A stretch of DNA of 64,000 nt, from contig NZ_JODM01000020.1 in assembly GCF_000717995.1 (NCBI RefSeq), forward strand, positions 62,001 to 126,000, written 5' to 3'. Shown here one piece after another: positions 1-64,000 of this stretch; position 1 is the stretch's first letter; each line of letters starts with the position of its first letter. The translations under genes were made by a program, and so were the position numbers. The DNA is from Streptomyces violaceorubidus. Lineage in GTDB: Bacteria; Actinomycetota; Actinomycetes; Streptomycetales; Streptomycetaceae. The notes under the pieces were generated by a model, which did no database searches, was not told where the DNA came from, and saw nothing but the letters and a program-made list of their open reading frames with translations.

Positions 1-231
1 GGCCTCCAGGGCGTCCAGCGCGACGCGCGCCTCGGCGAGCAGGACGTCCCCGGCCGGGGTCAGGGTGACACGGTGGGTGGTCCGCTCGAACAGGGTGACG
101 CCCAATGCGGTCTCCAGGCGGCGGATCGCCCGGGACAGGGGCGGCGGGGAGATGCCCAGCCGCTCGGCGGCGCGCGCGAAGTTGAGTTCCTCGGCGACCG
201 CCACGAAGTAGCGCAGCGCACGCGACTCCAT
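1..231 (-). CDS. LysR-family transcriptional regulator, N-terminal part (cut by window edge)
   Basis: The reading frame starts at the ATG on the complement of 229-231 and runs 77 codons off the left edge. The visible protein begins MESRALRYFVAVAEELNFAR and continues through AAERLGISPPPLSRAIRRLE, the winged helix-turn-helix of LysR-type regulators, followed by LFERTTHRVTLTPAG, the usual wing. Only the DNA-binding domain is visible, so the effector and targets cannot be judged. It is divergent from the NmrA-like reductase gene that follows, the usual arrangement for a LysR regulator and its target, so that reductase is its likely target (inference). Confidence 0.9.
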   Translation of the reverse strand, partial: MESRALRYFVAVAEELNFARAAERLGISPPPLSRAIRRLETALGVTLFERTTHRVTLTPAGDVLLAEARVALDALEA

Positions 232-412
232 GCCTCGCCTCCCTCCGACGCCGACCGGTATTGCCTTCAGGGTAACAAGCGGGATCCGATCGATCCTTCA
301 GTTCCCCCGGTCCCGCGCACAGGATGGAAGAGCGCCGGGATGCGAACGGAACGGGCTTCCCGCCCCGGCGCGGTCCCTCTCTTCTCCCCTTCCCTGAACC
401 GGAGTTGTGCTC

Positions 413-1312
413 GTGATCGTCATCACCACCCCGACCGGCGGAATCGGCCGGCAGGTCCTCGACAACGTCCTGGACGCCCTCGGCGCCCGGGACGACGGGA
501 CCGCCCTGCGCGTCGTCGCGCGCGACCCCGGCCGGCTCACCGCCCGGGCCCGGGAGCGGGCCGAGGTCTTCCAGGGCTCGCACGCCGACCCCGAGGTCCT
601 GGGCGCGGCCTGCGAGGGTGCCGACCAGGTGTTCTGGCTGGTGCCGCCCGCGCCCGGCGCCGACAGCGTCGAGGGCCACTTCCGCGACTTCACGCTGCCG
701 CTGTGCGAGGTGATCGCGCGGCAGGGCGTCGCACGGGTCGTCGCGGTGTCCAGCCTCGGACGCGGCGTGGCCAAGGACGCGGGACCGATCTCCGCCTCCC
801 TCGCCATGGACGACCGGATCGCGGCCACCGGCGTGCACTACCGCGCCCTGTGCCCGCCCTTCCTGATGGAGAACCTGCTCGGGCAGGCGGCGGCCCTGCG
901 CTCCACGGGCGAGTTCCGCATGGCCTGCGCCGCCGACCGGGTCCTGCGGACCTGCGCCACCGCCGACATCGCGGCCACGGCCGCCCGCCTGCTCCTCGAC
1001 GACTCCTGGACCGGCCGCGCCGACGTCCCGCTCGTCGGACCCGACGCGCTGACCCCCGCGGGCATGGCGGAGACCCTGTCCGAGGTGCTGGGCCGTCCGG
1101 TACGGGTACGGGAGACCACCCCGGAGGAGTACAGGGCGTCCGCCCTGCGGTTCGGGGCGAGCGAGGCGGGCGCCCGGGGCCTGGCCGACATGGCCGCCGC
1201 GATGGACACCCAGGGCTTCTACGGCGCCGCCGAGCCCAGCACCCCGGACACCGCCCCCACGGGTTTCCGCCGCTGGTGCGAGGAGGTACTGCGCCCGGCC
1301 GCGCTCGCCTGA
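413..1312 (+). CDS. NmrA-like NAD(P)-binding atypical SDR
   Basis: About 299 residues. The start MIVITTPTGGIGRQVLDNVL carries the N-terminal TxxxGxxG nucleotide-binding loop of NmrA/HSCARG-type atypical short-chain dehydrogenases. Later segments VFWLVPPAP, VVAVSSLGRG and MENLLGQ fit the same family, which includes NAD(P)H quinone oxidoreductases and redox sensors. The C-terminal third (LTPAGMAETLSEVLGRPVRV) is the family's substrate-side domain. GTG 413 is preferred over GTG 407 because GGAG at 401-404 is then 8 bases away. The gene is divergent from a LysR gene. The substrate is unknown. Confidence 0.8.
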   Translation: MIVITTPTGGIGRQVLDNVLDALGARDDGTALRVVARDPGRLTARARERAEVFQGSHADPEVLGAACEGADQVFWLVPPAPGADSVEGHFRDFTLPLCEVIARQGVARVVAVSSLGRGVAKDAGPISASLAMDDRIAATGVHYRALCPPFLMENLLGQAAALRSTGEFRMACAADRVLRTCATADIAATAARLLLDDSWTGRADVPLVGPDALTPAGMAETLSEVLGRPVRVRETTPEEYRASALRFGASEAGARGLADMAAAMDTQGFYGAAEPSTPDTAPTGFRRWCEEVLRPAALA

Positions 1313-1370
1313 GAGCGGCGGGGTCTGCGGGGCGGGGGCGTGTCGGCGCGCGCCTGTCGGGACAAGAGCC

Positions 1371-1400
1371 GCCATGGCCATGGCCATGGCCATGGCCATG
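1371..1400. repeat. Tandem hexamer GCCATG x5
   Basis: Five perfect copies of GCCATG run from 1371 to 1400, so CCATGG recurs every six bases. They lie about 60 bases after the stop of the NmrA-like gene, in non-coding DNA. Function unknown; slipped-strand expansion is the simplest origin. Confidence 0.9.
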
Positions 1401-1624
1401 CGGGGCCGCCGGGTGCGGTCCGGCGGGTGGCCGGCCCGGAGGTCCGGGGTCTGCGGGCCGGGGCGGGTGGGTGACCCGGAAGCGGTACGTCAGCGGCTCC
1501 GGCTCCGAGCCGATGAGCGTGTCGAACGCGCTCTCCGACCACCACGCCGACCGGAGGGGCGGTCTCGCAGGCTCGGGTGCGGCCGTGCGGGGCCGGGCGC
1601 GGTCCGGCGGGTGGTCGGGTCGGA

Positions 1625-1659
1625 GGTCCGGGGTCCGGGGTCCGGGGTCCGGGGGCCGG
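1625..1659 (+). repeat. Tandem heptamer GGTCCGG x4-5, G-quadruplex motif
   Basis: Four perfect and one degenerate copy of GGTCCGG. On the + strand this gives runs of four or five G separated by TCC, which meets the usual G3+N1-7 criterion for an intramolecular G-quadruplex. The same unit occurs once in the related stretch at 1440-1455, so this copy looks expanded. Confidence 0.85.
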
Positions 1660-1943
1660 GGCGGGTCGGCGCGTGCCTGTCGCGAGGACGCGAGGAGCGG
1701 GGCCGCGGTTGCCGCCTCGCGGGGCCGGGCGTGGTCGCGCCGGGTCGGGCGCGGCCGGGCGGGGTCGGGGGTGGTCTCACCGGACCGGGGGGCGGCTTCG
1801 CCGGACCGGGGGCCGGTCCCACCGGGCCGGGGGTGCGTCCGTGGCCCACCCGGCGACCGCCGTGACCAGGCGTGCCCCCCGTGGCGTCGCCGCGCGAGTG
1901 ACCCGGCGGGACGGCGGTGCGCGGCACCCGGAGCGCGGGGCCC

Positions 1944-2828
1944 TTAACGCTCCAGCAGCATCCGCTGCAGCTCCCGTGCCGCCCGCGGTGGAGCCACGTC
2001 GCTGCGGTGGGCGAGGGCGATGGTCCGGTGCAGGCCCGGCCGGGCCAGCGGGGTCACCCGCAGGCCGCGGCCCGAGCGGGCGGCCACCATCCGCGGGACG
2101 ACCGCCATGCCCAGCCCGGCCCGCACGAAGCCCAGCACCGCGTCCATCTCGCCGCCCTCGACGGCGAAGTCCGGCTCGAACCCGGCCGAGCGGCACGCGG
2201 CCACGGTCAGCTCCCGCAGGTCGTAGCCGTGCCGGAACATCACCAGGCGTTCGCCCTCCAGGTCGGTGATGCGCACGGCGCGGCGCCCGCCACCCGGCCG
2301 GGGCGACTCCGGGGACGACACCACCACCAGGTCCTCCCGCAGCAGCTCCACCGTGGTCAGCGCCGGTGAGGCGGTGGGCAGCGGCAGCACCACCAGGGCG
2401 AGGTCGAGCGCGCCGCGCGCCAGCTCCCGCACCAGGTCGTGCGAGCCGCCCTCCTCGATCAGCAGCTGGATGCCGGGATAGCGGTCGTGGAAGGCGCGCA
2501 GCACGTCCGGGAGCAGGCCGGTGCACAGGCTGGGGGTGGCGCCCAGCCTGACCCGCCCCCGGCGCAGCTGCGCCAGCTCCTGCACCTCGTGCCGCGCGGT
2601 GTCCGCGTCCGCCAGGATGCGCCGGGCCAGCGGCAGCAGCGCCTCCCCGGCGTCGGTGAGCGTGATGTTCCCCCGGGCCCGCAGGAACAGGTCGGCGCCC
2701 AGCTCCCGCTCCAGCGCCTTGATCTGCTGCGACAGCGAGGGCTGCGCCACGTGGACCACCTCGGCGGCCCGGGTGAAGTGCCGGGTCTCGGCGACCGCCA
2801 CGAAGTACTGGAGCTGCTGCAACTGCAT
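1944..2828 (-). CDS. LysR-family transcriptional regulator beside sdhCAB
   Basis: 294 residues, normal LysR length. Residues 1-60 (MQLQQLQYFVAVAETRHFTR, AQPSLSQQIKALERELGADL) form the winged HTH; about 90-290 is the effector-binding domain (GRVRLGATPSLCTGLLPDVL onward). ATG at 2828 was chosen because it places the canonical LysR N-terminus first; longer in-frame starts only add non-conserved residues. The gene is divergent from the succinate dehydrogenase operon with a 95-base spacer that holds an ATAGG-N5-CCTAT palindrome. Regulation of sdhCAB and of itself is therefore the likely role. The co-inducer is unknown. Confidence 0.93.
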   Translation of the reverse strand: MQLQQLQYFVAVAETRHFTRAAEVVHVAQPSLSQQIKALERELGADLFLRARGNITLTDAGEALLPLARRILADADTARHEVQELAQLRRGRVRLGATPSLCTGLLPDVLRAFHDRYPGIQLLIEEGGSHDLVRELARGALDLALVVLPLPTASPALTTVELLREDLVVVSSPESPRPGGGRRAVRITDLEGERLVMFRHGYDLRELTVAACRSAGFEPDFAVEGGEMDAVLGFVRAGLGMAVVPRMVAARSGRGLRVTPLARPGLHRTIALAHRSDVAPPRAARELQRMLLER

Positions 2829-2848
2829 GGCGCGAGCATACGTCCCCG

Positions 2849-2863
2849 ATAGGGCATGCCTAT
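2849..2863. promoter_or_regulatory. LysR-type operator in the lysR/sdhC spacer
   Basis: ATAGG-GCATG-CCTAT is a 15-base near-palindrome matching the T-N11-A layout of LysR boxes. It lies 21 bases upstream of the LysR start and 60 bases upstream of sdhC, so one site could serve both divergent genes. Seen directly; the binding role is inferred. Confidence 0.6.
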
Positions 2864-2923
2864 GAAAACCAGGCGTTCCATGTCTTGGACCGATGAGGTG
2901 CCTCCCCCGTAACGTCCTGTGAC

Positions 2924-3631
2924 ATGGCTCTGGCAACGCGGACGGACCGACGGCCGTCCATGGCGCGCACCGTGTGGGACTCGACCGTCGGCAAGAAGAC
3001 AGTGATGGCGGTCAGCGGTCTCGTCATGCTGCTCTACCTGGTCGCCCACATGATCGGGAATCTGAAGATCTACTTCGGGGCCGAGGAGTTCAACCACTAC
3101 GCCCACTGGCTGCGCACGGTCGGCGAGCCGTTCATGCACTACGAGTGGACGCTCTGGCTGATCCGCGTCGTGCTGGTGATCGCCGTCGTCGCCCACGCGG
3201 TGTCCGCGTACCAGCTCAGCCGCCGCGACATCAAGGCGCGGCCCAGCAAGTACGTGCACAGCAGGCCCCGTTCCAGCTACGCGACGCGCACCATGCGCTG
3301 GGGCGGGATCATCCTCGGCCTGTTCATCGTCTGGCACCTCCTCGATCTGACCACCGGCACCGTGCACTCCGGCGGCTTCGAGACGGGCAAGCCCTACCAG
3401 AACGTCGTGGACACCTTCTCCACCTGGTACGGCAACGTCATCTACATCGTCGCGATGCTCGCCCTCGGCCTGCACATCCGGCACGGCTTCTGGAGCGCCG
3501 CCCAGACCCTCGGCGCCGGCAGCCGCACCCGCGACCGGGCCCTCAAGACGACCGCGAACGTCCTCGCGCTGCTGCTCACGATCGGCTTCGTCGCCGTACC
3601 CGTGGGCGTCATGACCGGAGTGGTGAGCTGA
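2924..3631 (+). CDS. sdhC: Succinate dehydrogenase/fumarate reductase cytochrome b subunit
   Basis: 235 residues with five hydrophobic segments (about 25-50, 78-98, 127-147, 170-190, 212-232), the size of the single-polypeptide cytochrome b558 anchors of Bacillus-type complexes. Membrane-face histidines occur in VAHMIGN, HYAHWL, VVAHAV and VWHLLD and can supply haem ligands. It anchors the SdhA/SdhB dimer and passes electrons to menaquinone. It is the first gene of sdhCAB, ending one base before the sdhA start. ATG 2924 has no strong Shine-Dalgarno; ATG 2960 ([13 protein letters not shown]) is a possible alternative start. Confidence 0.93.
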
Positions 3632-3632
3632 C

Positions 3633-5578
<1,946 letters not shown>

Positions 5579-5582
<4 letters not shown>

Positions 5583-6328
5583 AGCTCACCCTGCGCGTCT
5601 GGCGGCAGAAGAACGCCGACGCCGACGGCGCCATGTCCACGTACGAGGTGGACAAAATCTCCAGCGACATGTCCTTCCTGGAGATGCTCGACACCCTCAA
5701 CGAGGAGCTCATCCTCCGGGGCGAGGATCCGGTCGCCTTCGACCACGACTGCCGCGAGGGCATCTGCGGCGCCTGCTCACTGGTCATCAACGGCGACGCC
5801 CACGGCCCCGAGCGCACCACCACCTGCCAGCTGCACATGCGGTCCTTCAAGGACGGCGACACCATCGACGTCGAGCCGTGGCGGGCCGCCGCCTTCCCGG
5901 TCGTGAAGGACCTGGTCGTCGACCGCTCGGCCTTCGACCGGATCATCCAGGCCGGCGGCTACATCACCGCGCCCACCGGCGCCGCGCCCGAGGCGCACGC
6001 GACACCGGTGCCGAAGCCGGACGCCGACCTCGCCTTCGAGCACGCGGAGTGCATCGGCTGCGGCGCCTGCGTGGCGGCCTGCCCGAACGGGGCGGCGATG
6101 CTGTTCACCTCCGCGAAGGTGAACCACCTGAACGTCCTGCCGCAGGGCGCGCCCGAGCGCGAGACGCGGGTGCTGGACATGGTGGAGCAGATGGACGCCG
6201 AGGGGTTCGGCGGCTGCACGCTCACCGGCGAGTGCGCCACGGCCTGCCCCAAGGGCATCCCGCTGGTCTCGATCACCAGCATGAACAGGGAATGGCTGCG
6301 GGCCACGCGCAAGGTGGCCAAGAAGTAG
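5579..6328 (+). CDS. sdhB: Succinate dehydrogenase/fumarate reductase iron-sulfur subunit
   Basis: 249 residues. CREGICGAC plus Cys83 (Cys58, 63, 66, 83) bind the [2Fe-2S] cluster; [12 protein letters not shown] and the later [14 protein letters not shown] supply ligands for the [4Fe-4S] and [3Fe-4S] clusters. It transfers electrons from SdhA flavin to the haem/quinone site in SdhC. Its ATG overlaps the sdhA stop by four bases, so the three subunits are made together. A strong intrinsic hairpin follows within 40 bases and ends the operon. Confidence 0.96.
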
Positions 6329-6362
6329 CCCCCACGACGTTCGCCGACAGGTGCGGACGGAC

Positions 6363-6392
6363 GGGGCCGGGAGAGGTGCTCCTCCCGGCCCC
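6363..6392 (+). terminator. Intrinsic terminator of sdhCAB
   Basis: GGGGCCGGGAG (6363-6373) pairs perfectly with CTCCCGGCCCC (6382-6392) around an 8-base loop, followed by GTTT. It lies 35 bases after the sdhB stop. Confidence 0.85.
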
Positions 6393-6546
6393 GTTTCGCT
6401 CGGCCGGGACGCCCGTCCGGGAGCCCGGCATTCAGGAAGCGCACATCCGCGCTCCCGGCGGTCGTCACGCGCAGTACAGCCGGCGTCGGAAGAACTGTGG
6501 CGGAGCCGTCCCCACGACCACCGTTCTCACGACCAGGAGAGCACCC

Positions 6547-7317
6547 ATGACCGGCGTACTGACCGCTGACCGTCCCCCGAAGCCCGCCGCGCCCCGCCGC
6601 TACACCGTCGCGCTGGCCCGCGACGAGGACGACGTGCGGGCCGCGCAGCGGCTGCGGCACGACGTGTTCGCCGGGGAGATGGGCGCGCTGCTGGCGAGCC
6701 CGCACCCCGGGTACGACGTCGACCCCTTCGACGCGTACTGCGACCACCTGCTCGTGCGCGAGGAGACGACCGGGCAGGTCGTCGGGACCTACCGGCTGCT
6801 GCCGCCGGAACGCGCGGCGGTCGCCGGACGGCTGTACGCGGAGAGCGAGTTCGACCTCTCCGCGCTGACCGCGATCCGGCCCTCGCTGGTCGAGGTCGGC
6901 CGGTCCTGTGTGCACCCCGACCACCGCGACGGCGCCGTCATCGGACTGGTCTGGGCCGGCATAGCCCGCTACATGACCGACCGCGGCCACGCATGGCTGG
7001 CGGGGTGCTGCTCCCTCCCGCTCGCCGACGGCGGGGCCCTCGCCGCCGGAGCCTGGGACCGGGTACGGACCAAGCACCTGGCGCCCGAGGAGTACCGGGT
7101 ACGGCCGTTGCTGCCCTGGGTCCCGCGCCCCGCGGCGCCCGCCGCCCGCACCGAGCTGCCGGCGCTGCTGCGCGGCTACCTCCGGCTCGGCGCCTGGGTG
7201 TGCGGGGAACCCGCGCACGACGTGGACTTCGGCGTCGCGGACCTGTACGTGCTGCTGCCGATGAACCGGGTCGACCCGCGCTACCTGCGGCACTTCCTCT
7301 CGCTGGCCCCGGCCTGA
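6547..7317 (+). CDS. OlsB-like acyl-ACP N-acyltransferase (GNAT/hemolysin family)
   Basis: 256 residues. RRYTVALARDEDDVRAAQRL, LRHDVFAGEMGA and VGTYRLLPP are typical of the OlsB/PlsC-associated acyltransferases that join a 3-hydroxyacyl chain to the alpha-amine of ornithine. EVGRSCVHPDHRDGAVIGLV carries the GNAT cofactor loop. The gene starts after CAGGAGAGC at good Shine-Dalgarno spacing and its TGA shares bases with the ATG of the OlsA-like gene, so the two steps of ornithine lipid synthesis are translationally coupled. Ornithine lipids are phosphorus-free membrane lipids; phosphate regulation is plausible, but no pho box was recognised. Confidence 0.82.
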   Translation: MTGVLTADRPPKPAAPRRYTVALARDEDDVRAAQRLRHDVFAGEMGALLASPHPGYDVDPFDAYCDHLLVREETTGQVVGTYRLLPPERAAVAGRLYAESEFDLSALTAIRPSLVEVGRSCVHPDHRDGAVIGLVWAGIARYMTDRGHAWLAGCCSLPLADGGALAAGAWDRVRTKHLAPEEYRVRPLLPWVPRPAAPAARTELPALLRGYLRLGAWVCGEPAHDVDFGVADLYVLLPMNRVDPRYLRHFLSLAPA

Positions 7318-8147
7318 TGGGCGGCTGGCTGCCCGTCGCGCCCTGCACCCCCGCCGCGTGCCTGGAACCGTCCCCCCGGGCCGCGGCGGCCGTACCGCGC
7401 GCCGTGCTGCGGCTCATCGCGGTCGCCGCGCTGCTTCTCGCCGGCGTCGCCGTGGTGCTGGCGCCGTCCGGTCTGCGGCGCGGGCTGCCCGCGTCCCTGG
7501 TGCGGCGCTGGTGCCGGTGGGTCGTGCGGGCCGCGGGGGTCCGGGTGCGCGTCACGGGGGCCGCCGTCCCCGGCGGCGGGCTGCTCCTCGTCGCCAACCA
7601 CGTCTCCTGGCTCGACATCCCGCTGCTGGCCGCCGTACGCCCCGCGCGGATGCTGGCCAAGAGCGAGATCCGGCGCTGGCCGGTGGCGGGCGGGCCGACG
7701 GCGCGCGCCGGGGTGCTGTTCATCGAACGGGACCGCCCGCGGGCCCTGCCGGGCACGGTCGACGCGATCGCTCGGGCCCTGCGCGCCGGCGCCGCGGTGG
7801 CCGCCTTCCCCGAGGGCAGCACGTGGTGCGGACGGACCCACGGGCCCTTCCGCCGGGCGGTGTTCCAGGCCGCGCTGGACGCCGGGGTACCGGTCCAGCC
7901 GGTCCGGATCCGTTACCGGTCCGGCGGGCCGGCGGTGAGTACGACGCCCGCGTTCGTCGGCGCGGACCCGCTGCTCGCCTCCCTGTGGCGGGTGGTGTCG
8001 GCACGTGGCCTGATGGCCGAGGTGGAGGTGAGACCGGCCGTCCGGCCCGGCCGCCACCGCGACCGCCGTTCCCTGGCCCGGGCCGTCGAGAACGAGGTCC
8101 ACGGTGACCAGGGGAAAGCACCTTCGAAAAGTATGTGTGTTTTGTGA
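7317..8147 (+). CDS. OlsA/PlsC-like lyso-lipid O-acyltransferase
   Basis: 276 residues. One N-terminal hydrophobic segment (about 28-50) anchors it to the membrane. NHVSWLD is the catalytic HX4D motif and FPEGSTW the phosphate-binding EGT/S motif of 1-acyl-glycerol-3-phosphate acyltransferases. With the overlapping OlsB-like gene upstream it most likely esterifies lyso-ornithine lipid; a role on lysophosphatidate cannot be excluded. Its stop lies in an unusually AT-rich stretch (8125-8160), which probably belongs to the promoter of the next gene. Confidence 0.82.
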   Translation: MGGWLPVAPCTPAACLEPSPRAAAAVPRAVLRLIAVAALLLAGVAVVLAPSGLRRGLPASLVRRWCRWVVRAAGVRVRVTGAAVPGGGLLLVANHVSWLDIPLLAAVRPARMLAKSEIRRWPVAGGPTARAGVLFIERDRPRALPGTVDAIARALRAGAAVAAFPEGSTWCGRTHGPFRRAVFQAALDAGVPVQPVRIRYRSGGPAVSTTPAFVGADPLLASLWRVVSARGLMAEVEVRPAVRPGRHRDRRSLARAVENEVHGDQGKAPSKSMCVL

Positions 8148-8219
8148 GGTTTGTGCCGTTTCCTCGGCGCCTGTTGCGGACAACCGGAAGGCAGGCACTC
8201 GAAAGGAGGGTGATGGCAG

Positions 8220-9179
8220 ATGATCACCCGTGAAGAGATCGCCAACGTCCTGGACCAACCGGTCTACGACGGGGACGGCAACAAGATCGGCGACGCGAAG
8301 CATGTCTTCTTCGACGACATGACCGGGCGCCCCGAGTGGGTGAGCGTCAAGACGGGTATGTTCGGCTCCGCCGAATCCTTCGTGCCCATCCGCGACGCCG
8401 CGCTGGTGCAGGACCACCTCGAGGTTCCCTACGGCAAGGACCAGGTCAAGGGCGCGCCCTCGGTCGACGTCGACGCGGGCGGCCATCTGTCGGAGACCGA
8501 GGAGCACCGGCTCTACGACTACTACGGCATCAACTGGGACAGCGTGCTGTCCGAGGCCGAGCGCACCGACGACGGACGCTTCGCCGCGGGACCGGGCCCG
8601 GCGGGCGCCGCCGGAGCCGCCGGAGCGGCGGGTGCGGCGGGTGCGGCGGGCATGGCCGGCCGGACCGGCGAGACCGGCGAGCGGGGCGGGAAGGACATGC
8701 GCCATGCGGCCGGTACCGGCGGGATGACCGGCCGCAAGGACGCCATGCAGCGCGAGGGCATGCGCGGCGACGAGGCCATGACCCGCTCCGAGGAGCAGCT
8801 GCACGTCGGCGTCGAACGGCACGAGTCGGGCCGGGCCAGGCTGCGCAAGTACGTGGTCACGGAAGAGGTCCAGCAGACCGTTCCGGTCACCCACGAGGAA
8901 GTGCGCGTGGTGCGGGAGCCCATCACGGACGCCAACCGTGACGAGGCCCTGGCCGGGCCGGAGATCAGCGAGGCCGAGCACGAGGTCACGCTGCACGCGG
9001 AACGCCCCGTCGTGACGACGGAGACGGTGCCGGTGGAGCGCGTCCGGATGACCACGGAGGAGCTCACGGAGAACGAGACGGTGCGCGGCCAGGTCCGCAA
9101 GGAGCGCATCGAGGCCGAGACCGAGTCCTTCACGGAGGACGAGACCGGCCGGGGCGGCAAGCGGCGGGGCCGCGAGTGA
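8220..9179 (+). CDS. PRC-barrel / DUF2382 stress-type protein
   Basis: 319 residues. Residues about 1-80 form a PRC barrel (IANVLDQPVYDGDGNKIGDA, DDMTGRPEWVSVKTG). A low-complexity linker with repeated GAA triplets (about 123-145) and a charged Met/Arg stretch follow. Residues about 197-310 are DUF2382 (EEQLHVGVERHESGRARLRK, VRVVREPI, ERVRMTTEEL). This pairing is common in actinobacterial and deinococcal stress proteins; its biochemical function is unknown. Start ATG 8220 follows AAAGGAGGG at 10 bases; ATG 8213 is in another frame and stops after six codons. No signal peptide, so cytoplasmic. Confidence 0.88.
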   Translation: MITREEIANVLDQPVYDGDGNKIGDAKHVFFDDMTGRPEWVSVKTGMFGSAESFVPIRDAALVQDHLEVPYGKDQVKGAPSVDVDAGGHLSETEEHRLYDYYGINWDSVLSEAERTDDGRFAAGPGPAGAAGAAGAAGAAGAAGMAGRTGETGERGGKDMRHAAGTGGMTGRKDAMQREGMRGDEAMTRSEEQLHVGVERHESGRARLRKYVVTEEVQQTVPVTHEEVRVVREPITDANRDEALAGPEISEAEHEVTLHAERPVVTTETVPVERVRMTTEELTENETVRGQVRKERIEAETESFTEDETGRGGKRRGRE

Positions 9180-9224
9180 GGCGTCCCCGGCCTCAGCGCG
9201 GGACCGTGCGCCGGTGAACCGACT

Positions 9225-11570
9225 TCACCGGCGCTTCCCGCCGTCCAGGGCCCGGGCCAGATAGGGCGCGGTGGCGCTTCCCTCGGTGCCCGCCACCTCG
9301 GCGGGCGCCCCGGCCGCCACGATCCGGCCGCCCGCGTCGCCGCCGCCGGGCCCCAGGTCGATCACATGGTCGGCGCCCGCGACCACACTCATGTCGTGCT
9401 CGACCACGACCACCGTGTGCCCGGCGTCGACCAGTCCGTGCAACTGCCGCATCAGCACCTCGACATCGGCCGGGTGCAGACCGGTCGTCGGCTCGTCGAG
9501 CAGGTACAGGGTGTGGCCGCGGCGCCCCCGCTGCAACTCGCTCGCCAGCTTGATGCGCTGCGCCTCCCCGCCGGACAGTTCGGTCGCGGGCTGGCCGAGC
9601 CGCAGATAGCCCAGCCCGACGTCCAGCAGGGCGGCCAGACTGCGGGCCGCCGCCGGTGTGTCCGCGAAGAACTCCGCCGCCCCCTCCACCGTCAGGTCCA
9701 GCACCTCGGCGATGTTCCGCCCCCGGTGGGCGACTTCGAGCGTCTCGGGGTTGTAGCGCGCCCCGCCGCAGTCCGGGCACGGGGCGTAGGTGCTCGGCAG
9801 GAACAGCAGCTCGACGCTGACGAAACCCTCGCCCTGGCAGGTCTCGCAGCGGCCTCCCGGCACGTTGAAGGAGAACCGGCCGACGCCGTAACCGCGCTCC
9901 CGTGCCTGGCCGGTGGCGGCGAAGACCTTGCGCACGACGTCGAACAGACCCGTGTACGTGGCCAGGTTGGAGCGCGGGGTGCGGCCGATCGGCCGCTGGT
10001 CCACCGAGACCAGCCGGTCCACGCCCGCCAGGTCCTCGGTGATCTCGCCGACCAGGGTCGACTTCCCGGAGCCGGACACGCCGGTCACCGCGGTGAGCAC
10101 CCCGAGCGGGAAGCGCGCGGTCACCCCGCGCAGGTTGTGCCGGGTCACCGGACCGACCGTCACCGTGCCGCGCGGCTCGCGCACCTCGCGGACGGGCGCG
10201 GGGGAGCGGTGGAAGAGGTGAGCGGCGGTGGCGGACTCGGCGATGTCGGCCAGAGCGTCGACCGGACCGCTGTACAGCACCCGCCCGCCGTGCTCCCCGG
10301 CCCGCGGACCGACGTCCACGATCCAGTCGGCGCCGCGCATCACGCCCAGGTCGTGCTCCACCACGAACACCGAGTTGCCGGCCGCCTTCAGCCGCTCCAG
10401 CACCGCCAGGAGCGCCTCCGTGTCCGCCGGGTGCAGACCCGCCGAGGGCTCGTCGAGGACGTACACGACCCCGAACAGCCCGGAGCGCAGCTGGGTCGCC
10501 AGGCGCAGCCGCTGCAACTCGCCCGCCGACAGGGTGGGGGTGGGCCGGTCCAGGCTCAGATAGCCGAGCCCCAGCTCGACGACGGGCGCGATCCGGGAGA
10601 CCAGGTCCCCGGTCAGCACCTTGGCCGTCTCGCCCTCGGTCGGCAGCAGTCCGGCCAGCTCGGTGAGCGGCAGCGCGGCCAGCTCGGCGACGGTCCGGCC
10701 GCCGACGGTCACGGCGAGCGCCTCGGCCCGCAGCCTGCCGCCCCCGCACACCGGGCAGGGCGCGCTGGTGAGGAACCGCTCCGCCTTCGCCCGCAGCGTG
10801 GCGCTCTTCGAGTCCGCGAACGTCTTCATCACATAGCGCCGGGCACTCATGTACGTGCCCTGGTACGGCCGCTGGATGCGGCCCGCGTCCCGCACCGGGT
10901 GCACGGTGACCACCGGCTGGTCGTCGGTGAACAGGATCCACTCCCGCGCTTCGGCGGGCAGCTCGCGCCAGGGCCGGTCCACGTCGTACCCGAGCGCGTC
11001 GAGGACGTCCCGCAGGTTCTTGCCCTGCCAGGCGCCCGGCCACGCGGCGATCGCACCGTCCCGGACGGACAGCGAGGGATCGGGGACCAGCAGTTCCTCG
11101 GTGGTGCGGTGCACCCGGCCCAGCCCGTGGCACTCGGGGCAGGCCCCGGCCGCGGTGTTCGGCGAGAAGGCGTCCGAGTCCAGCCGCTCCGCACCCGGCG
11201 GGTAGTGGCCGGCGCGGGAGAAGAGCATCCGCAGGGAGTTGGAGAGGTTGGTGACCGTCCCCACCGAGGAGCGGGACGTCGGGGTCGCCCGCCGCTGCTG
11301 GAGCGACACGGCGGGCGGCAGCCCGGTGATCTCGCCCACCTTGGGGGCGCCGACCTGGTGGATCAGCCGGCGGGCGTAGGGCGCGACCGACTCGAAGTAG
11401 CGCCGCTGCGCCTCCGCGTAGACCGTCCCGAAGGCCAGCGACGACTTCCCCGATCCCGAGACCCCGGTGAACACCGCCACCACGTCCCGGGGGACGTCCA
11501 CGTCCACGCCCTGGAGATTGTGCTCACGGGCGTCGCGCACCCGGACGTACGGGTCGTGGGGGCTGTGCAT
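9225..11570 (-). CDS. UvrA-like ABC ATPase, short (drug-resistance/DrrC-like) class
   Basis: 781 residues against about 950 for UvrA proper. Two ABC modules are visible: Walker A GVSGSGKSS near residue 36 with LSAGELQRLRLA and VYVLDEPSAGLHP, then TGVSGSGKSTL with ELSGGEAQRIKLA and LYLLDEPTTGLHP. Zinc-binding pairs CPECHG, CPVCGG, CETCQG and CPDCGG are present. The shortness suggests loss of the UvrB/DNA insertion domains, as in UvrA2/DrrC-type proteins tied to resistance against DNA-binding drugs. The ATG at 11570 matches the family start (VRVRDAREHNLQGVDVDVPR). Cytoplasmic; no operon partner is evident. Confidence 0.9.
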   Translation of the reverse strand: MHSPHDPYVRVRDAREHNLQGVDVDVPRDVVAVFTGVSGSGKSSLAFGTVYAEAQRRYFESVAPYARRLIHQVGAPKVGEITGLPPAVSLQQRRATPTSRSSVGTVTNLSNSLRMLFSRAGHYPPGAERLDSDAFSPNTAAGACPECHGLGRVHRTTEELLVPDPSLSVRDGAIAAWPGAWQGKNLRDVLDALGYDVDRPWRELPAEAREWILFTDDQPVVTVHPVRDAGRIQRPYQGTYMSARRYVMKTFADSKSATLRAKAERFLTSAPCPVCGGGRLRAEALAVTVGGRTVAELAALPLTELAGLLPTEGETAKVLTGDLVSRIAPVVELGLGYLSLDRPTPTLSAGELQRLRLATQLRSGLFGVVYVLDEPSAGLHPADTEALLAVLERLKAAGNSVFVVEHDLGVMRGADWIVDVGPRAGEHGGRVLYSGPVDALADIAESATAAHLFHRSPAPVREVREPRGTVTVGPVTRHNLRGVTARFPLGVLTAVTGVSGSGKSTLVGEITEDLAGVDRLVSVDQRPIGRTPRSNLATYTGLFDVVRKVFAATGQARERGYGVGRFSFNVPGGRCETCQGEGFVSVELLFLPSTYAPCPDCGGARYNPETLEVAHRGRNIAEVLDLTVEGAAEFFADTPAAARSLAALLDVGLGYLRLGQPATELSGGEAQRIKLASELQRGRRGHTLYLLDEPTTGLHPADVEVLMRQLHGLVDAGHTVVVVEHDMSVVAGADHVIDLGPGGGDAGGRIVAAGAPAEVAGTEGSATAPYLARALDGGKRR

Positions 11571-11611
11571 CGCGGAGGGCTCCGTACGGTGGGGGGACAA
11601 ACCCCGCGATT

Positions 11612-12631
11612 CTACGCCGGGGCGCCGAGCGGTCCCGTACCGGTGACACGGGCGAGCCGCCGGTAGGAGTCGAACAGCGCCGTGCGGTCGTACGTGCTGG
11701 TGGTGACCAGGACCTCCTGTGCGCCCGTCTCCTTCACCAGGGTCTCCAGCTCGTCGGCGACCTGCTCCTCGGTGCCGGCGACATGACCGGCCAGACCGGC
11801 CTCGTACAGGTCGCGCTCCTTCACGGTCATCGTCCGGGACTCGACCTTCTCGGCCGGCGGCAGCGGTGGGAAGGACCCGTGCGTGCGGGCGTGGGCCATG
11901 GACCACGCCTCCGGGACCAGGAGCCGCCGGGCCGCCTCGGGCGTGGCGGCCACCGCGACGGTCCCGGAGACGACGACGTACGGCTCCCGGCTCCACTCGG
12001 AGGGGCGGAACCCGGCGCGGTAGCGGTCGACGGCACGGCGCATCCGGTCCCGGTCGCGCAGGTCCCCGACGACCATCGGCAGACCGGCCCGGGCGGCGAC
12101 GGCCGCGCCCTCGCCCATGGCCAGCACGAAGGGCGGTACGGTCAGCCCCTCCGCCGGGCGCGCGTGCACGCCCGTGGGCGAGGTGCCCCGGAACCAGCCG
12201 AGCAGCTCGGCCAGTTGAGCGTCGAAGTCCTCGGAGTCGTCCTTGTCCCGGCCCAGCGCCCTGCGGACGCCGTCGGTGAAGCCGACCGAGCGGCCGAGAC
12301 CCATGTCGATCCGTCCGGGGAAGAGCGACTCGAGCACGCCGAACTGCTCGGCGACGACCAGCGGCCGGTGGTTGGGCAGCATCACGCCCCCGGTGCCGAC
12401 GCGGATGCGGTCCGTGGCGCCGGCCACGGCGGCCGCCAGCACGGTCGGCGCCGATCCGGCCACCCCGGGCACGCCGTGGTGCTCGGCCACCCAGAACCGG
12501 TGGTAGCCGAGCCGCTCCGCCTCCCGGGCCAGCTCCACGGTGTCGCGCAGCGCCCGACCGGCGGTGCGGCCCGCCCGGATGCGGGAGCGGTCGAGGACGG
12601 AGAAGCGGGTGGTGGCGAGTGCGGAGGTCAC
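11612..12631 (-). CDS. LLM-class flavin-dependent oxidoreductase (luciferase-like)
   Basis: 339 residues with the bacterial luciferase-like TIM-barrel pattern: FSVLDRS at the N-terminus, RFWVAEHHGVPG, RIRVGTGGVMLPNHRPLVVA and ERIDMGLG-type GRIDMGLGRS. This group (MsnO8-like) uses FMNH2 or F420; the substrate cannot be read from sequence. The proposed start is the GTG at 12629-12631 because it gives VTSALATTRFSVLDRS; no good Shine-Dalgarno is visible and a longer start (12676) is possible. It precedes the UvrA-like gene on the same strand with a 41-base gap, so the two could be co-transcribed. Confidence 0.85.
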   Translation of the reverse strand: MTSALATTRFSVLDRSRIRAGRTAGRALRDTVELAREAERLGYHRFWVAEHHGVPGVAGSAPTVLAAAVAGATDRIRVGTGGVMLPNHRPLVVAEQFGVLESLFPGRIDMGLGRSVGFTDGVRRALGRDKDDSEDFDAQLAELLGWFRGTSPTGVHARPAEGLTVPPFVLAMGEGAAVAARAGLPMVVGDLRDRDRMRRAVDRYRAGFRPSEWSREPYVVVSGTVAVAATPEAARRLLVPEAWSMAHARTHGSFPPLPPAEKVESRTMTVKERDLYEAGLAGHVAGTEEQVADELETLVKETGAQEVLVTTSTYDRTALFDSYRRLARVTGTGPLGAPA

Positions 12632-12743
12632 ATGGTGTTCAACGCCCCCACGCCGCACAGATTCCCGGAACCGCACGCCGCGCGGGGTTCCGGGCGCCCC
12701 TTTCCGGCGGCGGGGTCCCGGCGCCGGGTTCTAGGGTGGGCGG

Positions 12744-13235
12744 GTGAGTGACAGCAGCAAGCCCCCGGTGGCCGTGTTCGACCTGGACAACACCCTGGCC
12801 GACACCACGCACCGGCAGCGGTTCCTGGAGCGCCGGCCGCGCGACTGGGACGCCTTCTTCGCCACCGCGCCGCACGATCCGCCGCTCGCGGAGGGCATGG
12901 CGCTGGTGCGGGAGAGCGCGAAGGAGTGCGAGATCGTCTACCTGACCGGACGGCCCGAGCGCTGCCGGCGCGACACGCTCGACTGGCTGGCCGCGCACGG
13001 CCTGCCGGACGGGGCCGTGCACATGCGCGGCGACGCCGATCGCAGGCCCGCCCGGCGCACCAAGCTGGAGATCCTTCGCCGCCTCGCACGGACCCGCGAG
13101 GTCCGGGTCCTGGTGGACGACGACGAGGCGGTCTGCGACGACGCCGAACGGGCCGGTTTCCCCGTGCTCCGGGCGCGCTGGGCGGCCCGGTCGGCCGAGC
13201 TGCGCGTGGCACAGGAGCGCGAGGGCCGCACCTGA
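12744..13235 (+). CDS. HAD-superfamily phosphatase (PNKP/acid-phosphatase-like)
   Basis: 163 residues, a compact HAD domain without a large cap. VAVFDLDNTLADT (motif I, two Asp), YLTGRPE (motif II, Thr), the Lys in RTKLEILRRL (motif III) and LVDDDEAVCDDA (motif IV acidic residues) are all present. The closest group by pattern is the polynucleotide-kinase-3'-phosphatase-like HAD family. GTG start at 12744, with weak GGGTGGGCGG upstream. Substrate unknown. Divergent from the luciferase-like gene. Confidence 0.83.
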   Translation: MSDSSKPPVAVFDLDNTLADTTHRQRFLERRPRDWDAFFATAPHDPPLAEGMALVRESAKECEIVYLTGRPERCRRDTLDWLAAHGLPDGAVHMRGDADRRPARRTKLEILRRLARTREVRVLVDDDEAVCDDAERAGFPVLRARWAARSAELRVAQEREGRT

Positions 13236-13280
13236 GCCGCACCTTGAGGGACGTGACCGGCCGAGCGCGCTCCGGGAAAG

Positions 13281-13496
13281 TCAGTCCGACTCCTCCAGGC
13301 GGAAGCCGAGCTTGAGGCCGACCTGCCAGTGCGCGACCTGTCCGTCCTCGATCTGGCCGCGCACCTGCGTCACCTCGAACCAGTCCAGCTTGCGCAGGGT
13401 CTGCGAGGCGCGCGTGACGGCGTTGCGGACGGCCTGGTCGACGCCGTCGGGCGAGGTGCCGACGACCTCGGTGACCCGGTAGGTGTGGTTCGACAT
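13281..13496 (-). CDS. Dodecin, flavin/CoA-binding protein
   Basis: 71 residues, standard dodecin size. HTYRVTEVVGTSPDGVDQAV, LDWFEVTQVRGQI and VAHWQVGLKLGFRLE match the family, with the flavin-stacking Trp in LDWFEV. Dodecins form hollow dodecamers that store or buffer flavins and bind CoA. GGAAGGGAG lies just upstream of the ATG at 13496. Monocistronic, convergent with the HAD gene. Confidence 0.95.
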   Translation of the reverse strand: MSNHTYRVTEVVGTSPDGVDQAVRNAVTRASQTLRKLDWFEVTQVRGQIEDGQVAHWQVGLKLGFRLEESD

Positions 13497-13631
13497 GCGG
13501 GTGCTCCCTTCCGGGGCAGCGGTGTGCCCCGCGTCACTCCACCGTGCCCCAAGTCGGGACGGAGCGCGAGGCATCGGCCCGGGGGTGGAAACCGTCCGGT
13601 ACCTCTCGGTGCCTCCCCTTGACCTTTGTAA

Positions 13632-13643
13632 TGGTCCATACCA
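13632..13643. promoter_or_regulatory. DasR-like (dre) site upstream of the sugar-binding lipoprotein
   Basis: TGGTCCATACCA matches 10 of the 12 core bases of the dre consensus TGGTCTAGACCA recalled for the GntR-family N-acetylglucosamine regulator DasR. It is embedded in an AT-rich stretch for this genome, 112 bases upstream of the lipoprotein start. Binding is inferred. Confidence 0.45.
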
Positions 13644-13755
13644 AAATCCCAGACACCCGTTCGAGCCTCGGGCTCGTCCCCCACGTCGGGTCTCCCTTCG
13701 CGTGTGCAGGGCCCACCTGCCCGTGCCCTCTGTTCGTCAGTCAGAAGGACCCCTC

Positions 13756-15024
13756 GTGAGACGTCGCCTCCCCGCCCTTGTCTGTGTGTCCGCCGTCGTG
13801 CTCAGCGGCTGCGGCCTGATCCCGCAGGACGGCGGGAGCGGGCGGCACACCGTCACCGTGTGGCTGATGAAGGACAGTGCCTCGCAGGACTTCCTGAAGC
13901 GGTTCACCGAGGGCTTCGAGGCCGACCATCCCGACCTCGAACTGGACATCCGCATCCAGGAGTGGACCGGCATCGGCGACAAGGTGCAGGCCGCGCTGAA
14001 GGCCGACGGCACGGACGGGCCCGACGTCATCGAGGTCGGCAACACCCAGGTCCCGCAGTACGCGGAGGGCGGCCGGCTGCAGAACCTGACCCTGGAGTCG
14101 ATGCGCGACTGGGGCATCCGCGACTGGCTGCCGGGTCTCGCCGAACCGGGGCAGTGGATGTCCCAGCAGTTCGGCATCCCCTGGTACGCCGCCAACCGCG
14201 TCGTCATCTACCGCAAGGACCTCTTCGAACAGGCCGGCATCAACGAGCCGCCCCGAACCCGCGAGGAGTGGCTCACCGCCACCGAGAAGCTCGACGAGGA
14301 CGGCGACCAGGGCATCTACCTGGCCGGCCAGGACTGGTACACGCTCTCCGGCTTCATCTGGGACGAGGGCGGTGAACTGGCCACCCAGGACGGCGAGGGC
14401 GGCTCCTGGACGGGCGACCTGGACTCCGGGGCGGCCCTGCGCGGGATGGAGTTCTACCGCGAACTGCAGGCCCTGGGCGACGGACCGGTCGACGCCGACG
14501 AGGAACACCCGCCGCAGTCCGGGGTCTTCGCGAAGGGACGGGTCGCGCAGATCGTGGCGGTGCCGGGCCAGGCCCAGTCCATCCTGCGCGAGAACCCCGG
14601 CCTCAAGGGCAGGATCGGCTTCTTCCCCGTGCCCGGCAAGAGCGCCGACAAGCCCGGCGCCGTCTTCACCGGCGGCTCCGACCTCGTCGTCCCGAAGAAC
14701 ACCGACCAGGAGGAGGGCGCGCTCGCCGTGATCGAGGCGCTCGCCGGCGAGAAATGGAACACCGACCTGGCCCGCACCATGAACTACGTCCCCAACAAGA
14801 CCACGCTCGCCGAGGAGGTCTCCGGCGAGGAGGGCATCGAGGCCATGGCGGCCGGCGCCGCACAGGGCCGGGCGACCCCCGGCACGCCCCGGTGGGGCGC
14901 GGTCGAGGCGGACAACCCGATCAAGCAGTACATGACGAAGGTGCTCACCGGGGCGGACGCGAAGTCGGAGGCCCGCAAGGCCTCCGACCGCGTCACACGA
15001 CTGCTGGACGCCAACGCCCGCTGA
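13756..15024 (+). CDS. Extracellular sugar-binding lipoprotein of an ABC importer (orphan)
   Basis: 422 residues. A lipoprotein signal with lipobox VVLSGC anchors it at about Cys17. HTVTVWLMKDSASQDFLKRF, ADHPDLELDIRIQEW and PDVIEVGNTQVPQYAEGG match family-1 solute-binding proteins for oligosaccharides. It would deliver sugars to a MalFG-type permease, but no permease or ATPase gene is adjacent; streptomycetes share MsiK among such importers. GTG 13756 follows GAAGGA at nine bases. The DasR-like site upstream suggests an amino-sugar ligand or GlcNAc control (inference). Confidence 0.9.
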   Translation: MRRRLPALVCVSAVVLSGCGLIPQDGGSGRHTVTVWLMKDSASQDFLKRFTEGFEADHPDLELDIRIQEWTGIGDKVQAALKADGTDGPDVIEVGNTQVPQYAEGGRLQNLTLESMRDWGIRDWLPGLAEPGQWMSQQFGIPWYAANRVVIYRKDLFEQAGINEPPRTREEWLTATEKLDEDGDQGIYLAGQDWYTLSGFIWDEGGELATQDGEGGSWTGDLDSGAALRGMEFYRELQALGDGPVDADEEHPPQSGVFAKGRVAQIVAVPGQAQSILRENPGLKGRIGFFPVPGKSADKPGAVFTGGSDLVVPKNTDQEEGALAVIEALAGEKWNTDLARTMNYVPNKTTLAEEVSGEEGIEAMAAGAAQGRATPGTPRWGAVEADNPIKQYMTKVLTGADAKSEARKASDRVTRLLDANAR

Positions 15025-15051
15025 CCGCCCCGGTGCGTTCGGTGCGGCCCG

Positions 15052-15100
15052 CTCGGCGCGCCACGCTCAGCGCGCCACGTTCAGCGCGCCACGCTCAGCG
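15052..15100. repeat. 14-bp tandem repeat x3.5 crossing the egtD stop codon
   Basis: CTCAGCGCGCCACG and close variants repeat from 15052 to 15100. The unit crosses the egtD stop at 15081-15083, so the last six codons of egtD (SLSVAR) are the innermost copy. Likely slippage duplication of the gene's 3' end into the spacer. Confidence 0.85.
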
Positions 15101-16052
15101 ACAGGGCGAAACGGCCCTCGCCGTCCGTCCACCAGTGGGCCAGGTCGAGCCCGGCCGCCGCCAGCTCGGCCCGCACGCCCTCCCGCCGGAACTTCGCGGA
15201 CACCTCGGTGCGCAGCTCCTCCCCGTCCGCGAAGTCCACCGCCAGGTCGAGCGCCTGGACCTTGACGGTCTGCGCGGTGCGCGAGCGCAGCCGCATCTCG
15301 ATCCACTCCCGCTCGGCGTTCCAGAGCGCCACGTGCTCGAAGGCCTCGGGCGCGAAGTCCGCCTCCAGCTCCCGGTTGACCACCGACAGCACGTTCTTGT
15401 TGAACTCGGCCGTCACCCCGGCCGCGTCGTCGTACGCCCGGACCAGCACCCCCTCGTCCTTGACCAGGTCCGTGCCCAGCAACAGCGTGTCGCCCGGCGA
15501 GAGAAGGGCGCGCACGGAGGCCAGGAACCCGGCGCGTTCCTCGGGCAGCAGGTTGCCGACGGTGCCGCCGAGGAACGCCACCAGGCGGGGTCCCGGTGTG
15601 TCGGGCAGCGTCAGCCCGGCGGTGAAGTCGGCGATCAGCGCGTGCACCTGGAGGCCGGGACGCTCGGCGACCAGCGCCTGCCCGGCCAGGGTGAGGGCGC
15701 TCTCGCTCACGTCGACCGGCACGTAGCCGCGCAGGCCGGTCCGCTCGGTGAGCGCGTCGAGCAGCACGCGCGTCTTCTCCGAGGAGCCGGAGCCCAGCTC
15801 GACCAGGGTGCGGGCGCCGGTCGCCGCCGCGATCTCCCCGGCCCGGTCGACGAGGATCTCCCGCTCGGCCCGGGTCGGGTAGTACTCGGGCAGCGCGGTG
15901 ATCTCCTCGAACAGCTCGCTGCCCCGCGCGTCGTAGAACCACTTCGGCGGCAGCCACTTGGGCGTGCTCGTCAGGCCCGCCCGGACGTCGGCGCGCAGGG
16001 CGGCGTCCGTGGCGTCCTCGGGCAGCGTCCGGGTCAGACGGAACTGGCTCAC
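15081..16052 (-). CDS. egtD: L-histidine N-alpha-methyltransferase, ergothioneine synthesis
   Basis: 323 residues, the usual EgtD length. PKWLPPKWFYDARGSELFEE is the family hallmark near the N-terminus; LVELGSGSSEKTRVLLDAL is the SAM loop, and YYPTRAEREIL and FNKNVLSVVNREL line the histidine site. It trimethylates histidine to hercynine using three SAM. The GTG start at 16052 overlaps the egtC stop (GTGA), so it is translationally coupled as the last gene of egtABCD. Confidence 0.96.
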   Translation of the reverse strand: MSQFRLTRTLPEDATDAALRADVRAGLTSTPKWLPPKWFYDARGSELFEEITALPEYYPTRAEREILVDRAGEIAAATGARTLVELGSGSSEKTRVLLDALTERTGLRGYVPVDVSESALTLAGQALVAERPGLQVHALIADFTAGLTLPDTPGPRLVAFLGGTVGNLLPEERAGFLASVRALLSPGDTLLLGTDLVKDEGVLVRAYDDAAGVTAEFNKNVLSVVNRELEADFAPEAFEHVALWNAEREWIEMRLRSRTAQTVKVQALDLAVDFADGEELRTEVSAKFRREGVRAELAAAGLDLAHWWTDGEGRFALSLSVAR

Positions 16053-16849
16053 GTGCGGGACTCCTTCACAGAGGCGAAAGCGTCTGCCGGGGCGGTGTCG
16101 CCCGGGACCTTGAGCGGGGTGAGCCGCACGTCCGTGCCGCTCGCCACGAGCAGGGAGCGGTCGGGGACCTCCTGCCAGCTCGGGTCGTCGTCGTAGGGCT
16201 CCGAGGCGACGACCGTGCCGCCGCCCGGGCGGGACAGGTACCACAGGGTGTCGCCCCAGGTGGTGGCGGTGACGGTGGAGCCGTTGGTCAGGAGCAGGTT
16301 GAGCCGGGAGGCGGGTGCCGCCCCGGCGACCTCCAGCACCGTCTCGGCCAGCGCCCGGCCCTCGTCGTCCCCGGCGCGCAGCCGCGCCAGGACCAGCGCC
16401 CACACGAGCGCCGAGTCGTTGCGCGCCTCCAGCGACAGCAGCTCACCGGGCGGCAGCGTCGCGGCCACCGGGGCGAGCGAGTCGGGCCAGCCCGCCACGG
16501 CGCCGTTGTGGCTGAACAGCCAGGCCCCCGCGGCGAACGGCGCGGCGGCCGCCTCGGCGTCGGCGCCCGCCAGCGTCGCGTCCCTGACGGCGCCCAGGAG
16601 CGCGCCGGTGCGCACCACCCGGGCCAGGTCGGCGAAGGACTGGTCCGCCCAGATCGGCCCCGCCCGCCGGTAGCGGGCCGGTACCGGGTCGCCCTCGGCG
16701 TACCAGCCGACGCCGAAGCCGTCGGCGTTGACCGTGCCGTACCGCTGGTGCCGCGGCGCCCAGGACTGGCGGTACAGACCGTGCGGCGGCGCCACGACGA
16801 GCGCGCCGAGCGGCTCCGGGGGGCCCACATAGGCCAGGTGACGGCACAT
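16049..16849 (-). CDS. egtC: Ergothioneine pathway amidohydrolase (class II glutamine amidotransferase fold)
   Basis: 266 residues. MCRHLAYVGPPEPLGALV exposes Cys2 as the N-terminal nucleophile of class II amidotransferases, and NADGFGVGWYAEG and FSHNGAVAGW supply the rest of the glutaminase site. EgtC removes the glutamyl group from the gamma-glutamyl-cysteinyl-hercynine sulfoxide. Both ends overlap neighbours by four bases (ATGA with egtB, GTGA with egtD). Confidence 0.95.
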   Translation of the reverse strand: MCRHLAYVGPPEPLGALVVAPPHGLYRQSWAPRHQRYGTVNADGFGVGWYAEGDPVPARYRRAGPIWADQSFADLARVVRTGALLGAVRDATLAGADAEAAAAPFAAGAWLFSHNGAVAGWPDSLAPVAATLPPGELLSLEARNDSALVWALVLARLRAGDDEGRALAETVLEVAGAAPASRLNLLLTNGSTVTATTWGDTLWYLSRPGGGTVVASEPYDDDPSWQEVPDRSLLVASGTDVRLTPLKVPGDTAPADAFASVKESRT

Positions 16850-18204
16850 CAGGCGACCTCCGCCGACCGGGCCGTGCGGAACCCGGAGAAGATCTGCCGC
16901 CGGATCGGGTAGTCCCAGTTGCGGAACGTCCCCCGGCAGGCCACCGCGTCCACGGCGAAGGAACCGCCGCGCAGCACCTTGTACTCCGGGCCGAAGAACA
17001 CCTCCGAGTACTCCCGGTACGGGAACGCCCTGAAGCCCGGGTACGGGGCGAAGTCGCTCGACGTCCACTCCCAGACGTCGCCGATCAACTGCCTCACGCC
17101 GAGCGGCGACTCACCGGCCGGGTAGCTGCCCGCGGGAGCCGGGCGCAGGTGCCGCTGCCCGAGGTTGGCGTGCTCCGGGCCCGGGTCGGCGTCGCCCCAC
17201 GGATAGCGCATGACCCGGTCGCCGGCCGGGTCGTACCGCGCGGCCTTCTCCCACTCGGCCTCGGTCGGCAGCCGGCGCCCGGCCCAGCGGGCGTACGCGT
17301 CGGCCTCGTACCAGCACACGTGCAGCACCGGCTCGTCGGCCGGCACCGCCTCGGTCACCCCGAAGCGGCGCCGCAGCCACTGCCCGCCGTCCCGGCGCCA
17401 GAACAGCGGAGCGGTGAGGGAGTGCTTGCGGACGTGCTCCCAGCCCTCGGGGGTCCACCAGCGCGGGTCGTCGTAGCCGCCGTCCTCGATGAAGGCCCGG
17501 TAGGCGCCGTTGGTCACCGGGACGGTGTCGATGAAGTACGGCGCGACCTCGCGCCGGTGCGCGGGCCGTTCGTTGTCCAGGGCCCAGGGCTCGGTCGACG
17601 TGCCCATGGTGAACGGACCGCCCGGCACCAGGACTTCCGCCGGTCCGGTGAACAGCGGCACCGGGTCCGGGTCGGGCGCGGTCAGGGCCTGCGGGCCCCT
17701 GCGCAGCTGGTGCGTGATCAGCATGGTCTCGTCGTGCTGCTGCTCGTGCTGGGCGATCATCCCGAAGGCGAAGCCCGCCTCGGTCAGCCGCGTCCCGTCG
17801 AACGCGGTGCGCTCCAGCACGTCCAGGGCCCGCCCGCGCACGTCCGCCGCGTACCGGCGGGCCTCGGCGGGCGACAGCAGCGGCAGGCTCGGCCGCTCGG
17901 AGCGGGGATGCTCGAAGGCGTCGTAGAGGCTGTCGATCTCCGGGCGTATCGCCTCCTGCCCGGCGACCGCGCGCAGCAGCCACTGCTCCTCCTGGTTGCC
18001 GATGTGCGCGAGGTCCCACACCAGCGGGGACATCAGCGGCGACACCTGGGCGGTCAGGTCGGGGCCCTCCACGCAGCTGGTCAGCAGCGTGGTGCGCTCG
18101 CGGGCCGTGATCAGTGTGGTCAGCGCCCGCTCCCGCAGCCGCTCGGCGTCCACGGCCCCTTCGCCGGAGGTGGCGGCGGCGGTGTGGTCGGTGGGGTGGT
18201 TCAT
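16849..18204 (-). CDS. egtB: Iron-dependent sulfoxide synthase, ergothioneine synthesis
   Basis: 451 residues. An N-terminal DinB-like domain carries the iron ligands: His67 in DLAHIGNQEEQ, and HEQQHDE (His153, His157) forming the HX3HXE motif. The C-terminal half is the formylglycine-generating-enzyme-like domain (VPGGPFTMGTSTEPWALDNE, YEADAYARWAGRRLPTEAEW, DVWEWTSSDF, VLRGGSF). It joins gamma-glutamylcysteine and hercynine with O2 to give a sulfoxide. ATGA overlaps on both sides place it inside egtABCD. Confidence 0.96.
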   Translation of the reverse strand: MNHPTDHTAAATSGEGAVDAERLRERALTTLITARERTTLLTSCVEGPDLTAQVSPLMSPLVWDLAHIGNQEEQWLLRAVAGQEAIRPEIDSLYDAFEHPRSERPSLPLLSPAEARRYAADVRGRALDVLERTAFDGTRLTEAGFAFGMIAQHEQQHDETMLITHQLRRGPQALTAPDPDPVPLFTGPAEVLVPGGPFTMGTSTEPWALDNERPAHRREVAPYFIDTVPVTNGAYRAFIEDGGYDDPRWWTPEGWEHVRKHSLTAPLFWRRDGGQWLRRRFGVTEAVPADEPVLHVCWYEADAYARWAGRRLPTEAEWEKAARYDPAGDRVMRYPWGDADPGPEHANLGQRHLRPAPAGSYPAGESPLGVRQLIGDVWEWTSSDFAPYPGFRAFPYREYSEVFFGPEYKVLRGGSFAVDAVACRGTFRNWDYPIRRQIFSGFRTARSAEVA

Positions 18205-19502
18205 GAGCGGGTCTCCCTCCCGTGCGGGCCACGGTCCGGCCCGCCCGGCATGTCCAGCAGATCGTCGGCGGGGCAGCGGCCCCTGAGCACGTAGCGCTCC
18301 CGGTAGGCGGCGACGGCGTCCGTCACCTCGGTGCCCGCGCCGAGCCGGGGCAGCGCGGCGAGCGCCGCCGTGAAGCAGATGACGGCCGCCTCGCGCAGCT
18401 CGGGGTCGGTCAGCGCGGCACGGGCCGCGTCCTCGTACAGCGGGTTGTGCGGCGCGGGCAGGCCGAGCGTGCGTTCGGCCAGGGGCTTGACGGCCCGATA
18501 GGCGGTCTCGGTGGCCTCCGGGTCGTCGAACAGCGCGGCGGTCACCGCCAGCGGCACGATCCAGCCGTCGTCCCCGGGCTGCGCGTCGATCATGCGCAGC
18601 TCCAGGTGGCCGCGCGGTCTGACCGGCGGGAAGAGCGTGGTGAGGTGGTAGTCCAGGTCCTCCCGGGTCGGCGGCCGGGGCACCATTTCACGGGTCCACT
18701 CCCGCAGGGTCAGGCCCTCCGGCACGTCCCAGGGGCCGCCGTCGCGGCGCACGCACATCACCGGGGCGTCCAGCACGTGCCGGGCCCAGGTACGGCGCGG
18801 GTCGCTGTCCAGCGGGGGACCGCCCGCCCGGCCGGCACCGATCTGCGTCCACCGCAGCTGCCGGGTGGACCGCCAGCCGGTGGGGCGCCCGCCGGACAGC
18901 GGGGAGTTGGCGAACGCGGCCAGCAGGACCGCGCCCAGGTGATGGGCCAGCCACCACCGGCGGACGTGTCCCAGCGGGCCCGGCTCCTCGTGCCCGGCGT
19001 CCACGCACACCTGCACCGAGGCGGAGGCGCACATCATGAAGCGCCCGCCGGGGCCGGAGCGGTCGAGACAGGCCTCCATGGCGTCGTAGCGCGGCTGCCG
19101 CAGGTAGCGGCGCGGCGCCTGCCAGGGATCGTGGCCGAGGCCGACCAGGGCGAGGCCGTCCTCGCGCAGTACGGCGCGGACGGCGTCGAGGTCGGCGGAG
19201 ACGGAGCGGACGCACTCCGTCAGGGAGGCGGCGGGGAGCGAACTCAGCTCCAGCTGACCGCCGGGCTCGACGGTCAGCGCCGACCTCAGGGGCACGGCCC
19301 GCAGCGCGGTGTACGCCGCACGGAGCCGTTCGGGTGACACGGGGAGCCGCGGCTCGCGCAGCTCGTGGACCAGCCATTCCACCTCGACGCCGAGGAGCCT
19401 GGGCGGGCCGGTCTTGAAGCAGATGCCGCGGACCAGCGCCTCGACCTCGGCCTCATTGACGGCGGTACGTGGCCGGATACAGCCACCAACCGAATCGGAC
19501 AT
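18201..19502 (-). CDS. egtA: Glutamate-cysteine ligase, ergothioneine synthesis
   Basis: 433 residues. LLGVEVEWLVHEL and EPGGQLELSSLP are the metal/ATP-binding strands of the GCS2 family; HLELRMIDAQPGDD is another conserved acidic stretch. EgtA makes gamma-glutamylcysteine for EgtB. ATG 19502 has a near-perfect Shine-Dalgarno (AGGAGGA) and starts the four-gene operon. A GC-rich hairpin lies in its leader. Confidence 0.93.
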   Translation of the reverse strand: MSDSVGGCIRPRTAVNEAEVEALVRGICFKTGPPRLLGVEVEWLVHELREPRLPVSPERLRAAYTALRAVPLRSALTVEPGGQLELSSLPAASLTECVRSVSADLDAVRAVLREDGLALVGLGHDPWQAPRRYLRQPRYDAMEACLDRSGPGGRFMMCASASVQVCVDAGHEEPGPLGHVRRWWLAHHLGAVLLAAFANSPLSGGRPTGWRSTRQLRWTQIGAGRAGGPPLDSDPRRTWARHVLDAPVMCVRRDGGPWDVPEGLTLREWTREMVPRPPTREDLDYHLTTLFPPVRPRGHLELRMIDAQPGDDGWIVPLAVTAALFDDPEATETAYRAVKPLAERTLGLPAPHNPLYEDAARAALTDPELREAAVICFTAALAALPRLGAGTEVTDAVAAYRERYVLRGRCPADDLLDMPGGPDRGPHGRETRS

Positions 19503-19532
19503 GCGGGGATCCTCCTGAGATTCCACCATGTC

Positions 19533-19556
19533 GCCGGCCCTCTGGGACGGGCCGGC
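19533..19556 (-). promoter_or_regulatory. Leader hairpin upstream of egtA
   Basis: GCCGGCCC (19533-19540) and GGGCCGGC (19549-19556) form a perfect 8-bp stem with an 8-base loop, about 30 bases before the egtA start. It could affect translation or RNA stability; no known riboswitch was recognised. Confidence 0.35.
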
Positions 19557-19723
19557 ACACGTGTTCCACCCAAGACCCTCGTGCCGCTCCGCACAAGGGG
19601 GCATTTCGGGACGTTCCCGCTCGGCGATCTCCGTGATCCGCCCGTTTCCGGGGGCTTTCCCCGTCGTTCGCCGGTCGGGAAACTCCGTTGCACCGCCTCC
19701 CCAGCATCACCCAGGATCTCCGT

Positions 19724-19786
19724 ATGAGCACCACGGGGGAGACCGCGCGGCCCGCGGTCACGGCGTCCACGGGGGTGGCGCCGTGA
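19724..19786 (+). CDS. Possible 20-residue leader peptide overlapping the PARG start
   Basis: ATG at 19724 opens a 20-codon frame, MSTTGETARPAVTASTGVAP, ending in a TGA that overlaps the GTG start of the PARG-type gene (GTGA). That four-base overlap is the coupling pattern used throughout this window, which is the main argument for translation. The peptide has no recognisable family. An alternative is that the PARG product simply starts elsewhere and this frame is chance. Confidence 0.3.
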   Translation: MSTTGETARPAVTASTGVAP

Positions 19787-20622
19787 GCGCGCGCCTGCGG
19801 GGCATCGCACAGCAGACCGAGCAGATCGTCGCGGCGGGGACCTACCGCACGTCCGACGGCCGGGAGGTGTCCCTCGCGGCGGCCCTCGGGGCGGCCTGGG
19901 ACGGTACGCGGATGTACGGTCCGGGGCCCGTCGAGGTGACCGTACCGGCCCGCGCGAGCACGGTCCTCGAGGTCACCGGTGAGAGCAGCCTGGAGGCCGC
20001 CCGGCGGCTCGGCGGCGACGTCGCCGTGCTCAACTTCGCCTCCGCGCGCAATCCGGGCGGCGGCTACCTCAACGGCGCCCAGGCCCAGGAGGAGGCCCTG
20101 TGCCGGGCCTCCGCCCTGTACACCTGCCTGCTGCGGGCCCGCGAGTTCTACGACCATCACCGCGCCCACCGCGACCCGTTCTACACGGACCGCGTCGTCC
20201 ACTCGCCCGGCGTGCCCGTCTTCCGCGACGACCGGGGCCACCTGCTGGACGAGCCGTTCACGGCCGGGTTCCTCACCTGTGCCGCGCCCAACGCGGGCGT
20301 GGTGCTGCGCACCGCCCCGGAGCGCGCCGCCGGCCTGCCCGCCGCCCTCACCGCCCGTGCCGAGCGGGTGCTGGAGACGGCCGCGGCCCACGGCCACCGG
20401 CGGCTGGTGCTCGGCGCCTGGGGCTGCGGCGTGTTCCGCAACGACCCGGCCCAGGTGGCGGGCGCGTTCCGGACCCTGCTCGGACCCGGCGGGCGGTTCG
20501 CCGGGGCCTTCGAACGGGTGGCGTTCGGCATCCTGGACCGCACCCCGGGCGGCACCGTCCGGGCCGCGTTCGAGCGGGCCTTCCCCGAGGGCGCGGGCCG
20601 TCCCGGTCAGCTCCAGCCGTAG
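19783..20622 (+). CDS. TIGR02452-type microbial PARG (poly-ADP-ribose glycohydrolase fold)
   Basis: 279 residues. VAVLNFASARNPGGGYLNGA followed by QAQEEALCRASALYTCLL is the signature of bacterial-type PARG: a GGG loop and paired QEE glutamates for catalysis. VLGAWGCGVFRNDPAQVAGA is the second macrodomain loop that holds the ADP-ribose diphosphate. Such enzymes remove ADP-ribose from proteins or DNA. Start GTG 19783 is taken because it begins the conserved SARLRGIAQQTEQIV block and overlaps the small upstream frame. Its last 16 bases overlap the end of the convergent PemK-like gene. Confidence 0.85.
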   Translation: MSARLRGIAQQTEQIVAAGTYRTSDGREVSLAAALGAAWDGTRMYGPGPVEVTVPARASTVLEVTGESSLEAARRLGGDVAVLNFASARNPGGGYLNGAQAQEEALCRASALYTCLLRAREFYDHHRAHRDPFYTDRVVHSPGVPVFRDDRGHLLDEPFTAGFLTCAAPNAGVVLRTAPERAAGLPAALTARAERVLETAAAHGHRRLVLGAWGCGVFRNDPAQVAGAFRTLLGPGGRFAGAFERVAFGILDRTPGGTVRAAFERAFPEGAGRPGQLQP

Positions 20623-21071
20623 CGCTCCCGCAGCCGCTGCCGCACCAGGTTGAACCGCATCCGGTCCAGGGCGCACGCCTCGCGGCGCATCCCGGCGTCG
20701 TGCAGCCGCAGCACCCGGTCCACGTCGACCCAGGAGTCCCGGCCCGAGCGGTCCCAGGGCCCGCTCCCGATCGGCACCCACTCCCGGTCGCCGTCGTGCC
20801 GCCTGCTGGAGAGCTGCACCGCCAGCACCGTCCCGGCCGCCTCCCGGGCCACCACGAGCACGGGCCGGTCCTTGCCCCGGCCGTCCGCCTCCTCGTAGGG
20901 CACCCACGTCCAGACGATCTCGCCGGGATCGGGGTCGCCGTCGGGTGCGGGGGAGTACTCGGTGCGCACCCGGCCCACCTCCCGCGGATCGGCCTCGGTG
21001 GTGGCGAAGGGCCCGTAACGGCCCGGGGCGGGCGCGTCGTTGCTGTCGATGTCGTCGGCGAAGGCGTTCAC
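20607..21071 (-). CDS. Solitary PemK/MazF-like protein
   Basis: 154 residues. After a 48-residue N-terminal extension, PGEIVWTWVPYEEADGRGKD, RPVLVVAREAAGTVLAVQLS and WVPIGSGPWD follow the PemK/MazF fold (SH3-like barrel, G-x-I-W and RPVLVV strands). MazF proteins are endoribonuclease toxins, but no antitoxin gene is adjacent and the extension is unusual, so this may be a solitary housekeeping member, as are common in actinomycetes. Start is GTG at 21071. The gene overlaps the 3' end of the PARG gene by 16 bases tail to tail. Confidence 0.75.
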   Translation of the reverse strand: MNAFADDIDSNDAPAPGRYGPFATTEADPREVGRVRTEYSPAPDGDPDPGEIVWTWVPYEEADGRGKDRPVLVVAREAAGTVLAVQLSSRRHDGDREWVPIGSGPWDRSGRDSWVDVDRVLRLHDAGMRREACALDRMRFNLVRQRLRERYGWS

Positions 21072-21170
21072 GGCCGTACCGTACGGGACGGGCGGTGCGC
21101 GGACGCGCGGGGACCCGCGGCCGGTGGCAGGCTTGCCCCGGCAAGCCCTTACGAGTCAGAAGGCGACGTC

Positions 21171-22061
21171 ATGACCGACCAGCTCACCGTGAGCGTCCTG
21201 GGCACCGGCATCATGGGTGCCGCGATGGCCCGCAACCTCGCCCGCGCCGGACACGCCGTCCGCGTCTGGAACCGCACCCGGGACAAGGCCGAGCCGCTGG
21301 CCGCCGACGGCGCGTACGTCGCGGGCAGCCCGGACGAGGCCGTGAGCGGCGCCGACGTCGTCCTCACGATGCTGTACGACGGTCCGGCCGCCCTCGACGT
21401 CATGCGGCGGGCCGCCCCCGGTCTGAGCCCCGGCGCCGTGTGGGCGCAGTCCACCACCGCGGGCGTCGACGCGGTCGCCGACCTGGCCGCCTTCGCCCAC
21501 GAGCACGGCCTCGTCTTCCTCGACGCACCCGTCCTCGGCACCCGGCAACCCGCCGAGGCCGGTCAACTGCTGGTGCTGGCGGCCGGTCCCCGTGAGGCGC
21601 GGGACACCGTGGCGCCGGTGTTCGACGCCGTCGGCTCGCGCACCGTGTGGACCGGCGAGGACGGCGCGGCCGGCAGCGCGACCCGGCTGAAACTGGTGGC
21701 CAACAGCTGGGTCCTCGCCGCCACCAACGCGGTCGGCGAGGTCCTGGCGCTCGCCAAGGCGCTGGGCGTGGACCCGGACGCCTTCTTCGACGCCATCGCC
21801 GGCGGCCCGCTCGACATGGGCTACCTGCGCGCCAAGGCCGGTCTGATCCGGGACGGCGCGCTGACGCCGGCCCAGTTCGCCGTCACCACCGCCGAGAAGG
21901 ACGCCCGCCTGATCGTCGAGGCCGGTGAGGCGAACGGAGTCCGGCTGGACCTCGCCGCCGCCGGCGCCCAACGGTTCGCCCGGGCCGCCGCCCAGGGACA
22001 CGGTGACGAGGACATGGCGGCGACCTACTTCGCCAGTTTCGAGGAGAAGGCGACCGACTGA
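21171..22061 (+). CDS. NAD(P)-dependent beta-hydroxyacid dehydrogenase family protein
   Basis: 296 residues. LTVSVLGTGIMGAAMARNLA is the N-terminal dinucleotide motif of 3-hydroxyisobutyrate dehydrogenase-type enzymes. VFLDAPVLGTRQPAEAGQL is the substrate loop (usually DAPVSGG), and the catalytic Lys lies in TRLKLVANSWVLAATNA. ATG 21171 follows AGAAGG. Substrate undetermined: small beta-hydroxyacids, or an imine if it belongs to the closely related imine reductases. Confidence 0.86.
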   Translation: MTDQLTVSVLGTGIMGAAMARNLARAGHAVRVWNRTRDKAEPLAADGAYVAGSPDEAVSGADVVLTMLYDGPAALDVMRRAAPGLSPGAVWAQSTTAGVDAVADLAAFAHEHGLVFLDAPVLGTRQPAEAGQLLVLAAGPREARDTVAPVFDAVGSRTVWTGEDGAAGSATRLKLVANSWVLAATNAVGEVLALAKALGVDPDAFFDAIAGGPLDMGYLRAKAGLIRDGALTPAQFAVTTAEKDARLIVEAGEANGVRLDLAAAGAQRFARAAAQGHGDEDMAATYFASFEEKATD

Positions 22062-22147
22062 GCCCGCCCGGGGTACCGGGTGACGAGACCTCCGACACCG
22101 GCCGACCGGACCCGGTGCCGGACCACACCGAATCGCTAGGAGTCCGT

Positions 22148-22570
22148 ATGTCCAAGCCGCCGCTGCCGTCCGAGGCCGTCGAACTGCTGCGCCGTCCCAA
22201 CCCGTGCGTCATGGCCACCCTCCGCAAGGACGGCGCCCCCGTCTCCACGCCCACCTGGTACGTGTGGGACGACGACGGCCGCGTGCTGGTCAACCTCGAC
22301 GCGGGCCGCGTGCGCCTGGGACACCTGCGCCGCGACCCGCGTGTCACCCTCACCGTCCTCGCGGGCGACGACTGGTACACCCACGTCACCCTCGTCGGAC
22401 GCGTCGCCGAGATGCGCGACGACGAGGACCTCTCCGGCATCGACCGGCTCTCCCGGCACTACACGGGCAACCCGTACCCGAACCGGGAGCGCCCCCGGGT
22501 CAGCGCCTGGATCGAGGTGGAGCGCTGGCACGGCTGGGGAGCGCTGAAGGACAGCTCCCAGGCCGGCTGA
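22148..22570 (+). CDS. PPOX-class F420/FMN-dependent enzyme
   Basis: 140 residues, a split-barrel flavin-binding domain. PNPCVMATLRKDGAPVSTPT, WYVWDDDGRVLVNLDAGRVR and VTLTVLAGDDWYTHVTLVGR fit the pyridoxamine-oxidase-like family, many actinobacterial members of which use F420. ATG 22148 is preceded by GGAG. It follows the dehydrogenase gene by 86 bases on the same strand. No substrate can be assigned. Confidence 0.85.
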   Translation: MSKPPLPSEAVELLRRPNPCVMATLRKDGAPVSTPTWYVWDDDGRVLVNLDAGRVRLGHLRRDPRVTLTVLAGDDWYTHVTLVGRVAEMRDDEDLSGIDRLSRHYTGNPYPNRERPRVSAWIEVERWHGWGALKDSSQAG

Positions 22571-22785
22571 CGGCCTGGCTCCGCGAGTCGCGCGTACCGC
22601 GTGGGGAGTCCCTTGTCCTGCTCCTCGCGCGCCGCCGGCATCCGGGCCCACCAGGTGGCGGCGACCGAAGCAGGGAAGACAGGACGGGACTTCGGGTTGT
22701 ATGATCTTCGCGCGGCATCGCGTGTCGGTCACCGTCTGGGTGAGGCATGGAGGCGCCGTGGAGATGCCCATGGAGGCATTGACCC

Positions 22786-23214
22786 GTGTCAGTCGAGTTC
22801 AACCACACCATCGTTCTCTCCCACGACCGGGAGAACTCCGCCCGTTTCCTCGCCGGGATCCTCGGTCTCGAGGTCGGCGAACCGGCCGGAATGTTCCTGC
22901 CGGTGACGACCGCCAACGGCGTCACACTCGATTTCGCCACCGTCGGCACCGACATCGCCCCGCAGCACTACGCGTTCCTCGTCTCCGAGGACGAGTTCGA
23001 CGCCGTACTCGCCCGGCTCGTCGAGGGCGGGGTGCCCATCCAGGCCGACCCGCACGGCCGGCATCCGCGCCGGATCAACCGCAACGACGGCGGCCGGGGC
23101 GTGTACTTCACCGACCCCTCCGGGCACGGCATGGAGGCCTTCACCCGCCCGTACGGCAGTGACCCGTCCTCGCCGCTGAACGGGGTCACCGAGGACGTGC
23201 CCGGGGCCTGGTGA
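22786..23214 (+). CDS. VOC-superfamily (glyoxalase/dioxygenase-like) protein
   Basis: 142 residues, one VOC module. EFNHTIVLSHDRENSARFLA contributes the first metal-ligand His and VYFTDPSGHGMEAFTRPY the distal Glu. Such proteins act as glyoxalases, dioxygenases, epimerases or drug-binding resistance proteins. GTG start at 22786. A good -10-like TATGAT lies at 22700-22705, so it probably has its own promoter. Convergent with the MFS gene. Confidence 0.85.
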   Translation: MSVEFNHTIVLSHDRENSARFLAGILGLEVGEPAGMFLPVTTANGVTLDFATVGTDIAPQHYAFLVSEDEFDAVLARLVEGGVPIQADPHGRHPRRINRNDGGRGVYFTDPSGHGMEAFTRPYGSDPSSPLNGVTEDVPGAW

Positions 23215-23283
23215 CCGGCGCCCCCGAGGCCGTCGCGGTCGCCCACGGCACCGACCGCCCGGCGCGGACCGCGTGGTGGGGCC

Positions 23284-24567
23284 TCATACGTCGCCGCTGG
23301 GCTTCGCCGGGGCCGGTATGGGGACCGGTTCCCGGCGGGGCAGCAGCAGCGGGGTCGCCAGGAGCAGCGCGCCCGCGAGCGCGACCGCCGTGCGCGTACC
23401 GGTCACGGCGGCCAGCAGCCCCCACAGCGCGGTCAGCGCCGCGGTCACCAGCTTCCCGCTGACCGTCCAGGCCGACAGGGTGCGCACCACCCGGTCCGCA
23501 GGCGTCAACTCCAGCCGACGGGTGGCGTACACCGGGTTGTACACGGCCACGGACGTGATCAGCCCGAACTCGACGGCCATCACCAGGACCAGCCCCGGCG
23601 TCCCCGGACCCACGAAGGCCAGCCCGAGCGGCCAGCACACGCGCACCACACCACTGGTGACCAGCACCCGGTGCTCCCCGAAGCGCGCCACCAGCCATCC
23701 GGCCAGCCGGGAGCCGAGCAGCCCGCCGGCGCACGGCACCGCGAAGGCGAGGGAGTACTGCCAGGGCGCGAAGCCCAGATCGCCCAGCATGAGCACGGCC
23801 AGCAGCGGTGCCGTCGCCATGATCAGCCCGTTGACCAGGACCGTGTTGAGGAACAGCGGACGCAGCCCCGGCGAGGCGAGCACGTACCGCCAGCCGTCCA
23901 GCGGGTCACCGGCGCGCAACCGGCCCGCTTCCGTGCGCCGCGGGCTCGGCTCCCCGCCCCCGATCGCGCGGATGCCGAGCGCCGAGAGGAGATAGCTGAC
24001 CGCGTCGACCGCCACCGTCACCACCGGCCCGAAAAGCCCGACCGCGGCCCCGCCGACCGGGGGCCCGAGCATGGCCGCGGTCCAGGTCGTCGACTCGAAC
24101 CGGCCGTTGGCCCGCAGCAGGTCCGGCGGGCGCACCAGCGCCTTGAGGCAGGAACCGGCGGCGGCCCTGAACGTGATGTCGGCCGCGGCGACGACGACCG
24201 ACACGACCAGCAGTTGGACGAAGCCGAGCCGGCCGAAGGCGTACGCGAGCGGCACGCTCAGCAGCACCGCGCACCGGACCAGGTCCATCGCCACCATCAC
24301 CGGCCGCTTGCGCCGGAACTCCACCCACGGCCCGAGCGGCACGGCCACCACCGCGCCCACCGCGAGACCGGCCGAGGCGAGCGCCGCCACCCGCGCCGGA
24401 CCGGCGTCCAGCACCAGGACCGCGATCAACGGAAAGGCGTCGAAGGCGAGCCGCGTGCCGAACGTGCTGACGGCGTAGGCCGCCCACAGCCATCGGAACC
24501 CCCGATCCCACGATCCGCCGCCCACCACGTCCGACTCGACCACACCCGACTCCGTCACGCCGGACAT
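23284..24567 (-). CDS. Major facilitator superfamily transporter (12 TM type)
   Basis: 427 residues, strongly hydrophobic with about 12 predicted membrane spans in two halves. WLWAAYAVSTFGTRLAFDAF and the cytoplasmic loop EFRRKRPVMVAMDLVRCAVL match MFS exporters of the EntS/MefA-like DHA3 group. Substrate unknown, probably a drug or metabolite efflux pump. ATG at 24567 begins MSGVTESGVV. It lies downstream of the dehalogenase-like gene on the same strand with an 83-base spacer that contains its own palindrome, so separate control is likely. Confidence 0.85.
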   Translation of the reverse strand: MSGVTESGVVESDVVGGGSWDRGFRWLWAAYAVSTFGTRLAFDAFPLIAVLVLDAGPARVAALASAGLAVGAVVAVPLGPWVEFRRKRPVMVAMDLVRCAVLLSVPLAYAFGRLGFVQLLVVSVVVAAADITFRAAAGSCLKALVRPPDLLRANGRFESTTWTAAMLGPPVGGAAVGLFGPVVTVAVDAVSYLLSALGIRAIGGGEPSPRRTEAGRLRAGDPLDGWRYVLASPGLRPLFLNTVLVNGLIMATAPLLAVLMLGDLGFAPWQYSLAFAVPCAGGLLGSRLAGWLVARFGEHRVLVTSGVVRVCWPLGLAFVGPGTPGLVLVMAVEFGLITSVAVYNPVYATRRLELTPADRVVRTLSAWTVSGKLVTAALTALWGLLAAVTGTRTAVALAGALLLATPLLLPRREPVPIPAPAKPSGDV

Positions 24568-24615
24568 CAAAGCGAGCCGGGGCCGGACGGATCAAACAAC
24601 CGTCCGGGCGGCAGA

Positions 24616-24632
24616 CACAACCGATCGTTGTG
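24616..24632. promoter_or_regulatory. Palindrome upstream of the MFS gene
   Basis: CACAAC-CGATC-GTTGTG, perfect 6-bp arms, lies 49 bases upstream of the MFS start and just before the end of the hydrolase gene upstream. A TetR/MarR-size operator is likely, though no regulator gene is adjacent. Confidence 0.5.
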
Positions 24633-24650
24633 CGGGCGTCCCGGCGCGCC

Positions 24651-25547
24651 CTACCGGGCCAGCAGCCCGCGCAGCGCCCCGGCGACCTCGCCCGGCGCCT
24701 CCTCCGCCAAGAAGTGCCCGCAGCCGACGGTCTGGTGCCGCAGGTCCGGCGCCCACGCCCGCCACAGCGCGGCGGCGTCGTACCCGAGGGCGGAGCCCCA
24801 GTCCTGCTGGAGCACGGTCACCGGCATCCGGAGCCGGTTCCCCTTCTCCCGGTCCGCCCGGTCGTGCTCGACGTCGATGCCGGCCGAGGCCCGGTAGTCG
24901 GCCACGATGGAGGGCACCGCCTCGCGGGACGCCTTCAGGTAGGCGGCGCGGACGTCCGCGGGCAGGGCGTCCGGGTCCCGGGTCCAGACGTCGAGGAAGT
25001 GACCGAAGAACGCGTCCGGCGCGGCGCCGATCAGCTGCTCCGGCAGCCCCGGCGGCTGCGCCATCAGGTACAGGTGGAAGCCCACCGCCGCCGTCGTACC
25101 GTGCAGGACGTCCCACATGTCGAGCGTCGGCAGTACGTCCAGCGCGGCCAGGTGCGTCACCGCGTCGGGGTGGTCGAGCCCGGCGCGCACCGCCACCAGC
25201 GCGCCCCGGTCGTGACCGGCCAGCGCGAACCGCTCGTGCCCCAGCTCCCGGGCCAGGGCGACCACGTCGGCGGCCATGGCCCGCTTGGCGTATGCGGTGC
25301 CGTCCGGGTCGGCGGGCTTGTCGCTGGCGCCGTAGCCGCGCAGGTCGGGGCAGATGACCGTGTGGTCGGCCGCCAGGTCGGCGGCGACGTGCCGCCACAT
25401 CAGGTGGGTCTGGGGAAAGCCGTGCAGCAGCACGACCGGGCTGCCCGTGCCGCCGACGGCCACGTGCAGGCCGACGCCGTCGGCGACCGTCACGCGTTCG
25501 TGGGTGAAGCCGGGGATGGCCGGTTCCGGGGTGGTCCAGGTGGTCAT
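24651..25547 (-). CDS. Alpha/beta hydrolase, haloacetate-dehalogenase/epoxide-hydrolase type
   Basis: 298 residues. LHGFPQTHLMWR is the oxyanion HGFP motif, GHDRGA puts Asp113 as nucleophile (not Ser), DLRGYGASDKP follows strand 4, and VGCGHFLAEEAP gives His278. This set is the pattern of fluoroacetate/haloacetate dehalogenases and epoxide hydrolases. Its start faces the SARP-type regulator gene across 226 bases that hold two repeat arrays, suggesting that the SARP controls it. Cytoplasmic, no signal peptide. Confidence 0.85.
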   Translation of the reverse strand: MTTWTTPEPAIPGFTHERVTVADGVGLHVAVGGTGSPVVLLHGFPQTHLMWRHVAADLAADHTVICPDLRGYGASDKPADPDGTAYAKRAMAADVVALARELGHERFALAGHDRGALVAVRAGLDHPDAVTHLAALDVLPTLDMWDVLHGTTAAVGFHLYLMAQPPGLPEQLIGAAPDAFFGHFLDVWTRDPDALPADVRAAYLKASREAVPSIVADYRASAGIDVEHDRADREKGNRLRMPVTVLQQDWGSALGYDAAALWRAWAPDLRHQTVGCGHFLAEEAPGEVAGALRGLLAR

Positions 25548-25562
25548 GGTGGTCAGTGCCTC

Positions 25563-25608
25563 TCTGTTCCGCTCGCGTCTGTTCCGCTCGCGTCTGTTCC
25601 CGCTCGTG
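25563..25608. repeat. 15-bp direct repeat x3 in the hydrolase leader
   Basis: TCTGTTCCGCTCGCG occurs twice exactly and a third time with one insertion, starting 16 bases upstream of the hydrolase ATG. It lies in the transcribed leader or core promoter. Confidence 0.8.
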
Positions 25609-25649
25609 TCACGGGTCCTTGTCCTGGTGACGCCTTCGAGGCTGCCGCG

Positions 25650-25700
25650 CTCGAATCAGCAACCGATCAGCGACCGATCAGCGACCGATCAGCGACCGGC
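25650..25700 (+). promoter_or_regulatory. 11-bp direct repeats, likely SARP binding sites
   Basis: GACCGATCAGC repeats at 25661, 25672 and 25683 (the first with A for G), with weaker copies at 25650 and 25694, all at exactly 11-bp steps. SARP regulators such as ActII-ORF4 and DnrI are known to bind heptamers repeated at one helical turn next to the -10. The array ends about 74 bases upstream of the SARP gene and sits between it and the hydrolase. Binding is inferred. Confidence 0.6.
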
Positions 25701-25773
25701 CTCGGACCGGCCCGCACGCGTACCGTGGTGGTCGCAGGCGCGGTGGCGGATCGGAGCGGACGGAACACGGAAC

Positions 25774-27756
25774 ATGGAAGCGGTCACGTTCGGTGTGCTC
25801 GGCGCCGCAACCGCCTGGCGCGGACCCCACGCGCTCGCCCTCAAGGGACCCCGGCACCGGGCCGTGCTCGCCCGGCTGATCCTGGCCCGGCGGCGGGTCG
25901 TCCCGGTCGCCCGCCTGGTCGAGGACCTGTGGGACGCGCCGCCGCCGCGGGCCGTGGGAGCGGTGCGCACCTTCGTGGGCGATCTGCGCCGCGCCCTGGA
26001 ACCCGACCGCCCGCCGCGCGCGCCCGCCCGGCTGCTCGTCACCGAGGGACCGGGATACGCCCTGCGCGCGGAGCCCGACGCCGTGGACGCCTGGCGCTTC
26101 GAGGCCGCCGTCGCCGAGGCGGACCGGATGCCCGCCGCTCAGGCCCCCGACCGGCTGCGGGCCGCCCTGGCGGAGTGGCGGGGACCCGCCTACGCCGAGT
26201 TCGGCACCGAGGACTGGGCACGCGGCGAACGCTCCCGGCTCACCGAGTTGCGGCTGCGCGCCGTCGAACGCCGAGCGGAACTGCTCGTGGAACTCGGCCG
26301 CGCCGCCGAGGCGGTCCCCGACCTGGACGCGCACCTGACCGAGCACCCCTGGCGTGAGGAGTCCTGGCGCCTGCTGGCGCTCGCCCTGTACCGCACCGGA
26401 CGGCAGGCGGAGGCCCTCGCCGTGCTGCGCCGGGCCCGCGCCCTGCTGGCCGAGCGGCTCGGCATCGACCCCGGACCCCGGCTGCGCCGCCTGGAGGCCG
26501 GGATCCTCGCCCAGGACCCGGACCTGGACCCGCCCGGCGAACCGGCGGACGCGGCGGCCCGGCTGTGGGCCCGGGCGACCGAGGCGTACGACCGCACGGT
26601 CGCCGCCGGTTCCCGGGCCCGCCTGGAGTCCACCGTCGGCCTGCTGCGGAGCCTCGCGGTCACCGGCGGCGGTGGCCTGGAAGCGGCCCGGGAGTACCGG
26701 ATGACAGCGGTCCAGGCGGCCGAGGAGACGGGCGACCCGGAGCTGACCGCCCGGGTGATCGGCGCCTACGACGTGCCCGCCAACTGGACCCGCAGCGACG
26801 ACCCCGAACTGGCCCACAGCCTCGTCGCCGCGGCCGAACGCACCCTCCTCGCCCTGCCGGAGGACCCCGCCACCGACGCGGCACGCTGCCGTCTGCTGGC
26901 CACCGTCGCCCTGGAGTCGCGGGGCGTGCGCTCCCCGCGCGGGCCGCGGGCGGCCGCCGAGGCAGAGCGGATCGCGCGCCGCCTGGACGATCCCGCGCTG
27001 CTCGCGTTCGCCCTCAACGGCGTCTTCATGCAGTCCTGCACCCGCGCCGGACTGGCCCCGCGCCGCGACGCCGTCGGCGCCGAACTCGTCGCCCTCGGCA
27101 CCCGGCACGGCCTGGTCAACTACGAGGTGCTCGGCCACCTGGTCCGGCTCCAGGCCCGCTCGGCCCTCGCCGACCTCACCGCCGCCGACGCGCACGCGAG
27201 CGCCGTGGAACGCCTCGCCGAACGGCACGAACGGCCCCTCGTGGCCGTCTTCACCGCCTGGTACACGGCCCTGCGCGAGTCCGCCACCGCCGGATCCCGC
27301 CCCGGCTCCTACGACCGCGCCGAGGCCGCCTTCCGATCGGCCGCGGCGCGACTCGAGGGCGCGGGGATGCCGGGCCTGGAACGCGGGCTGCTGCCGCTCG
27401 CCCTGCTCGGCCTGCGCCTGGCCCACGGCCGCCCCGCCGAGGTGGACCCGCGCGCGGACTGGGGGCCGTACCGGCCCTGGGCCGAGCCCTTCGCCCTGCT
27501 GGCCGAGGGCCGTGCCACCGAGGCCCGGCGCGCGCTGCGGGCGCTGGCCGAACCTCCGCCCGACCTCCTCTACGAGGCCCTGTGCTGCGCCGAGGCCGCG
27601 CTCGCCCTCGCGCTCGACGACCGCGCCGCCCTGACGCGGACGTACGAGAGGCTGCTGCCCGCCTCCGGTGAACTCGCGGGCGCGAGCAGCGGGCTGCTCA
27701 CCTTCGGACCGGTCGACGGCTGGCTCGACGCGATCCGCCGGGCACTGGACGCCTGA
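25774..27756 (+). CDS. SARP-family regulator (OmpR-like DNA-binding + BTAD) with TPR-like C-terminus
   Basis: 660 residues. Residues about 1-95 form the OmpR/PhoB-type winged helix (VTFGVLGAATAWRGPHALAL, VPVARLVEDLWDAPP, VRTFVGDLRRAL, GYALRA). Residues about 100-245 are the bacterial transcriptional activation domain (LRAALAEWRGPAYAEFGTED, LLALALYRTGRQAEALAVLR). The remaining 400 residues are helical, TPR-like, with no Walker motifs, so this is neither a small SARP nor an AfsR-type SARP with NB-ARC. Such proteins activate antibiotic or secondary metabolism genes. Nothing biosynthetic is adjacent except the divergent hydrolase and the MFS gene beyond it. Confidence 0.88.
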   Translation: MEAVTFGVLGAATAWRGPHALALKGPRHRAVLARLILARRRVVPVARLVEDLWDAPPPRAVGAVRTFVGDLRRALEPDRPPRAPARLLVTEGPGYALRAEPDAVDAWRFEAAVAEADRMPAAQAPDRLRAALAEWRGPAYAEFGTEDWARGERSRLTELRLRAVERRAELLVELGRAAEAVPDLDAHLTEHPWREESWRLLALALYRTGRQAEALAVLRRARALLAERLGIDPGPRLRRLEAGILAQDPDLDPPGEPADAAARLWARATEAYDRTVAAGSRARLESTVGLLRSLAVTGGGGLEAAREYRMTAVQAAEETGDPELTARVIGAYDVPANWTRSDDPELAHSLVAAAERTLLALPEDPATDAARCRLLATVALESRGVRSPRGPRAAAEAERIARRLDDPALLAFALNGVFMQSCTRAGLAPRRDAVGAELVALGTRHGLVNYEVLGHLVRLQARSALADLTAADAHASAVERLAERHERPLVAVFTAWYTALRESATAGSRPGSYDRAEAAFRSAAARLEGAGMPGLERGLLPLALLGLRLAHGRPAEVDPRADWGPYRPWAEPFALLAEGRATEARRALRALAEPPPDLLYEALCCAEAALALALDDRAALTRTYERLLPASGELAGASSGLLTFGPVDGWLDAIRRALDA

Positions 27757-27788
27757 CGGCGTCGCCGCGAGGCGGCGTCACGGGCACG

Positions 27789-27807
27789 CCGGTCCCCGCG
27801 GGACCGG
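27789..27807 (+). terminator. Hairpin after the SARP gene
   Basis: CCGGTCCC pairs perfectly with GGGACCGG around a 3-base loop, 33 bases after the SARP stop. No U tract, as is common in Streptomyces terminators. Confidence 0.55.
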
Positions 27808-27915
27808 TGTACGCGCCCGAGGGCCGTGCGCGACGAGGGCGGCCCGGCCGCGGCGGGCCCCTCGGCCGGACGCCGACCGGGGTTGCTCCGGCCCCTGCCG
27901 GGTACCCGCCGGGCC

Positions 27916-28350
27916 ATGAAGTGGCAGCAGGTCCAGGAAGGTCCGTCCGCGGTGTACGTGGTGGTGCTCGACCGGGGCGAGGACGCGGTCGCCGAGCTGA
28001 CCGCCTTCGCCCGTGACCGGTCGCTGGGTGCCTCCCAGGTGACCGCCGTGGGCGCCTTCTCCGAAGCGGTCGTCGGCTGGTTCGACCGGCGGGCCAAGGA
28101 CTACCGGCGCATCCCGGTCCAGCAGCAGTGCGAGGTGCTGTCCCTCATCGGGGACATCGCCGTCGCCGACGACGGGCCCACCCCGCACCTGCACGCCGTA
28201 CTGGGTCTGTCCGACGGCTCCACGCGTGGCGGCCACCTGCTGTCCGGCCGGGTCTGGCCGACGCTGGAGGTCGTCGTCCGGGACAGCCCGACGGAGCTGG
28301 CCAAGACCCACCGTCCCGACATCGGCCTGGCCCTGATCGACCTGGGCTGA
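27916..28350 (+). CDS. PPC/DUF296 domain protein
   Basis: 144 residues, a single PPC (plant and prokaryote conserved) domain. MKWQQVQEGPSAVYVVVLDR, QVTAVGAFSEAVVGWFD and THLHAVLG-type PHLHAVLGLSDGSTRGGHLL carry the clustered His residues that bind zinc in bacterial members. In plants the domain occurs in AT-hook proteins; in bacteria its role is unknown. ATG 27916 is chosen because it begins the conserved domain. Confidence 0.85.
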   Translation: MKWQQVQEGPSAVYVVVLDRGEDAVAELTAFARDRSLGASQVTAVGAFSEAVVGWFDRRAKDYRRIPVQQQCEVLSLIGDIAVADDGPTPHLHAVLGLSDGSTRGGHLLSGRVWPTLEVVVRDSPTELAKTHRPDIGLALIDLG

Positions 28351-28437
28351 ACCCCGCGCCGAGGCCCGGTTCACCGGACCCGGCGCGGGCTACGCGGCCC
28401 GCAGGCATTCCCGTACCGACACCCCGGGAGGCGCGAG

Positions 28438-28863
28438 ATGACACGGCGCATCCGAGACGTGATGTCACCGGCGACGGTGGCCGTCGAGCCCATGACGACG
28501 GTGGCGCGGGCGGCCCGGCTGATGCGCGAGGAGGACGTCGGCGACGTCCTGGTCACCTACGACTGCGATCTGTTCGGTGTCCTCACCGACCGCGACATCG
28601 TGCTCCGCGGCGTCGCCGACGGCCGGGACCCCGACGCCACCACGGTCGGCGCGGTGTGCACGCCCCCGCCCGTCGTCACCCTCGGACCCGACGACACCAC
28701 CGACCGCGCCGCCGAGCTGATGCGCCGCCACGCCGTGCGCCGGCTCCCGGTCGTCGAGCACGGTGGTGTCCCGGTCGGCGTGGTCAGCCTCGGCGACCTC
28801 GCCGCCGCCGACGACCCGCACTCCGCGCTCGCGGACATCAGCCGGACCGCCCCCGACCACTGA
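28438..28863 (+). CDS. Two-CBS-domain protein
   Basis: 141 residues consisting of tandem CBS motifs: RIRDVMSPATVAVEPMTTVA ... DLFGVLTDRDIVLRGVADG, then VCTPPPVVTLGPDDTTDRAA ... PVGVVSLGDLAAADDP. Stand-alone CBS pairs bind adenosine nucleotides and act as energy sensors. It precedes the sigma factor gene by 80 bases on the same strand and may be co-transcribed with it. RBS GGGAGGCG lies before ATG 28438. Confidence 0.9.
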   Translation: MTRRIRDVMSPATVAVEPMTTVARAARLMREEDVGDVLVTYDCDLFGVLTDRDIVLRGVADGRDPDATTVGAVCTPPPVVTLGPDDTTDRAAELMRRHAVRRLPVVEHGGVPVGVVSLGDLAAADDPHSALADISRTAPDH

Positions 28864-28943
28864 CGCCGCGCGGGCCGGCGGGCCGGGAGACGAACGCGGG
28901 ACCGGAACCTTTTGATCCACCGGAAGGGGACGGAGGAAACGAC

Positions 28944-29978
28944 ATGGCGCCCACATCACGCACACCCGCTTCACGCACACCCGCCGCAGGCACTGCTGAG
29001 GACCGCCGCTCCACCACCCGCACCGCACGGCTGCGCAGCCGGATCCCCGAACCCGACGAGGAACCCGACCTGCTCGGCCAGTACCTGACCCAGATCGGCG
29101 CCACCCCCCTGCTGACCGCCGAGGACGAGGTGCGGCTCGCCACCCGCATCGAGGCGGGGGTGCGGGCCCGTGAGGAACTGGAGACGGCCGACACCGGCGA
29201 GCCCGCCCCCGCGCCCGGGCGGCGCCGCGCGCTGGAGGAAGCCGTCCGCGACGGCCAGGAGGCCAAGGACCACATGGTGCGGGCCAATCTGCGGCTCGTG
29301 GTCTCGATGGCCAAGCGCCACGCCCACCGCGGGCTGCCCCTCCTCGACGTCATCCAGGAGGGCAACCTCGGACTGATCCGGGCGGTGGAGAAGTTCGACC
29401 ACACCAGGGGCTTCAAGTTCTCCACGTACGCCACCTGGTGGATCCGCCAGGCCATCGAACGGGGCCTGGCCACCCACGCGCGCACCGTACGGCTGCCGGT
29501 CCACGTCGTGGAGCAGCTCCAGAAGCTGGCCAAGGTCGAGCGCAAGCTCCGCGCGGGCCTCGACCGGGAGCCGACCACCGAGGAGGTCGCCGCCGAGAGC
29601 GGCATCGACGGGGACAAGGTCGTCTGGCTGCGCCGGGTCGGACGGGACGCGGTCAGCCTGGACACCCCCGTGGACGAGACCGGCGACACCGTCGTCGGCG
29701 ACCTCATTCCCGACACCGAGGTGCTGCGGGCCCCGGAGGTCGCCGAGTTCCAGGCGCTCGCCGCGGAGCTGCGGGAGGCCGTCGGCACCCTCGCACCCCG
29801 CGAGTCGCTGATCCTCAGCCTGCGCTACGGGCTGCACGACGGACGCCCCCGCACCCTTCAGCAGGTCGCCGAGCACGTGGGCCTCACCCGCGAACGCGTC
29901 CGCCAGCTGGAGAAGGAGTCCCTCGCCCACCTGCGGGCCCCCGAGCAGCGGGAACGCCTGCTGGACTGGGCGAGCTGA
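28944..29978 (+). CDS. hrdC: Sigma-70 family principal-like sigma factor (HrdC type)
   Basis: 344 residues. Region 1.2 (DLLGQYLTQIGATPLLTAED), region 2 (NLRLVVSMAKRH, LLDVIQEGNLGLIRAVEKFD, FSTYATWWIRQAI), region 3 (DREPTTEEVAAESGI) and region 4 (HVGLTRERVRQLEKESLAHL) are complete. It lacks the long N-terminus of HrdB, which fits the non-essential HrdA/C/D paralogues; from memory hrdC of S. coelicolor is SCO0895, and the nearby egt operon (SCO0910-0913) supports hrdC. Symbol by synteny, so moderate certainty. GGAGGAAACGAC precedes ATG 28944. Confidence 0.85.
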   Translation: MAPTSRTPASRTPAAGTAEDRRSTTRTARLRSRIPEPDEEPDLLGQYLTQIGATPLLTAEDEVRLATRIEAGVRAREELETADTGEPAPAPGRRRALEEAVRDGQEAKDHMVRANLRLVVSMAKRHAHRGLPLLDVIQEGNLGLIRAVEKFDHTRGFKFSTYATWWIRQAIERGLATHARTVRLPVHVVEQLQKLAKVERKLRAGLDREPTTEEVAAESGIDGDKVVWLRRVGRDAVSLDTPVDETGDTVVGDLIPDTEVLRAPEVAEFQALAAELREAVGTLAPRESLILSLRYGLHDGRPRTLQQVAEHVGLTRERVRQLEKESLAHLRAPEQRERLLDWAS

Positions 29979-29991
29979 CCCGTCCGGGGTG

Positions 29992-31428
29992 CTAGGGCGG
30001 CTCCGTCCGCAGCCGGGCCCCCTGCCGCAGCAGTTCCCGCTGGACCAGCCGGTAGGGCAGCCCGCGCGGCCCGCTCCCGTGCCGGACGGTCAGTGCCGCG
30101 CACACCCCGGCCGCGTGCCCGGTCGCCATGGCGATGGGCATCACCCGGTACGACGAGTGCGCCACGTGCGTTCCGGAGATGCAGCGGCCCGCGACCAGCA
30201 GCCGGTCGGTGTACCGGGGCAGCAGGCAGCGCAGCGGGATGTCGTAGAAACTGCCCCGCGGCACTCGTTTGAGGACCGTGCCGGAACCGCGCGGGTTGTG
30301 GATGTCGACCGGATAGGCGCCGTGCGCGATCACGTCCGGGAAGGTCCGCGCCGCCAGGATGTCGTGGCCGGTCAGCCGGTAGTCGCCGAGCACCCGCCGG
30401 CTCTCCCGCACCCCGATGTGCGTGCCGCTCTGCACCACGTAGGACTCCTCGAAGCCGGGCACGCGGGTGCGCAGGAACCGGTCGATCCCGGCGAGCTGGT
30501 GCCGGGCCGTGTACTCGGCGCGGGTGAGGTCCCAGACGCTGGTGCCGAGGACCCGGTTGACCCGGGTGCTGTTGACGGCGACCTCGCGCGGGTGCGGGGT
30601 GGCGAAGAAGAGGATGTCCTCGCGCGGCAGCCGCAGTTCGCCGTTGGCCCTGGCCTCCTCGATCAGGTCCCACAGGCCGTGCACACCCCGCCACTGGTCG
30701 GGGTGCTCGCGCACATAAGCGGCGAAGTCCGGCCGGGCGAAGTCGGCGACGCGGAACATCAGCGTCATGGGCTGCACCAGCCCGTCCTCCGGCCGCCCGA
30801 TCTCGTACGGCGCCCCGCAGGCCGTCGCCACGTCGCCGTCGCCCGTGCCGTCCACCACCACCCCGGCGTCGATCACCACCGGCCCCGACTTGGTCTCGAA
30901 CACCACCCGCCAGCCCGAGCCGTCCTCCAGAGGCAGCGCGCCGGAGGCGAAGGAGTGGAACAGCATCCGCACCCCCGACTCGTCCATCATCTCCAGCAGG
31001 GAGAGCTTGAACAGCTCCGGGTCGAAGGGGACCGTGTAGCCGGTCTTCGGGGAGGGCGGCAGACAGCCGCCCCGGCCCATGAGCCGGTCGAGCAACTGCC
31101 ACAGCACGCCCGCGACCACCGGCTCGCCCTCGCCGTGGTCGGTGGGCAGCAGCCGTGAGGTGTCCCCGGCCTCGGTGAACGCGGCCTGCTTGTGCTCGTT
31201 GTGGAACGACATCAGCGGCATCACCAGCGCCACGGTCGCGTTGCCGCCGAGGAAGCCGTACCGCTCCACCAGCACGACGTCCGCCCCGGCATCGGCCGCG
31301 CCGACGGCGGCCGCGAATCCGGCGGGGCCGCCGCCCACCACCAGGACGTCGCAGCGGCCCCCGTGCCGGGCGGGCCGGGGCGGCAGGGTGACGGTGCGGG
31401 ACTCGCGGGGCTCTTCGAGGATCGGCAT
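29992..31428 (-). CDS. FAD-dependent oxidoreductase (FAD_oxidored family)
   Basis: 478 residues. CDVLVVGGGPAGFAAAVGAA is the N-terminal FAD loop, ERYGFLGGNATVALV the following GG-rich segment, DGTGDGDVATACGAPYE the conserved acidic loop, and LLVAGRCISGTHVAHSSYRV the C-terminal FAD site. Members act on unknown substrates, often in sugar or polymer metabolism. It begins 14 bases after the stop of the polysaccharide-pyruvyltransferase-like gene behind GGAGGTGGGCG, so the two form an operon. Convergent with hrdC, 13-base gap. Confidence 0.86.
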   Translation of the reverse strand: MPILEEPRESRTVTLPPRPARHGGRCDVLVVGGGPAGFAAAVGAADAGADVVLVERYGFLGGNATVALVMPLMSFHNEHKQAAFTEAGDTSRLLPTDHGEGEPVVAGVLWQLLDRLMGRGGCLPPSPKTGYTVPFDPELFKLSLLEMMDESGVRMLFHSFASGALPLEDGSGWRVVFETKSGPVVIDAGVVVDGTGDGDVATACGAPYEIGRPEDGLVQPMTLMFRVADFARPDFAAYVREHPDQWRGVHGLWDLIEEARANGELRLPREDILFFATPHPREVAVNSTRVNRVLGTSVWDLTRAEYTARHQLAGIDRFLRTRVPGFEESYVVQSGTHIGVRESRRVLGDYRLTGHDILAARTFPDVIAHGAYPVDIHNPRGSGTVLKRVPRGSFYDIPLRCLLPRYTDRLLVAGRCISGTHVAHSSYRVMPIAMATGHAAGVCAALTVRHGSGPRGLPYRLVQRELLRQGARLRTEPP

Positions 31429-31442
31429 CGCCCACCTCCGGG

Positions 31443-32948
31443 TCAGGCGTTGAGCGGTCGCGGCCCGACGGGGTACGGCCGGTCCCCGGCCGGTTCCCCG
31501 CCCGGGGGCCGCTCGCCGGTCGGGCCGTCGCCGGCGGGCACGTCACCGGTGGGGCCGTCACCGGTGGGGCCGTCGTCCGTGGGTCCGTCACCGGTCGGTC
31601 CTTCGTCCGTCGGCACGTCGTCCGTGGGCCCGTCACCGGTCGGTCCTTCGTCCGTCGGCACGTCGTCCGTGGGTCCGTCACCGGTCGGGCCTTCGTCCGT
31701 CGGCCCTTGGTCGGTCGGCCCGTGGTCGGTCGGCCTCTCGTCCGGCGGTCCCGCGTCGTCCGGCACCTCGTTCGTCGCGGTGCCGTCCGACCCGCGTGCG
31801 GCGCCGATCTCGTCGAGCAGGGATCCGCACCGCTCACAGGTCTCCCGCGCCGACGCGGACAGCTCGTCCATCCGGGTTCGCAGTTCGTCCCGGCGCTGCG
31901 GGTACTCGTCCCAGAGCCGGTCCACCTCGGCCAGCAGCAGCCCGGCCTGTTCCCGCGCCACCCCCACCAGCGCCGGGGCGCCCAGCCGGCGCGCGAAGTC
32001 GAAGACCTTGCCGGAGTACGGCAGCGGCAGCACCGGCACGCCGGTGAGCGCGGCGAAGATCACGAAGTGCAGCCGCATGCCCACGGCCACGTCGAGATGG
32101 CGCATGAAGCCGAGCACCTGCCCCGGGCTGTAGTCGCCGTGCAGGATGCGGCCCTGGTCCGGGGCCGTCATGTGGGACAGCACGGCGTGCGCGTGCCGTA
32201 CGTCGTGCCGTTCCATCGGCAGGAACACCACGCGCGCGTCCAGCCGGCGGACCAGGAAGTCCGCCACGTCGGCGAGCAGCGCGTGGTAGTCGGCCTCGTC
32301 GAGCTTCTCGGCGGCCCGCCCCGGCTCGCGCACCGACATCCCCACCAGCCGGGCGCCGGACGGGAAGCCCTCGTCGCGCATCATCGCCTCGGTGAACGGC
32401 TCCGGAGCCAGCAGCAGCGCCGGGTCGGCGGTGACCTGGACCTCCCGCTCCAGGCCGACCTCCTCGAGCACCAGCCGCGACTCCTCGTCGCGCACCACGA
32501 CGTCGTCCATCTCCGCCAGCACCGTCCGCACCGCGTCCCGGTCCTCGGCGTCGGTCAGCGGCCCGGCACCGACGGCGTAGGCGAAGGTGGGCACCTGCCG
32601 GATCTGCGCGGCGCGCACCAGCCGCAGATAGCGCCGTGCCTCGCCGTCGTACAGGATTCCGCCGCCGCCCAGCACCAACAGGTCCAGACCGGGCAGCACG
32701 TCGAGGACGTGGTTGCGGCTGACCCCCTCCCAGGGCACCACCTCGTCGGCGTCGGGGTGATGGGTCCGGGTGTGCTCCGCGTTCCGGCTCAGCACCACGA
32801 GGTGCGCGTGTGGCCGCCGGGCGCGCAGACAGCTCAGCACGCAGGTCAGTATCGCCTCGTCGCCGGTGTTGAAGCCGCCGTAGGACCCCAGTACGCCGAT
32901 ACGCGGGCCACGGCGGGCAGGGGGCGGATGCGAGGGCCGAAGGTTCAT
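31443..32948 (-). CDS. Polysaccharide pyruvyl transferase family protein with repetitive C-terminal tail
   Basis: 501 residues. Residues about 15-350 are the pyruvyltransferase fold (RIGVLGSYGGFNTGDEAILT, LLVLGGGGILYDGE, VGMRLHFVIFAALTGVPVLP), the GT-B-like family that attaches ketal pyruvate to glycans (CsaB type). A helical segment (about 350-390) is followed by about 110 residues of Pro/Thr/Asp/Gly repeats such as TDDVPTDEGPTGDGP, encoded by 45-bp tandem units. The tail is not part of the family. It heads an operon with the FAD oxidoreductase, suggesting modification of a cell-surface polymer. Confidence 0.85.
   Translation of the reverse strand: MNLRPSHPPPARRGPRIGVLGSYGGFNTGDEAILTCVLSCLRARRPHAHLVVLSRNAEHTRTHHPDADEVVPWEGVSRNHVLDVLPGLDLLVLGGGGILYDGEARRYLRLVRAAQIRQVPTFAYAVGAGPLTDAEDRDAVRTVLAEMDDVVVRDEESRLVLEEVGLEREVQVTADPALLLAPEPFTEAMMRDEGFPSGARLVGMSVREPGRAAEKLDEADYHALLADVADFLVRRLDARVVFLPMERHDVRHAHAVLSHMTAPDQGRILHGDYSPGQVLGFMRHLDVAVGMRLHFVIFAALTGVPVLPLPYSGKVFDFARRLGAPALVGVAREQAGLLLAEVDRLWDEYPQRRDELRTRMDELSASARETCERCGSLLDEIGAARGSDGTATNEVPDDAGPPDERPTDHGPTDQGPTDEGPTGDGPTDDVPTDEGPTGDGPTDDVPTDEGPTGDGPTDDGPTGDGPTGDVPAGDGPTGERPPGGEPAGDRPYPVGPRPLNA
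31576..31710 (-). repeat. 45-bp coding tandem repeat x3 in the pyruvyltransferase tail
   Basis: Three 45-bp units (31576, 31621, 31666) encode the 15-residue TDDVPTDEGPTGDGP-type repeat; related 15-bp subunits encoding (D/E)GPT extend on both sides. The frame is kept, so the tail is translated and probably length-variable between strains. Confidence 0.9.
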
Positions 32949-33050
32949 CCGGGGCTCCCGTCACGTCGGAATCGGCCGGCGCGCGCCGGTCTCGGTGCGT
33001 GGGGCCGGGCACGGTGCCGGGTTGCCTGCGCCGCATCCCGGAAACACCCT

Positions 33051-33150
33051 GACCAAGAACCACCCTGACCGAGACCACCTGGACCGAGACCCCCCGGACC
33101 GAGACCCCCCGGACCGAGACCACCCGGACCGAGACCCCCGGACCGAGGGC
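33051..33150. repeat. 15-bp tandem repeat x7 upstream of terC
   Basis: The core GACCGAG (first copy GACCAAG) starts at 33051, 33067, 33082, 33097, 33112, 33127 and 33141, so the step is 15 bp with edges of 16 and 14. The array fills the spacer before the TerC gene, ending about 40 bases before its start. Confidence 0.85.
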
Positions 33151-33188
33151 CCACCCGTACACGACCCGTCCCGCACTGAGGAGCACCG

Positions 33189-34139
33189 GTGAACGTCTCC
33201 CTCAGCACCTGGCTGCTGACCGTCGCGGGCCTCGGCGTCCTCGTTGCCGCCGACTTCTTCATCGGGCGCAAGCCGCACGACGTGTCCCTCAGGGAGGCCG
33301 GGATCTGGACCGCCGTCTGGGTGGTCCTGGCCTGCCTGTTCGGCGTGGGGCTGCTCGCGGTGGGCGGGGGCGGGCCCGGGGGCGAGTTCTTCGCCGGCTA
33401 CATCACCGAGAAGTCCCTCAGCGTCGACAACCTCTTCGTCTTCGTGCTGATCATGGCCAAGTTCGCGGTGCCCTCGCAGTACCAGCAGCGGGTGCTGATG
33501 GTCGGCGTCCTGGTGGCACTCGTGCTGCGCGCCGGGTTCATCGCGGCCGGCGCCGCGATGATCTCCGCGTTCTCCTGGGTGTTCTACCTCTTCGGCGCCT
33601 TCCTGATCTGGACCGCCTGGAAGCTCGTCCAGGACGCCCGCAAGGGCGGGCACGAGCAGGAGTACGAGGAGAACAAGTTGCTGAAGTCGATCGAGCGCCG
33701 TTTCGGTGTCGCCGACCGGTACCACGGCACCCGGCTGTGGGTGGAGGAGAACGGCAGGCGGGTGATGACCCCGATGCTGGTCGTGATGCTCGCCATCGGG
33801 TTCACCGACGTCCTGTTCGCCCTGGACTCCATCCCCGCCATCTACGGGCTGACCCAGGACCCGTACATCGTGTTCACCGCCAACGCGTTCGCCCTGATGG
33901 GCCTGCGCCAGCTGTACTTCCTCATCGGCGGCCTGCTGCGGAAGCTGGTCCACCTCTCCTACGGCCTGTCCGTCATCCTGGGGTTCATCGGCGTCAAGCT
34001 GGTGCTGCACGCCCTGCACGAGTCGGGCGTGCACGTGCCCGAGATCGGCATCCCCTTCTCGCTCGGGTTCATCGTGCTCGTCCTCGCTATCACCACGGCC
34101 AGCAGTCTGTGGGTCACGCGGGGGCAGGAGCGGGCGTGA
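33189..34139 (+). CDS. TerC family integral membrane protein
   Basis: 316 residues with about nine membrane spans. EKSLSVDNLFVFVLIMAKF and IGFTDVLFALDSIPAIYGLT are the two TerC repeats with paired acidic residues that bind metal; members export Mn2+ or assist tellurite resistance and secreted-protein metallation. A cytoplasmic loop (about 155-190) separates the halves. Start is GTG 33189 behind GAGGAG. No Mn riboswitch was recognised; the leader instead carries a 15-bp repeat array. Confidence 0.92.
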   Translation: MNVSLSTWLLTVAGLGVLVAADFFIGRKPHDVSLREAGIWTAVWVVLACLFGVGLLAVGGGGPGGEFFAGYITEKSLSVDNLFVFVLIMAKFAVPSQYQQRVLMVGVLVALVLRAGFIAAGAAMISAFSWVFYLFGAFLIWTAWKLVQDARKGGHEQEYEENKLLKSIERRFGVADRYHGTRLWVEENGRRVMTPMLVVMLAIGFTDVLFALDSIPAIYGLTQDPYIVFTANAFALMGLRQLYFLIGGLLRKLVHLSYGLSVILGFIGVKLVLHALHESGVHVPEIGIPFSLGFIVLVLAITTASSLWVTRGQERA

Positions 34140-34142
34140 CGC

Positions 34143-34982
34143 CTACTCCACCAGCTCCTGGGTGCCCAGGACGGTGAGCAGGGCGAGCCGCTCCGCGTCC
34201 GCGGTGTCCGGCTCGGCCGTGTAGACCATGATCCGCAGATCGCTGCCCGCCACACCGAGCACGTCGCAGTCCAGGGTGAGGGGCCCCACCCGCGGATGGT
34301 CGACGGTCTTGCGGGCCGCCTCGTGCCGGCCGACCGCGTCCGCCCGCCACAGCTCGTCGAACCGCTCGCTGCGCTCCCGCAGCTCCGCGACCAGCCGGGC
34401 CAGCCCGCGGTCGGCGGGGTAGCGGGCGGCGGTGGCCCGCAGGTCCGCGACGAGGGCCGCCTCGACCGCCCGGCGCTCCTCGGGCGTGTACCGGGCCCGG
34501 CTGCCCGGCCCGACGAAGTTGCGCCACACGCCGTTGCGCTCCGGGCCCCGCCAGTGGGACGGGTCGCCCATCAACGCCGCGTAGGGCGCATTGGCGAGCA
34601 GCACCGTCCATGCCGCGTCGTACACGACGACCGGGGTGCCGGCCAACCGGTCGAGCAGCCGGTGGACGCTCGGCGGGATGTACGCCGGAACGGTCTCGGG
34701 ACCCGGCGGGACCAGCCCGGCCAGCCGGAACAGGTGCGCGCGCTCCTCGGCGGGCAGCCGCAGCGCCCGTACGAGGGCCTCGACGACCTGCGCCGAAGGG
34801 TGGGCCGCCCGGCCCTGTTCGAGGCGGGTGACGTAGTCGACGGAGACACCGGCCAGCAGGGCCAGCTCCTCGCGCCGCAGCCCCGCCGCCCGCCGGTGCC
34901 CGCCCGAGGGCAACCCGGCCGCCTCGGGCGAGACCCGGTCCCTGCGCAACCGCAGCGCCCGCCCGAACTCCGTAGCCGTCAT
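34143..34982 (-). CDS. XRE-family HTH regulator with MmyB-like ligand-binding domain
   Basis: 279 residues. Residues about 5-75 are the HTH (LRRDRVSPE, GLRREELALLAGVSVDYVTR, LEQGRAAHPS); about 100-270 form the MmyB-like PAS-type domain (YDAAWTVLLANAPYAALMGD, RYPADRGLARLVAELRERSE). Streptomycetes have many such regulators, each usually divergent from a dehydrogenase gene, as here: the start faces an SDR gene across 101 bases containing an 11-bp inverted repeat. It probably represses the SDR and itself. Stop is 3 bases from the terC stop (convergent). Confidence 0.9.
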   Translation of the reverse strand: MTATEFGRALRLRRDRVSPEAAGLPSGGHRRAAGLRREELALLAGVSVDYVTRLEQGRAAHPSAQVVEALVRALRLPAEERAHLFRLAGLVPPGPETVPAYIPPSVHRLLDRLAGTPVVVYDAAWTVLLANAPYAALMGDPSHWRGPERNGVWRNFVGPGSRARYTPEERRAVEAALVADLRATAARYPADRGLARLVAELRERSERFDELWRADAVGRHEAARKTVDHPRVGPLTLDCDVLGVAGSDLRIMVYTAEPDTADAERLALLTVLGTQELVE

Positions 34983-35007
34983 GCCCCCAGTGAACACCGC
35001 CGCACCG

Positions 35008-35040
35008 GGTCTTCCTGGTACCCGTGGTCCCAGGAAGACC
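35008..35040. promoter_or_regulatory. Operator between the XRE regulator and the SDR gene
   Basis: GGTCTTCCTGG (35008-35018) and CCAGGAAGACC (35030-35040) are perfect 11-bp inverted arms with an 11-base spacer (centre distance two turns). The only such structure in the divergent promoter region. Confidence 0.75.
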
Positions 35041-35083
35041 GGACGCCTGGCTGCCCGCACCGGCGCGCCGCACGCTTGGCCCC

Positions 35084-35791
35084 ATGACGACCACACTGAT
35101 CACCGGAGCCAACAAGGGCCTCGGCTTCGAGACGGCCCGCCGTCTCCTCGCCGCGGGCCACATCGTCTACGCCGCCGCCCGCGATCCCGAGCGCGGCCGC
35201 CGCGCCGCCGCGGAACTGGGCGCGCGCCCCCTCGTCCTGGACGTCACCGACGACGCCTCGGTCGCCGCCGCCGTGCGGACCGTGGCGGCCGACGGCGGCC
35301 TGGACGTACTGGTCAACAACGCCGGCGTCGAGCAGCGCGGCGAGCACAACTCGGTGACGGGGGCGCAGGACACGACCGCCGACCTGCTGCGCACGGTCTT
35401 CGAGACCAACGTCTTCGGTCTGGTGCGCGTTACCCACGCGTTCCTGCCCCTGTTGCGCCGCTCCGCCGCACCCGTCGTGGTCAACGTGAGCAGCGGGCTG
35501 GCCTCCCTGACCGGACTCACCTCGCCGCGGAGCCCGGGGTACGGGTACCCGGGCCTCGCCTACCCGGCGTCCAAGACCGCCGTCAACGCGCTGACCGTGC
35601 AGTACGCGAAGGCGTTTCCCGGGATGCGGATCAACGCGGTCGAACCCGGCTTCACCGCGACCGACCTGAACGGCAACACCGGCACGCAGACCGTGGCCGA
35701 GGGCGCCGAGGTCATCGTCCGGATGGCCCGGCTGGGCCCGGACGGACCCACCGGGGGCTACTTCGACGCGGCGGGCCCGCTGCCCTGGTGA
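35084..35791 (+). CDS. Short-chain dehydrogenase/reductase
   Basis: 235 residues. TTTLITGANKGLGFETARRL is the NADP(H) loop, LDVLVNNAGVE the NNAG strand, NVSSG the catalytic Ser, and YPASKTAVNALTV the catalytic Tyr-x3-Lys. INAVEPGFTATDLNG closes the fold. Substrate unknown. The gene faces the XRE regulator and is its likely target. Confidence 0.92.
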   Translation: MTTTLITGANKGLGFETARRLLAAGHIVYAAARDPERGRRAAAELGARPLVLDVTDDASVAAAVRTVAADGGLDVLVNNAGVEQRGEHNSVTGAQDTTADLLRTVFETNVFGLVRVTHAFLPLLRRSAAPVVVNVSSGLASLTGLTSPRSPGYGYPGLAYPASKTAVNALTVQYAKAFPGMRINAVEPGFTATDLNGNTGTQTVAEGAEVIVRMARLGPDGPTGGYFDAAGPLPW

Positions 35792-35837
35792 CGCCCGGGG
35801 CACCGGCCGCGGGACGGGGCCGGCCGCCGGAGGGGCC

Positions 35838-36041
35838 CTAGCAGCCCGCGGGGCTCGGCCTGCCGCGTGAGACGACCCGGGTGCCGTGGTCGTCGACGAC
35901 GCGGGCCTGGAGCGAACCGCAGGCGCACCGGGTCCACAGGGTGCCGCCCGCCCCGGTGGGGTGGGCGGACAGCACCTGGAAGGGCTCGGCACCGTCGGGC
36001 CACCCGCAGTGCGGGCAGGCGACACCGGTCGTGCTGGGCAT
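35838..36041 (-). CDS. Small zinc-ribbon protein
   Basis: 67 residues. CPHCGWPDG and WTRCACGSLQARVVDDHGTR give two Cys pairs (CxxC and CxC) for one zinc site, and the protein ends SPAGC. Such short actinobacterial zinc-ribbon proteins have no known function. ATG 36041 with GAGGAGTCGCC upstream on the minus strand. Divergent from the LysR gene. Confidence 0.72.
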   Translation of the reverse strand: MPSTTGVACPHCGWPDGAEPFQVLSAHPTGAGGTLWTRCACGSLQARVVDDHGTRVVSRGRPSPAGC

Positions 36042-36150
36042 GGCGACTCCTCGTGCGTCAGTGGTACGTCGGGATGCTGGTGTGGGCCTCGGTCCCACCG
36101 TGGCGCCACTGACAGGGTGCGGCCACGGATCCGTTCACGTCCAGGTTGAC

Positions 36151-36170
36151 TTCACGGACTCCACCGTGAA
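36151..36170. promoter_or_regulatory. Inverted repeat at the LysR start, probable autoregulatory box
   Basis: TTCACGG-ACTCCA-CCGTGAA, perfect 7-bp arms. A second, overlapping palindrome TGAAG-N6-CTTCA spans 36167-36182 and reaches the start codon. Sites this close to the start suggest repression of the regulator by itself. Confidence 0.6.
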
Positions 36171-36181
36171 GCGTGCACTTC

Positions 36182-37087
36182 ATGATTGACCTGCGCAGGC
36201 TGCACGTGCTGCGGGCCGTCGCCCACTACGGCACCGTCACCGCGGCGGCCCGTGCCCTGCACTTCACCCCCTCGGCCGCCTCGCAGCAGATCCGGCAGCT
36301 CGCCCGGGACCTGGGCGTCGACCTGCTGGAGCCGCAGGGGCGCGGGGTGCGGCTCACGGCGGCCGCGGAGAGCCTGCTGGAACACGCCGACGCGATCGAG
36401 GCCCGCTGGGACGAGGCCGAACAGGACCTGCGGGCGGGGGAGGGGACCCCCGCCGGGGCGCTGCGGGTGACGGGATTCCCGGTCGCCGTCTCCGTCCTGC
36501 TGGCGCCGATGGCGGCGCGGCTGCGCGAGCGGCACCCCCGGCTGTCGGTGCGGATCCGGGAGGTGGAGGTGGCGGAGAGCTTCGACCTGCTCTTCGAGGG
36601 GGAGAGCGACCTGGCGGTGGTGGAGGCGACCCCCGCCAGCCCGCCGTCGGCCGACACCCGCTTCGAGCAGCGGCCGCTCCTGGACGAGCCGTTCGATCTG
36701 GTCCTCCCCGCGGACCATCCGCTGGCCGGACGGGAGGAGGCCGACCTCGCCGACGTGGCCCACGAGGCCTGGATCGCGCCGCTGCCGCAGAGTCCCTGCC
36801 GGACGCACCTGGTGGCGGCGTGCGGTGCCGCCGGGTTCACTCCCGACGTGGTCCATCTCGCGGTGGACTGGAACGTCACGGCCCACCTGGTCGCCCACGG
36901 GCTCGGCGTCGCGCTGGTGCCCCGGCTCGCCCGGCTGACGCCCGAGCTGCCGATCGTCCGCGTGCCCTGTGCCGGACGGCCGCACCGCAAGCTGCTGACC
37001 TGCACGCGCGGCGGTGGTCACCGACGTCCTGCGGTCGCGGCCGCGCTGGAGGAACTGCGCGCGCTGGCCGCCGCGGCGGTGGCCTGA
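36182..37087 (+). CDS. LysR-family transcriptional regulator
   Basis: 301 residues. MIDLRRLHVLRAVAHYGTVT, ALHFTPSAASQQIRQLARDL form the HTH; LRVTGFPVAVSVLLAPMAAR starts the effector domain. ATG 36182 begins the canonical LysR N-terminus; GTG 36173 would add three residues. In Streptomyces such LysR proteins (ArgP/IciA-like subgroup) often regulate exporters, but the divergent neighbour here is the small zinc-ribbon gene. A perfect terminator hairpin follows. Confidence 0.9.
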   Translation: MIDLRRLHVLRAVAHYGTVTAAARALHFTPSAASQQIRQLARDLGVDLLEPQGRGVRLTAAAESLLEHADAIEARWDEAEQDLRAGEGTPAGALRVTGFPVAVSVLLAPMAARLRERHPRLSVRIREVEVAESFDLLFEGESDLAVVEATPASPPSADTRFEQRPLLDEPFDLVLPADHPLAGREEADLADVAHEAWIAPLPQSPCRTHLVAACGAAGFTPDVVHLAVDWNVTAHLVAHGLGVALVPRLARLTPELPIVRVPCAGRPHRKLLTCTRGGGHRRPAVAAALEELRALAAAAVA

Positions 37088-37093
37088 CGCACG

Positions 37094-37127
37094 ACGGGAC
37101 CGGAGCTCGGGCGAGCTCCGGTCCCGT
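37094..37127. terminator. Bidirectional intrinsic terminator
   Basis: A 15-bp perfect stem (37094-37108 with 37113-37127) and a 4-base loop GGGC lie between the convergent LysR and FMN-reductase genes. Confidence 0.9.
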
Positions 37128-37145
37128 ACGCGCCGCTCGCGCCGG

Positions 37146-37709
37146 TCAGGCGGCGAGGACCTCGTCGGCGTGGCCGTGCAGCTGGGCGACGACCTCGGTC
37201 AGCTGGGCGGCGACCTCGGCGTCGTCCGCCGGGTGGGTCTCGGCGAAGCGGGTCACCGAGCCGGGGATGGAGAGCTTGATCTCCTCGATCACCTTGCCAC
37301 CGGCGATGCCCACGGCCTTGCGGGCCTCGTCCTGCGCCCACACGCCGCCGTACTGGCCGAAGGCGGTGCCGACGACGGCGACCGGCTTGCCGCCGAAGGC
37401 GCCCGCGCCGAAGGGGCGGGACAGCCAGTCGATGGCGTTCTTCAGGACGGCCGGGATGGTGCCGTTGTACTCGGGCGAGAAGAGCAGGAAGGCCTGCGCG
37501 CTCTGGGCGGCCTCGCGCAGCTTCGCGGCGGCGGCCGGGACGCTGCCCTCGACGTCGATGTCCTCGTTGTAGAAGGGGATGTCGGCGAGCCCTTCGAACA
37601 GCTGCACGTCGGCGCCCTCCGGCGCGAACTTGACGGCGGCTTCGGCGAGCTGACGGTTGTGCGAACCGGCGCGAAGGCTGCCGACGAGCGCGAGGATGCG
37701 GACAGACAT
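37146..37709 (-). CDS. NADPH-dependent FMN reductase
   Basis: 187 residues of flavodoxin-like fold. ILALVGSLRAGSHNRQLAEA is the phosphate/FMN loop (GSxRxxSxN) and FSPEYNGTIPAVLKNAIDWL the second flavin loop (SPEYN). It reduces FMN, quinones or azo compounds with NADPH. It is divergent from a TetR gene, and two identical palindromic boxes lie between them, so the TetR protein probably represses it and inducing electrophiles relieve this (inference). RBS GGGAGTACT before ATG 37709. Confidence 0.92.
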   Translation of the reverse strand: MSVRILALVGSLRAGSHNRQLAEAAVKFAPEGADVQLFEGLADIPFYNEDIDVEGSVPAAAAKLREAAQSAQAFLLFSPEYNGTIPAVLKNAIDWLSRPFGAGAFGGKPVAVVGTAFGQYGGVWAQDEARKAVGIAGGKVIEEIKLSIPGSVTRFAETHPADDAEVAAQLTEVVAQLHGHADEVLAA

Positions 37710-37768
37710 GAGTACTCCCACTGCTGAACAGGTGATGGCGGGCGGGCCGAAACACGGCGGTTACGATC

Positions 37769-37816
37769 CGGACCGAGGTCCGTTTAATTTCTAACATCTC
37801 AAACGGACCGCGGTCC
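37769..37816. promoter_or_regulatory. Paired TetR operators
   Basis: CGGACCGAGGTCCG (37769-37782) and CGGACCGCGGTCC (37804-37816) are near-identical palindromes with centres 35 bp apart, each flanked by AAAC/GTTT facing the AT-rich core TTTAATTTCTAAC. Placement covers both divergent promoters. Confidence 0.8.
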
Positions 37817-37847
37817 AGTTTTCTTCCCGATGCTCTACGCTGGCTTC

Positions 37848-38519
37848 ATGTCCGCCGCCCTGCCGCCCTCCTTCCCGATGCCCCCGGACGCCGTCGGCCC
37901 GTCCGAACTGCTCCAGCTCGGCACGGGCGCCGAGGAGGACGAGCCCTGCCTGCGGGCCGACGCCGCACGCAACCGGGCCCGGCTGCTGGAGGCCGCCGGA
38001 CGCCTGGTCGCCGAGCACGGCGCGGCCGCCCTCACCATGGAGGCGGTGGCCGCCGAGGCCCGTGTCGGCAAGGGCACCGTCTTCCGCCGCTTCGGCGACC
38101 GCACCGGCCTGCTCGCGGCGCTCCTGGACCACTCCGAGCGCAAGTTCCAGGCCGCGCTCCTGAGCGGTCCGCCGCCCCTGGGTCCCGGCGCACCGCCGGT
38201 CGAGCGGCTGCGGGCCTTCGGCTGCGCGCTGCTGCGCCGCTCCATCGACGAGCTCGATCTGCAACTCGCCGCCGAGCCGAGCGCGGAACGCCGCCACACG
38301 GCCGCGCCGCGCCGCTTCCTGCTCGGCCACCTCGCCCTGCTGCTGCGGGAGGCGGTGCCGGACGGCGACAGCGGGCTCCTGTCCCACACACTGCTGGCGT
38401 ATCTCGACGCCGCGCTGATCCACCACCTCACCGCCCAGTGCGGGCTGCCCCCGGAGCGGCTGCGGACCGGCTGGCTCGACCTGGTCGCCCGGGTGACCCG
38501 CACCGACCCCGCGGTCTGA
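37848..38519 (+). CDS. TetR-family repressor
   Basis: 223 residues. Residues about 38-85 are the TetR HTH (ARNRARLLEAAGRLVAEHGA, LTMEAVAAEARVGKGTVFRR); the rest is the ligand domain. The 35-residue N-terminal extension is more than usual. ATG 37848 is the only good start in frame. Divergent from the FMN reductase with paired operators between, so it likely controls both genes. Confidence 0.9.
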   Translation: MSAALPPSFPMPPDAVGPSELLQLGTGAEEDEPCLRADAARNRARLLEAAGRLVAEHGAAALTMEAVAAEARVGKGTVFRRFGDRTGLLAALLDHSERKFQAALLSGPPPLGPGAPPVERLRAFGCALLRRSIDELDLQLAAEPSAERRHTAAPRRFLLGHLALLLREAVPDGDSGLLSHTLLAYLDAALIHHLTAQCGLPPERLRTGWLDLVARVTRTDPAV

Positions 38520-38579
38520 ACTCCGTCCGCGGTCAACGACGTTGCCCCGCCCCAGGCCCCGCCTCCGGCTTCTGCCAGG

Positions 38580-39626
38580 ATGCCGTACGTCATGGTGCAG
38601 ATACCGAATCCGCCGCCCCCCGATCCCTCCGCGGCGCGCTCCGTGCCCACCAGTGCGGATGTGGCCCGCCTGGCCGGCGTCTCGCGCGCGACCGTCTCCT
38701 ACGTCCTCAACAACACCGGCGCCGTACGGATCAGCGAAGCCACCCGCCGCCGCGTCCGCGAGGCCGCCCGGGAACTCGGCTACGTCCCGCACGCCGCGGC
38801 CCGCTCCCTGCGCGCCGGACACAGCCGCATGGTCCTGATGCCGGCGCCGTCCTTTCCCGCCGGCCCGCTCTACAGCCGCTTCGTCGGCGAACTCCAGGGG
38901 GCGCTGGGCCGCCTCGACTACACCGTCGTGCAGTACGGCACCGTCGGCGCCCACGGCGACGAGGCCGCCCGCGCCTGGGCCGAGCTGCGCCCGGTCGCCG
39001 TCCTGGCCCCCGGTTCCGACCTCGGCCCGCAGGGCGTGCAGGTCCTCAAACGCTCCGGCGCCCGGGCCGTGCTCACCCTCGGCCCCGAGGCCGTCGAGGG
39101 AGCACACGCCCTGCTCACCGACCAGGAGGGCGTCGGCCGCAGCGCGACCCGCCACCTCTACGACCGCGGACGCCGCAGCATCGGCGTCGTCGTGCCCGCC
39201 GAAGGAGGCCTGGACGTCTTCTCGGCACCGCGTCTCGCCGGCGCCCGGCACGCCGTGGCCGGCACCGACGCCACGGTCACCGAGCTACCCCTCGCCTACG
39301 ACGAAGGGGACGCCGCGCGCCTCGCGGCGCGCTGGCGCCCCCTGGGGCTCGACGCGGTGTTCGCGTACAACGACGAATACGCGATGCTGCTGATGCGGGC
39401 CCTTCAGGACGAGGGCCTCCACATCCCCGGCGACGCCGCGGTGATCGGCGCCGACGACCTGATGCTGGGCCGGCTGCTGCGGCCCCGGCTGAGCACCGTC
39501 CACCTGGAACTGCCCGCCGGCCGCGACCTGGCCGCACTCGTCGACCGGGCGGTGCACGACCCCGGCGCCGCGCCCGAGCGCCACAAGGTGCTGGGCGCGA
39601 CGGTGGTGCACCGGGAGTCGAGCTGA
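38580..39626 (+). CDS. LacI-family transcriptional regulator
   Basis: 348 residues. TSADVARLAGVSRATVSYVL and NNTGAVRISEATRRRVREAA form the LacI HTH with hinge; GYVPHAAARSLRAGHSRMVL opens the periplasmic-binding-like sensor domain and AVIGADDLMLGRLLRPRLST is the classic GxDD segment. Start uncertain between ATG 38580 (AGGATG too close) and ATG 38592 (MVQIPNPP, better spacing). No sugar gene is adjacent, so its target is probably elsewhere. Confidence 0.9.
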   Translation: MPYVMVQIPNPPPPDPSAARSVPTSADVARLAGVSRATVSYVLNNTGAVRISEATRRRVREAARELGYVPHAAARSLRAGHSRMVLMPAPSFPAGPLYSRFVGELQGALGRLDYTVVQYGTVGAHGDEAARAWAELRPVAVLAPGSDLGPQGVQVLKRSGARAVLTLGPEAVEGAHALLTDQEGVGRSATRHLYDRGRRSIGVVVPAEGGLDVFSAPRLAGARHAVAGTDATVTELPLAYDEGDAARLAARWRPLGLDAVFAYNDEYAMLLMRALQDEGLHIPGDAAVIGADDLMLGRLLRPRLSTVHLELPAGRDLAALVDRAVHDPGAAPERHKVLGATVVHRESS

Positions 39627-39645
39627 CCCGCGGCCGACCCGGCCG

Positions 39646-40041
39646 CTACCGGCCTTCCTGGCCGTTCTGCCCGGCCTGCGCCTGCTGCTCGGCGACCGCC
39701 TTGCGGACCTCGTCCATGTCCAGCTTCCGGGCCTGGCCGATCACGTCGGTGAGGGCCTCCTCCGGCAGCGCGCCCGGCTGCGCGAACACGGCCACCTGGT
39801 CCCGCACGATCATCAGCGTCGGAATCGACTGGATGCCGAAGGCCTGCGCCAGCTCCGGCTGCGCCTCGGTGTCCACCTTGCCGAACACCAGGTCCGGGTT
39901 GGCCTCCGCCGCCTTCTCGTAGACCGGGGCGAACTGACGGCACGGACCGCACCAGGACGCCCAGAAGTCGATCAGCACGAACTCGTTGTCCGTGACCGTC
40001 TGGTCGAAGTTCTCCTTGGTGAGTTCCACGGTGCTGGTCAT
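39646..40041 (-). CDS. trxA: Thioredoxin
   Basis: 131 residues. EFVLIDFWASWCGPCRQFAP holds the redox pair Cys31/Cys34, and SIPTLMIVRDQ the cis-Pro loop. A C-terminal extension of about 20 residues rich in Ala/Gln follows the core. Cytoplasmic dithiol-disulfide reductase. It is divergent from a flavin disulfide reductase, so the two may share a redox-responsive promoter. GAGGTGATC... on the complement gives GAGG-type RBS upstream of ATG 40041. Confidence 0.93.
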   Translation of the reverse strand: MTSTVELTKENFDQTVTDNEFVLIDFWASWCGPCRQFAPVYEKAAEANPDLVFGKVDTEAQPELAQAFGIQSIPTLMIVRDQVAVFAQPGALPEEALTDVIGQARKLDMDEVRKAVAEQQAQAGQNGQEGR

Positions 40042-40162
40042 GAGGTGATCCCTCTTCCTGGTTGCGGGGGGACAAGCCATCGGCACAACACTGCCGACCT
40101 GGTGGGTATTCCGCGCACGTACCCATGTGGCCACCTCGCACACCACCCACCAGACTGGCCCC

Positions 40163-41596
40163 ATGACGCAATCGGATTCCCTCACGTACGACGTCGTGGT
40201 GATCGGCGCGGGCCCCGTCGGTGAGAACGTCGCCGACCGCACCCGCGCGGCCGGGCTGTCCACCGCCATCGTGGAGAGCGAACTGGTCGGCGGCGAGTGC
40301 TCCTACTGGGCCTGCATGCCCAGCAAGGCCCTGCTGCGCCCGGTCATCGCCCGCGCGGACGCCCGCCGCCTGCCCGGCCTCGCCCGGGCGAACGAGGAAC
40401 CCCTCGACGCGCAGGCCGTCCTCGCCCGCCGCGACGAGTTCACCTCGCACTGGAAGGACGACGGCCAGGTCCAATGGGTCGAGGGCATCGGCGCCGACCT
40501 GTACCGCGGCCAGGGACGCCTCGCCGGCCCCCGCACCGTGGAGGTGGCCGGCCCCGACGGCACCCGCCGGCCCCTGACCGCCCGGCACGCCGTCGCCGTC
40601 TGCACCGGCAGCGCCGCAGCCCTGCCCCCGCTGCCCGGCCTGGCCGAGGTACGCCCCTGGACCAGCCGCGAGGCCACCAGCGCCGAGAGCGCGCCCGGCC
40701 GGCTGATCGTCGTCGGCGGCGGAGTCGTCGCCGTCGAGATGGCCACCGCCTGGCAGGCCCTCGGCTCCCGGGTCACGATGCTGGTGCGCGGCGACGGCGG
40801 CCTGCTCGCCCGGATGGAGCCCTTCGCCGGGGAACTGGTCGCCGAGGCGCTCACCGAGGCCGGCGTGGACCTGCGCACCGGCGTCTCCGTCGAGTCCGTC
40901 ACCCGCGAGAACGGCACCGTCGTCGCCGTCACCGACACCGGCGACCGCCTGGAGGCCGACGAGATCCTCTTCGCCACCGGCCGCACGCCGCGCACCGGCG
41001 ACATCGGCCTGGAGACCGTCGGCCTGGAGCCGGGCTCCTGGCTGCCCGTCGACGACAGCCTCCGGGTGGCGGGCCACGACTGGCTCTACGCCGTCGGCGA
41101 CGTCAACCACCGCGCCCTCCTCACCCACCAGGGCAAGTACCAGGCGCGCATCGCGGGCGCCGCCATCGCCGCCCGCGCGTCCGGCGTACCGATCCTGGAG
41201 TCCGACCCCTGGGGCGCGCACGCCGCGACCGCCGACCACGACGCCGTACCCCAGGTGGTCTTCACCGACCCCGAGGCGGCGTCCGTCGGCCTGAGCCTGG
41301 CCGAGGCCGAGCAGGCGGGCCACCGGGTGCGCGCCGTCGACGTCGACATCGCGGTGGCGGGATCGAGCCTGTACGGCGACGGCTACAAGGGCCGCGCCCG
41401 CATGGTGGTCGACCTTCAGGACGAGATCGTCCGCGGCGTCACCTTCGTCGGACCCGGCGTCGGCGAACTGATCCACTCCGCGACCGTCGCCGTCGCCGGC
41501 CGGGTGCCGGTCAGCCGCCTGTGGCACGCGGTGCCGTCGTACCCGACGATCAGCGAGGTGTGGCTGAGGTTGCTGGAGGCGTACCGGGACAACTGA
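40163..41596 (+). CDS. Class I pyridine nucleotide-disulfide oxidoreductase
   Basis: 477 residues. YDVVVIGAGPVGENVADRTR is the FAD loop; GGECSYWACMPSKALLRP contains Cys46-X4-Cys51, the redox-active disulfide of lipoamide dehydrogenase/mercuric reductase-type enzymes; LIVVGGGVVAVEMATAWQAL is the NAD(P) fold; LYAVGDVNHRALLTHQG the second FAD motif; HAVPSYPTISEVWLRLLEAY the dimer-domain end with His. The substrate disulfide is unknown. Divergent from thioredoxin across 121 bases. Confidence 0.92.
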   Translation: MTQSDSLTYDVVVIGAGPVGENVADRTRAAGLSTAIVESELVGGECSYWACMPSKALLRPVIARADARRLPGLARANEEPLDAQAVLARRDEFTSHWKDDGQVQWVEGIGADLYRGQGRLAGPRTVEVAGPDGTRRPLTARHAVAVCTGSAAALPPLPGLAEVRPWTSREATSAESAPGRLIVVGGGVVAVEMATAWQALGSRVTMLVRGDGGLLARMEPFAGELVAEALTEAGVDLRTGVSVESVTRENGTVVAVTDTGDRLEADEILFATGRTPRTGDIGLETVGLEPGSWLPVDDSLRVAGHDWLYAVGDVNHRALLTHQGKYQARIAGAAIAARASGVPILESDPWGAHAATADHDAVPQVVFTDPEAASVGLSLAEAEQAGHRVRAVDVDIAVAGSSLYGDGYKGRARMVVDLQDEIVRGVTFVGPGVGELIHSATVAVAGRVPVSRLWHAVPSYPTISEVWLRLLEAYRDN

Positions 41597-41732
41597 CGGT
41601 CACCGCGGGTCGGGACGCCCGGGCCGCGTGCTGTCGTACCTCGGCATGGAGGAACTCGGGCCGAGCGGTGCCCGGCAGGCGGCTCGTGGGCCGAGCCGGC
41701 TGCCGCCCCGTGGTCGTGGGCCCGGCGGCCGG

Positions 41733-42401
41733 TCAGACCGCCGGGCCGGGCAGATCGAACCCCAGCGCCGACGCCGCCCGCTCCGGCGTCGGCTGGGACC
41801 AGAGATCCGCCATCGCCGCGTTCGACGCCAGCGAGCGCGGCTCGGCCCGGTCCAGGTACAGGGTGCCGTCGAGGTGGTCCGTCTCGTGCTGCACGATCCG
41901 GGCCGGCCAGCCCGCGAACACCTCGTCCACCGCCCGCCCGTGCTCGTCCCGCGCCCGCAGCCGCACCTCGGCCGGGCGCGCCACCACCGCCTGCCAGCCC
42001 GGCACGCTCAGACAGCCCTCGAAGAACGCGGCCCGCCCCGCGCCGACCGGCTCGTACGACGGATTGACCAGCACCCGGAACGGCTGCGGCACCCGCCCCC
42101 GGGCCACCCGCACCTCGTCCGGCACCGGCGCCGGATCCTCGATCACCGCGATCCTCAGCCCCACCCCCACCTGCGGTGCGGCCAGCCCGACACCCGGCGC
42201 CGCGTGCATGGTCAGCCGCAGCGCCTCGACGAACCGGACGAGGAGCGCGGGCGCCAACTGCCCGTCGTACGGCTCGGCCGAGCGCCGCAGCACCGGGTCC
42301 CCGGCCGCGACGATCGGCAACGGGCCGCCGGCGGCGAGCAGTTCCTCGACCCGCTCGGCAAGCGGGGCACGATCACTCGGATTTCCCGTCGCGGTTCCCA
42401 T
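41733..42401 (-). CDS. def: Peptide deformylase
   Basis: 222 residues. GVGLAAPQVG, EGCLSVPG and QHETDHLDG are the three deformylase motifs, giving the Cys and two His metal ligands and the catalytic Glu. It removes the N-formyl group from nascent proteins. Streptomycetes have several copies. ATG 42401 gives MGTATGNPSD; an upstream start would add ten non-conserved residues. Downstream of the TPR gene on the same strand. Confidence 0.95.
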   Translation of the reverse strand: MGTATGNPSDRAPLAERVEELLAAGGPLPIVAAGDPVLRRSAEPYDGQLAPALLVRFVEALRLTMHAAPGVGLAAPQVGVGLRIAVIEDPAPVPDEVRVARGRVPQPFRVLVNPSYEPVGAGRAAFFEGCLSVPGWQAVVARPAEVRLRARDEHGRAVDEVFAGWPARIVQHETDHLDGTLYLDRAEPRSLASNAAMADLWSQPTPERAASALGFDLPGPAV

Positions 42402-42446
42402 CGCGCCAGGATGCCACGGCCGGGGTGCCACGCCCGGGGTGCGCGC

Positions 42447-42788
42447 TCAGAGTTCGGCGAAGTCGCCCGCGAGCGCCGAGGCGATCCGCAGCTGGGCGTC
42501 GGCCTCCTCCTGCCGCCCCTGCCGCTCCAGGGTGCGGCCCAGCATCAGCCGGGCGTACTGCTCGACCGGGTCGCGCTCGACGAGGATCCGCAGCTCCGCC
42601 TCCGCCCGACGCAGCTGGGCCGAGTGGTAGTAGGAACGCGCCAGCAGCAGCCGCGGGCCGGTCTGCTCGGGCACCTCCGCGACCAGGGGGCCCAGGACGC
42701 GGGCCGCGGCGGCGTAGTCCTTGGCGTCGAAGAACATCCGCGCGCGCTCCCAGCGCTCCGCCGGCGTTCCGTGGTCGTAGTACGTCAT
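42447..42788 (-). CDS. TPR-repeat protein
   Basis: 113 residues forming about three tetratricopeptide helices pairs (RWERARMFFDAKDYAAAARV, TGPRLLLARSYYHSAQLRRA, EQYARLMLGRTLERQGRQEE). No catalytic domain; protein-protein scaffold. ATG 42788 begins MTYYDHGTPAERWERA. Upstream of def by 45 bases on the same strand, so possibly co-transcribed. Confidence 0.88.
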   Translation of the reverse strand: MTYYDHGTPAERWERARMFFDAKDYAAAARVLGPLVAEVPEQTGPRLLLARSYYHSAQLRRAEAELRILVERDPVEQYARLMLGRTLERQGRQEEADAQLRIASALAGDFAEL

Positions 42789-42941
42789 GTCCACTCGAGC
42801 CTCCTTCGACCCCTCCAACCACGCGACACCGTTGAACATTCCACTACTGATCCGGGTGCGCGTGGAGGCGCTGTCGCCCGCCACGGTGACGGCCCGCGGT
42901 CCGACGGACGCGAAGGCCCCGCCGGGTCTAGGTTGGGCGGC

Positions 42942-43907
42942 ATGAGCAACCTTGATCGCGAGGCCGCACCCAGTCTCTGCGGCGGCCGCGGCTTCGTGAT
43001 GACGGAGCCCGTACGGGAACTTCTCAGCCCTCGCCGGGTCCCGCTCGGCGAGTCCACCGAGGTCCGCCGACTGCTGCCCAACCTGGGCCGGCGCATGGTC
43101 GGCGCCTGGTGTTTCGTCGACCACTACGGCCCCGACGACATCGCCGACGAGCCCGGCATGCAGGTGCCCCCGCACCCGCACATGGGCCTGCAGACGGTGA
43201 GCTGGCTGCACGAGGGCGAGGTGCTGCACCGCGACTCCACGGGCAGCCGCCAGACCATCCGCCCGCGCCAGCTGGGCCTGATGACCTCCGGCCGCGCGAT
43301 CAGCCACTCGGAGGAGAGCCCCCGCCCGCACGCCCGCCTCCTGCACGGCGCGCAGCTGTGGGTGGCCCTCCCGGACGCCCACCGGCACACCGTCCCCCAC
43401 TTCGAGTTCCACGCCGAGCTGCCCCGGGTCACCGCCCCGGGCCTGGCGGCCACCGTGCTCCTCGGCACCCTCGACACCGCCACCTCGCCCGGCACCACGT
43501 ACACCCCCCTGGTCGGCGCCGACCTGACCCTCACCGGCGGCACGGACGTACGCCTGCCGCTGGAACGGGACTTCGAGTACGCCGTCCTGGCCATGAGCGG
43601 CGAGGCCCACGTCGACGGCGTGCCCCTGGTACCGGGCTCGATGCTCTACCTCGGCTGCGGTCGCGCCGAGTTGCCCCTGCGCGCCGACTCGGACGCGGGC
43701 CTGATGCTCCTGGGCGGCGAGCCGTTCGAGGAGGAGCTGATCATGTTCTGGAACTGGATCGGGCGCTCCCAGGAGGAGATCGAGCAGGCCCGGCGGGACT
43801 GGATGGAAGGGACACGGTTCGGCAAGGTGAAGGGGTACGACGGAGCGCCACTGCCTGCACCGGAACTGCCGCCGGTGCCGTTGCAACCGCGGGGAAGGGT
43901 GCGCTGA
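42942..43907 (+). CDS. Pirin-family bicupin protein
   Basis: 321 residues. VPPHPHMGLQTVSWLHEGEV, HRDSTGSRQTIRPRQLGLMT and ISHSEESP supply the pirin metal-binding His/Glu set in the N-terminal cupin; the C-terminal cupin ends at about 280. Pirins are Fe(II) proteins with quercetinase or redox-sensing roles. ATG 42942; divergent from the TPR gene. Its 3' end opens onto a degenerate region. Confidence 0.93.
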   Translation: MSNLDREAAPSLCGGRGFVMTEPVRELLSPRRVPLGESTEVRRLLPNLGRRMVGAWCFVDHYGPDDIADEPGMQVPPHPHMGLQTVSWLHEGEVLHRDSTGSRQTIRPRQLGLMTSGRAISHSEESPRPHARLLHGAQLWVALPDAHRHTVPHFEFHAELPRVTAPGLAATVLLGTLDTATSPGTTYTPLVGADLTLTGGTDVRLPLERDFEYAVLAMSGEAHVDGVPLVPGSMLYLGCGRAELPLRADSDAGLMLLGGEPFEEELIMFWNWIGRSQEEIEQARRDWMEGTRFGKVKGYDGAPLPAPELPPVPLQPRGRVR

Positions 43908-44262
43908 ACTGCAGGAAGCCTGAAGTCGCGCGGATGACGAGCGGGAGTCGGTCGGGCCCTGCTTCCCGCTCCTGGATCGCCGGCGGGAGCGCGGTGCAAC
44001 GGGTGTCGGGAGTGGTTTCGGGTGGCGGACGATTCCACGGTGTGGCTGTCTGCGGGTGGCTGTGGCAGGACGTTTGCTGACCTGATGCTGGTCGGGCGTA
44101 GGAGCGGTGGTCCTGTGGGAGTGGTGGCGTGTCGTTTCGTTGCTCCTTGAGAGGTCGCTGACACCGTCGGCCACAGAGCTGCTGGAACGGTTGGATCGCG
44201 CCTGACGTTCCGGTGGTCGACGCGGTGAGTTCGCGGTTCGCCAGAGGCGTGGGCGAAATCAG
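43908..44262. other. Gene-free stretch of lower coding quality
   Basis: About 355 bases after pirin with no frame showing a recognisable protein. Base use is less GC-skewed at third positions than in neighbouring genes (for example 44090-44160), as expected for decayed sequence. It leads into a truncated Fic gene. Confidence 0.5.
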
Positions 44263-44640
44263 ATGACCTCCGGGTCCGGCCGACCGAAGGACAGCCTCGC
44301 CGACTGGCTGTTCATCCGGCCGGAGATCTCCTGGCCATCCTGGCGCGGCAGATGCCTCGCCTCCGGAGCAACGGCCCGCGACGGCTTCCGGAGTTTCTTC
44401 CTGGCAACGCGAGGTGGACGTGACAGCGGGGGAACCGCGCGGGTCCTGACCGCCCTCGACGTGGCCTTTACCGACGCGGAGCAGGGCAGGCCGCTGGCCT
44501 TCGCCCTGATGGCGAAGTGGCAGCGGACCGTGTTGGGCCACGACCTCGTCGGTTTCCGCACCATGCCGGCCTTCGCGAAGGCCGGACGGGAGCGCTACGG
44601 TCTTGCCCCCGATACGCAGGCGCTGTTCGAGCACTGTCTG
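44263..44640 (+). pseudogene. N-terminal fragment of a Fic-family protein
   Basis: From ATG 44263 the frame reads MTSGSGRPKDSLADWLFIRP, then LTALDVAFTDAEQGRPLAFA, LMAKWQRTVLG and FRTMPAFAKAGRERYGLAPD, the N-terminal part of actinobacterial Fic proteins. The family's catalytic HPFxxGN/DGR motif should follow near residue 150-170 but is absent; beyond about 44640 the frame has no similarity to the family. It is therefore a truncated remnant, abutting the alpha/beta hydrolase gene end. Identification rests on pattern memory. Confidence 0.5.
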
Positions 44641-44740
44641 TCTGGCCTCCTGGCGGTCGGCGGTAGATGGCGTAATCCACACCGAACCCAGAAGGCCCTC
44701 ACCTGTTCAAGCATCCAGCGTCTAGCGCGGCAGACGCTGC

Positions 44741-45559
44741 TCAGAGGGAGGCCAGGAACCTATTTGCCTCGGCGGCGAACGTGTCGGGGGCTGTGGTGGG
44801 GATCAGGTGGTCGGCGTCGATCTCGATCGGCACGGTGCCCGGGCGGCGCCGGACCATGGCCTCGATCTGTTCGGCCGGGATGATCCCCCGGGTTCCGTGC
44901 ATGAGCAGGGCGGGGCAGTCGGACGCCGTCCAGTCCGCCCAGTGGTCGCCGTGGACGAGGTCCTCCGAGTGGTACATGTCCTGCGGGTGGAATGGGAGCC
45001 GCCAGGTGCCGTCCGGGTTCTGCCGCAGCCGGTCGGCGAAGTAGGGCGCCGCGGGTCCCATGCCCGTCAGTAATTGCTCCCGGCTGGTGGCTTCATAGGG
45101 CTGACCGAGCAGGAACGCAAAGGGGTTGGGTCCTTGCAGGCCGAGGCAGGCGGCGCCCTCGACATTGATCAGCGCGGTGACCCGCTGGGGGTGGCGGGCG
45201 GCGAACTGGTAGGCGTTGACGGCTCCGAGCGAGTGGCCGAGCAGTACGACCCGGTCGAGGGCCAGGTGATCGAGCAGAGCCTCGATGTCGGCGAGGTAGC
45301 CCTCCCGGGAGTAGTCGGCGGCGCGGCCGGAATCCCCATGCCCGCGCTGGTCCGGGGCGATCAGCCGCCACTTGGGCTCCAGCGTCTGGGCGAAGGGGGT
45401 AAAGGACGAGCCCTCGGAGAGGTGGCCATGCAGACCGACGATCGGAGAGCCGGCGCCGCCGAAGTCCAGATACGACAGCGGGCGCCCGTCGAGGTCGAGG
45501 CGCCCGCGGACGGCGGCCGGGTGCGGAGCGGTGGCGGAGTTCGGAGCCGTGCTGTTCAC
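44741..45559 (-). CDS. Alpha/beta hydrolase (Ser nucleophile)
   Basis: 272 residues. VGLHGHLSEGSSF is the oxyanion region, PDQRGHGDSG the strand-4 loop, LLGHSLGAVNA the nucleophile elbow with Ser110, and IDADHLIPTTAP the catalytic His. It resembles lipase/esterase or lactonase-type hydrolases. It is divergent from a TetR gene and the spacer has a 24-bp palindrome, so it is the probable target of that repressor. It sits between broken genes, suggesting arrival as a cassette. Confidence 0.88.
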   Translation of the reverse strand: MNSTAPNSATAPHPAAVRGRLDLDGRPLSYLDFGGAGSPIVGLHGHLSEGSSFTPFAQTLEPKWRLIAPDQRGHGDSGRAADYSREGYLADIEALLDHLALDRVVLLGHSLGAVNAYQFAARHPQRVTALINVEGAACLGLQGPNPFAFLLGQPYEATSREQLLTGMGPAAPYFADRLRQNPDGTWRLPFHPQDMYHSEDLVHGDHWADWTASDCPALLMHGTRGIIPAEQIEAMVRRRPGTVPIEIDADHLIPTTAPDTFAAEANRFLASL

Positions 45560-45676
45560 GAAGTCCCCTTGAGTCGATGGCAGTGGAGGCCGCCGGCGCC
45601 GGTGGCTGCCCCGGTGGCGATGTGGAGACCGTAGTCTCTATTTGGGCGTGCGCGCAATACGCTTGTATAGGACGCT

Positions 45677-45700
45677 CGTATAAGGCGCGCGCCTTGTACG
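45677..45700. promoter_or_regulatory. TetR operator palindrome
   Basis: AAGGCGCGCGCCTT (45682-45695) is a perfect 14-bp palindrome that extends to 24 bp as CGTA...TACG with one mismatch per arm. Just upstream, GCTTGTATAG and GCTCGTATAA form a short direct repeat. It lies 30 bases before the TetR start and 118 before the hydrolase start. Confidence 0.8.
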
Positions 45701-45729
45701 CCCGTTTCACGGCCGCATAGCCTCTCACT

Positions 45730-46320
45730 ATGGGAAATCGTGAAGACCTGCTCGCCGGGGCCCGCCGCTGTCTGGAGGAGAAGGGCTGGGCGCGGACCAC
45801 CGTCCGCGACATCACCGCCGCCTCGGGCGGCGTCAGCATGGCCGCCATCGGCTACCACTTCGGCTCCCGCGAAGGTCTGCTCAACGCCGCCCTCATTGAG
45901 ACCATCGAGGAATGGGGCGCCAGCGTGGGCCGCTCCCTGGCCAGCTTCGGGGCCCCGGAAGCCACGGCCGCGGAGCGCTACGAGGCGATGTGGGACCGGA
46001 TCATCGCCTCGTTCTCCACCCACCGGGCCCTGTGGCTCGCCTCCGTCGAAGCGGTCACCCAGGCCGAACACTCCGGGGAACTGCGCCGTCACCTCGCCGA
46101 CGGGCAGGCACAGGGACGACGGGGCATCGCGGCACTCCTCACCGGAGCCGACGAGGCGGCGGTCGGCGACGAGGACACCCGTACCCTGGGCACCGTCCAG
46201 ATGGCGCTCCTCTCCGGCCTCATCATGCAGTGGCTCACCGATCCCGAGCACACCCCCACCGGCGCCGATATTGTGGCCGGCCTGCGCACCCTGGCCCATA
46301 CGGTCGGCACTCATGCCTGA
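45730..46320 (+). CDS. TetR-family repressor
   Basis: 196 residues. REDLLAGARRCLEEKGWART and VRDITAASGGVSMAAIGYHF are the TetR DNA-binding helices; the rest is the ligand pocket (LASVEAVTQAEHSGELRRHL). It is divergent from the alpha/beta hydrolase with a palindromic operator between them. The inducing ligand is unknown; the hydrolase's substrate is a natural candidate. Confidence 0.92.
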   Translation: MGNREDLLAGARRCLEEKGWARTTVRDITAASGGVSMAAIGYHFGSREGLLNAALIETIEEWGASVGRSLASFGAPEATAAERYEAMWDRIIASFSTHRALWLASVEAVTQAEHSGELRRHLADGQAQGRRGIAALLTGADEAAVGDEDTRTLGTVQMALLSGLIMQWLTDPEHTPTGADIVAGLRTLAHTVGTHA

Positions 46321-47035
46321 GCAAGCCCCGTGAAGGAGAGGGCGGTTGTCGGTGGCGCGTGTCGCCCTCGCGCCGCGACGCTGTCCACGCGGCCCAGCAT
46401 CAACCCCGTCGCCATCCACGGTCTGCTGCAGACGCCCGAGGACGCTCGGAGGGTGTGTGTGCACTGAGCCGCGGCGGGTGCAGCTCGTTTCCACGTCGAT
46501 GGTGATCGCTGACCGTGCCGGAGCAGGTACGGGGTGAGCCGTTGAAGGGCGAGGGACCTGCGGGCGGAGGGCACGCTCGCGACAGGAGAGGTCGACGATG
46601 ACCGCGTGGTGATCACTACATCCGGCTCATGCTGTGGACTGTGGAAGGTGACGCAGGCCCGGACTCACAGCCCGGCATCCCGGCCCGGCATCCCGCCGAA
46701 ACGGTGGCGCCAAGGCTACGAGGAGGTACGGAAGCCGCAGCAGCCCGACTGGCTGGCCATGCTGGAACTCAAGTACCCACACACCCGACCCGACGCGCCC
46801 CCGAAGCGGATACTGAACAGACGCGCCGGCCGCGACCGGGGCGTTCCACCGTGTCGTCCCGCTATCCGCCGGCGGCGTCGTCCTCCAGGCGACCGAGACG
46901 GCGGCGGCGTACACACAGGACCGGCTCCCCATGGCCGGCCGCCGCGAAACGGCGAGTTCGACTGTCCAAGCGGCCAAGATCTCTCTACGGTGGCTCCGAC
47001 CGTGTCGTGAGATGGAACCCGGCGAAGGGGGGACC
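46321..47035. other. 715-base stretch with gene remnants only
   Basis: No intact gene was recognised between the TetR stop and the STAND-protein start. A DUF5753-like fragment lies at 46378-46467. Short open frames at 46640-46830 and 46830-46990 encode unremarkable peptides with no motif. It appears to be decayed sequence. Confidence 0.5.
46378..46467 (+). pseudogene. Fragment of a DUF5753/Scr1-type HTH regulator
   Basis: The frame PVAIHGLLQTPEDARRVCVH followed by a stop resembles the VPGLLQTPEYARAV motif that opens the DUF5753 effector domain of abundant Streptomyces XRE regulators. Neither the HTH before it nor the rest of the domain after it is present. Thirty codons only, so the assignment is tentative. 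Confidence 0.35.
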
Positions 47036-49549
47036 GTGGAGGCCGAGTTGGCGGCCCTTGCCGCTTCGGGGGCGACGGCGTTGGTGGGGCTGATCGTTTC
47101 CGAGGCGTTCGAACGCGCGAAGAGCAGGGTCACCCGGTTCTTCGGAAGCCGGGCCTCGGGGGAGGGGGCCGAGGAGGAGTTGCAGTCCGCGCGTGCCGAG
47201 CTGGACCGGGCGCGGTCGGGGGGTGACGCCGACGCAGGGGCAGATGTCCATGGCCGACTGCGGCGGCGGCTGGAAGAGGTCTTCCGGGAGGATCCCGGCG
47301 CCGCGCGGGAACTGGCGGGGCTGCTGTCGGAGTTGGCGCCGGACACGTCCCGCGGTTTCGTCTCGCTGGTGGGCGTCGGGGTGAATCACGGCCTGGTGCT
47401 CGAGGGTTCTCCCGTCCACGGTGACATCCACTTCCACGTTCCTCCCGGGGCATCGCCCGCCACGGGACGGACGTCCCCGCCCGATCAAGTACCCGTCTTC
47501 AACGGGCCGTTCAGCAACCGGACGGCGGAACTCGCGGCGCTGGAGGCGAGGCACGGGGACACCGTGGAGGACCGTTCGGTCCGTGTCGACGTGCTCTACG
47601 GTCTGCCCGGAGTCGGCAAGTCGGCCATGGCCTGGCGCTGCGCGGAAAGGACCAGGGGACGTTTCCCGGACGGGCAGCTGTACGTGGACTTCGCGGCCCT
47701 GCGCGATCAGGCTGCCCCGGCGACCGGTGGTGATGTCTCCGAGGCGCTGGCCATGTGCCTGAGAGCTCTGCCGGGAGGCCACCTCGGCATTCCGGACTCG
47801 CTTCCCGACCGGGCCAACCTCTACAGGTCGCGCACGGCCGGGCTGCGCATCCTGCTCGTCCTCGACGACGTGAACCAGGCCGCGCAGGTGCGTGCGCTGG
47901 TTCCCAAGGGCCCGGGCAGCGCGGTGCTGGTCACGAGTCAGGGCGGAATGGGGGAACTGGCCGTCCACGACGGTGCCCGGATGGTCCCCGTCAGGCCGCT
48001 GGACGAACACCACGGGCTGCGACTGCTGACGGACTGGTGCGGTGCGGAAGCCGTCGAGGCGGACCAGGAGGCCGCGAAGCACCTGGTGCGACTGTGTGGC
48101 GGTCTTCCCGTCGCCCTGCGGGTCGCGGCGGCACGGCTGGTCACCGACGAACATGCGATGAGCATCGCCGAGCTGGCCGCCGAACTCGACGACGAGGCGG
48201 ACCGGTTGGCGGGACTGGCACTGGACGGAGAGGAGTCCTCGGTGTCCGCGGTTCTGGGAGCTTCCTACCGGATGCTGCCGCCCGACGCCGCCCGGCTCTA
48301 CCGGCTGCTCGGGTGGCTGCCCTTCGGGCGTTTCGACCTCGGCGTGGCCGCGGTCGCCGTCGGCGCCGACACGCGCGGCGCCCAACGCCTGCTGCGTGTT
48401 CTGGCGAACGCCAGCCTGGTGGAGAGAGCGCGGGACGGTCGCTACCGCATGCACGATCTGGTGCGCCTCCACGCCCGGGAGCGGGCGGCCGAGGAGGAGC
48501 CGCACACCGAAGAGGCGGCGCTGACCGAGCGGGTCGGCACGCACTACCTGGCCCTGACCGCCTTCGCCGACCTGGCACTGCGCAGGGAGCGGCTGCGGAT
48601 CGCCGACCTCACCGACCTGCTGCACCGCGCCACCGACCCCTTCGCCGCGCCCGGCGGGCCGCCACCGCTGGAATGGCTGGACACGGAGCGCACCGCTGTC
48701 CTCGCGGTGCTGCGTGCCGCCGTCCGCCAGGAGTTGTACGCCCTGGCATGGCGACTGGCCGAGGCGTTCTCGGTGCTGTTCCTGTACCGCCGCTACCTCC
48801 GGGCCTGGGCCGAGACGCTGGAGCTCGGCATCGAGGCAGCCGCGGCGGCGACGGCGGGCGCGGGGACCGCGGGGGAGGTCGAGGAGGCCACGGCGGGCGA
48901 GGCCCGGCTGCGCAGTCTGCTGTCGCGCCCCCTGCTCGACCTCGGGGAGACCGACCGGGCCAGGGACCAGCTGCGGCGAGCCGTCGCCCTGGCAGAGACG
49001 ACCGGACGCCTGACGCTGCGCGCCTCGGTGCAGGAGTTCCTCGGCCGGTGCCTGGACGTGGTCGAGCCGTCCGAAGCGGCGGCCGCCTACCGGCGCTCCC
49101 TCGAACTCAACGAACGCGCGGGCGAGACCCGCGGAGCGGCACTCGCCACCTTCTTCCTCGGACGCGCGCTCGACGCACGGGGCGACCACGCGGAGGCGAT
49201 GGTCCTACTGCGCCGGGCGCGGCAGGACTTCGAGCACCGGGCGGAGCCCGACCGGCGGATGGCGGCCCGGGCGAGGGCGGCCATCGGTGTCGCCCACGAC
49301 CACCTGGGCGACACCGGACAGGCGATCCACGAGCTGCGGGAGGCGGTGCGCGAGCTCCGCGCGGCAGCCGACGGGATGCAGTACGAGGCGCGGGCCCGGG
49401 TGCAGCTCGCCGACATCGCCGAGCGGGCCGGGGGACACGACGACCTGGTGCGGGAGTGCCTGGAGCGAGCCGCCGACATCCACGAGGCGCTGGGCGACGT
49501 AGGCCCGGCGGAGACCCTGCGGAGGAGGCTGGGCGACCTTGACCGCTGA
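47036..49549 (+). CDS. STAND/NLR-like ATPase: N-terminal helical domain, NB-ARC, TPR
   Basis: 837 residues from GTG 47036, chosen because GAAGGGGGG lies just before it and VEAELAALAASGATALVGLI is a recurrent start of such Streptomyces proteins; ATG 47012 is the alternative. Residues 1-120 form a helical, unnamed domain. VNHGLVLEGSPVHGDIHFH precedes NB-ARC: Walker A YGLPGVGKSA (188-197), Walker B LRILLVLDDV, LVTSQ sensor, LCGGLPVALRVAAARL (GLPL), winged helix to about 500. The last 300 residues are TPR-like. Such proteins are signal-activated switches in regulation or phage defence. No effector nuclease is evident. Confidence 0.88.
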   Translation: MEAELAALAASGATALVGLIVSEAFERAKSRVTRFFGSRASGEGAEEELQSARAELDRARSGGDADAGADVHGRLRRRLEEVFREDPGAARELAGLLSELAPDTSRGFVSLVGVGVNHGLVLEGSPVHGDIHFHVPPGASPATGRTSPPDQVPVFNGPFSNRTAELAALEARHGDTVEDRSVRVDVLYGLPGVGKSAMAWRCAERTRGRFPDGQLYVDFAALRDQAAPATGGDVSEALAMCLRALPGGHLGIPDSLPDRANLYRSRTAGLRILLVLDDVNQAAQVRALVPKGPGSAVLVTSQGGMGELAVHDGARMVPVRPLDEHHGLRLLTDWCGAEAVEADQEAAKHLVRLCGGLPVALRVAAARLVTDEHAMSIAELAAELDDEADRLAGLALDGEESSVSAVLGASYRMLPPDAARLYRLLGWLPFGRFDLGVAAVAVGADTRGAQRLLRVLANASLVERARDGRYRMHDLVRLHARERAAEEEPHTEEAALTERVGTHYLALTAFADLALRRERLRIADLTDLLHRATDPFAAPGGPPPLEWLDTERTAVLAVLRAAVRQELYALAWRLAEAFSVLFLYRRYLRAWAETLELGIEAAAAATAGAGTAGEVEEATAGEARLRSLLSRPLLDLGETDRARDQLRRAVALAETTGRLTLRASVQEFLGRCLDVVEPSEAAAAYRRSLELNERAGETRGAALATFFLGRALDARGDHAEAMVLLRRARQDFEHRAEPDRRMAARARAAIGVAHDHLGDTGQAIHELREAVRELRAAADGMQYEARARVQLADIAERAGGHDDLVRECLERAADIHEALGDVGPAETLRRRLGDLDR

Positions 49550-49579
49550 GCCGTTCCGGGCGGAACCGCTCGGACCTGG

Positions 49580-51295
49580 CTACCCCCGGGGAGGAGCCGG
49601 CCGCAGCCGCAGGACGACATCCTCCTCGCGCACGTCACCGAGTCGCAGGGTCACGTGGGCGCCGTCCAGACGGAGCCCGGTGCGCAGCCCGGCGTAGACG
49701 ACCGCGGCCGGCACACCCGGGTCCAACGGCGAGCCGGTGACGGCCGCCTCCACGACGCGGCCGTCCCTGACTCCGACCAGGCAGCCGCCCCCGCGCACCG
49801 CCGTCGCCGCGAGAAGGCTGCCGGGCAACCGGGTGAGCGTGTCCTCGATCCAGCGCAGCGCACCGACGGACGTGGAGGCCGGGTCGGACCGCACCAGGAC
49901 CGAGGCGCTCTCGGTCAGCCGACGGTCGCGCTCGTCCTCCGAGCAGGCCAGATGGGTGGAGACCGCGGCGGAGTCCGGGGGCGCCGCCCCGTACGCCGCG
50001 ACGGCGGCCGGAGAGCGACGCACCCTGACGACGGGCGCCGGTCCGCCTCCGGTGACCCCGGCCGTCACCTGCCACGAGGTGACCGGTGCGGCGGGCGGGT
50101 CGGGAACCGGCAGTGTCAGGGGAACCGGGGGAGGCGAGGGCGGCTCGGGGAGCTCCAGCAGGCGGTACAGGACCGTGCGCAGTCGGGCGAGCGCATGCCC
50201 CGGCTCGCTGAACGCCCGCGCCGCGACATCGGCGTATCGCTCAGGTGTGTGCTCCGCGGCGACTCGCTCCACCTGGTCGAGCAGGTCTCCGTGGACGTCC
50301 AGCCGGGGTGCGACCGAGGCCAGGTGGTGGACGGCGGTCCCCGCAACCGCGTCCTCGCCGAACGCGGCCAGCAGCAGCGGTGTGCCGGCCGCCGCCCCGT
50401 ACAGCGTCACCGAGCCGTGGTCCCCCACCAGGACATCGGCGGCGACCAGCGCGGGCCGCCAGGCGTGGACGGGCGGCATCAGCATCAGCCCGGCCTCCCG
50501 GGCGGCGGCCTGAAGGGTGCGGAGCTGCCAGGCCCCGTGGGCCGACCACACATTGGGGTGCACGATCGCGCCGACCCGGTACTCGTCGCAGGCGAGGTGC
50601 GCGAGGAGGCGGGCGGGCAGGTCCGGATGGTTGCCCAGCAGCGACGTCGGACCCCACGTCGAGCTGACGACGACCAGGCGCTGATGCTCCGCGACACCCA
50701 GTGCTTCACGGTAGGCCGACCTGCGGCTCCGGCTGCCGGCCAACTCGTCGAAGCACGGATCACCGACGAGCAGGGTGCGTCCCGCCGCCCTCGGGTGACT
50801 GGCGAGCAGCTGCTCCTCCTGAGCCGGGTGGGAGATCGCCAGCCAGGCGCGCCCCGACTCGAGCAGCGAGTCCGGGACGACACCGGAGAGCCGCTCGCGC
50901 GAACTCCGGGAATCCGGTACGAGTTTCTGGAAACCGACGCCGTGCGGCAGCACCAGCACCGGGCAGTCGCCCTCCGGAACGTCGATGTTCTCGCTGGCGG
51001 AGAGGATCAGGTCGGGGGAGAGGCGCTCCAACTGCTCCCAGGGAACGACCCGGCATCCGGCGGTGCGCAGAAGGTCGAGTACGCCGTCGTTGAACGCGGA
51101 ACCGGGATCGTGGGCGAAGACCACGCTCACGCGGGGGTCGTCGCGCAGGAGCGCCGGCAGGGTTTCGAGGACTCGCACGGTCGAGGTGACCGTACGGGCG
51201 GCGACGATCAGGGTGCGCTCACCGTGGAAGGTGCTCCAGCGGTGAGCGTCCGGTCCGACCGGCACACGAAGCGGCGGGCTACCGAACACGCTCAC
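49580..51295 (-). CDS. Glycosyltransferase-like GT-B-fold protein, Streptomyces-conserved
   Basis: 571 residues. TLIVAARTVTSTVRVLETLP, LILSASENIDVPEGDCPVLV, LPHGVGFQKLVPDS, VVSSTWGPTSLLG, IVHPNVWSAHG and VGDHGSVTLYGAAAGTPLLL follow the CDP-glycerol glycerophosphotransferase/GT-B pattern (HGxGxxK and GDxSS-like DHGS). Homologues are, from memory, sometimes mislabelled translation initiation factor 2; no IF2 G-domain motifs exist here. After about residue 390 a Pro-rich linker leads to a second domain of unknown function. GTG start at 51295. Convergent with the STAND gene, 30-base gap. Confidence 0.6.
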   Translation of the reverse strand: MSVFGSPPLRVPVGPDAHRWSTFHGERTLIVAARTVTSTVRVLETLPALLRDDPRVSVVFAHDPGSAFNDGVLDLLRTAGCRVVPWEQLERLSPDLILSASENIDVPEGDCPVLVLPHGVGFQKLVPDSRSSRERLSGVVPDSLLESGRAWLAISHPAQEEQLLASHPRAAGRTLLVGDPCFDELAGSRSRRSAYREALGVAEHQRLVVVSSTWGPTSLLGNHPDLPARLLAHLACDEYRVGAIVHPNVWSAHGAWQLRTLQAAAREAGLMLMPPVHAWRPALVAADVLVGDHGSVTLYGAAAGTPLLLAAFGEDAVAGTAVHHLASVAPRLDVHGDLLDQVERVAAEHTPERYADVAARAFSEPGHALARLRTVLYRLLELPEPPSPPPVPLTLPVPDPPAAPVTSWQVTAGVTGGGPAPVVRVRRSPAAVAAYGAAPPDSAAVSTHLACSEDERDRRLTESASVLVRSDPASTSVGALRWIEDTLTRLPGSLLAATAVRGGGCLVGVRDGRVVEAAVTGSPLDPGVPAAVVYAGLRTGLRLDGAHVTLRLGDVREEDVVLRLRPAPPRG

Positions 51296-51333
51296 CGCCT
51301 CGCACGAACCCGCCCTCCGGTCGGTCAGCCCGC

Positions 51334-51421
51334 GCGGCTCGCGGCTCGCGGCTCGCGGCTCGCGGCTCGCGGCTCGCGGCTCGCGGCTCGCGGCTCGCGG
51401 CTCGCGGCTCGCGGCTCGCGG
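51334..51421. repeat. Tandem heptamer GCGGCTC x12.5
   Basis: An uninterrupted array of the 7-bp unit GCGGCTC over 88 bases. It lies in the spacer between the start of the GT-B-like gene and a truncated cupin frame. Confidence 0.95.
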
Positions 51422-51447
51422 TCCCTCACAGCGGCTTCCCGGCTTAA

Positions 51448-51651
51448 CGTGGAACGCAGGGACGCCGGGAACGAAGCACGCGAGTTCCTCACGTCCTTGG
51501 ACGGGACGCGCACTGGCACGGCGCGAAGGCCGACTCCTGGTTCTCCCACATCGCCTTCATCACCCCCGGCCCGGACGTCCGCAACGAATGGCTCGAACCC
51601 GTCACCGACGAGGTGTACGGCGAGCTGCCGAAGAACGGAGCGAACGCATGA
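51448..51651 (+). pseudogene. C-terminal fragment of a cupin-domain protein
   Basis: The frame RDAHWHGAKADSWFSHIAF followed by VRNEWLEPVTDEVYGEL matches the C-terminal strand of small cupins (HWHGA...HIA...W.EPVTDEEY). It is closed upstream by TAA at 51445-51447 and has no start codon with an RBS. Its TGA overlaps the ATG of the aldo/keto reductase (ATGA), the remains of a cupin-AKR operon. The heptamer array sits exactly where the rest of the cupin gene is missing. Confidence 0.6.
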
Positions 51652-52505
51652 CCATCCTGAACGAGACCTACACGATGTCCAACGGCGTCGAGATCCCCAA
51701 GCTGGGGCTCGGTACCTGGTTCATCGCCGACGACCAGGTGGCCGAGGCGGTCCGCGCGGCCGTGGAGATCGGCTACCGCAACATCGACACCGCCCAGGCC
51801 TACGGCAACGAGCGCGGCGTCGGCGAGGGCGTGCGCACCGCCGGCGTGTCCCGCGACGAGCTGTTCGTGTCCACCAAGCTCGCCGCGGAGATCAAGGACT
51901 ACGAGCAGGCGGTCGCGTCGATCGACGGGTCCCTGGAGAAGCTCGGGATCGAGTACATCGACCTGATGCTCATCCACAGCCCGCAGCCGTGGGACGACTT
52001 CCGCGGCGGCGACTACGCCGAGGGCAACCGCGAAGCGTGGCGCGCGCTCGAAGAGGCGCACCGGGACGGCAGGATCCGCTCCATCGGGGTGTCCAACTTC
52101 CAGCAGCAGGACCTGGAGCACCTCCTCCAGGCCGCCACCGTCGTGCCGCACGTGAACCAGTTGCTCGTCCACGCCGGCAACACCCCCTCGCAGCTCCTGG
52201 ACCACTGCGCGGCCCAGCGGATCCTCGTCGAGGCGTACTCCCCGATCGCACACGGAGCCATCCTGGAGAACCCCGAGATCCAGGCGATGGCGGGCAGGTA
52301 CGGCGTGTCCGTCCCGCAGCTGTGCATCCGCTACACGCTCCAGCTGGGGACGGTGTCGCTGCCCAAGACGGCGAACCCCGAGCACATGCGCTCCAACGCC
52401 GAGGTCGGCTTCGAGATCTCCGACGAGGACATGGACGTCCTGCGGGGCCTGAGCGCCGTGGACTACGGCGAGCACAGCGCGTTCCCCGTCTACAGCGGCA
52501 AGTGA
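51648..52505 (+). CDS. Aldo/keto reductase
   Basis: 285 residues, AKR5-like 2,5-diketo-gluconate reductase group. IPKLGLGTWFIADDQVAEAV, YRNIDTAQAYGNERGVGEGV (Asp, Tyr), ELFVSTKLAAE (Lys), YIDLMLIHSPQPW (His) make up the catalytic tetrad, and IRSIGVSNFQ and VSLPKTANPEHMRSN bind NADPH. It reduces aldehydes or ketones. ATG 51648 overlaps the stop of the cupin remnant. Substrate unknown. It converges on the MMPL gene with a 16-base gap. Confidence 0.92.
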   Translation: MTILNETYTMSNGVEIPKLGLGTWFIADDQVAEAVRAAVEIGYRNIDTAQAYGNERGVGEGVRTAGVSRDELFVSTKLAAEIKDYEQAVASIDGSLEKLGIEYIDLMLIHSPQPWDDFRGGDYAEGNREAWRALEEAHRDGRIRSIGVSNFQQQDLEHLLQAATVVPHVNQLLVHAGNTPSQLLDHCAAQRILVEAYSPIAHGAILENPEIQAMAGRYGVSVPQLCIRYTLQLGTVSLPKTANPEHMRSNAEVGFEISDEDMDVLRGLSAVDYGEHSAFPVYSGK

Positions 52506-52521
52506 CACCGGGCGAGTTGTC

Positions 52522-54660
52522 CTAACCGGTGACGTCCGCGCCCGCGGCAGTCCTCTTCGCGTGGGCACCGGCCGGGTCCGGGTTCCGGTGGGCGCTCTCG
52601 CGCGCGAGAGCGCTGGGCCACCAGACCTTCGGGCCGATGTCGCGCACCAGGGCGGGTACCAGGAGCGATCGCACCACGATCGTGTCGAGGAGCACGCCGA
52701 AGGCGACGATGAAGGCGATCTGCGCCAGGAACGCGAGGGGGATGACGATGAGCGCCGCGAACGTCGCCGCGAGGACCACCCCCGCCGACGTGATCACACC
52801 GCCGGTGGCGACGAGCCCGCGCAGCATGCCCTGCCGGGCGCCCAGGCGCAGACTTTCCTCGCGCACCCGGGACATGAGGAAGATGTTGTAGTCGACTCCG
52901 AGGGCCACGAGGAAGACGAATCCGTACAGGGGTACGGAGGCGTCCGTCCCGGAGAAGCCGAGGCCGTGCTCGAAGACCAGTCCCGCGATGCCGAGCGTCG
53001 CCAGGTAGTTCAGACCGACGGTGGCCACCAGGAGAACGGGCAGGGCCAGGGACCGGAGGAGGACGACCAGGATGACCAGGATGATGGCCAGGACGACGGG
53101 AATGATCAGGTTCCTGTCGTGTTCCGCGGTGCGCTGGGTGTCGTACTGCTGCGCCGTGTAGCCCCCCACCAAGGTGTCCGCGTCGGCGGCGTGCACCCGC
53201 TCGCGCAAGGTCTGGACGGTGCGCTTGGCCGCGTCGCTGTCGGGGGAGTCGGCCAGCGTGGCGTCGATGCGCACCTTGCCGTCGACGACCAGGGGCGGCC
53301 CGCCGGGGGTGCTGGTGGTCACCTGTACGTCGGCCACGCCGGGCGTCGTGGCCGCCGCTTGCTGTACCGCGGTCCGGTTCGAGGCCTCGGTGACGATGAC
53401 CGCGGGCTGGCCGGAGCCGCCGGGGAAGTGCCGGCCCAGTGTCTGCTGGGCGGCGACGGACGGGGCGTCGTTGACGAACAGTTCGTCCAGGGGGACGCCC
53501 TTCGACTGCAGCGCGGGGAAGAACGCCGCTCCGGCCAGCAGGAAACCGGTGGTGATGATCCACAGCCGCCGGGGCCGGGCGTCGACCCAGTGGGCGACGC
53601 GCCGCCAAAGGCCGTGACCGCCCGTCTCGGCGTCGGCCGACCTCGGCTTGGCCGGCCAGAACGCGGTCCTGCCCATCAGCGCGAGGACGGCCGGCAGGAA
53701 GGTGAGGGTCGTCAGGACGGCGCAGACGACGCCGATCGCCCCGACCGGTCCGAGGGCCCTGTTGTTGGTCAGGTCGCTGAGGAGGAGGGCCAGGAGCCCG
53801 AGGGCCACGGTGGCGGCGCTGGCGGTGACGGCGCCGAAGGATCCCCGCGTGGCGGCCCAGGCGGCGGTGAGGCGGTCACCGCCGGCGGCGATCTCCTCGC
53901 GGAAGCGGGCGGTGAGCAGGAGCGCGTAGTCGGTGGCCGCGCCGATCACCAGGATGGAGAGGATGCCCTGGACCTGGCCGTCGACGCGGACGACGTCGTG
54001 GTCGGCGAGGACGTACACGATCGCGCCGGCGACTCCGAGCGCGAAGACGGCGCTGATGATGATCAGGAAGGGCAGGAGGACACTGCGGTAGACGAGCAGC
54101 AGGATCAGGAGGACGGCCGCCAGCGCCACGCCGAGCAGAAGCCCGTCGATTCCTGCGAACGCCTCTCCCAGATCCCCTTGGGTCGCCGCCGGACCGGCGA
54201 GCTGGGCGCGCGTCTCGGGCACGGCGGCCGCCGCGTGCTCGATGCCGTCCAGAACGTCACCGAGTCGTTCCCCGAGGTCGGGGGAGAGGGGTACGACGCC
54301 CTGCAGAGCCTTTCCGTCCTCGGAGCGGAAGGCGGGCGAGGGCGCCCCGTCGACGCCCTCGGTGTCCGCCAGCGACCGCAGAGCCGAGGTGGCCGCCTGC
54401 TGCTGGGCCCGGGAGATGTCGCCGCCTTCGGGCGCGGTCCAGACGACGACGGCGGGAAGGGTCTCCTGTTGGTTGAAGGCCTCCTGCTGTGCGATCACCT
54501 TCGTGGACTCGGCGTTCTGCGGCAGGAAGGCCGCTTGGTCGTTCGTGGAGACTTCACCGAGCTTGCCCGCGTAGGAGCCGAAGGCTCCTCCGAGGCCGAG
54601 CCAGACGATCACGAGGACGAGAGGGACCAGCCGGCGGACTGATCGGCGCGCGCTGTTCAT
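52522..54660 (-). CDS. MMPL/RND-family membrane exporter
   Basis: 712 residues with the RND layout: TM1, a periplasmic loop (about 30-170), TM2-6 including VQGILSILVIGAATDYALLL (the Asp-Tyr proton-relay segment), a second loop (about 400-530), and TM8-12 with LYGFVFLVALGVDYNIFLMS (second GVDY). It exports lipids, siderophores or drugs using the proton motive force. ATG 54660 with GGGAG before it. The promoter region has two inverted repeats, but no regulator gene lies beside it. Confidence 0.92.
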   Translation of the reverse strand: MNSARRSVRRLVPLVLVIVWLGLGGAFGSYAGKLGEVSTNDQAAFLPQNAESTKVIAQQEAFNQQETLPAVVVWTAPEGGDISRAQQQAATSALRSLADTEGVDGAPSPAFRSEDGKALQGVVPLSPDLGERLGDVLDGIEHAAAAVPETRAQLAGPAATQGDLGEAFAGIDGLLLGVALAAVLLILLLVYRSVLLPFLIIISAVFALGVAGAIVYVLADHDVVRVDGQVQGILSILVIGAATDYALLLTARFREEIAAGGDRLTAAWAATRGSFGAVTASAATVALGLLALLLSDLTNNRALGPVGAIGVVCAVLTTLTFLPAVLALMGRTAFWPAKPRSADAETGGHGLWRRVAHWVDARPRRLWIITTGFLLAGAAFFPALQSKGVPLDELFVNDAPSVAAQQTLGRHFPGGSGQPAVIVTEASNRTAVQQAAATTPGVADVQVTTSTPGGPPLVVDGKVRIDATLADSPDSDAAKRTVQTLRERVHAADADTLVGGYTAQQYDTQRTAEHDRNLIIPVVLAIILVILVVLLRSLALPVLLVATVGLNYLATLGIAGLVFEHGLGFSGTDASVPLYGFVFLVALGVDYNIFLMSRVREESLRLGARQGMLRGLVATGGVITSAGVVLAATFAALIVIPLAFLAQIAFIVAFGVLLDTIVVRSLLVPALVRDIGPKVWWPSALARESAHRNPDPAGAHAKRTAAGADVTG

Positions 54661-54687
54661 CGACTCCCTAACGGGGCGGGTCAGTAA

Positions 54688-54722
54688 AGATACCTCAAAG
54701 AGAATGTATCTCAATCATTGAG
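54688..54722. promoter_or_regulatory. AT-rich promoter with two palindromes upstream of the MMPL gene
   Basis: AGATAC (54688-54693) and GTATCT (54706-54711) are inverted arms 12 bases apart, and CTCAAT-C-ATTGAG (54710-54722) is an adjoining perfect palindrome. The local AT content is far above average. TetR- or MarR-type binding is likely. Confidence 0.6.
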
Positions 54723-54751
54723 TGATCTCTGCCCGACCCATGCGTTCGCTT

Positions 54752-54800
54752 CGCCGGACGCCGGACGCCGGACGCCGGACGCCGGACGCCGGACGCCGGA
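54752..54800. repeat. Tandem heptamer CGCCGGA x7
   Basis: Seven perfect copies of CGCCGGA from 54752 to 54800, followed by one degenerate copy (TGTCCGA) and CGCCGG. It lies between the MMPL promoter and the 3' end of the MFS exporter gene. Confidence 0.95.
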
Positions 54801-54838
54801 TGTCCGACGCCGGTCGGCCGACCCGGCGCCCTGTCCGC

Positions 54839-56125
54839 CTACGCCGTCCTGTCGCCGCGCCCTCGTGCGACGGAGAAGGTGCGGGCGCCGGGCGCCAGGG
54901 CGGCGGTGGCGGGCGCCGCGAAGCAGACGAGCGCGCAGGCCGCGAGGACCGCCGTGGCGCCGAAGGCGTCGATGGCCGGGGCGATGAGGGCGAGGCCGAG
55001 CGGGGCGAGGCCGTAGGACAACAGGAAGTCCAGGGAGGAGACACGGGCCAGTTTGTCCGGAGCGACCTCGCGCTGGGCGGCGGTGAACCAGGGCACGTTG
55101 AAGAGTTCGACGCCGATGCCCGCGACGGCGTAGGCGGCCGGCACGACGACCGGGTGCACGGGGAACACCAGGCTGAGCGGGGCGAAGCCGTAGCAGGCCA
55201 GCCCGGCGAGAGCGGCCCGGCCGGGGGAGCGCGGGCGCCAGCGGGCCATGAGCAGCGCACCGCCCAGTGCTCCCGCGGTGTAGGCGGTCATCGCAGCCGC
55301 CAGCACGACCTCGGTCCCGTACTCGTCCCTGCTGACCAGGGGAAGGGCGACGCCGGTCGCGGAGTAGCCGGTGGCTATCACGGCCGTCAGCGCGCCCAGG
55401 CCGGCGAGGAACCAGGGGTGCCTGCGCGCCTCGCGGACCCCCTCCGCGAACTCGGCCGGGAAGGACGCCCTGACCGCCCCGGCCGAAGGCTCCGAGGTCG
55501 CTTCCGCGGTCCCGGGCCGGGTGCCGGTCGGGGGTACACAGGCCGCGACCAGCCAGAGCAGCCCGATGCCCACCAGCAGTGCCCTGGTGTCCAGGAAGAC
55601 GGCGAGCAGAGCGGCCGACGAGGGGCCGACGAGCGTGGTGACCCGGACCGCCAGGGTCATGGCGGCGTTGGCCTGCTGCCTGCGCCCGGCGTCGACCACT
55701 TCGGCGGTGAGGGCCTGGTAGGCGGGTCGGCAGGCGCCCTGCCCGGCGCCCGCCACCGCGGCGGCCGCCGCCATCAGCGGCACGGAGCGCTCCAGTCCCG
55801 CGGCGATCACCGGTGCGGCGGCTCCGGCGGCCAGCCCCGCCCACAGCACGACGCCCCGGCGGGAGTGCCGGTCGGCCAGCACCCCGGCCACGGGCACCGC
55901 GGCGAGGAACCCGACGGTACGCGCCGCGAGCAGCAGGCCGAGGTCGGCGGCGGTCAGGGTCCGGCCGAAGACGGCGAGGCCGAGGACGAAGGGCAGGGCC
56001 CAGGTGGCCAGGCCCGACGCGGTGGCGCCGGTCCACAGGCGCAGGAAGGCCAGGTCGAGCAGGATCGAGGGCTGCTTCGCCGGAGGGGACTCGGCGGCGG
56101 TGGGAAGGGCGGAGGGAGTGGGCAC
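54839..56125 (-). CDS. MFS exporter, EntS-like, divergent from the metallophore-type operon
   Basis: 428 residues, about 12 membrane spans. LDLAFLRLWTGATASGLATW, VAGVLADRHSRRGVVLWAGL and GAGQGACRPAYQALTAEVVD match the DHA3/EntS group that exports enterobactin and related siderophores. GTG 56125 is chosen because GGACAGGAG precedes it at nine bases and the conserved region begins soon after; GTG 56254 would run through the shared promoter. It faces the FecCD permease gene across 202 bases with a Zur-like box. Role inferred: secretion of the metallophore made by the operon. Confidence 0.85.
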   Translation of the reverse strand: MPTPSALPTAAESPPAKQPSILLDLAFLRLWTGATASGLATWALPFVLGLAVFGRTLTAADLGLLLAARTVGFLAAVPVAGVLADRHSRRGVVLWAGLAAGAAAPVIAAGLERSVPLMAAAAAVAGAGQGACRPAYQALTAEVVDAGRRQQANAAMTLAVRVTTLVGPSSAALLAVFLDTRALLVGIGLLWLVAACVPPTGTRPGTAEATSEPSAGAVRASFPAEFAEGVREARRHPWFLAGLGALTAVIATGYSATGVALPLVSRDEYGTEVVLAAAMTAYTAGALGGALLMARWRPRSPGRAALAGLACYGFAPLSLVFPVHPVVVPAAYAVAGIGVELFNVPWFTAAQREVAPDKLARVSSLDFLLSYGLAPLGLALIAPAIDAFGATAVLAACALVCFAAPATAALAPGARTFSVARGRGDRTA

Positions 56126-56264
56126 GAGGGAGTGCTCCTGTCCTGTCGGCGGCGAGGGGTCGGGACGCGTACCGGCGGCAACGGCTGTGTACTGCACGGA
56201 AGTTGTGCGGCGGGACCGGCCTGGTGGCACGGCGGGCAGCGCGATGCGGCTCACACTATCGCAG

Positions 56265-56279
56265 TGATAATCATTTCCA
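56265..56279. promoter_or_regulatory. Zur/FurB-like box in the exporter/importer divergent promoter
   Basis: TGATAAT-C-ATTTCCA, followed by TTA, resembles the actinobacterial Zur (FurB) consensus, recalled as TGAAAATCATTTTCATTA and TGAAAATGATTTTCA. Half-sites TGATAAT and TGGAAAT agree at five of seven bases. It does not match the DmdR iron box TTAGGTTAGGCTCACCTAA. It lies 48 bases upstream of the permease start and 140 upstream of the exporter start. TAGAGT just after it may be a -10. Confidence 0.6.
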
Positions 56280-56327
56280 TTAGAGTGCTACCGGTCGTCG
56301 TCCTGCGAGGGGTGTTGGGTTCCATAC

Positions 56328-57431
56328 ATGAACATGATTTCCATTGACGAGGTGGTGACGCCACGGCCCGAAGCCGCCGTGCGAGGCCGGTCCGCGTCCC
56401 TCAAAGCACTGCTGCTCGGCTGCACGGCGCTGGTCGCCCTCCTGCTCGTGTCCGTCGTCGTCGCCATCGGGCTCGGTCCCGCCGTCGTCACCCCGGGGGA
56501 GACCGCCCGCCATCTGTGGGCCGCTCTCAGCGGCGGGCGCATCGCTCCCGATGAGGTGACGACGTATCAGATCGTCTGGCAGATCCGCACGCCGCGCGTG
56601 CTGCTGGCGGCGCTGGTGGGTGCCGGGCTGAGCGCGGTCGGAGTGGCGATCCAGGCCATGGTGCGCAACGCGCTGGCCGACCCCTTCGTCCTCGGGGTCT
56701 CCTCGGGCGCGTCCGTGGGCGCCGTCGGGGTCACCGTCACCGGAGGGCTCGCGGTACTCGGCGTCCACGCCGTCTCCGTCGGCGCGTTCGCCGGCGCGCT
56801 CGTCGCCTCGCTGCTGGTGTACGCGGCCTCCTCCCGCAGGGGCGCGCTGTCACCGCTGCGCCTCGTGCTGACGGGCGTGGCCCTGTCGCTGGGATTTCAG
56901 GCTGTCATGAGCCTGATTGTCTACTTCGTGCCGGACGGCGAGGCGACGAGCACGGTCCTGTACTGGACCATGGGCAGCTTCGGTGCGGCGACCTGGGGCG
57001 CGTTGCCCGTCGTCTGCGTCGTGGTGCTGGCCGGACTCGCGGTCCTGTACCGGTACGGGAGGGCACTGGACGTCCTCTCCCTCGGCGACGAGACCGCCGC
57101 CAGCCTCGGCTTCGACCCCGACCGCCACCGCAAGGTGCTGCTGATGCTCGTCTCACTCGTCACGGGCGTCATGGTCGCCGTCAGCGGCGCCATCGCCTTC
57201 GTCGGACTCGTCATGCCGCACCTGGTGCGGATGGTCGCCGGGGCCACGCACGCGCGTCTGCTCGCCGTGGCCCCCCTGGTCGGAGCGATCTTCATGGTGT
57301 GGGTCGACCTGGCGGCACGGACCCTGGTGGCCCCGCGCGAGCTGCCACTCGGGGTCATCACCGCGCTCGTGGGGGTGCCCGTCTTCATCGCCCTCATGCG
57401 GCGCAGGGGCTACACCTTCGGACGGCGCTGA
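56328..57431 (+). CDS. FecCD-family ABC permease (metal-chelate importer)
   Basis: 367 residues with about ten membrane spans. IVWQIRTPRVLLAALVGAGL, AIQAMVRNALADPFVLGVSS, SGAIAFVGLVMPHLVRMVAG and PRELPLGVITALVGVPVFIA are the FecCD/BtuC signatures; the GLVMPHLVR stretch is the coupling helix to the ATPase. A single permease gene implies a homodimer as in BtuC. It starts the operon, 48 bases after the Zur-like box, and ends one base before the ATPase start codon region. Imports a siderophore-like chelate or cobalamin; regulation favours a zinc or other metal chelate. Confidence 0.93.
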   Translation: MNMISIDEVVTPRPEAAVRGRSASLKALLLGCTALVALLLVSVVVAIGLGPAVVTPGETARHLWAALSGGRIAPDEVTTYQIVWQIRTPRVLLAALVGAGLSAVGVAIQAMVRNALADPFVLGVSSGASVGAVGVTVTGGLAVLGVHAVSVGAFAGALVASLLVYAASSRRGALSPLRLVLTGVALSLGFQAVMSLIVYFVPDGEATSTVLYWTMGSFGAATWGALPVVCVVVLAGLAVLYRYGRALDVLSLGDETAASLGFDPDRHRKVLLMLVSLVTGVMVAVSGAIAFVGLVMPHLVRMVAGATHARLLAVAPLVGAIFMVWVDLAARTLVAPRELPLGVITALVGVPVFIALMRRRGYTFGRR

Positions 57432-57432
57432 C

Positions 57433-58206
57433 GTGGACCTGGAACTCGATGAACTCACCGTGGTGACGGACGGCCGGAGCCTCGTGCGCGGGCTGTCGCT
57501 CCAGGTGCCGGACGGAAAGGTCGTGGGGCTCGTCGGGCCCAACGGAAGCGGCAAGTCCACCGCCCTGCGGTGCGTGTACCGGGCGCTGCGGCCCAGTTCC
57601 GGAACGGTCAGGGTGGGTGAGCGGGACCTGACGCGCCTCCCGCTGCGCGACAGCGCCCGCACCGTCGCGGCCATGACCCAGGACGGCGGCGTCGACTTCG
57701 ACTTCACGGTCGAGGAGGTCGTCGCCCTCGGCCGCGCGCCCCACCTGCGCGGGAACCAGGCGCTCAGCGGCCGCGAACGCGCCCTGTGCGAACGGGTGAT
57801 GGACCGGCTCGACATCGGACACCTCGCGCACCGGGGCGTTCTCACACTGTCGGGCGGTGAGCGCCAGCGCGTCCTGCTGGCCCGCGCGCTCGTACAGGAA
57901 CCGCAGATCCTCGTCCTCGACGAGCCGACCAACCACCTGGACGTCCGCCACCAGGTCGACCTGCTCTCGCTCCTGAGCGGGTCCGGACTCACCGTCCTCG
58001 TCGTCCTGCACGACCTCAACCTCGCCGCGGCGGCCTGCGACCGGCTCGGCGTCCTCTCCCAAGGCCGCCTGGTCGCCTCCGGCACACCCGAAGCCGTGCT
58101 CACCCCACAGCTCGTCGGTGACGTCTTCGGTGTCACGGCCAGCGTCGTCCCCCACCCGCTGACCGGCGATCCCCAACTCCTGTACTCGCTCGACTCCGCC
58201 CGATGA
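57433..58206 (+). CDS. FecE-like ABC transporter ATPase
   Basis: 257 residues. Walker A GPNGSGKST (35-43), Q-loop MTQDGG, signature LSGGERQR (139-146), Walker B ILVLDEPT (159-166) and the switch His in VVLHDLNLAAAAC are all intact. It powers the FecCD permease. GTG start one base after the permease stop; its TGA overlaps the ATG of the binding protein, so the three transporter parts are translationally coupled. Confidence 0.95.
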   Translation: MDLELDELTVVTDGRSLVRGLSLQVPDGKVVGLVGPNGSGKSTALRCVYRALRPSSGTVRVGERDLTRLPLRDSARTVAAMTQDGGVDFDFTVEEVVALGRAPHLRGNQALSGRERALCERVMDRLDIGHLAHRGVLTLSGGERQRVLLARALVQEPQILVLDEPTNHLDVRHQVDLLSLLSGSGLTVLVVLHDLNLAAAACDRLGVLSQGRLVASGTPEAVLTPQLVGDVFGVTASVVPHPLTGDPQLLYSLDSAR

Positions 58207-59231
58207 AAGGCTGCTCACGCATGCGTACCACCCCCATTCCCGGCACGGCCCGCCGGCCTGTCGCGCTCGGCTCGGCCCTGGCGGCGGCCCTGGTGCTCGG
58301 CGGATGCGGCGCCGAGGTCGAACCGGACGCCAAGAAGTCCGGCACGGTCACCGTCAAACGCTGCGGCGAACCCGTCGAGTACACGGTGCCCGAGCGGGCC
58401 GTCGCCTATGAGGGCGGCAGCGCGGACAAGCTGTTCGCCCTCGGTCTGACGGAGCACGTGCACGGCTATGTGATGCCTCCCGCCAACCCGCCGGTGACCG
58501 AATCCCCGTGGGCGTCCGAGTACGCCAAGGTGAAGATGCTCTCCGACGACCTCCTGAACAAGGAGGTCGTGGTCGAGGCCGAGTCCGATCTCGTCGTGGC
58601 CGGTTGGAACTCCGGTTTCAAGGACGAGCGGGGCATCACACCCGAGATCCTGGACAAGCTCGGCATCCAGAGCTTCATGCACACCGAGAGCTGCTTCAAC
58701 TACCCGGGCCACCCCGAGCGGATGAGCCCCTTCGAGGCCCTCTACACCGACCTCGAACGGCTGGGCGAGATCTTCCGGGTCGAGGACAGGGCCGCGGACG
58801 TCGTCGACGGGTTGAAGAAGCGCGTGGCGGAGGTCGGGAGCAAGGCCCCGACGGGCGATCCGGTGCCCGTCTTCCTCTACGACTCCGGCACCGACCAGCC
58901 GTTCACCGCGGGCAACCAGGTGCCCCCCAACGACATCATCAGGACGGCGGGCGGCAGGAACGTCTTCGACGGCCTCGACGAGCGCTGGACCCAGGTCAAC
59001 TGGGAATCCGTCGCCGAGGCCGAGCCCGAGGTCGTCGTCATCCTCGACTACGGCGACCAGCCCGCCCAGAAGAAGATCGACTTCCTGCGGAAGTCCGCCC
59101 ACACCAAGGGGCTGCCCGCCGTGAGGAAGAACAACTTCTTCGTCCTCGACTACAACGAGGGCATCAGCGGGCCCCGCAACATCGACGGCCTGGAGAAGTT
59201 CGCCACCTACCTGCGCGAACTCGAGGGCTGA
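58203..59231 (+). CDS. Metal-chelate-binding lipoprotein (FecB/TroA-like fold)
   Basis: 342 residues. An Arg-containing N-region, a hydrophobic stretch and the lipobox VLGGC (Cys35) mark a lipoprotein. AVAYEGGSADKLFALGLTEH, PFEALYTDLERLGEIF and WTQVNWESVAEAEPEVVVIL match class III solute-binding proteins for siderophores, haem and cobalamin. ATG 58203 overlaps the ATPase stop; ATG 58221 (MRTTPIPG) is a plausible alternative start. A pair of Cys at CFNYPG and KRCGEP could form a disulfide. Ligand unknown, likely the product of the following genes. Confidence 0.9.
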   Translation: MKGCSRMRTTPIPGTARRPVALGSALAAALVLGGCGAEVEPDAKKSGTVTVKRCGEPVEYTVPERAVAYEGGSADKLFALGLTEHVHGYVMPPANPPVTESPWASEYAKVKMLSDDLLNKEVVVEAESDLVVAGWNSGFKDERGITPEILDKLGIQSFMHTESCFNYPGHPERMSPFEALYTDLERLGEIFRVEDRAADVVDGLKKRVAEVGSKAPTGDPVPVFLYDSGTDQPFTAGNQVPPNDIIRTAGGRNVFDGLDERWTQVNWESVAEAEPEVVVILDYGDQPAQKKIDFLRKSAHTKGLPAVRKNNFFVLDYNEGISGPRNIDGLEKFATYLRELEG

Positions 59232-59275
59232 GCCACCGCGTGCCACCCCCGCCGTACCGACCAGGAAAGGACACC

Positions 59276-60028
59276 ATGGACCTTCACGCGATCGGCCAGG
59301 CCCTCGTCGAGCAGCTGCCCCCACCGCTGCCCGCCGACCGGATCATCGCCCTCAACCAGCCCAAGGCGGACGTGCACACCACGCGTTCCTACGAGTGGAA
59401 CGGCTGGACGTTCGACGTCCCACCCGGCGTCTTCATACCCGGCTGGACCAGCCGCCTGATCCACGAGCGGGTGCTCGACGGCCGTATCGAGACCCGAAAC
59501 CTGCGCTACGCCGCCATGGGCGCGGGCCTGGGCGTCGAGGCCGTAGCGGCGGGCGTCCGGGGGGCACGGGAGATCCACGCGCTCGACATCCACCCGCAGA
59601 GCGTGGCCGCCGCCACCGGTCACTACCGCCGCCTGGTGGGCGAGCGCCCGGGCACCACGTTCGCCCCGGCGGTGAGCGACGTCTTCGACGCCCTCCCCGA
59701 GGGTGTCCGGCTGGACGTGGTCACCTTCAACCCGCCCGCCGTCAGCCAGACCGTCAGTGAGGACCCCGACGTCGTACGCAACGTCTGCGTGGGAGCGCCG
59801 CTGCTGGCGAAGTTCTTCGCCCAGATCGCGGAGAAGGACCTGCTGGCCCCCGGCGGCGAGATCCACCTCATCGCCTCCAACACCGCGGATCTGCGCGCCC
59901 TGGTCCGGCACGCGCTGGACCACGGGCTCAGCCCTCGGATCGACCACCTCCACGACTGGCGGGACGGCGTGCTGACCTTCCTCTTCCGCATCACCCATGA
60001 CACGCCGTGCACCGGAGGAGAGCGATGA
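59276..60028 (+). CDS. Class I SAM-dependent methyltransferase, HemK-like NPP motif
   Basis: 250 residues. AAMGAGLGVEAVAAG (80-92) is the SAM loop, IHALDIHPQSVAAA the acidic motif II, and VVTFNPPAVSQT (NPP at 152-154) the motif of methyltransferases acting on planar nitrogens such as PrmC/HemK. It is not PrmC, because its N-terminus (VHTTRSYEWNGWTFDVPPGV) and its operon differ. AGGAAAGG precedes ATG 59276; its TGA overlaps the DUF364 ATG. In this operon it may N-methylate the metallophore or an intermediate (inference). Confidence 0.8.
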   Translation: MDLHAIGQALVEQLPPPLPADRIIALNQPKADVHTTRSYEWNGWTFDVPPGVFIPGWTSRLIHERVLDGRIETRNLRYAAMGAGLGVEAVAAGVRGAREIHALDIHPQSVAAATGHYRRLVGERPGTTFAPAVSDVFDALPEGVRLDVVTFNPPAVSQTVSEDPDVVRNVCVGAPLLAKFFAQIAEKDLLAPGGEIHLIASNTADLRALVRHALDHGLSPRIDHLHDWRDGVLTFLFRITHDTPCTGGER

Positions 60029-60834
60029 AGCCCACCGCGGAACTCCTGGCCGCCGTCCTGGCGGGCGATCACGGCCCCCGCCCCACCGACCTCGTGGCCA
60101 CCAGCGTGTTCTGGGTGCACCACGGCACCCGGCTGGCCGGCGGGAACACCACCTACCTCAACCAGTACGTCCTCGTCCGACTGGGCGACTCCTTCGGCGG
60201 CTGCGCCTTCGAGGCCGGCGAGGTCGATCCGTCCGTGTGCCGCGACGCCTCCGGTGCCGCCCTGGACACGCTGCTGGGCGACGTGCCCCGTCCCCTGCGG
60301 ATCGCCGCTCTCGACGCCTACCTCAGCTCGGTCCGCCCGCACCGGGAGGCGGCCGAGGCCGAACCGGTCACCCTGCCCGCCGGGACGCCCGAGACCCGGG
60401 CACTGGCCCGGGACGCGGCCATCGCCGGACTCCTCGACATCGACGCCGGGGCCAAGGTCGCCCTGATCGGGGTGGTCAACCCGCTCGTCGCCGCGATCCG
60501 TGAGCGCGGCGGTGATCCCCTGCTCTGCGACCTCAACCTGCGCACCACCCAGTGGGGCGATCCGGTCACCGACGACATGCACGAGGTCCTCGACACCGCC
60601 GACGCCGTCGTGGCCACCGGAATGACCCTCGGCAACGGCAGCTTCGACACCGTCCTCGCCCGCTGTCGCGAACGCGGTGTGCCCCTGGTGGTCTACGCCC
60701 AGACCGGCAGCGCCGTGGCGCGAGCCTTCCTCGGACAGGGCGTGACCGCCCTGTCCGCGGAACCCTTCCCCTTCTCCCAGTTCAGCGCCGAACCCACCAC
60801 CCTGTACCGCTACCGGGTGGCGGCCGGCGCATGA
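60025..60834 (+). CDS. DUF364 (putative heavy-metal chelation) protein with DUF4213-like N-terminus
   Basis: 269 residues. The N-terminal half (DLVATSVFWVHHGTRLAGGN, TYLNQYVLVRLGDSFGGCAF) resembles the DUF4213 enolase-N-like domain. The C-terminal half (VALIGVVNPLVAAIRERGG, DAVVATGMTLGNGSFDTVLA, GVPLVVYAQTGSAVARAFLG) is the Rossmann-like DUF364. This family is described as a putative heavy-metal-chelation domain, with no proven activity. Both ends overlap neighbours (ATGA). It could be an enzyme of metallophore assembly or a metal-releasing protein; neither is proven. Confidence 0.85.
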   Translation: MKPTAELLAAVLAGDHGPRPTDLVATSVFWVHHGTRLAGGNTTYLNQYVLVRLGDSFGGCAFEAGEVDPSVCRDASGAALDTLLGDVPRPLRIAALDAYLSSVRPHREAAEAEPVTLPAGTPETRALARDAAIAGLLDIDAGAKVALIGVVNPLVAAIRERGGDPLLCDLNLRTTQWGDPVTDDMHEVLDTADAVVATGMTLGNGSFDTVLARCRERGVPLVVYAQTGSAVARAFLGQGVTALSAEPFPFSQFSAEPTTLYRYRVAAGA

Positions 60835-61835
60835 CCGCCACCACCCGCCCGTCCGAGGCCGCCGCCCCCGGCACGGAGGGCACCGGACGCGCCGCCTGCC
60901 ACCACGGCGAGATCCTGCAGGGCGTCTTCCTCGACGAGCGGTGCCGCCCCGTCCACGGGCTGGTCACGCTGCCGATGAACGGACCGGGCAGCACCGCCCG
61001 GTTCGCGCACCGGCCCGGCAGCCCGCCGGACGAGGTGACGGTGACACCCGCCGGCCGGACCAAGGCGCGGGCGGCGGCCGTCCTCGCCGTACGGGAGTGC
61101 GCGGCACGCCGGGACGCGAAGCCCTGCGGCGGGGACCTGACCCTCGCCGGTGACCTCCCCGTCGGCCTCGGAATGGGTTCCTCCACCAGCGACGTCATCG
61201 CCACCGTGCGGGCGGTCGCCGACTCCTGGGGGGTGGGGCTGCCCTCGGAGACGATCGCCCGGATCGCGGTGCGCGCCGAGGGCGCCAGCGACCCCCTGAT
61301 GCACGGCGTGCGCCCCCTGCTCTTCGCGCAGCGCGAGGGCCGTGTCCTCGAAGTGCTCGGCCCCGCACTGCCACCCGCCGTGGTGGTCGGGTGCACCCTC
61401 GCCCAGGGCGCACCGGTCGACACCCTCGCCCTCCCCGCCCTCCACCACGACGACGACCTCACCGCCTACGCGCAGCTGCGCGGCATGCTCCGCCGCGCGG
61501 TGACCACCGCCGACACCGCCCTGCTCGGCCGGGTCAGCACCTCCAGTGCCCGCCTGCGCCAACGCGTCCTGCGCCACCAGGAGTTCCCCACCCTCACCGC
61601 CATCGCCGACCGCGCGGGCGCCGTCGGCGTGCAGATCGCCCACAGCGGAAACGTCGCCGGCATCCTCTTCGACCCCCGTGCCCCCGGCCTGCACCCCGCC
61701 CTGCGCCGGTGCGCCCGTGCCCTGGACCGCGCGGGCATCACACCGACCCGGACCTTCACCACCTTCGCGTCCCCCCTCAGCGAGGAGTTCCCGTGGACGA
61801 ACACATCTCGGACGCCATCGGCCGTCCGGACCTGA
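60831..61835 (+). CDS. GHMP-family kinase, PduX (L-threonine kinase)-like
   Basis: 334 residues. ACHHGEILQGVFLDERCRPV resembles the GxxGELxQG opening of PduX/BluE threonine kinases, and LPVGLGMGSSTSDVIATV (109-126) is the GHMP ATP loop. GVQIAHSGNVAGILFDPR is the C-terminal motif 3. These enzymes phosphorylate a small amino acid (threonine, by analogy serine or homoserine) on the hydroxyl. ATG 60831 overlaps the DUF364 stop, and its 3' end overlaps the PLP gene by 43 bases. In this context it probably makes the phospho-amino-acid that the PLP enzyme consumes. Confidence 0.85.
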   Translation: MTATTRPSEAAAPGTEGTGRAACHHGEILQGVFLDERCRPVHGLVTLPMNGPGSTARFAHRPGSPPDEVTVTPAGRTKARAAAVLAVRECAARRDAKPCGGDLTLAGDLPVGLGMGSSTSDVIATVRAVADSWGVGLPSETIARIAVRAEGASDPLMHGVRPLLFAQREGRVLEVLGPALPPAVVVGCTLAQGAPVDTLALPALHHDDDLTAYAQLRGMLRRAVTTADTALLGRVSTSSARLRQRVLRHQEFPTLTAIADRAGAVGVQIAHSGNVAGILFDPRAPGLHPALRRCARALDRAGITPTRTFTTFASPLSEEFPWTNTSRTPSAVRT

Positions 61836-62944
61836 TACGCCTCGACGACGGCCTGCTGTGTCTCCGCTTCGAGACCATGAAGGTCGTCTCCGCCCTCGCC
61901 GCCGTACGCCACCTGCTCGACACCGGAGCCGTACGACGCGGAGACACACTCATCGACAGTTCCAGCGGCATCTACGCCTACGCCCTCGCCCTGGCCTGCC
62001 ACCGCTACGGCCTGCGCTGCCACATCGTCGGCTCCACCACCGTCGACCACACCCTGCGCACCCAGCTCGGCATACTCGGCGCCCACCTGGAGCAGATGCC
62101 GCCCAGCAGCAGCCTCCAACTCGACCAGAACCGCCGGGTCGCCCGCGTCCGCGAGATCCTGCGCGAACATCCCGGCTACCACTGGATGCGCCAGTACCAC
62201 GACGACATCCACTACCTCGGCTACGAAGCCGTCGCCGAGCGGATACACGACCGGACGGACGGCGACTGCCTCACCCTCGTCGGCGGGGTGGGCTCCGGCG
62301 CCTCGACCGGCGCCCTCACCCACTACCTGAGGAAACGCTCCGCCGACGTACGACTCGTGGGTGTCCAGCCGTACGGGAGTGTCACCTTCGGCAGCGAGCA
62401 CGTCGCCGACCCGGAGATCATCATCGCCGGCATCGGCAGCTCCATCCCCTTCGGCAACGTCCGCCACGACCTCTACGACGTCCTGCACTGGCTTGCCTTC
62501 GACGCCGCCCTCGCCGGCAGCGTCGACCTGCTGCGCCGGCACGCCGTCTTCGCGGGCCTGTCGACCGGGGCTGCCTACCTCGCGGCCCGGTGGGAACGTC
62601 GTGCGGAGCCCGGCCGGACGGTGCTGTTCATCGCCGCGGACACCGGCCACCGATACGTCGACACCGTGTTCGCCCGGCACGGCGAGGCCGCCCGGATCGA
62701 ATCCCTGGCACCCCGGCCGGTAGACGGCGGGGACGAACTGGCCCTCCCGTGGTCACGGATGAGCTGGAACGGGTCGCCCGCACCGCAGGGAGCGGTCGCC
62801 GGACAGAGCGCCACAGCGACGTGGCGCCACGTCGGGAAGGCCCCCGGACTCGGCGCTCCCCGCGGCACGGCGACGGACCCCTCGGCGCGGGACACCGTCC
62901 GGCATCGGCAGGTGTCCCGCAAGGAGAATCACAACGAGGGGTGA
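61793..62944 (+). CDS. PLP-dependent cysteine synthase/SbnA-like (fold type II) enzyme
   Basis: 383 residues from GTG 61793 (RBS GAGGAG). LRFETMKVVSALAAV aligns with the KLExxNPxGSVKDR block of O-acetylserine sulfhydrylases with a four-residue deletion, leaving Lys30 as the probable Schiff-base lysine. DSSSGIYAYALALAC (55-69) replaces the SSGNTG loop; GGVGSGASTGA (164-174) binds phosphate; AGIGSSIPFGN and FAGLSTGAAYLAA finish the fold. Residues after about 310 form a low-complexity tail, longer than relatives, perhaps from loss of the original stop. Likely replaces the phosphate of a phospho-amino acid with an amine nucleophile, as SbnA does. Confidence 0.82.
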   Translation: MDEHISDAIGRPDLIRLDDGLLCLRFETMKVVSALAAVRHLLDTGAVRRGDTLIDSSSGIYAYALALACHRYGLRCHIVGSTTVDHTLRTQLGILGAHLEQMPPSSSLQLDQNRRVARVREILREHPGYHWMRQYHDDIHYLGYEAVAERIHDRTDGDCLTLVGGVGSGASTGALTHYLRKRSADVRLVGVQPYGSVTFGSEHVADPEIIIAGIGSSIPFGNVRHDLYDVLHWLAFDAALAGSVDLLRRHAVFAGLSTGAAYLAARWERRAEPGRTVLFIAADTGHRYVDTVFARHGEAARIESLAPRPVDGGDELALPWSRMSWNGSPAPQGAVAGQSATATWRHVGKAPGLGAPRGTATDPSARDTVRHRQVSRKENHNEG

Positions 62945-63316
62945 CACTGTTATGAGTGCCGTGGGGAGCGCGGCGGGTGTGCCCCGGACGCCGATCGAAC
63001 CCCCGCGAACCGGCGTCCGGGGCACCTGTTCGTTCGCCGATCGACCCGCACACTGGCAGGGGCCGCCCGGATCGGCATGTGCAACGTGCTGAAGCGGTGA
63101 TGATGCGGTCCAGACATGGCAGACCGCGGACACACGGACGCACGGACCATGTGACAAGGGTGCGGTGTCGGGCGGCTCCGGGAGAGGACTGCGTCACAAC
63201 GAGACAGTAACCGTGCGACGGCGGGAGACGTCACACGCATCTTCCCGATCCCGGGGCTGTGATGCCCGGGGCCACCTGAACACCCAGCTCCTGTCCGCCG
63301 AGGACGGACGGGCCGC
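62945..63316. other. 372-base non-coding region after the metallophore-type operon
   Basis: Contains the operon's terminator. A 46-codon frame from ATG 62953 spans the terminator stem and is probably chance. The rest (63030-63316) shows no recognisable gene or structure. Confidence 0.55.
62979..63025 (+). terminator. Intrinsic terminator of the metallophore-type operon
   Basis: GTGCCCCGGACGCCG (62979-62993) pairs perfectly with CGGCGTCCGGGGCAC (63011-63025), a 15-bp stem with a 17-base loop, 35 bases after the PLP gene stop; CTGTTCGTT follows. Confidence 0.85.
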
Positions 63317-63859
63317 TCAGTGTTTCGCCGCGCGGTACAGTCCGCGGCCGACACGACGGACGCGCGAGGAGCCGACGAGACGGTCGAGGGTGCTCCGGAC
63401 GGCGTTGATGCTGCCACTGTCGGTGTCCCGCCCGAGGGCGGACGCCACGTCCCGGGCACGGACGTCGAAGTCACCGGCTTCCGCGAAGTAGGCCAGGATC
63501 TGCTCGGTGAGCCTGCCGTACGGCCGCACGCCGTCGGAGTCGATGTCGGAAGCGCCGGCCGGCGACCGCTCCTCCTCGTCCTCCTCGGTCGTCTCCACGA
63601 CCGGTGCGGGCGTCGGCGGCACCGGCGGCGGGACCTGTGCGTCGGCGTCCCGCGGCCGGGGGGCCGTGGGCGTCATAGGAGCCCCGGGCATGAGGGCCTG
63701 GAGGGCACCGAGAGCCCGCGGCACGGAGCCGAGATGAGCGGTGACCGCCGCCAGTTCCCTCTCCAGTGCCTGCTTCTGCACCTGAAGGCGGACCAGGTCC
63801 TCCTGGAGGCCCTCGGCGGTGATCTCGATGTCGCGGGCCGTGGGAGTCACGGAGATCAT
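63317..63859 (-). CDS. Coiled-coil / winged-helix protein, probable DNA-binding
   Basis: 180 residues. Residues about 10-50 (EITAEGLQEDLVRLQVQKQA, LERELAAVTAHL) form a coiled coil. A Pro/Glu-rich linker (about 55-110) follows. The C-terminal 70 residues (RPYGRLTEQILAYFAEAGDF, VRARDVASALGRDTDSGSIN, VRSTLDRLVGSSRVRRVGRG) have winged-helix character. The layout suggests a dimeric DNA-binding protein of a Streptomyces-conserved family of unknown role. AGAGGAACGC precedes ATG 63859. It may or may not regulate the metal operon to its left. Confidence 0.75.
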   Translation of the reverse strand: MISVTPTARDIEITAEGLQEDLVRLQVQKQALERELAAVTAHLGSVPRALGALQALMPGAPMTPTAPRPRDADAQVPPPVPPTPAPVVETTEEDEEERSPAGASDIDSDGVRPYGRLTEQILAYFAEAGDFDVRARDVASALGRDTDSGSINAVRSTLDRLVGSSRVRRVGRGLYRAAKH

Positions 63860-64000
63860 GCGTTCCTCTCGTCCTCACCCCTTGTTCCGGCGGGGCCGCC
63901 CGATGTGCGGGCTCCGTCACCCGGCCCGGCACCAGGGGCATAGTACCCGGACACCAACAAAGTGCCCCCGAGCGCCGGAGAACGCGGTGTGCGGCCGTCG

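What the first reader, a model, noticed from the sequence alone, without database searches (positions are those of the whole stretch)
54839..63025. Candidate undescribed metal-regulated metallophore system (exporter, importer, and four unusual biosynthetic genes)
Seen: an MFS exporter diverges from seven genes, six of them joined by overlaps or a 1-base gap, encoding FecCD permease, ATPase, binding lipoprotein, SAM methyltransferase, DUF364, PduX-like GHMP kinase and SbnA-like PLP enzyme. A Zur-like box lies between the divergent units and a strong terminator at the end. Known: SbnA uses O-phosphoserine to build 2,3-diaminopropionate in staphyloferrin B; EntS-type MFS proteins export siderophores; FecCD importers take them back; the [S,S]-EDDS zincophore of Amycolatopsis is reported as Zur-regulated and non-NRPS. 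Inference: the kinase makes a phospho-amino acid, the PLP enzyme replaces the phosphate with an amine, the methyltransferase and DUF364 protein tailor or metallate the product. No NRPS or NIS synthetase is present, so the product would be a small opine- or EDDS-like chelator by a new enzyme set.
Basis: partly seen in the sequence, partly recalled or inferred. Interest (0 to 1): 0.95.

Follow-up and report, generated by a model that had tools for sequence, protein, structure and literature searches.

The report
Predicted zinc-scavenging molecule gene cluster
Streptomyces and related soil bacteria share a gene cluster, carrying matches to the DNA site of the zinc repressor Zur, that is predicted to make, export and re-import a small zinc-binding molecule with a set of enzymes that would be new for this job.

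The parts
54839..56125 (-). MFS transporter, predicted exporter; start GTG at 56125 chosen by the gene caller
   Evidence: PF07690 110.7 bits; present in 61 of 61 full-context loci
56265..56279 (.). Zur-like box 1, TGATAATCATTTCCA, 10 of 11 consensus positions
   Evidence: consensus from PMC5472717 passages; conserved in related gaps
56328..57431 (+). FecCD-type permease of the predicted chelate importer
   Evidence: PF01032 299 bits
56329..56343 (.). Zur-like box 2, TGAACATGATTTCCA, 10 of 11, overlapping the permease start codon
   Evidence: the in-frame start-codon overlap is kept in only 2 of 30 window-type permeases
57433..58206 (+). ABC ATPase of the importer
   Evidence: PF00005 113 bits
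58203..59231 (+). Substrate-binding lipoprotein (start 58203 or 58221)
   Evidence: PF01497 87.9 bits; closest solved chains are periplasmic binding proteins 4mlz and 4n01
59276..60028 (+). Class I methyltransferase, NPPA motif; optional tailoring enzyme
   Evidence: PF05175 borderline; present in 23 of 61 loci; weak profile match to 1wy7
60025..60834 (+). DUF364 protein, predicted core biosynthetic enzyme
60831..61835 (+). GHMP kinase, predicted to phosphorylate a hydroxy amino acid
61793..62944 (+). SbnA-like fold-type-II PLP enzyme; catalytic lysine K30
   Evidence: Best solved match SbnA, 152 bits; K30, R115, Q134, Y135 invariant in 109 of 109
62979..63025 (.). Perfect 15-bp inverted repeat, likely transcription terminator without T run

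Best explanation
This conserved cluster is predicted to be a zinc-starvation (Zur-repressed) zincophore system, in which a kinase and an SbnA-like PLP enzyme likely build an aminopolycarboxylate-type chelator that the MFS protein would export and the FecCD system would bring back with zinc. Step by step: zinc-loaded Zur likely sits on the two boxes and silences both divergent units (inferred from motif and conservation). When zinc runs out, the GHMP kinase likely phosphorylates the hydroxyl of serine or threonine (inferred). The PLP enzyme likely eliminates the phosphate to an aminoacrylate on Lys30 and adds the amine of a second amino acid (inferred from its SbnA/CmnB-like active site). The argininosuccinate-lyase-like gene that accompanies some other kinase-PLP pairs is missing from this cluster (shown), so the conjugate is probably kept rather than cleaved to a free diamino acid. 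DUF364 likely acts on that conjugate, and the methyltransferase, where present, would cap it (both inferred). The substrate and second amino acid are unknown.
For: Zur: two 10/11 boxes; 16 motif sites in 7.65 Mb against 0 for the control, two of them here; of the other 14 sites I opened nine: three lie at znuACB-zur, rpmG2 and zitB, one before a Dpp-type importer, one before an NRPS gene, four at no metal gene; 59 of 62 MFS promoter gaps at 9/11 or better against 28 of 463 control gaps; no iron-type box in the gap (best 9 of 19, the background level). System: MFS, DUF364, kinase, PLP in 61 of 61 full-context loci, FecCD permease in 58; core protein distances correlate 0.83-0.90. Chemistry: PLP profile best matches SbnA then CmnB; SbnA Lys47, Arg132, Gln151, Tyr152 fall on K30, R115, Q134, Y135, invariant in 109 of 109 (Arg132, Tyr152 and Ser185 named as phosphoserine-selecting in PMC12414870, passages); kinase next to PLP in 8 of 8 annotated regions opened. 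DUF364: fold and pairing with the PLP family. Precedent: aspergillomarasmine synthase condenses O-phosphoserine and aspartate to a metal chelator without free Dap (PMC12751119, passages).
Against: No expression, binding or metabolite data for this cluster. Five of the 16 motif sites were not opened and four opened ones look like chance. The genome has five FUR-family genes, so another regulator could read the box. The related loci are not independent, and 28 of 463 control gaps also reach 9/11; three MFS gaps reach only 8. SbnA's third selecting residue Ser185 is Gly167 here, about ten residues before the lysine are missing, and the SbnA equivalog cut-off is not met (135.5 against 349.95 bits). 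Three of 61 loci show no FecCD permease nearby, and one of the 58 (L075) is only 35% identical. FecCD importers are usually described for iron complexes. Kinase specificity is open. I had no SbnB sequence to search with, so an SbnB-like partner was not excluded systematically.
Confidence: 0.68

Rival explanations
1. The cluster makes a chelator for another metal (iron, cobalt, nickel or copper), under another FUR-family regulator whose site resembles the Zur box.
For: FecCD importers are common for ferric siderophores; five FUR-family genes in the genome; the PLP enzyme is closest to one from an iron siderophore pathway.
Against: The same motif lies at znuACB-zur, rpmG2 and zitB in this genome; no iron-type box in the gap (that consensus was recalled).
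Confidence: 0.13
2. The enzymes make a small amino acid or antibiotic-like metabolite that is not a chelator; the transporters handle the product or a different substrate.
For: Kinase-PLP pairs also sit beside NRPS genes and argH-like genes.
Against: A FecCD importer accompanies 58 of 61 loci and Zur-like boxes accompany the exporter gap; no argH-like gene inside 70 type A/B loci examined.
Confidence: 0.09
3. Zur-controlled but not a secreted zincophore: DUF364 and the binding protein handle zinc inside or at the cell, and the metabolite is an intracellular zinc buffer.
For: Pfam calls DUF364 'putative heavy-metal chelation'; zinc-type regulation.
Against: An MFS exporter is part of 61 of 61 loci; the DUF364 structure paper argues for an enzyme (PMC2954201, passages).
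Confidence: 0.08
4. Corrinoid salvage or nucleotide-loop assembly, with a PduX-like kinase and a BtuC-like permease.
For: PduX-like naming of two kinase relatives; BtuC models score the permease at about 218 bits, below cut-off.
Against: The PLP protein is a PALP/SbnA-type enzyme, not a decarboxylase of the CobD kind (CobD recalled); no cob genes seen in the lists read by eye; Zur boxes.
Confidence: 0.02

Closest known systems
[S,S]-EDDS zincophore of Amycolatopsis japonicum (aes genes)
   Different: I could not read the aes gene list (paper not held), so shared enzymes are untested. No kinase-DUF364 pairing is described in the passages I saw.
SbnA of staphyloferrin B and CmnB of capreomycin
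   Same: Closest solved PLP enzymes; lysine, Arg132 and Tyr152 equivalents kept; PMC12414870 passages.
   Different: Ser185 is glycine, about ten residues shorter before the lysine, SbnA equivalog cut-off not met; the kinase here is GHMP-type; no NIS synthetase seen.
Aspergillomarasmine (AMA synthase)
   Same: A cysteine-synthase-like enzyme joins O-phosphoserine and an amino acid into a metal chelator without releasing Dap (PMC12751119, passages).
   Different: Fungal; no DUF364, kinase or FecCD importer is mentioned in the passages seen.
2,3-Diaminobutyrate modules (dabA, dabB, dabC of friulimicin)
   Same: dab genes are listed in a friulimicin-like cluster together with cysteine-synthase and argininosuccinate-cleaving functions (PMC11117518, passage); a threonine-kinase role for DabC is recalled. 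Kinase + PLP + argH-like sets were found in L179, L189, L191 and L206.
   Different: No argH-like gene in this cluster; DUF364, MFS and FecCD genes instead, plus Zur-like boxes.
Zur-regulated SCO0472-SCO0476 genes of S. coelicolor
   Same: SCO0475 is induced by EDTA and vancomycin, an orthologue of SCO0476 in S. roseosporus too, and a Zur site overlaps the SCO0476 start codon as box 2 does here (PMC4726154 and PMC10320115).
   Different: Orthology not verified: no S. coelicolor sequence was fetched, and the start-codon overlap is kept in only 2 of 30 window-type permeases.
DUF364 structures 3l5o (Desulfitobacterium) and 3npg (Pyrococcus)
   Different: Only 14-19% identical; pairing with an SbnA-like PLP enzyme is not mentioned in the passages seen.

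Membership tests
DUF364 (PF04016) | Pfam gathering score | tested here: met
   46.1 bits against 23
DUF364 (PF04016) | Enolase-N-like plus Rossmann-like two-domain fold | tested here: met
SbnA-type phosphoserine beta-replacement enzyme | PLP lysine and phosphoserine-selecting Arg132 and Tyr152 equivalents | tested here: met
   K30, R115, Y135 in 109 of 109; residue roles from PMC12414870 passages
SbnA-type phosphoserine beta-replacement enzyme | Ser185 equivalent | tested here: not met
   Gly167 in 109 of 109
SbnA-type phosphoserine beta-replacement enzyme | NCBIfam SbnA equivalog cut-off (TIGR03945) | tested here: not met
   135.5 bits against 349.95
PduX L-threonine kinase | GHMP-kinase fold and domain | tested here: met
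PduX L-threonine kinase | Sequence relation to PduX and threonine specificity | not tested
   No PduX sequence was compared; only source names point to it
Zur regulon of Streptomyces | Zur box in the promoter region | tested here: met
   Two 10/11 boxes; 59 of 62 related gaps at 9/11 or better, controls 28 of 463
Zur regulon of Streptomyces | Zinc-dependent repression by Zur | not testable with these tools
   Needs expression data
Metallophore biosynthesis-transport cluster | Biosynthetic enzymes with exporter and importer | tested here: met
   Core genes 61 of 61, FecCD permease 58 of 61
Metallophore biosynthesis-transport cluster | Metal-chelating product | not testable with these tools
   Needs metabolite analysis
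EDDS-type aminopolycarboxylic metallophore cluster | aes biosynthetic genes | not tested
   aes sequences and the primary paper were not available
2,3-Diaminobutyrate (dab) module | Argininosuccinate-lyase-like partner gene | tested here: not met
   0 of 70 type A/B loci inside the cluster; one weak hit about 6 kb away in L076

The most novel reading that the evidence does not exclude
A widespread, undescribed class of actinobacterial zincophore whose core biosynthetic enzyme is a DUF364 protein: a GHMP kinase and an SbnA-like enzyme make an amino-acid conjugate that DUF364 turns into the chelator, giving a first reaction to a family known only from structures. The same DUF364-PLP pair, with an L-amino-acid ligase, a dipeptide epimerase and a Dpp-type importer, drives a second, sister class of metallophore, and some species keep only the receptor to steal the zinc complex.
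Probability: 0.4. Interest if true: 0.87.

Novelty: new variant of a known kind. Interest (0 to 1): 0.72.

Why it matters
If right, a conserved zinc-acquisition system lies unrecognised in many Streptomyces relatives: DUF364 of the close type (67% identity or more) is in 46 of 394 sampled genomes of the family (my count of the listing). It would give DUF364, whose structure was published in 2010 with only a proposed role, a concrete substrate class to test, add a route to zincophores without NRPS or NIS synthetase, and supply a marker set (DUF364 next to this PLP family, plus a Zur box) for genome mining. New biodegradable zinc chelators are of practical interest, as EDDS and aspergillomarasmine show.

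Tried and rejected
Corrinoid salvage was considered and set aside: the PLP enzyme is of the wrong kind and I saw no cob genes in the lists read by eye (no systematic search). The 'F420-0 transporter' label (TIGR03868, TIGR03869, TIGR03873) was dropped because all three scores lie below cut-off. I hoped that the Zur box overlapping the permease start codon, reported for SCO0476, would prove orthology; only 2 of 30 window-type permeases keep it in frame, so it does not. The last protein search, with the permease, named no S. coelicolor protein among the 120 rows listed of 1877. Paper searches found no description of this enzyme set: DUF364 with siderophore (2 papers, neither on this cluster); GHMP kinase with metallophore and cysteine synthase (0); broader searches, where I saw listings and chosen passages only. 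The library lacks most subscription journals, so this does not prove that the cluster is not in print. PHROGs gave no match for DUF364, methyltransferase and kinase. Kinase specificity could not be read from the fold: homoserine, mevalonate and related kinases tie. The looser Zur pattern with one mismatch gave 98 sites against 9 for the control, many of them coding-like, so the stricter pattern was used. Neither PduX nor SbnB was compared, because no sequence of either was at hand.
Full report
What is there. The window belongs to a Streptomyces-like genome (G000, contig C20); the closest named relatives of the kinase and the permease, both 98% identical, are from Streptomyces violaceorubidus. 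Gene positions were checked by ORF listing, sequence reading and a codon-usage gene caller. The cluster is an MFS exporter and, divergently, FecCD permease, ATPase, binding lipoprotein, methyltransferase, DUF364, GHMP kinase and PLP enzyme. Pfam assigns each protein above cut-off except the methyltransferase, which is borderline. A perfect 15-bp inverted repeat closes the row, without a T run. I saw no NRPS or NIS synthetase among the called genes of the window, judging by eye from the first 70 residues.

Conservation. A scan of public genomes with the PLP protein gave 253 relatives, of which the best 80 were kept as loci. Of these, 61 are longer than 20.5 kb and count as full context; the other 19 are cut short. 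In all 61 the MFS, DUF364, kinase and PLP genes are present; a FecCD permease match is present in 58 (19 of the window type, 39 of a second type, usually about 45% identical; one of the 39, L075, only 35%); the methyltransferase in 23. Pairwise distances of the four core proteins correlate at 0.83 to 0.90. Hosts named include Streptomyces, Amycolatopsis, Nocardiopsis, Saccharopolyspora, Pseudonocardia, Actinopolyspora and Thermocrispum. In 394 genomes of the family, 122 have a DUF364 match; by my count of that listing 46 are of the close type (67% identity or more) and the other 76 are at 38-47%.

DUF364 and the PLP enzyme. In a class-wide sample of 394 genomes, 32 have a DUF364 match; two of these are weak partial hits near 3e-4 and were dropped. 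The other 30 are all below 1e-50, and all 30 carry a relative of this PLP enzyme on the same contig within about 3 kb: 21 of 21 of the close type, with PLP identity 57% or more, and 9 of 9 of the distant type, with PLP identity about 31-35%. The reverse does not hold: four genomes have a close PLP enzyme (59-62%) but no DUF364, and there an ATP-grasp ligase lies beside it (the ligase family was tested in one of them, L173).

Zinc control. The Zur consensus of S. coelicolor, tGaNNatSatNNtCa, comes from PMC5472717 (passages). The window gap has two sites with 10 of its 11 set positions. A stricter AT-rich form with up to two mismatches has 16 sites in the genome, 0 for the reversed pattern. Two are here. 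Of the other 14 I opened nine: one lies at the start of a ZnuA gene followed by genes read as znuC, znuB and a FUR-family gene (L158; ZnuA and FUR tested); one precedes a ribosomal protein L33 gene with an L31-like gene and a ZigA/MRF-like GTPase behind it (L160; L33 and GTPase tested); one precedes a ZitB-like CDF exporter (L162); one a Dpp-type binding protein (L157); one an NRPS-like gene (L166, by eye). The remaining four opened sites show no metal gene and look like chance; five sites were not opened. In related loci, 59 of 62 MFS-divergent gaps reach 9 of 11 or better and three reach 8, against 28 of 463 control gaps at 9 or better; these loci are related, so the gaps are not independent. 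The window gap has no iron-type box (best 9 of 19, the background level). The genome has five FUR-family genes, so Zur is the likeliest but not the only candidate. Independent hints come from S. coelicolor: SCO0475 is one of six Zur-regulated genes raised about 10- to 100-fold by EDTA and vancomycin (PMC4726154, first part of the text and a figure legend), and a Zur site lies on the SCO0476 start codon (PMC10320115, figure legend). I could not verify that these are orthologues.

Variants. A second importer arrangement, type B (L111-L117, seven loci), keeps MFS, PLP, DUF364 and window-type FecCD genes with a more distant kinase in most of them and Zur-like boxes. Types C and D are told under Noticed in passing. 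Of 199 sampled relatives, 14 besides the window's genome carry a window-type binding protein (66% or more); 11 of these also have DUF364 (69% or more), three do not and may be receptor-only.

Verdict. Known kind, new variant: the parts are recognisable, but I found no described cluster with this set in the searches named. Main gaps: no expression data, no product, unknown second amino acid, unknown DUF364 reaction.

Noticed in passing
L118-L129 and L180; also L207 and L208: Type C cluster: L-amino-acid ligase (ATP-grasp), DUF364 (41-45%), PLP (31-35%), dipeptide-epimerase-like enzyme, MFS, methyltransferase, Dpp-type importer (families tested in L118; annotated in L207, L208). DUF364 and PLP adjacent in 12 of 12 of L118-L129. 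A Zur-like site of 9/11 or better lies in a gap near the ligase in 10 of 13. Looks like a sister metallophore class.
   Followed up: partly
L171-L174, L186: Type D: an ATP-grasp ligase takes the place of DUF364 beside a 58-62% PLP enzyme, with a kinase and FecCD genes in L173 and L186; no Zur-like site above 8/11 in the gaps scanned.
   Followed up: partly
G830 (L196), G777 (L202), G423 (L200): Genomes with the window-type importer but no DUF364 match: possible receptor-only strains. L196 and L202 have Zur-like sites upstream of the permease (9/11 and 10/11), L200 has none near it. In L202 the importer lies beside another set: LysA-like decarboxylase, PALP-rhodanese, SufS-like enzyme, methyltransferase and TauD dioxygenase.
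   Followed up: partly
G000:C2:12400-20400 (L157): A second Zur-like site in the window's own genome (TGAAAACGATTTTCA) precedes a Dpp-type binding protein, with permease-like and MFS-like genes behind it and a GNAT gene in front: resembles the transport half of type C, though the genome has only one DUF364 match, the window's.
   Followed up: partly
L187, L189, L190 (plasmids of Mesorhizobium, Azospirillum, Bosea): Kinase plus cysteine-synthase-like pairs on alphaproteobacterial plasmids, two of them near a threonine synthase gene and one with ATP-grasp and argH-like genes; function unknown.
   Followed up: no
window 54738-54828: Head-to-tail CGCCGGA repeats just downstream of the MFS gene, between it and the neighbouring transporter gene.
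   Followed up: no
window 15081-19502: Four genes that by eye look like an ergothioneine set (egtD, egtC, egtB, egtA); names recalled, not tested.
   Followed up: no
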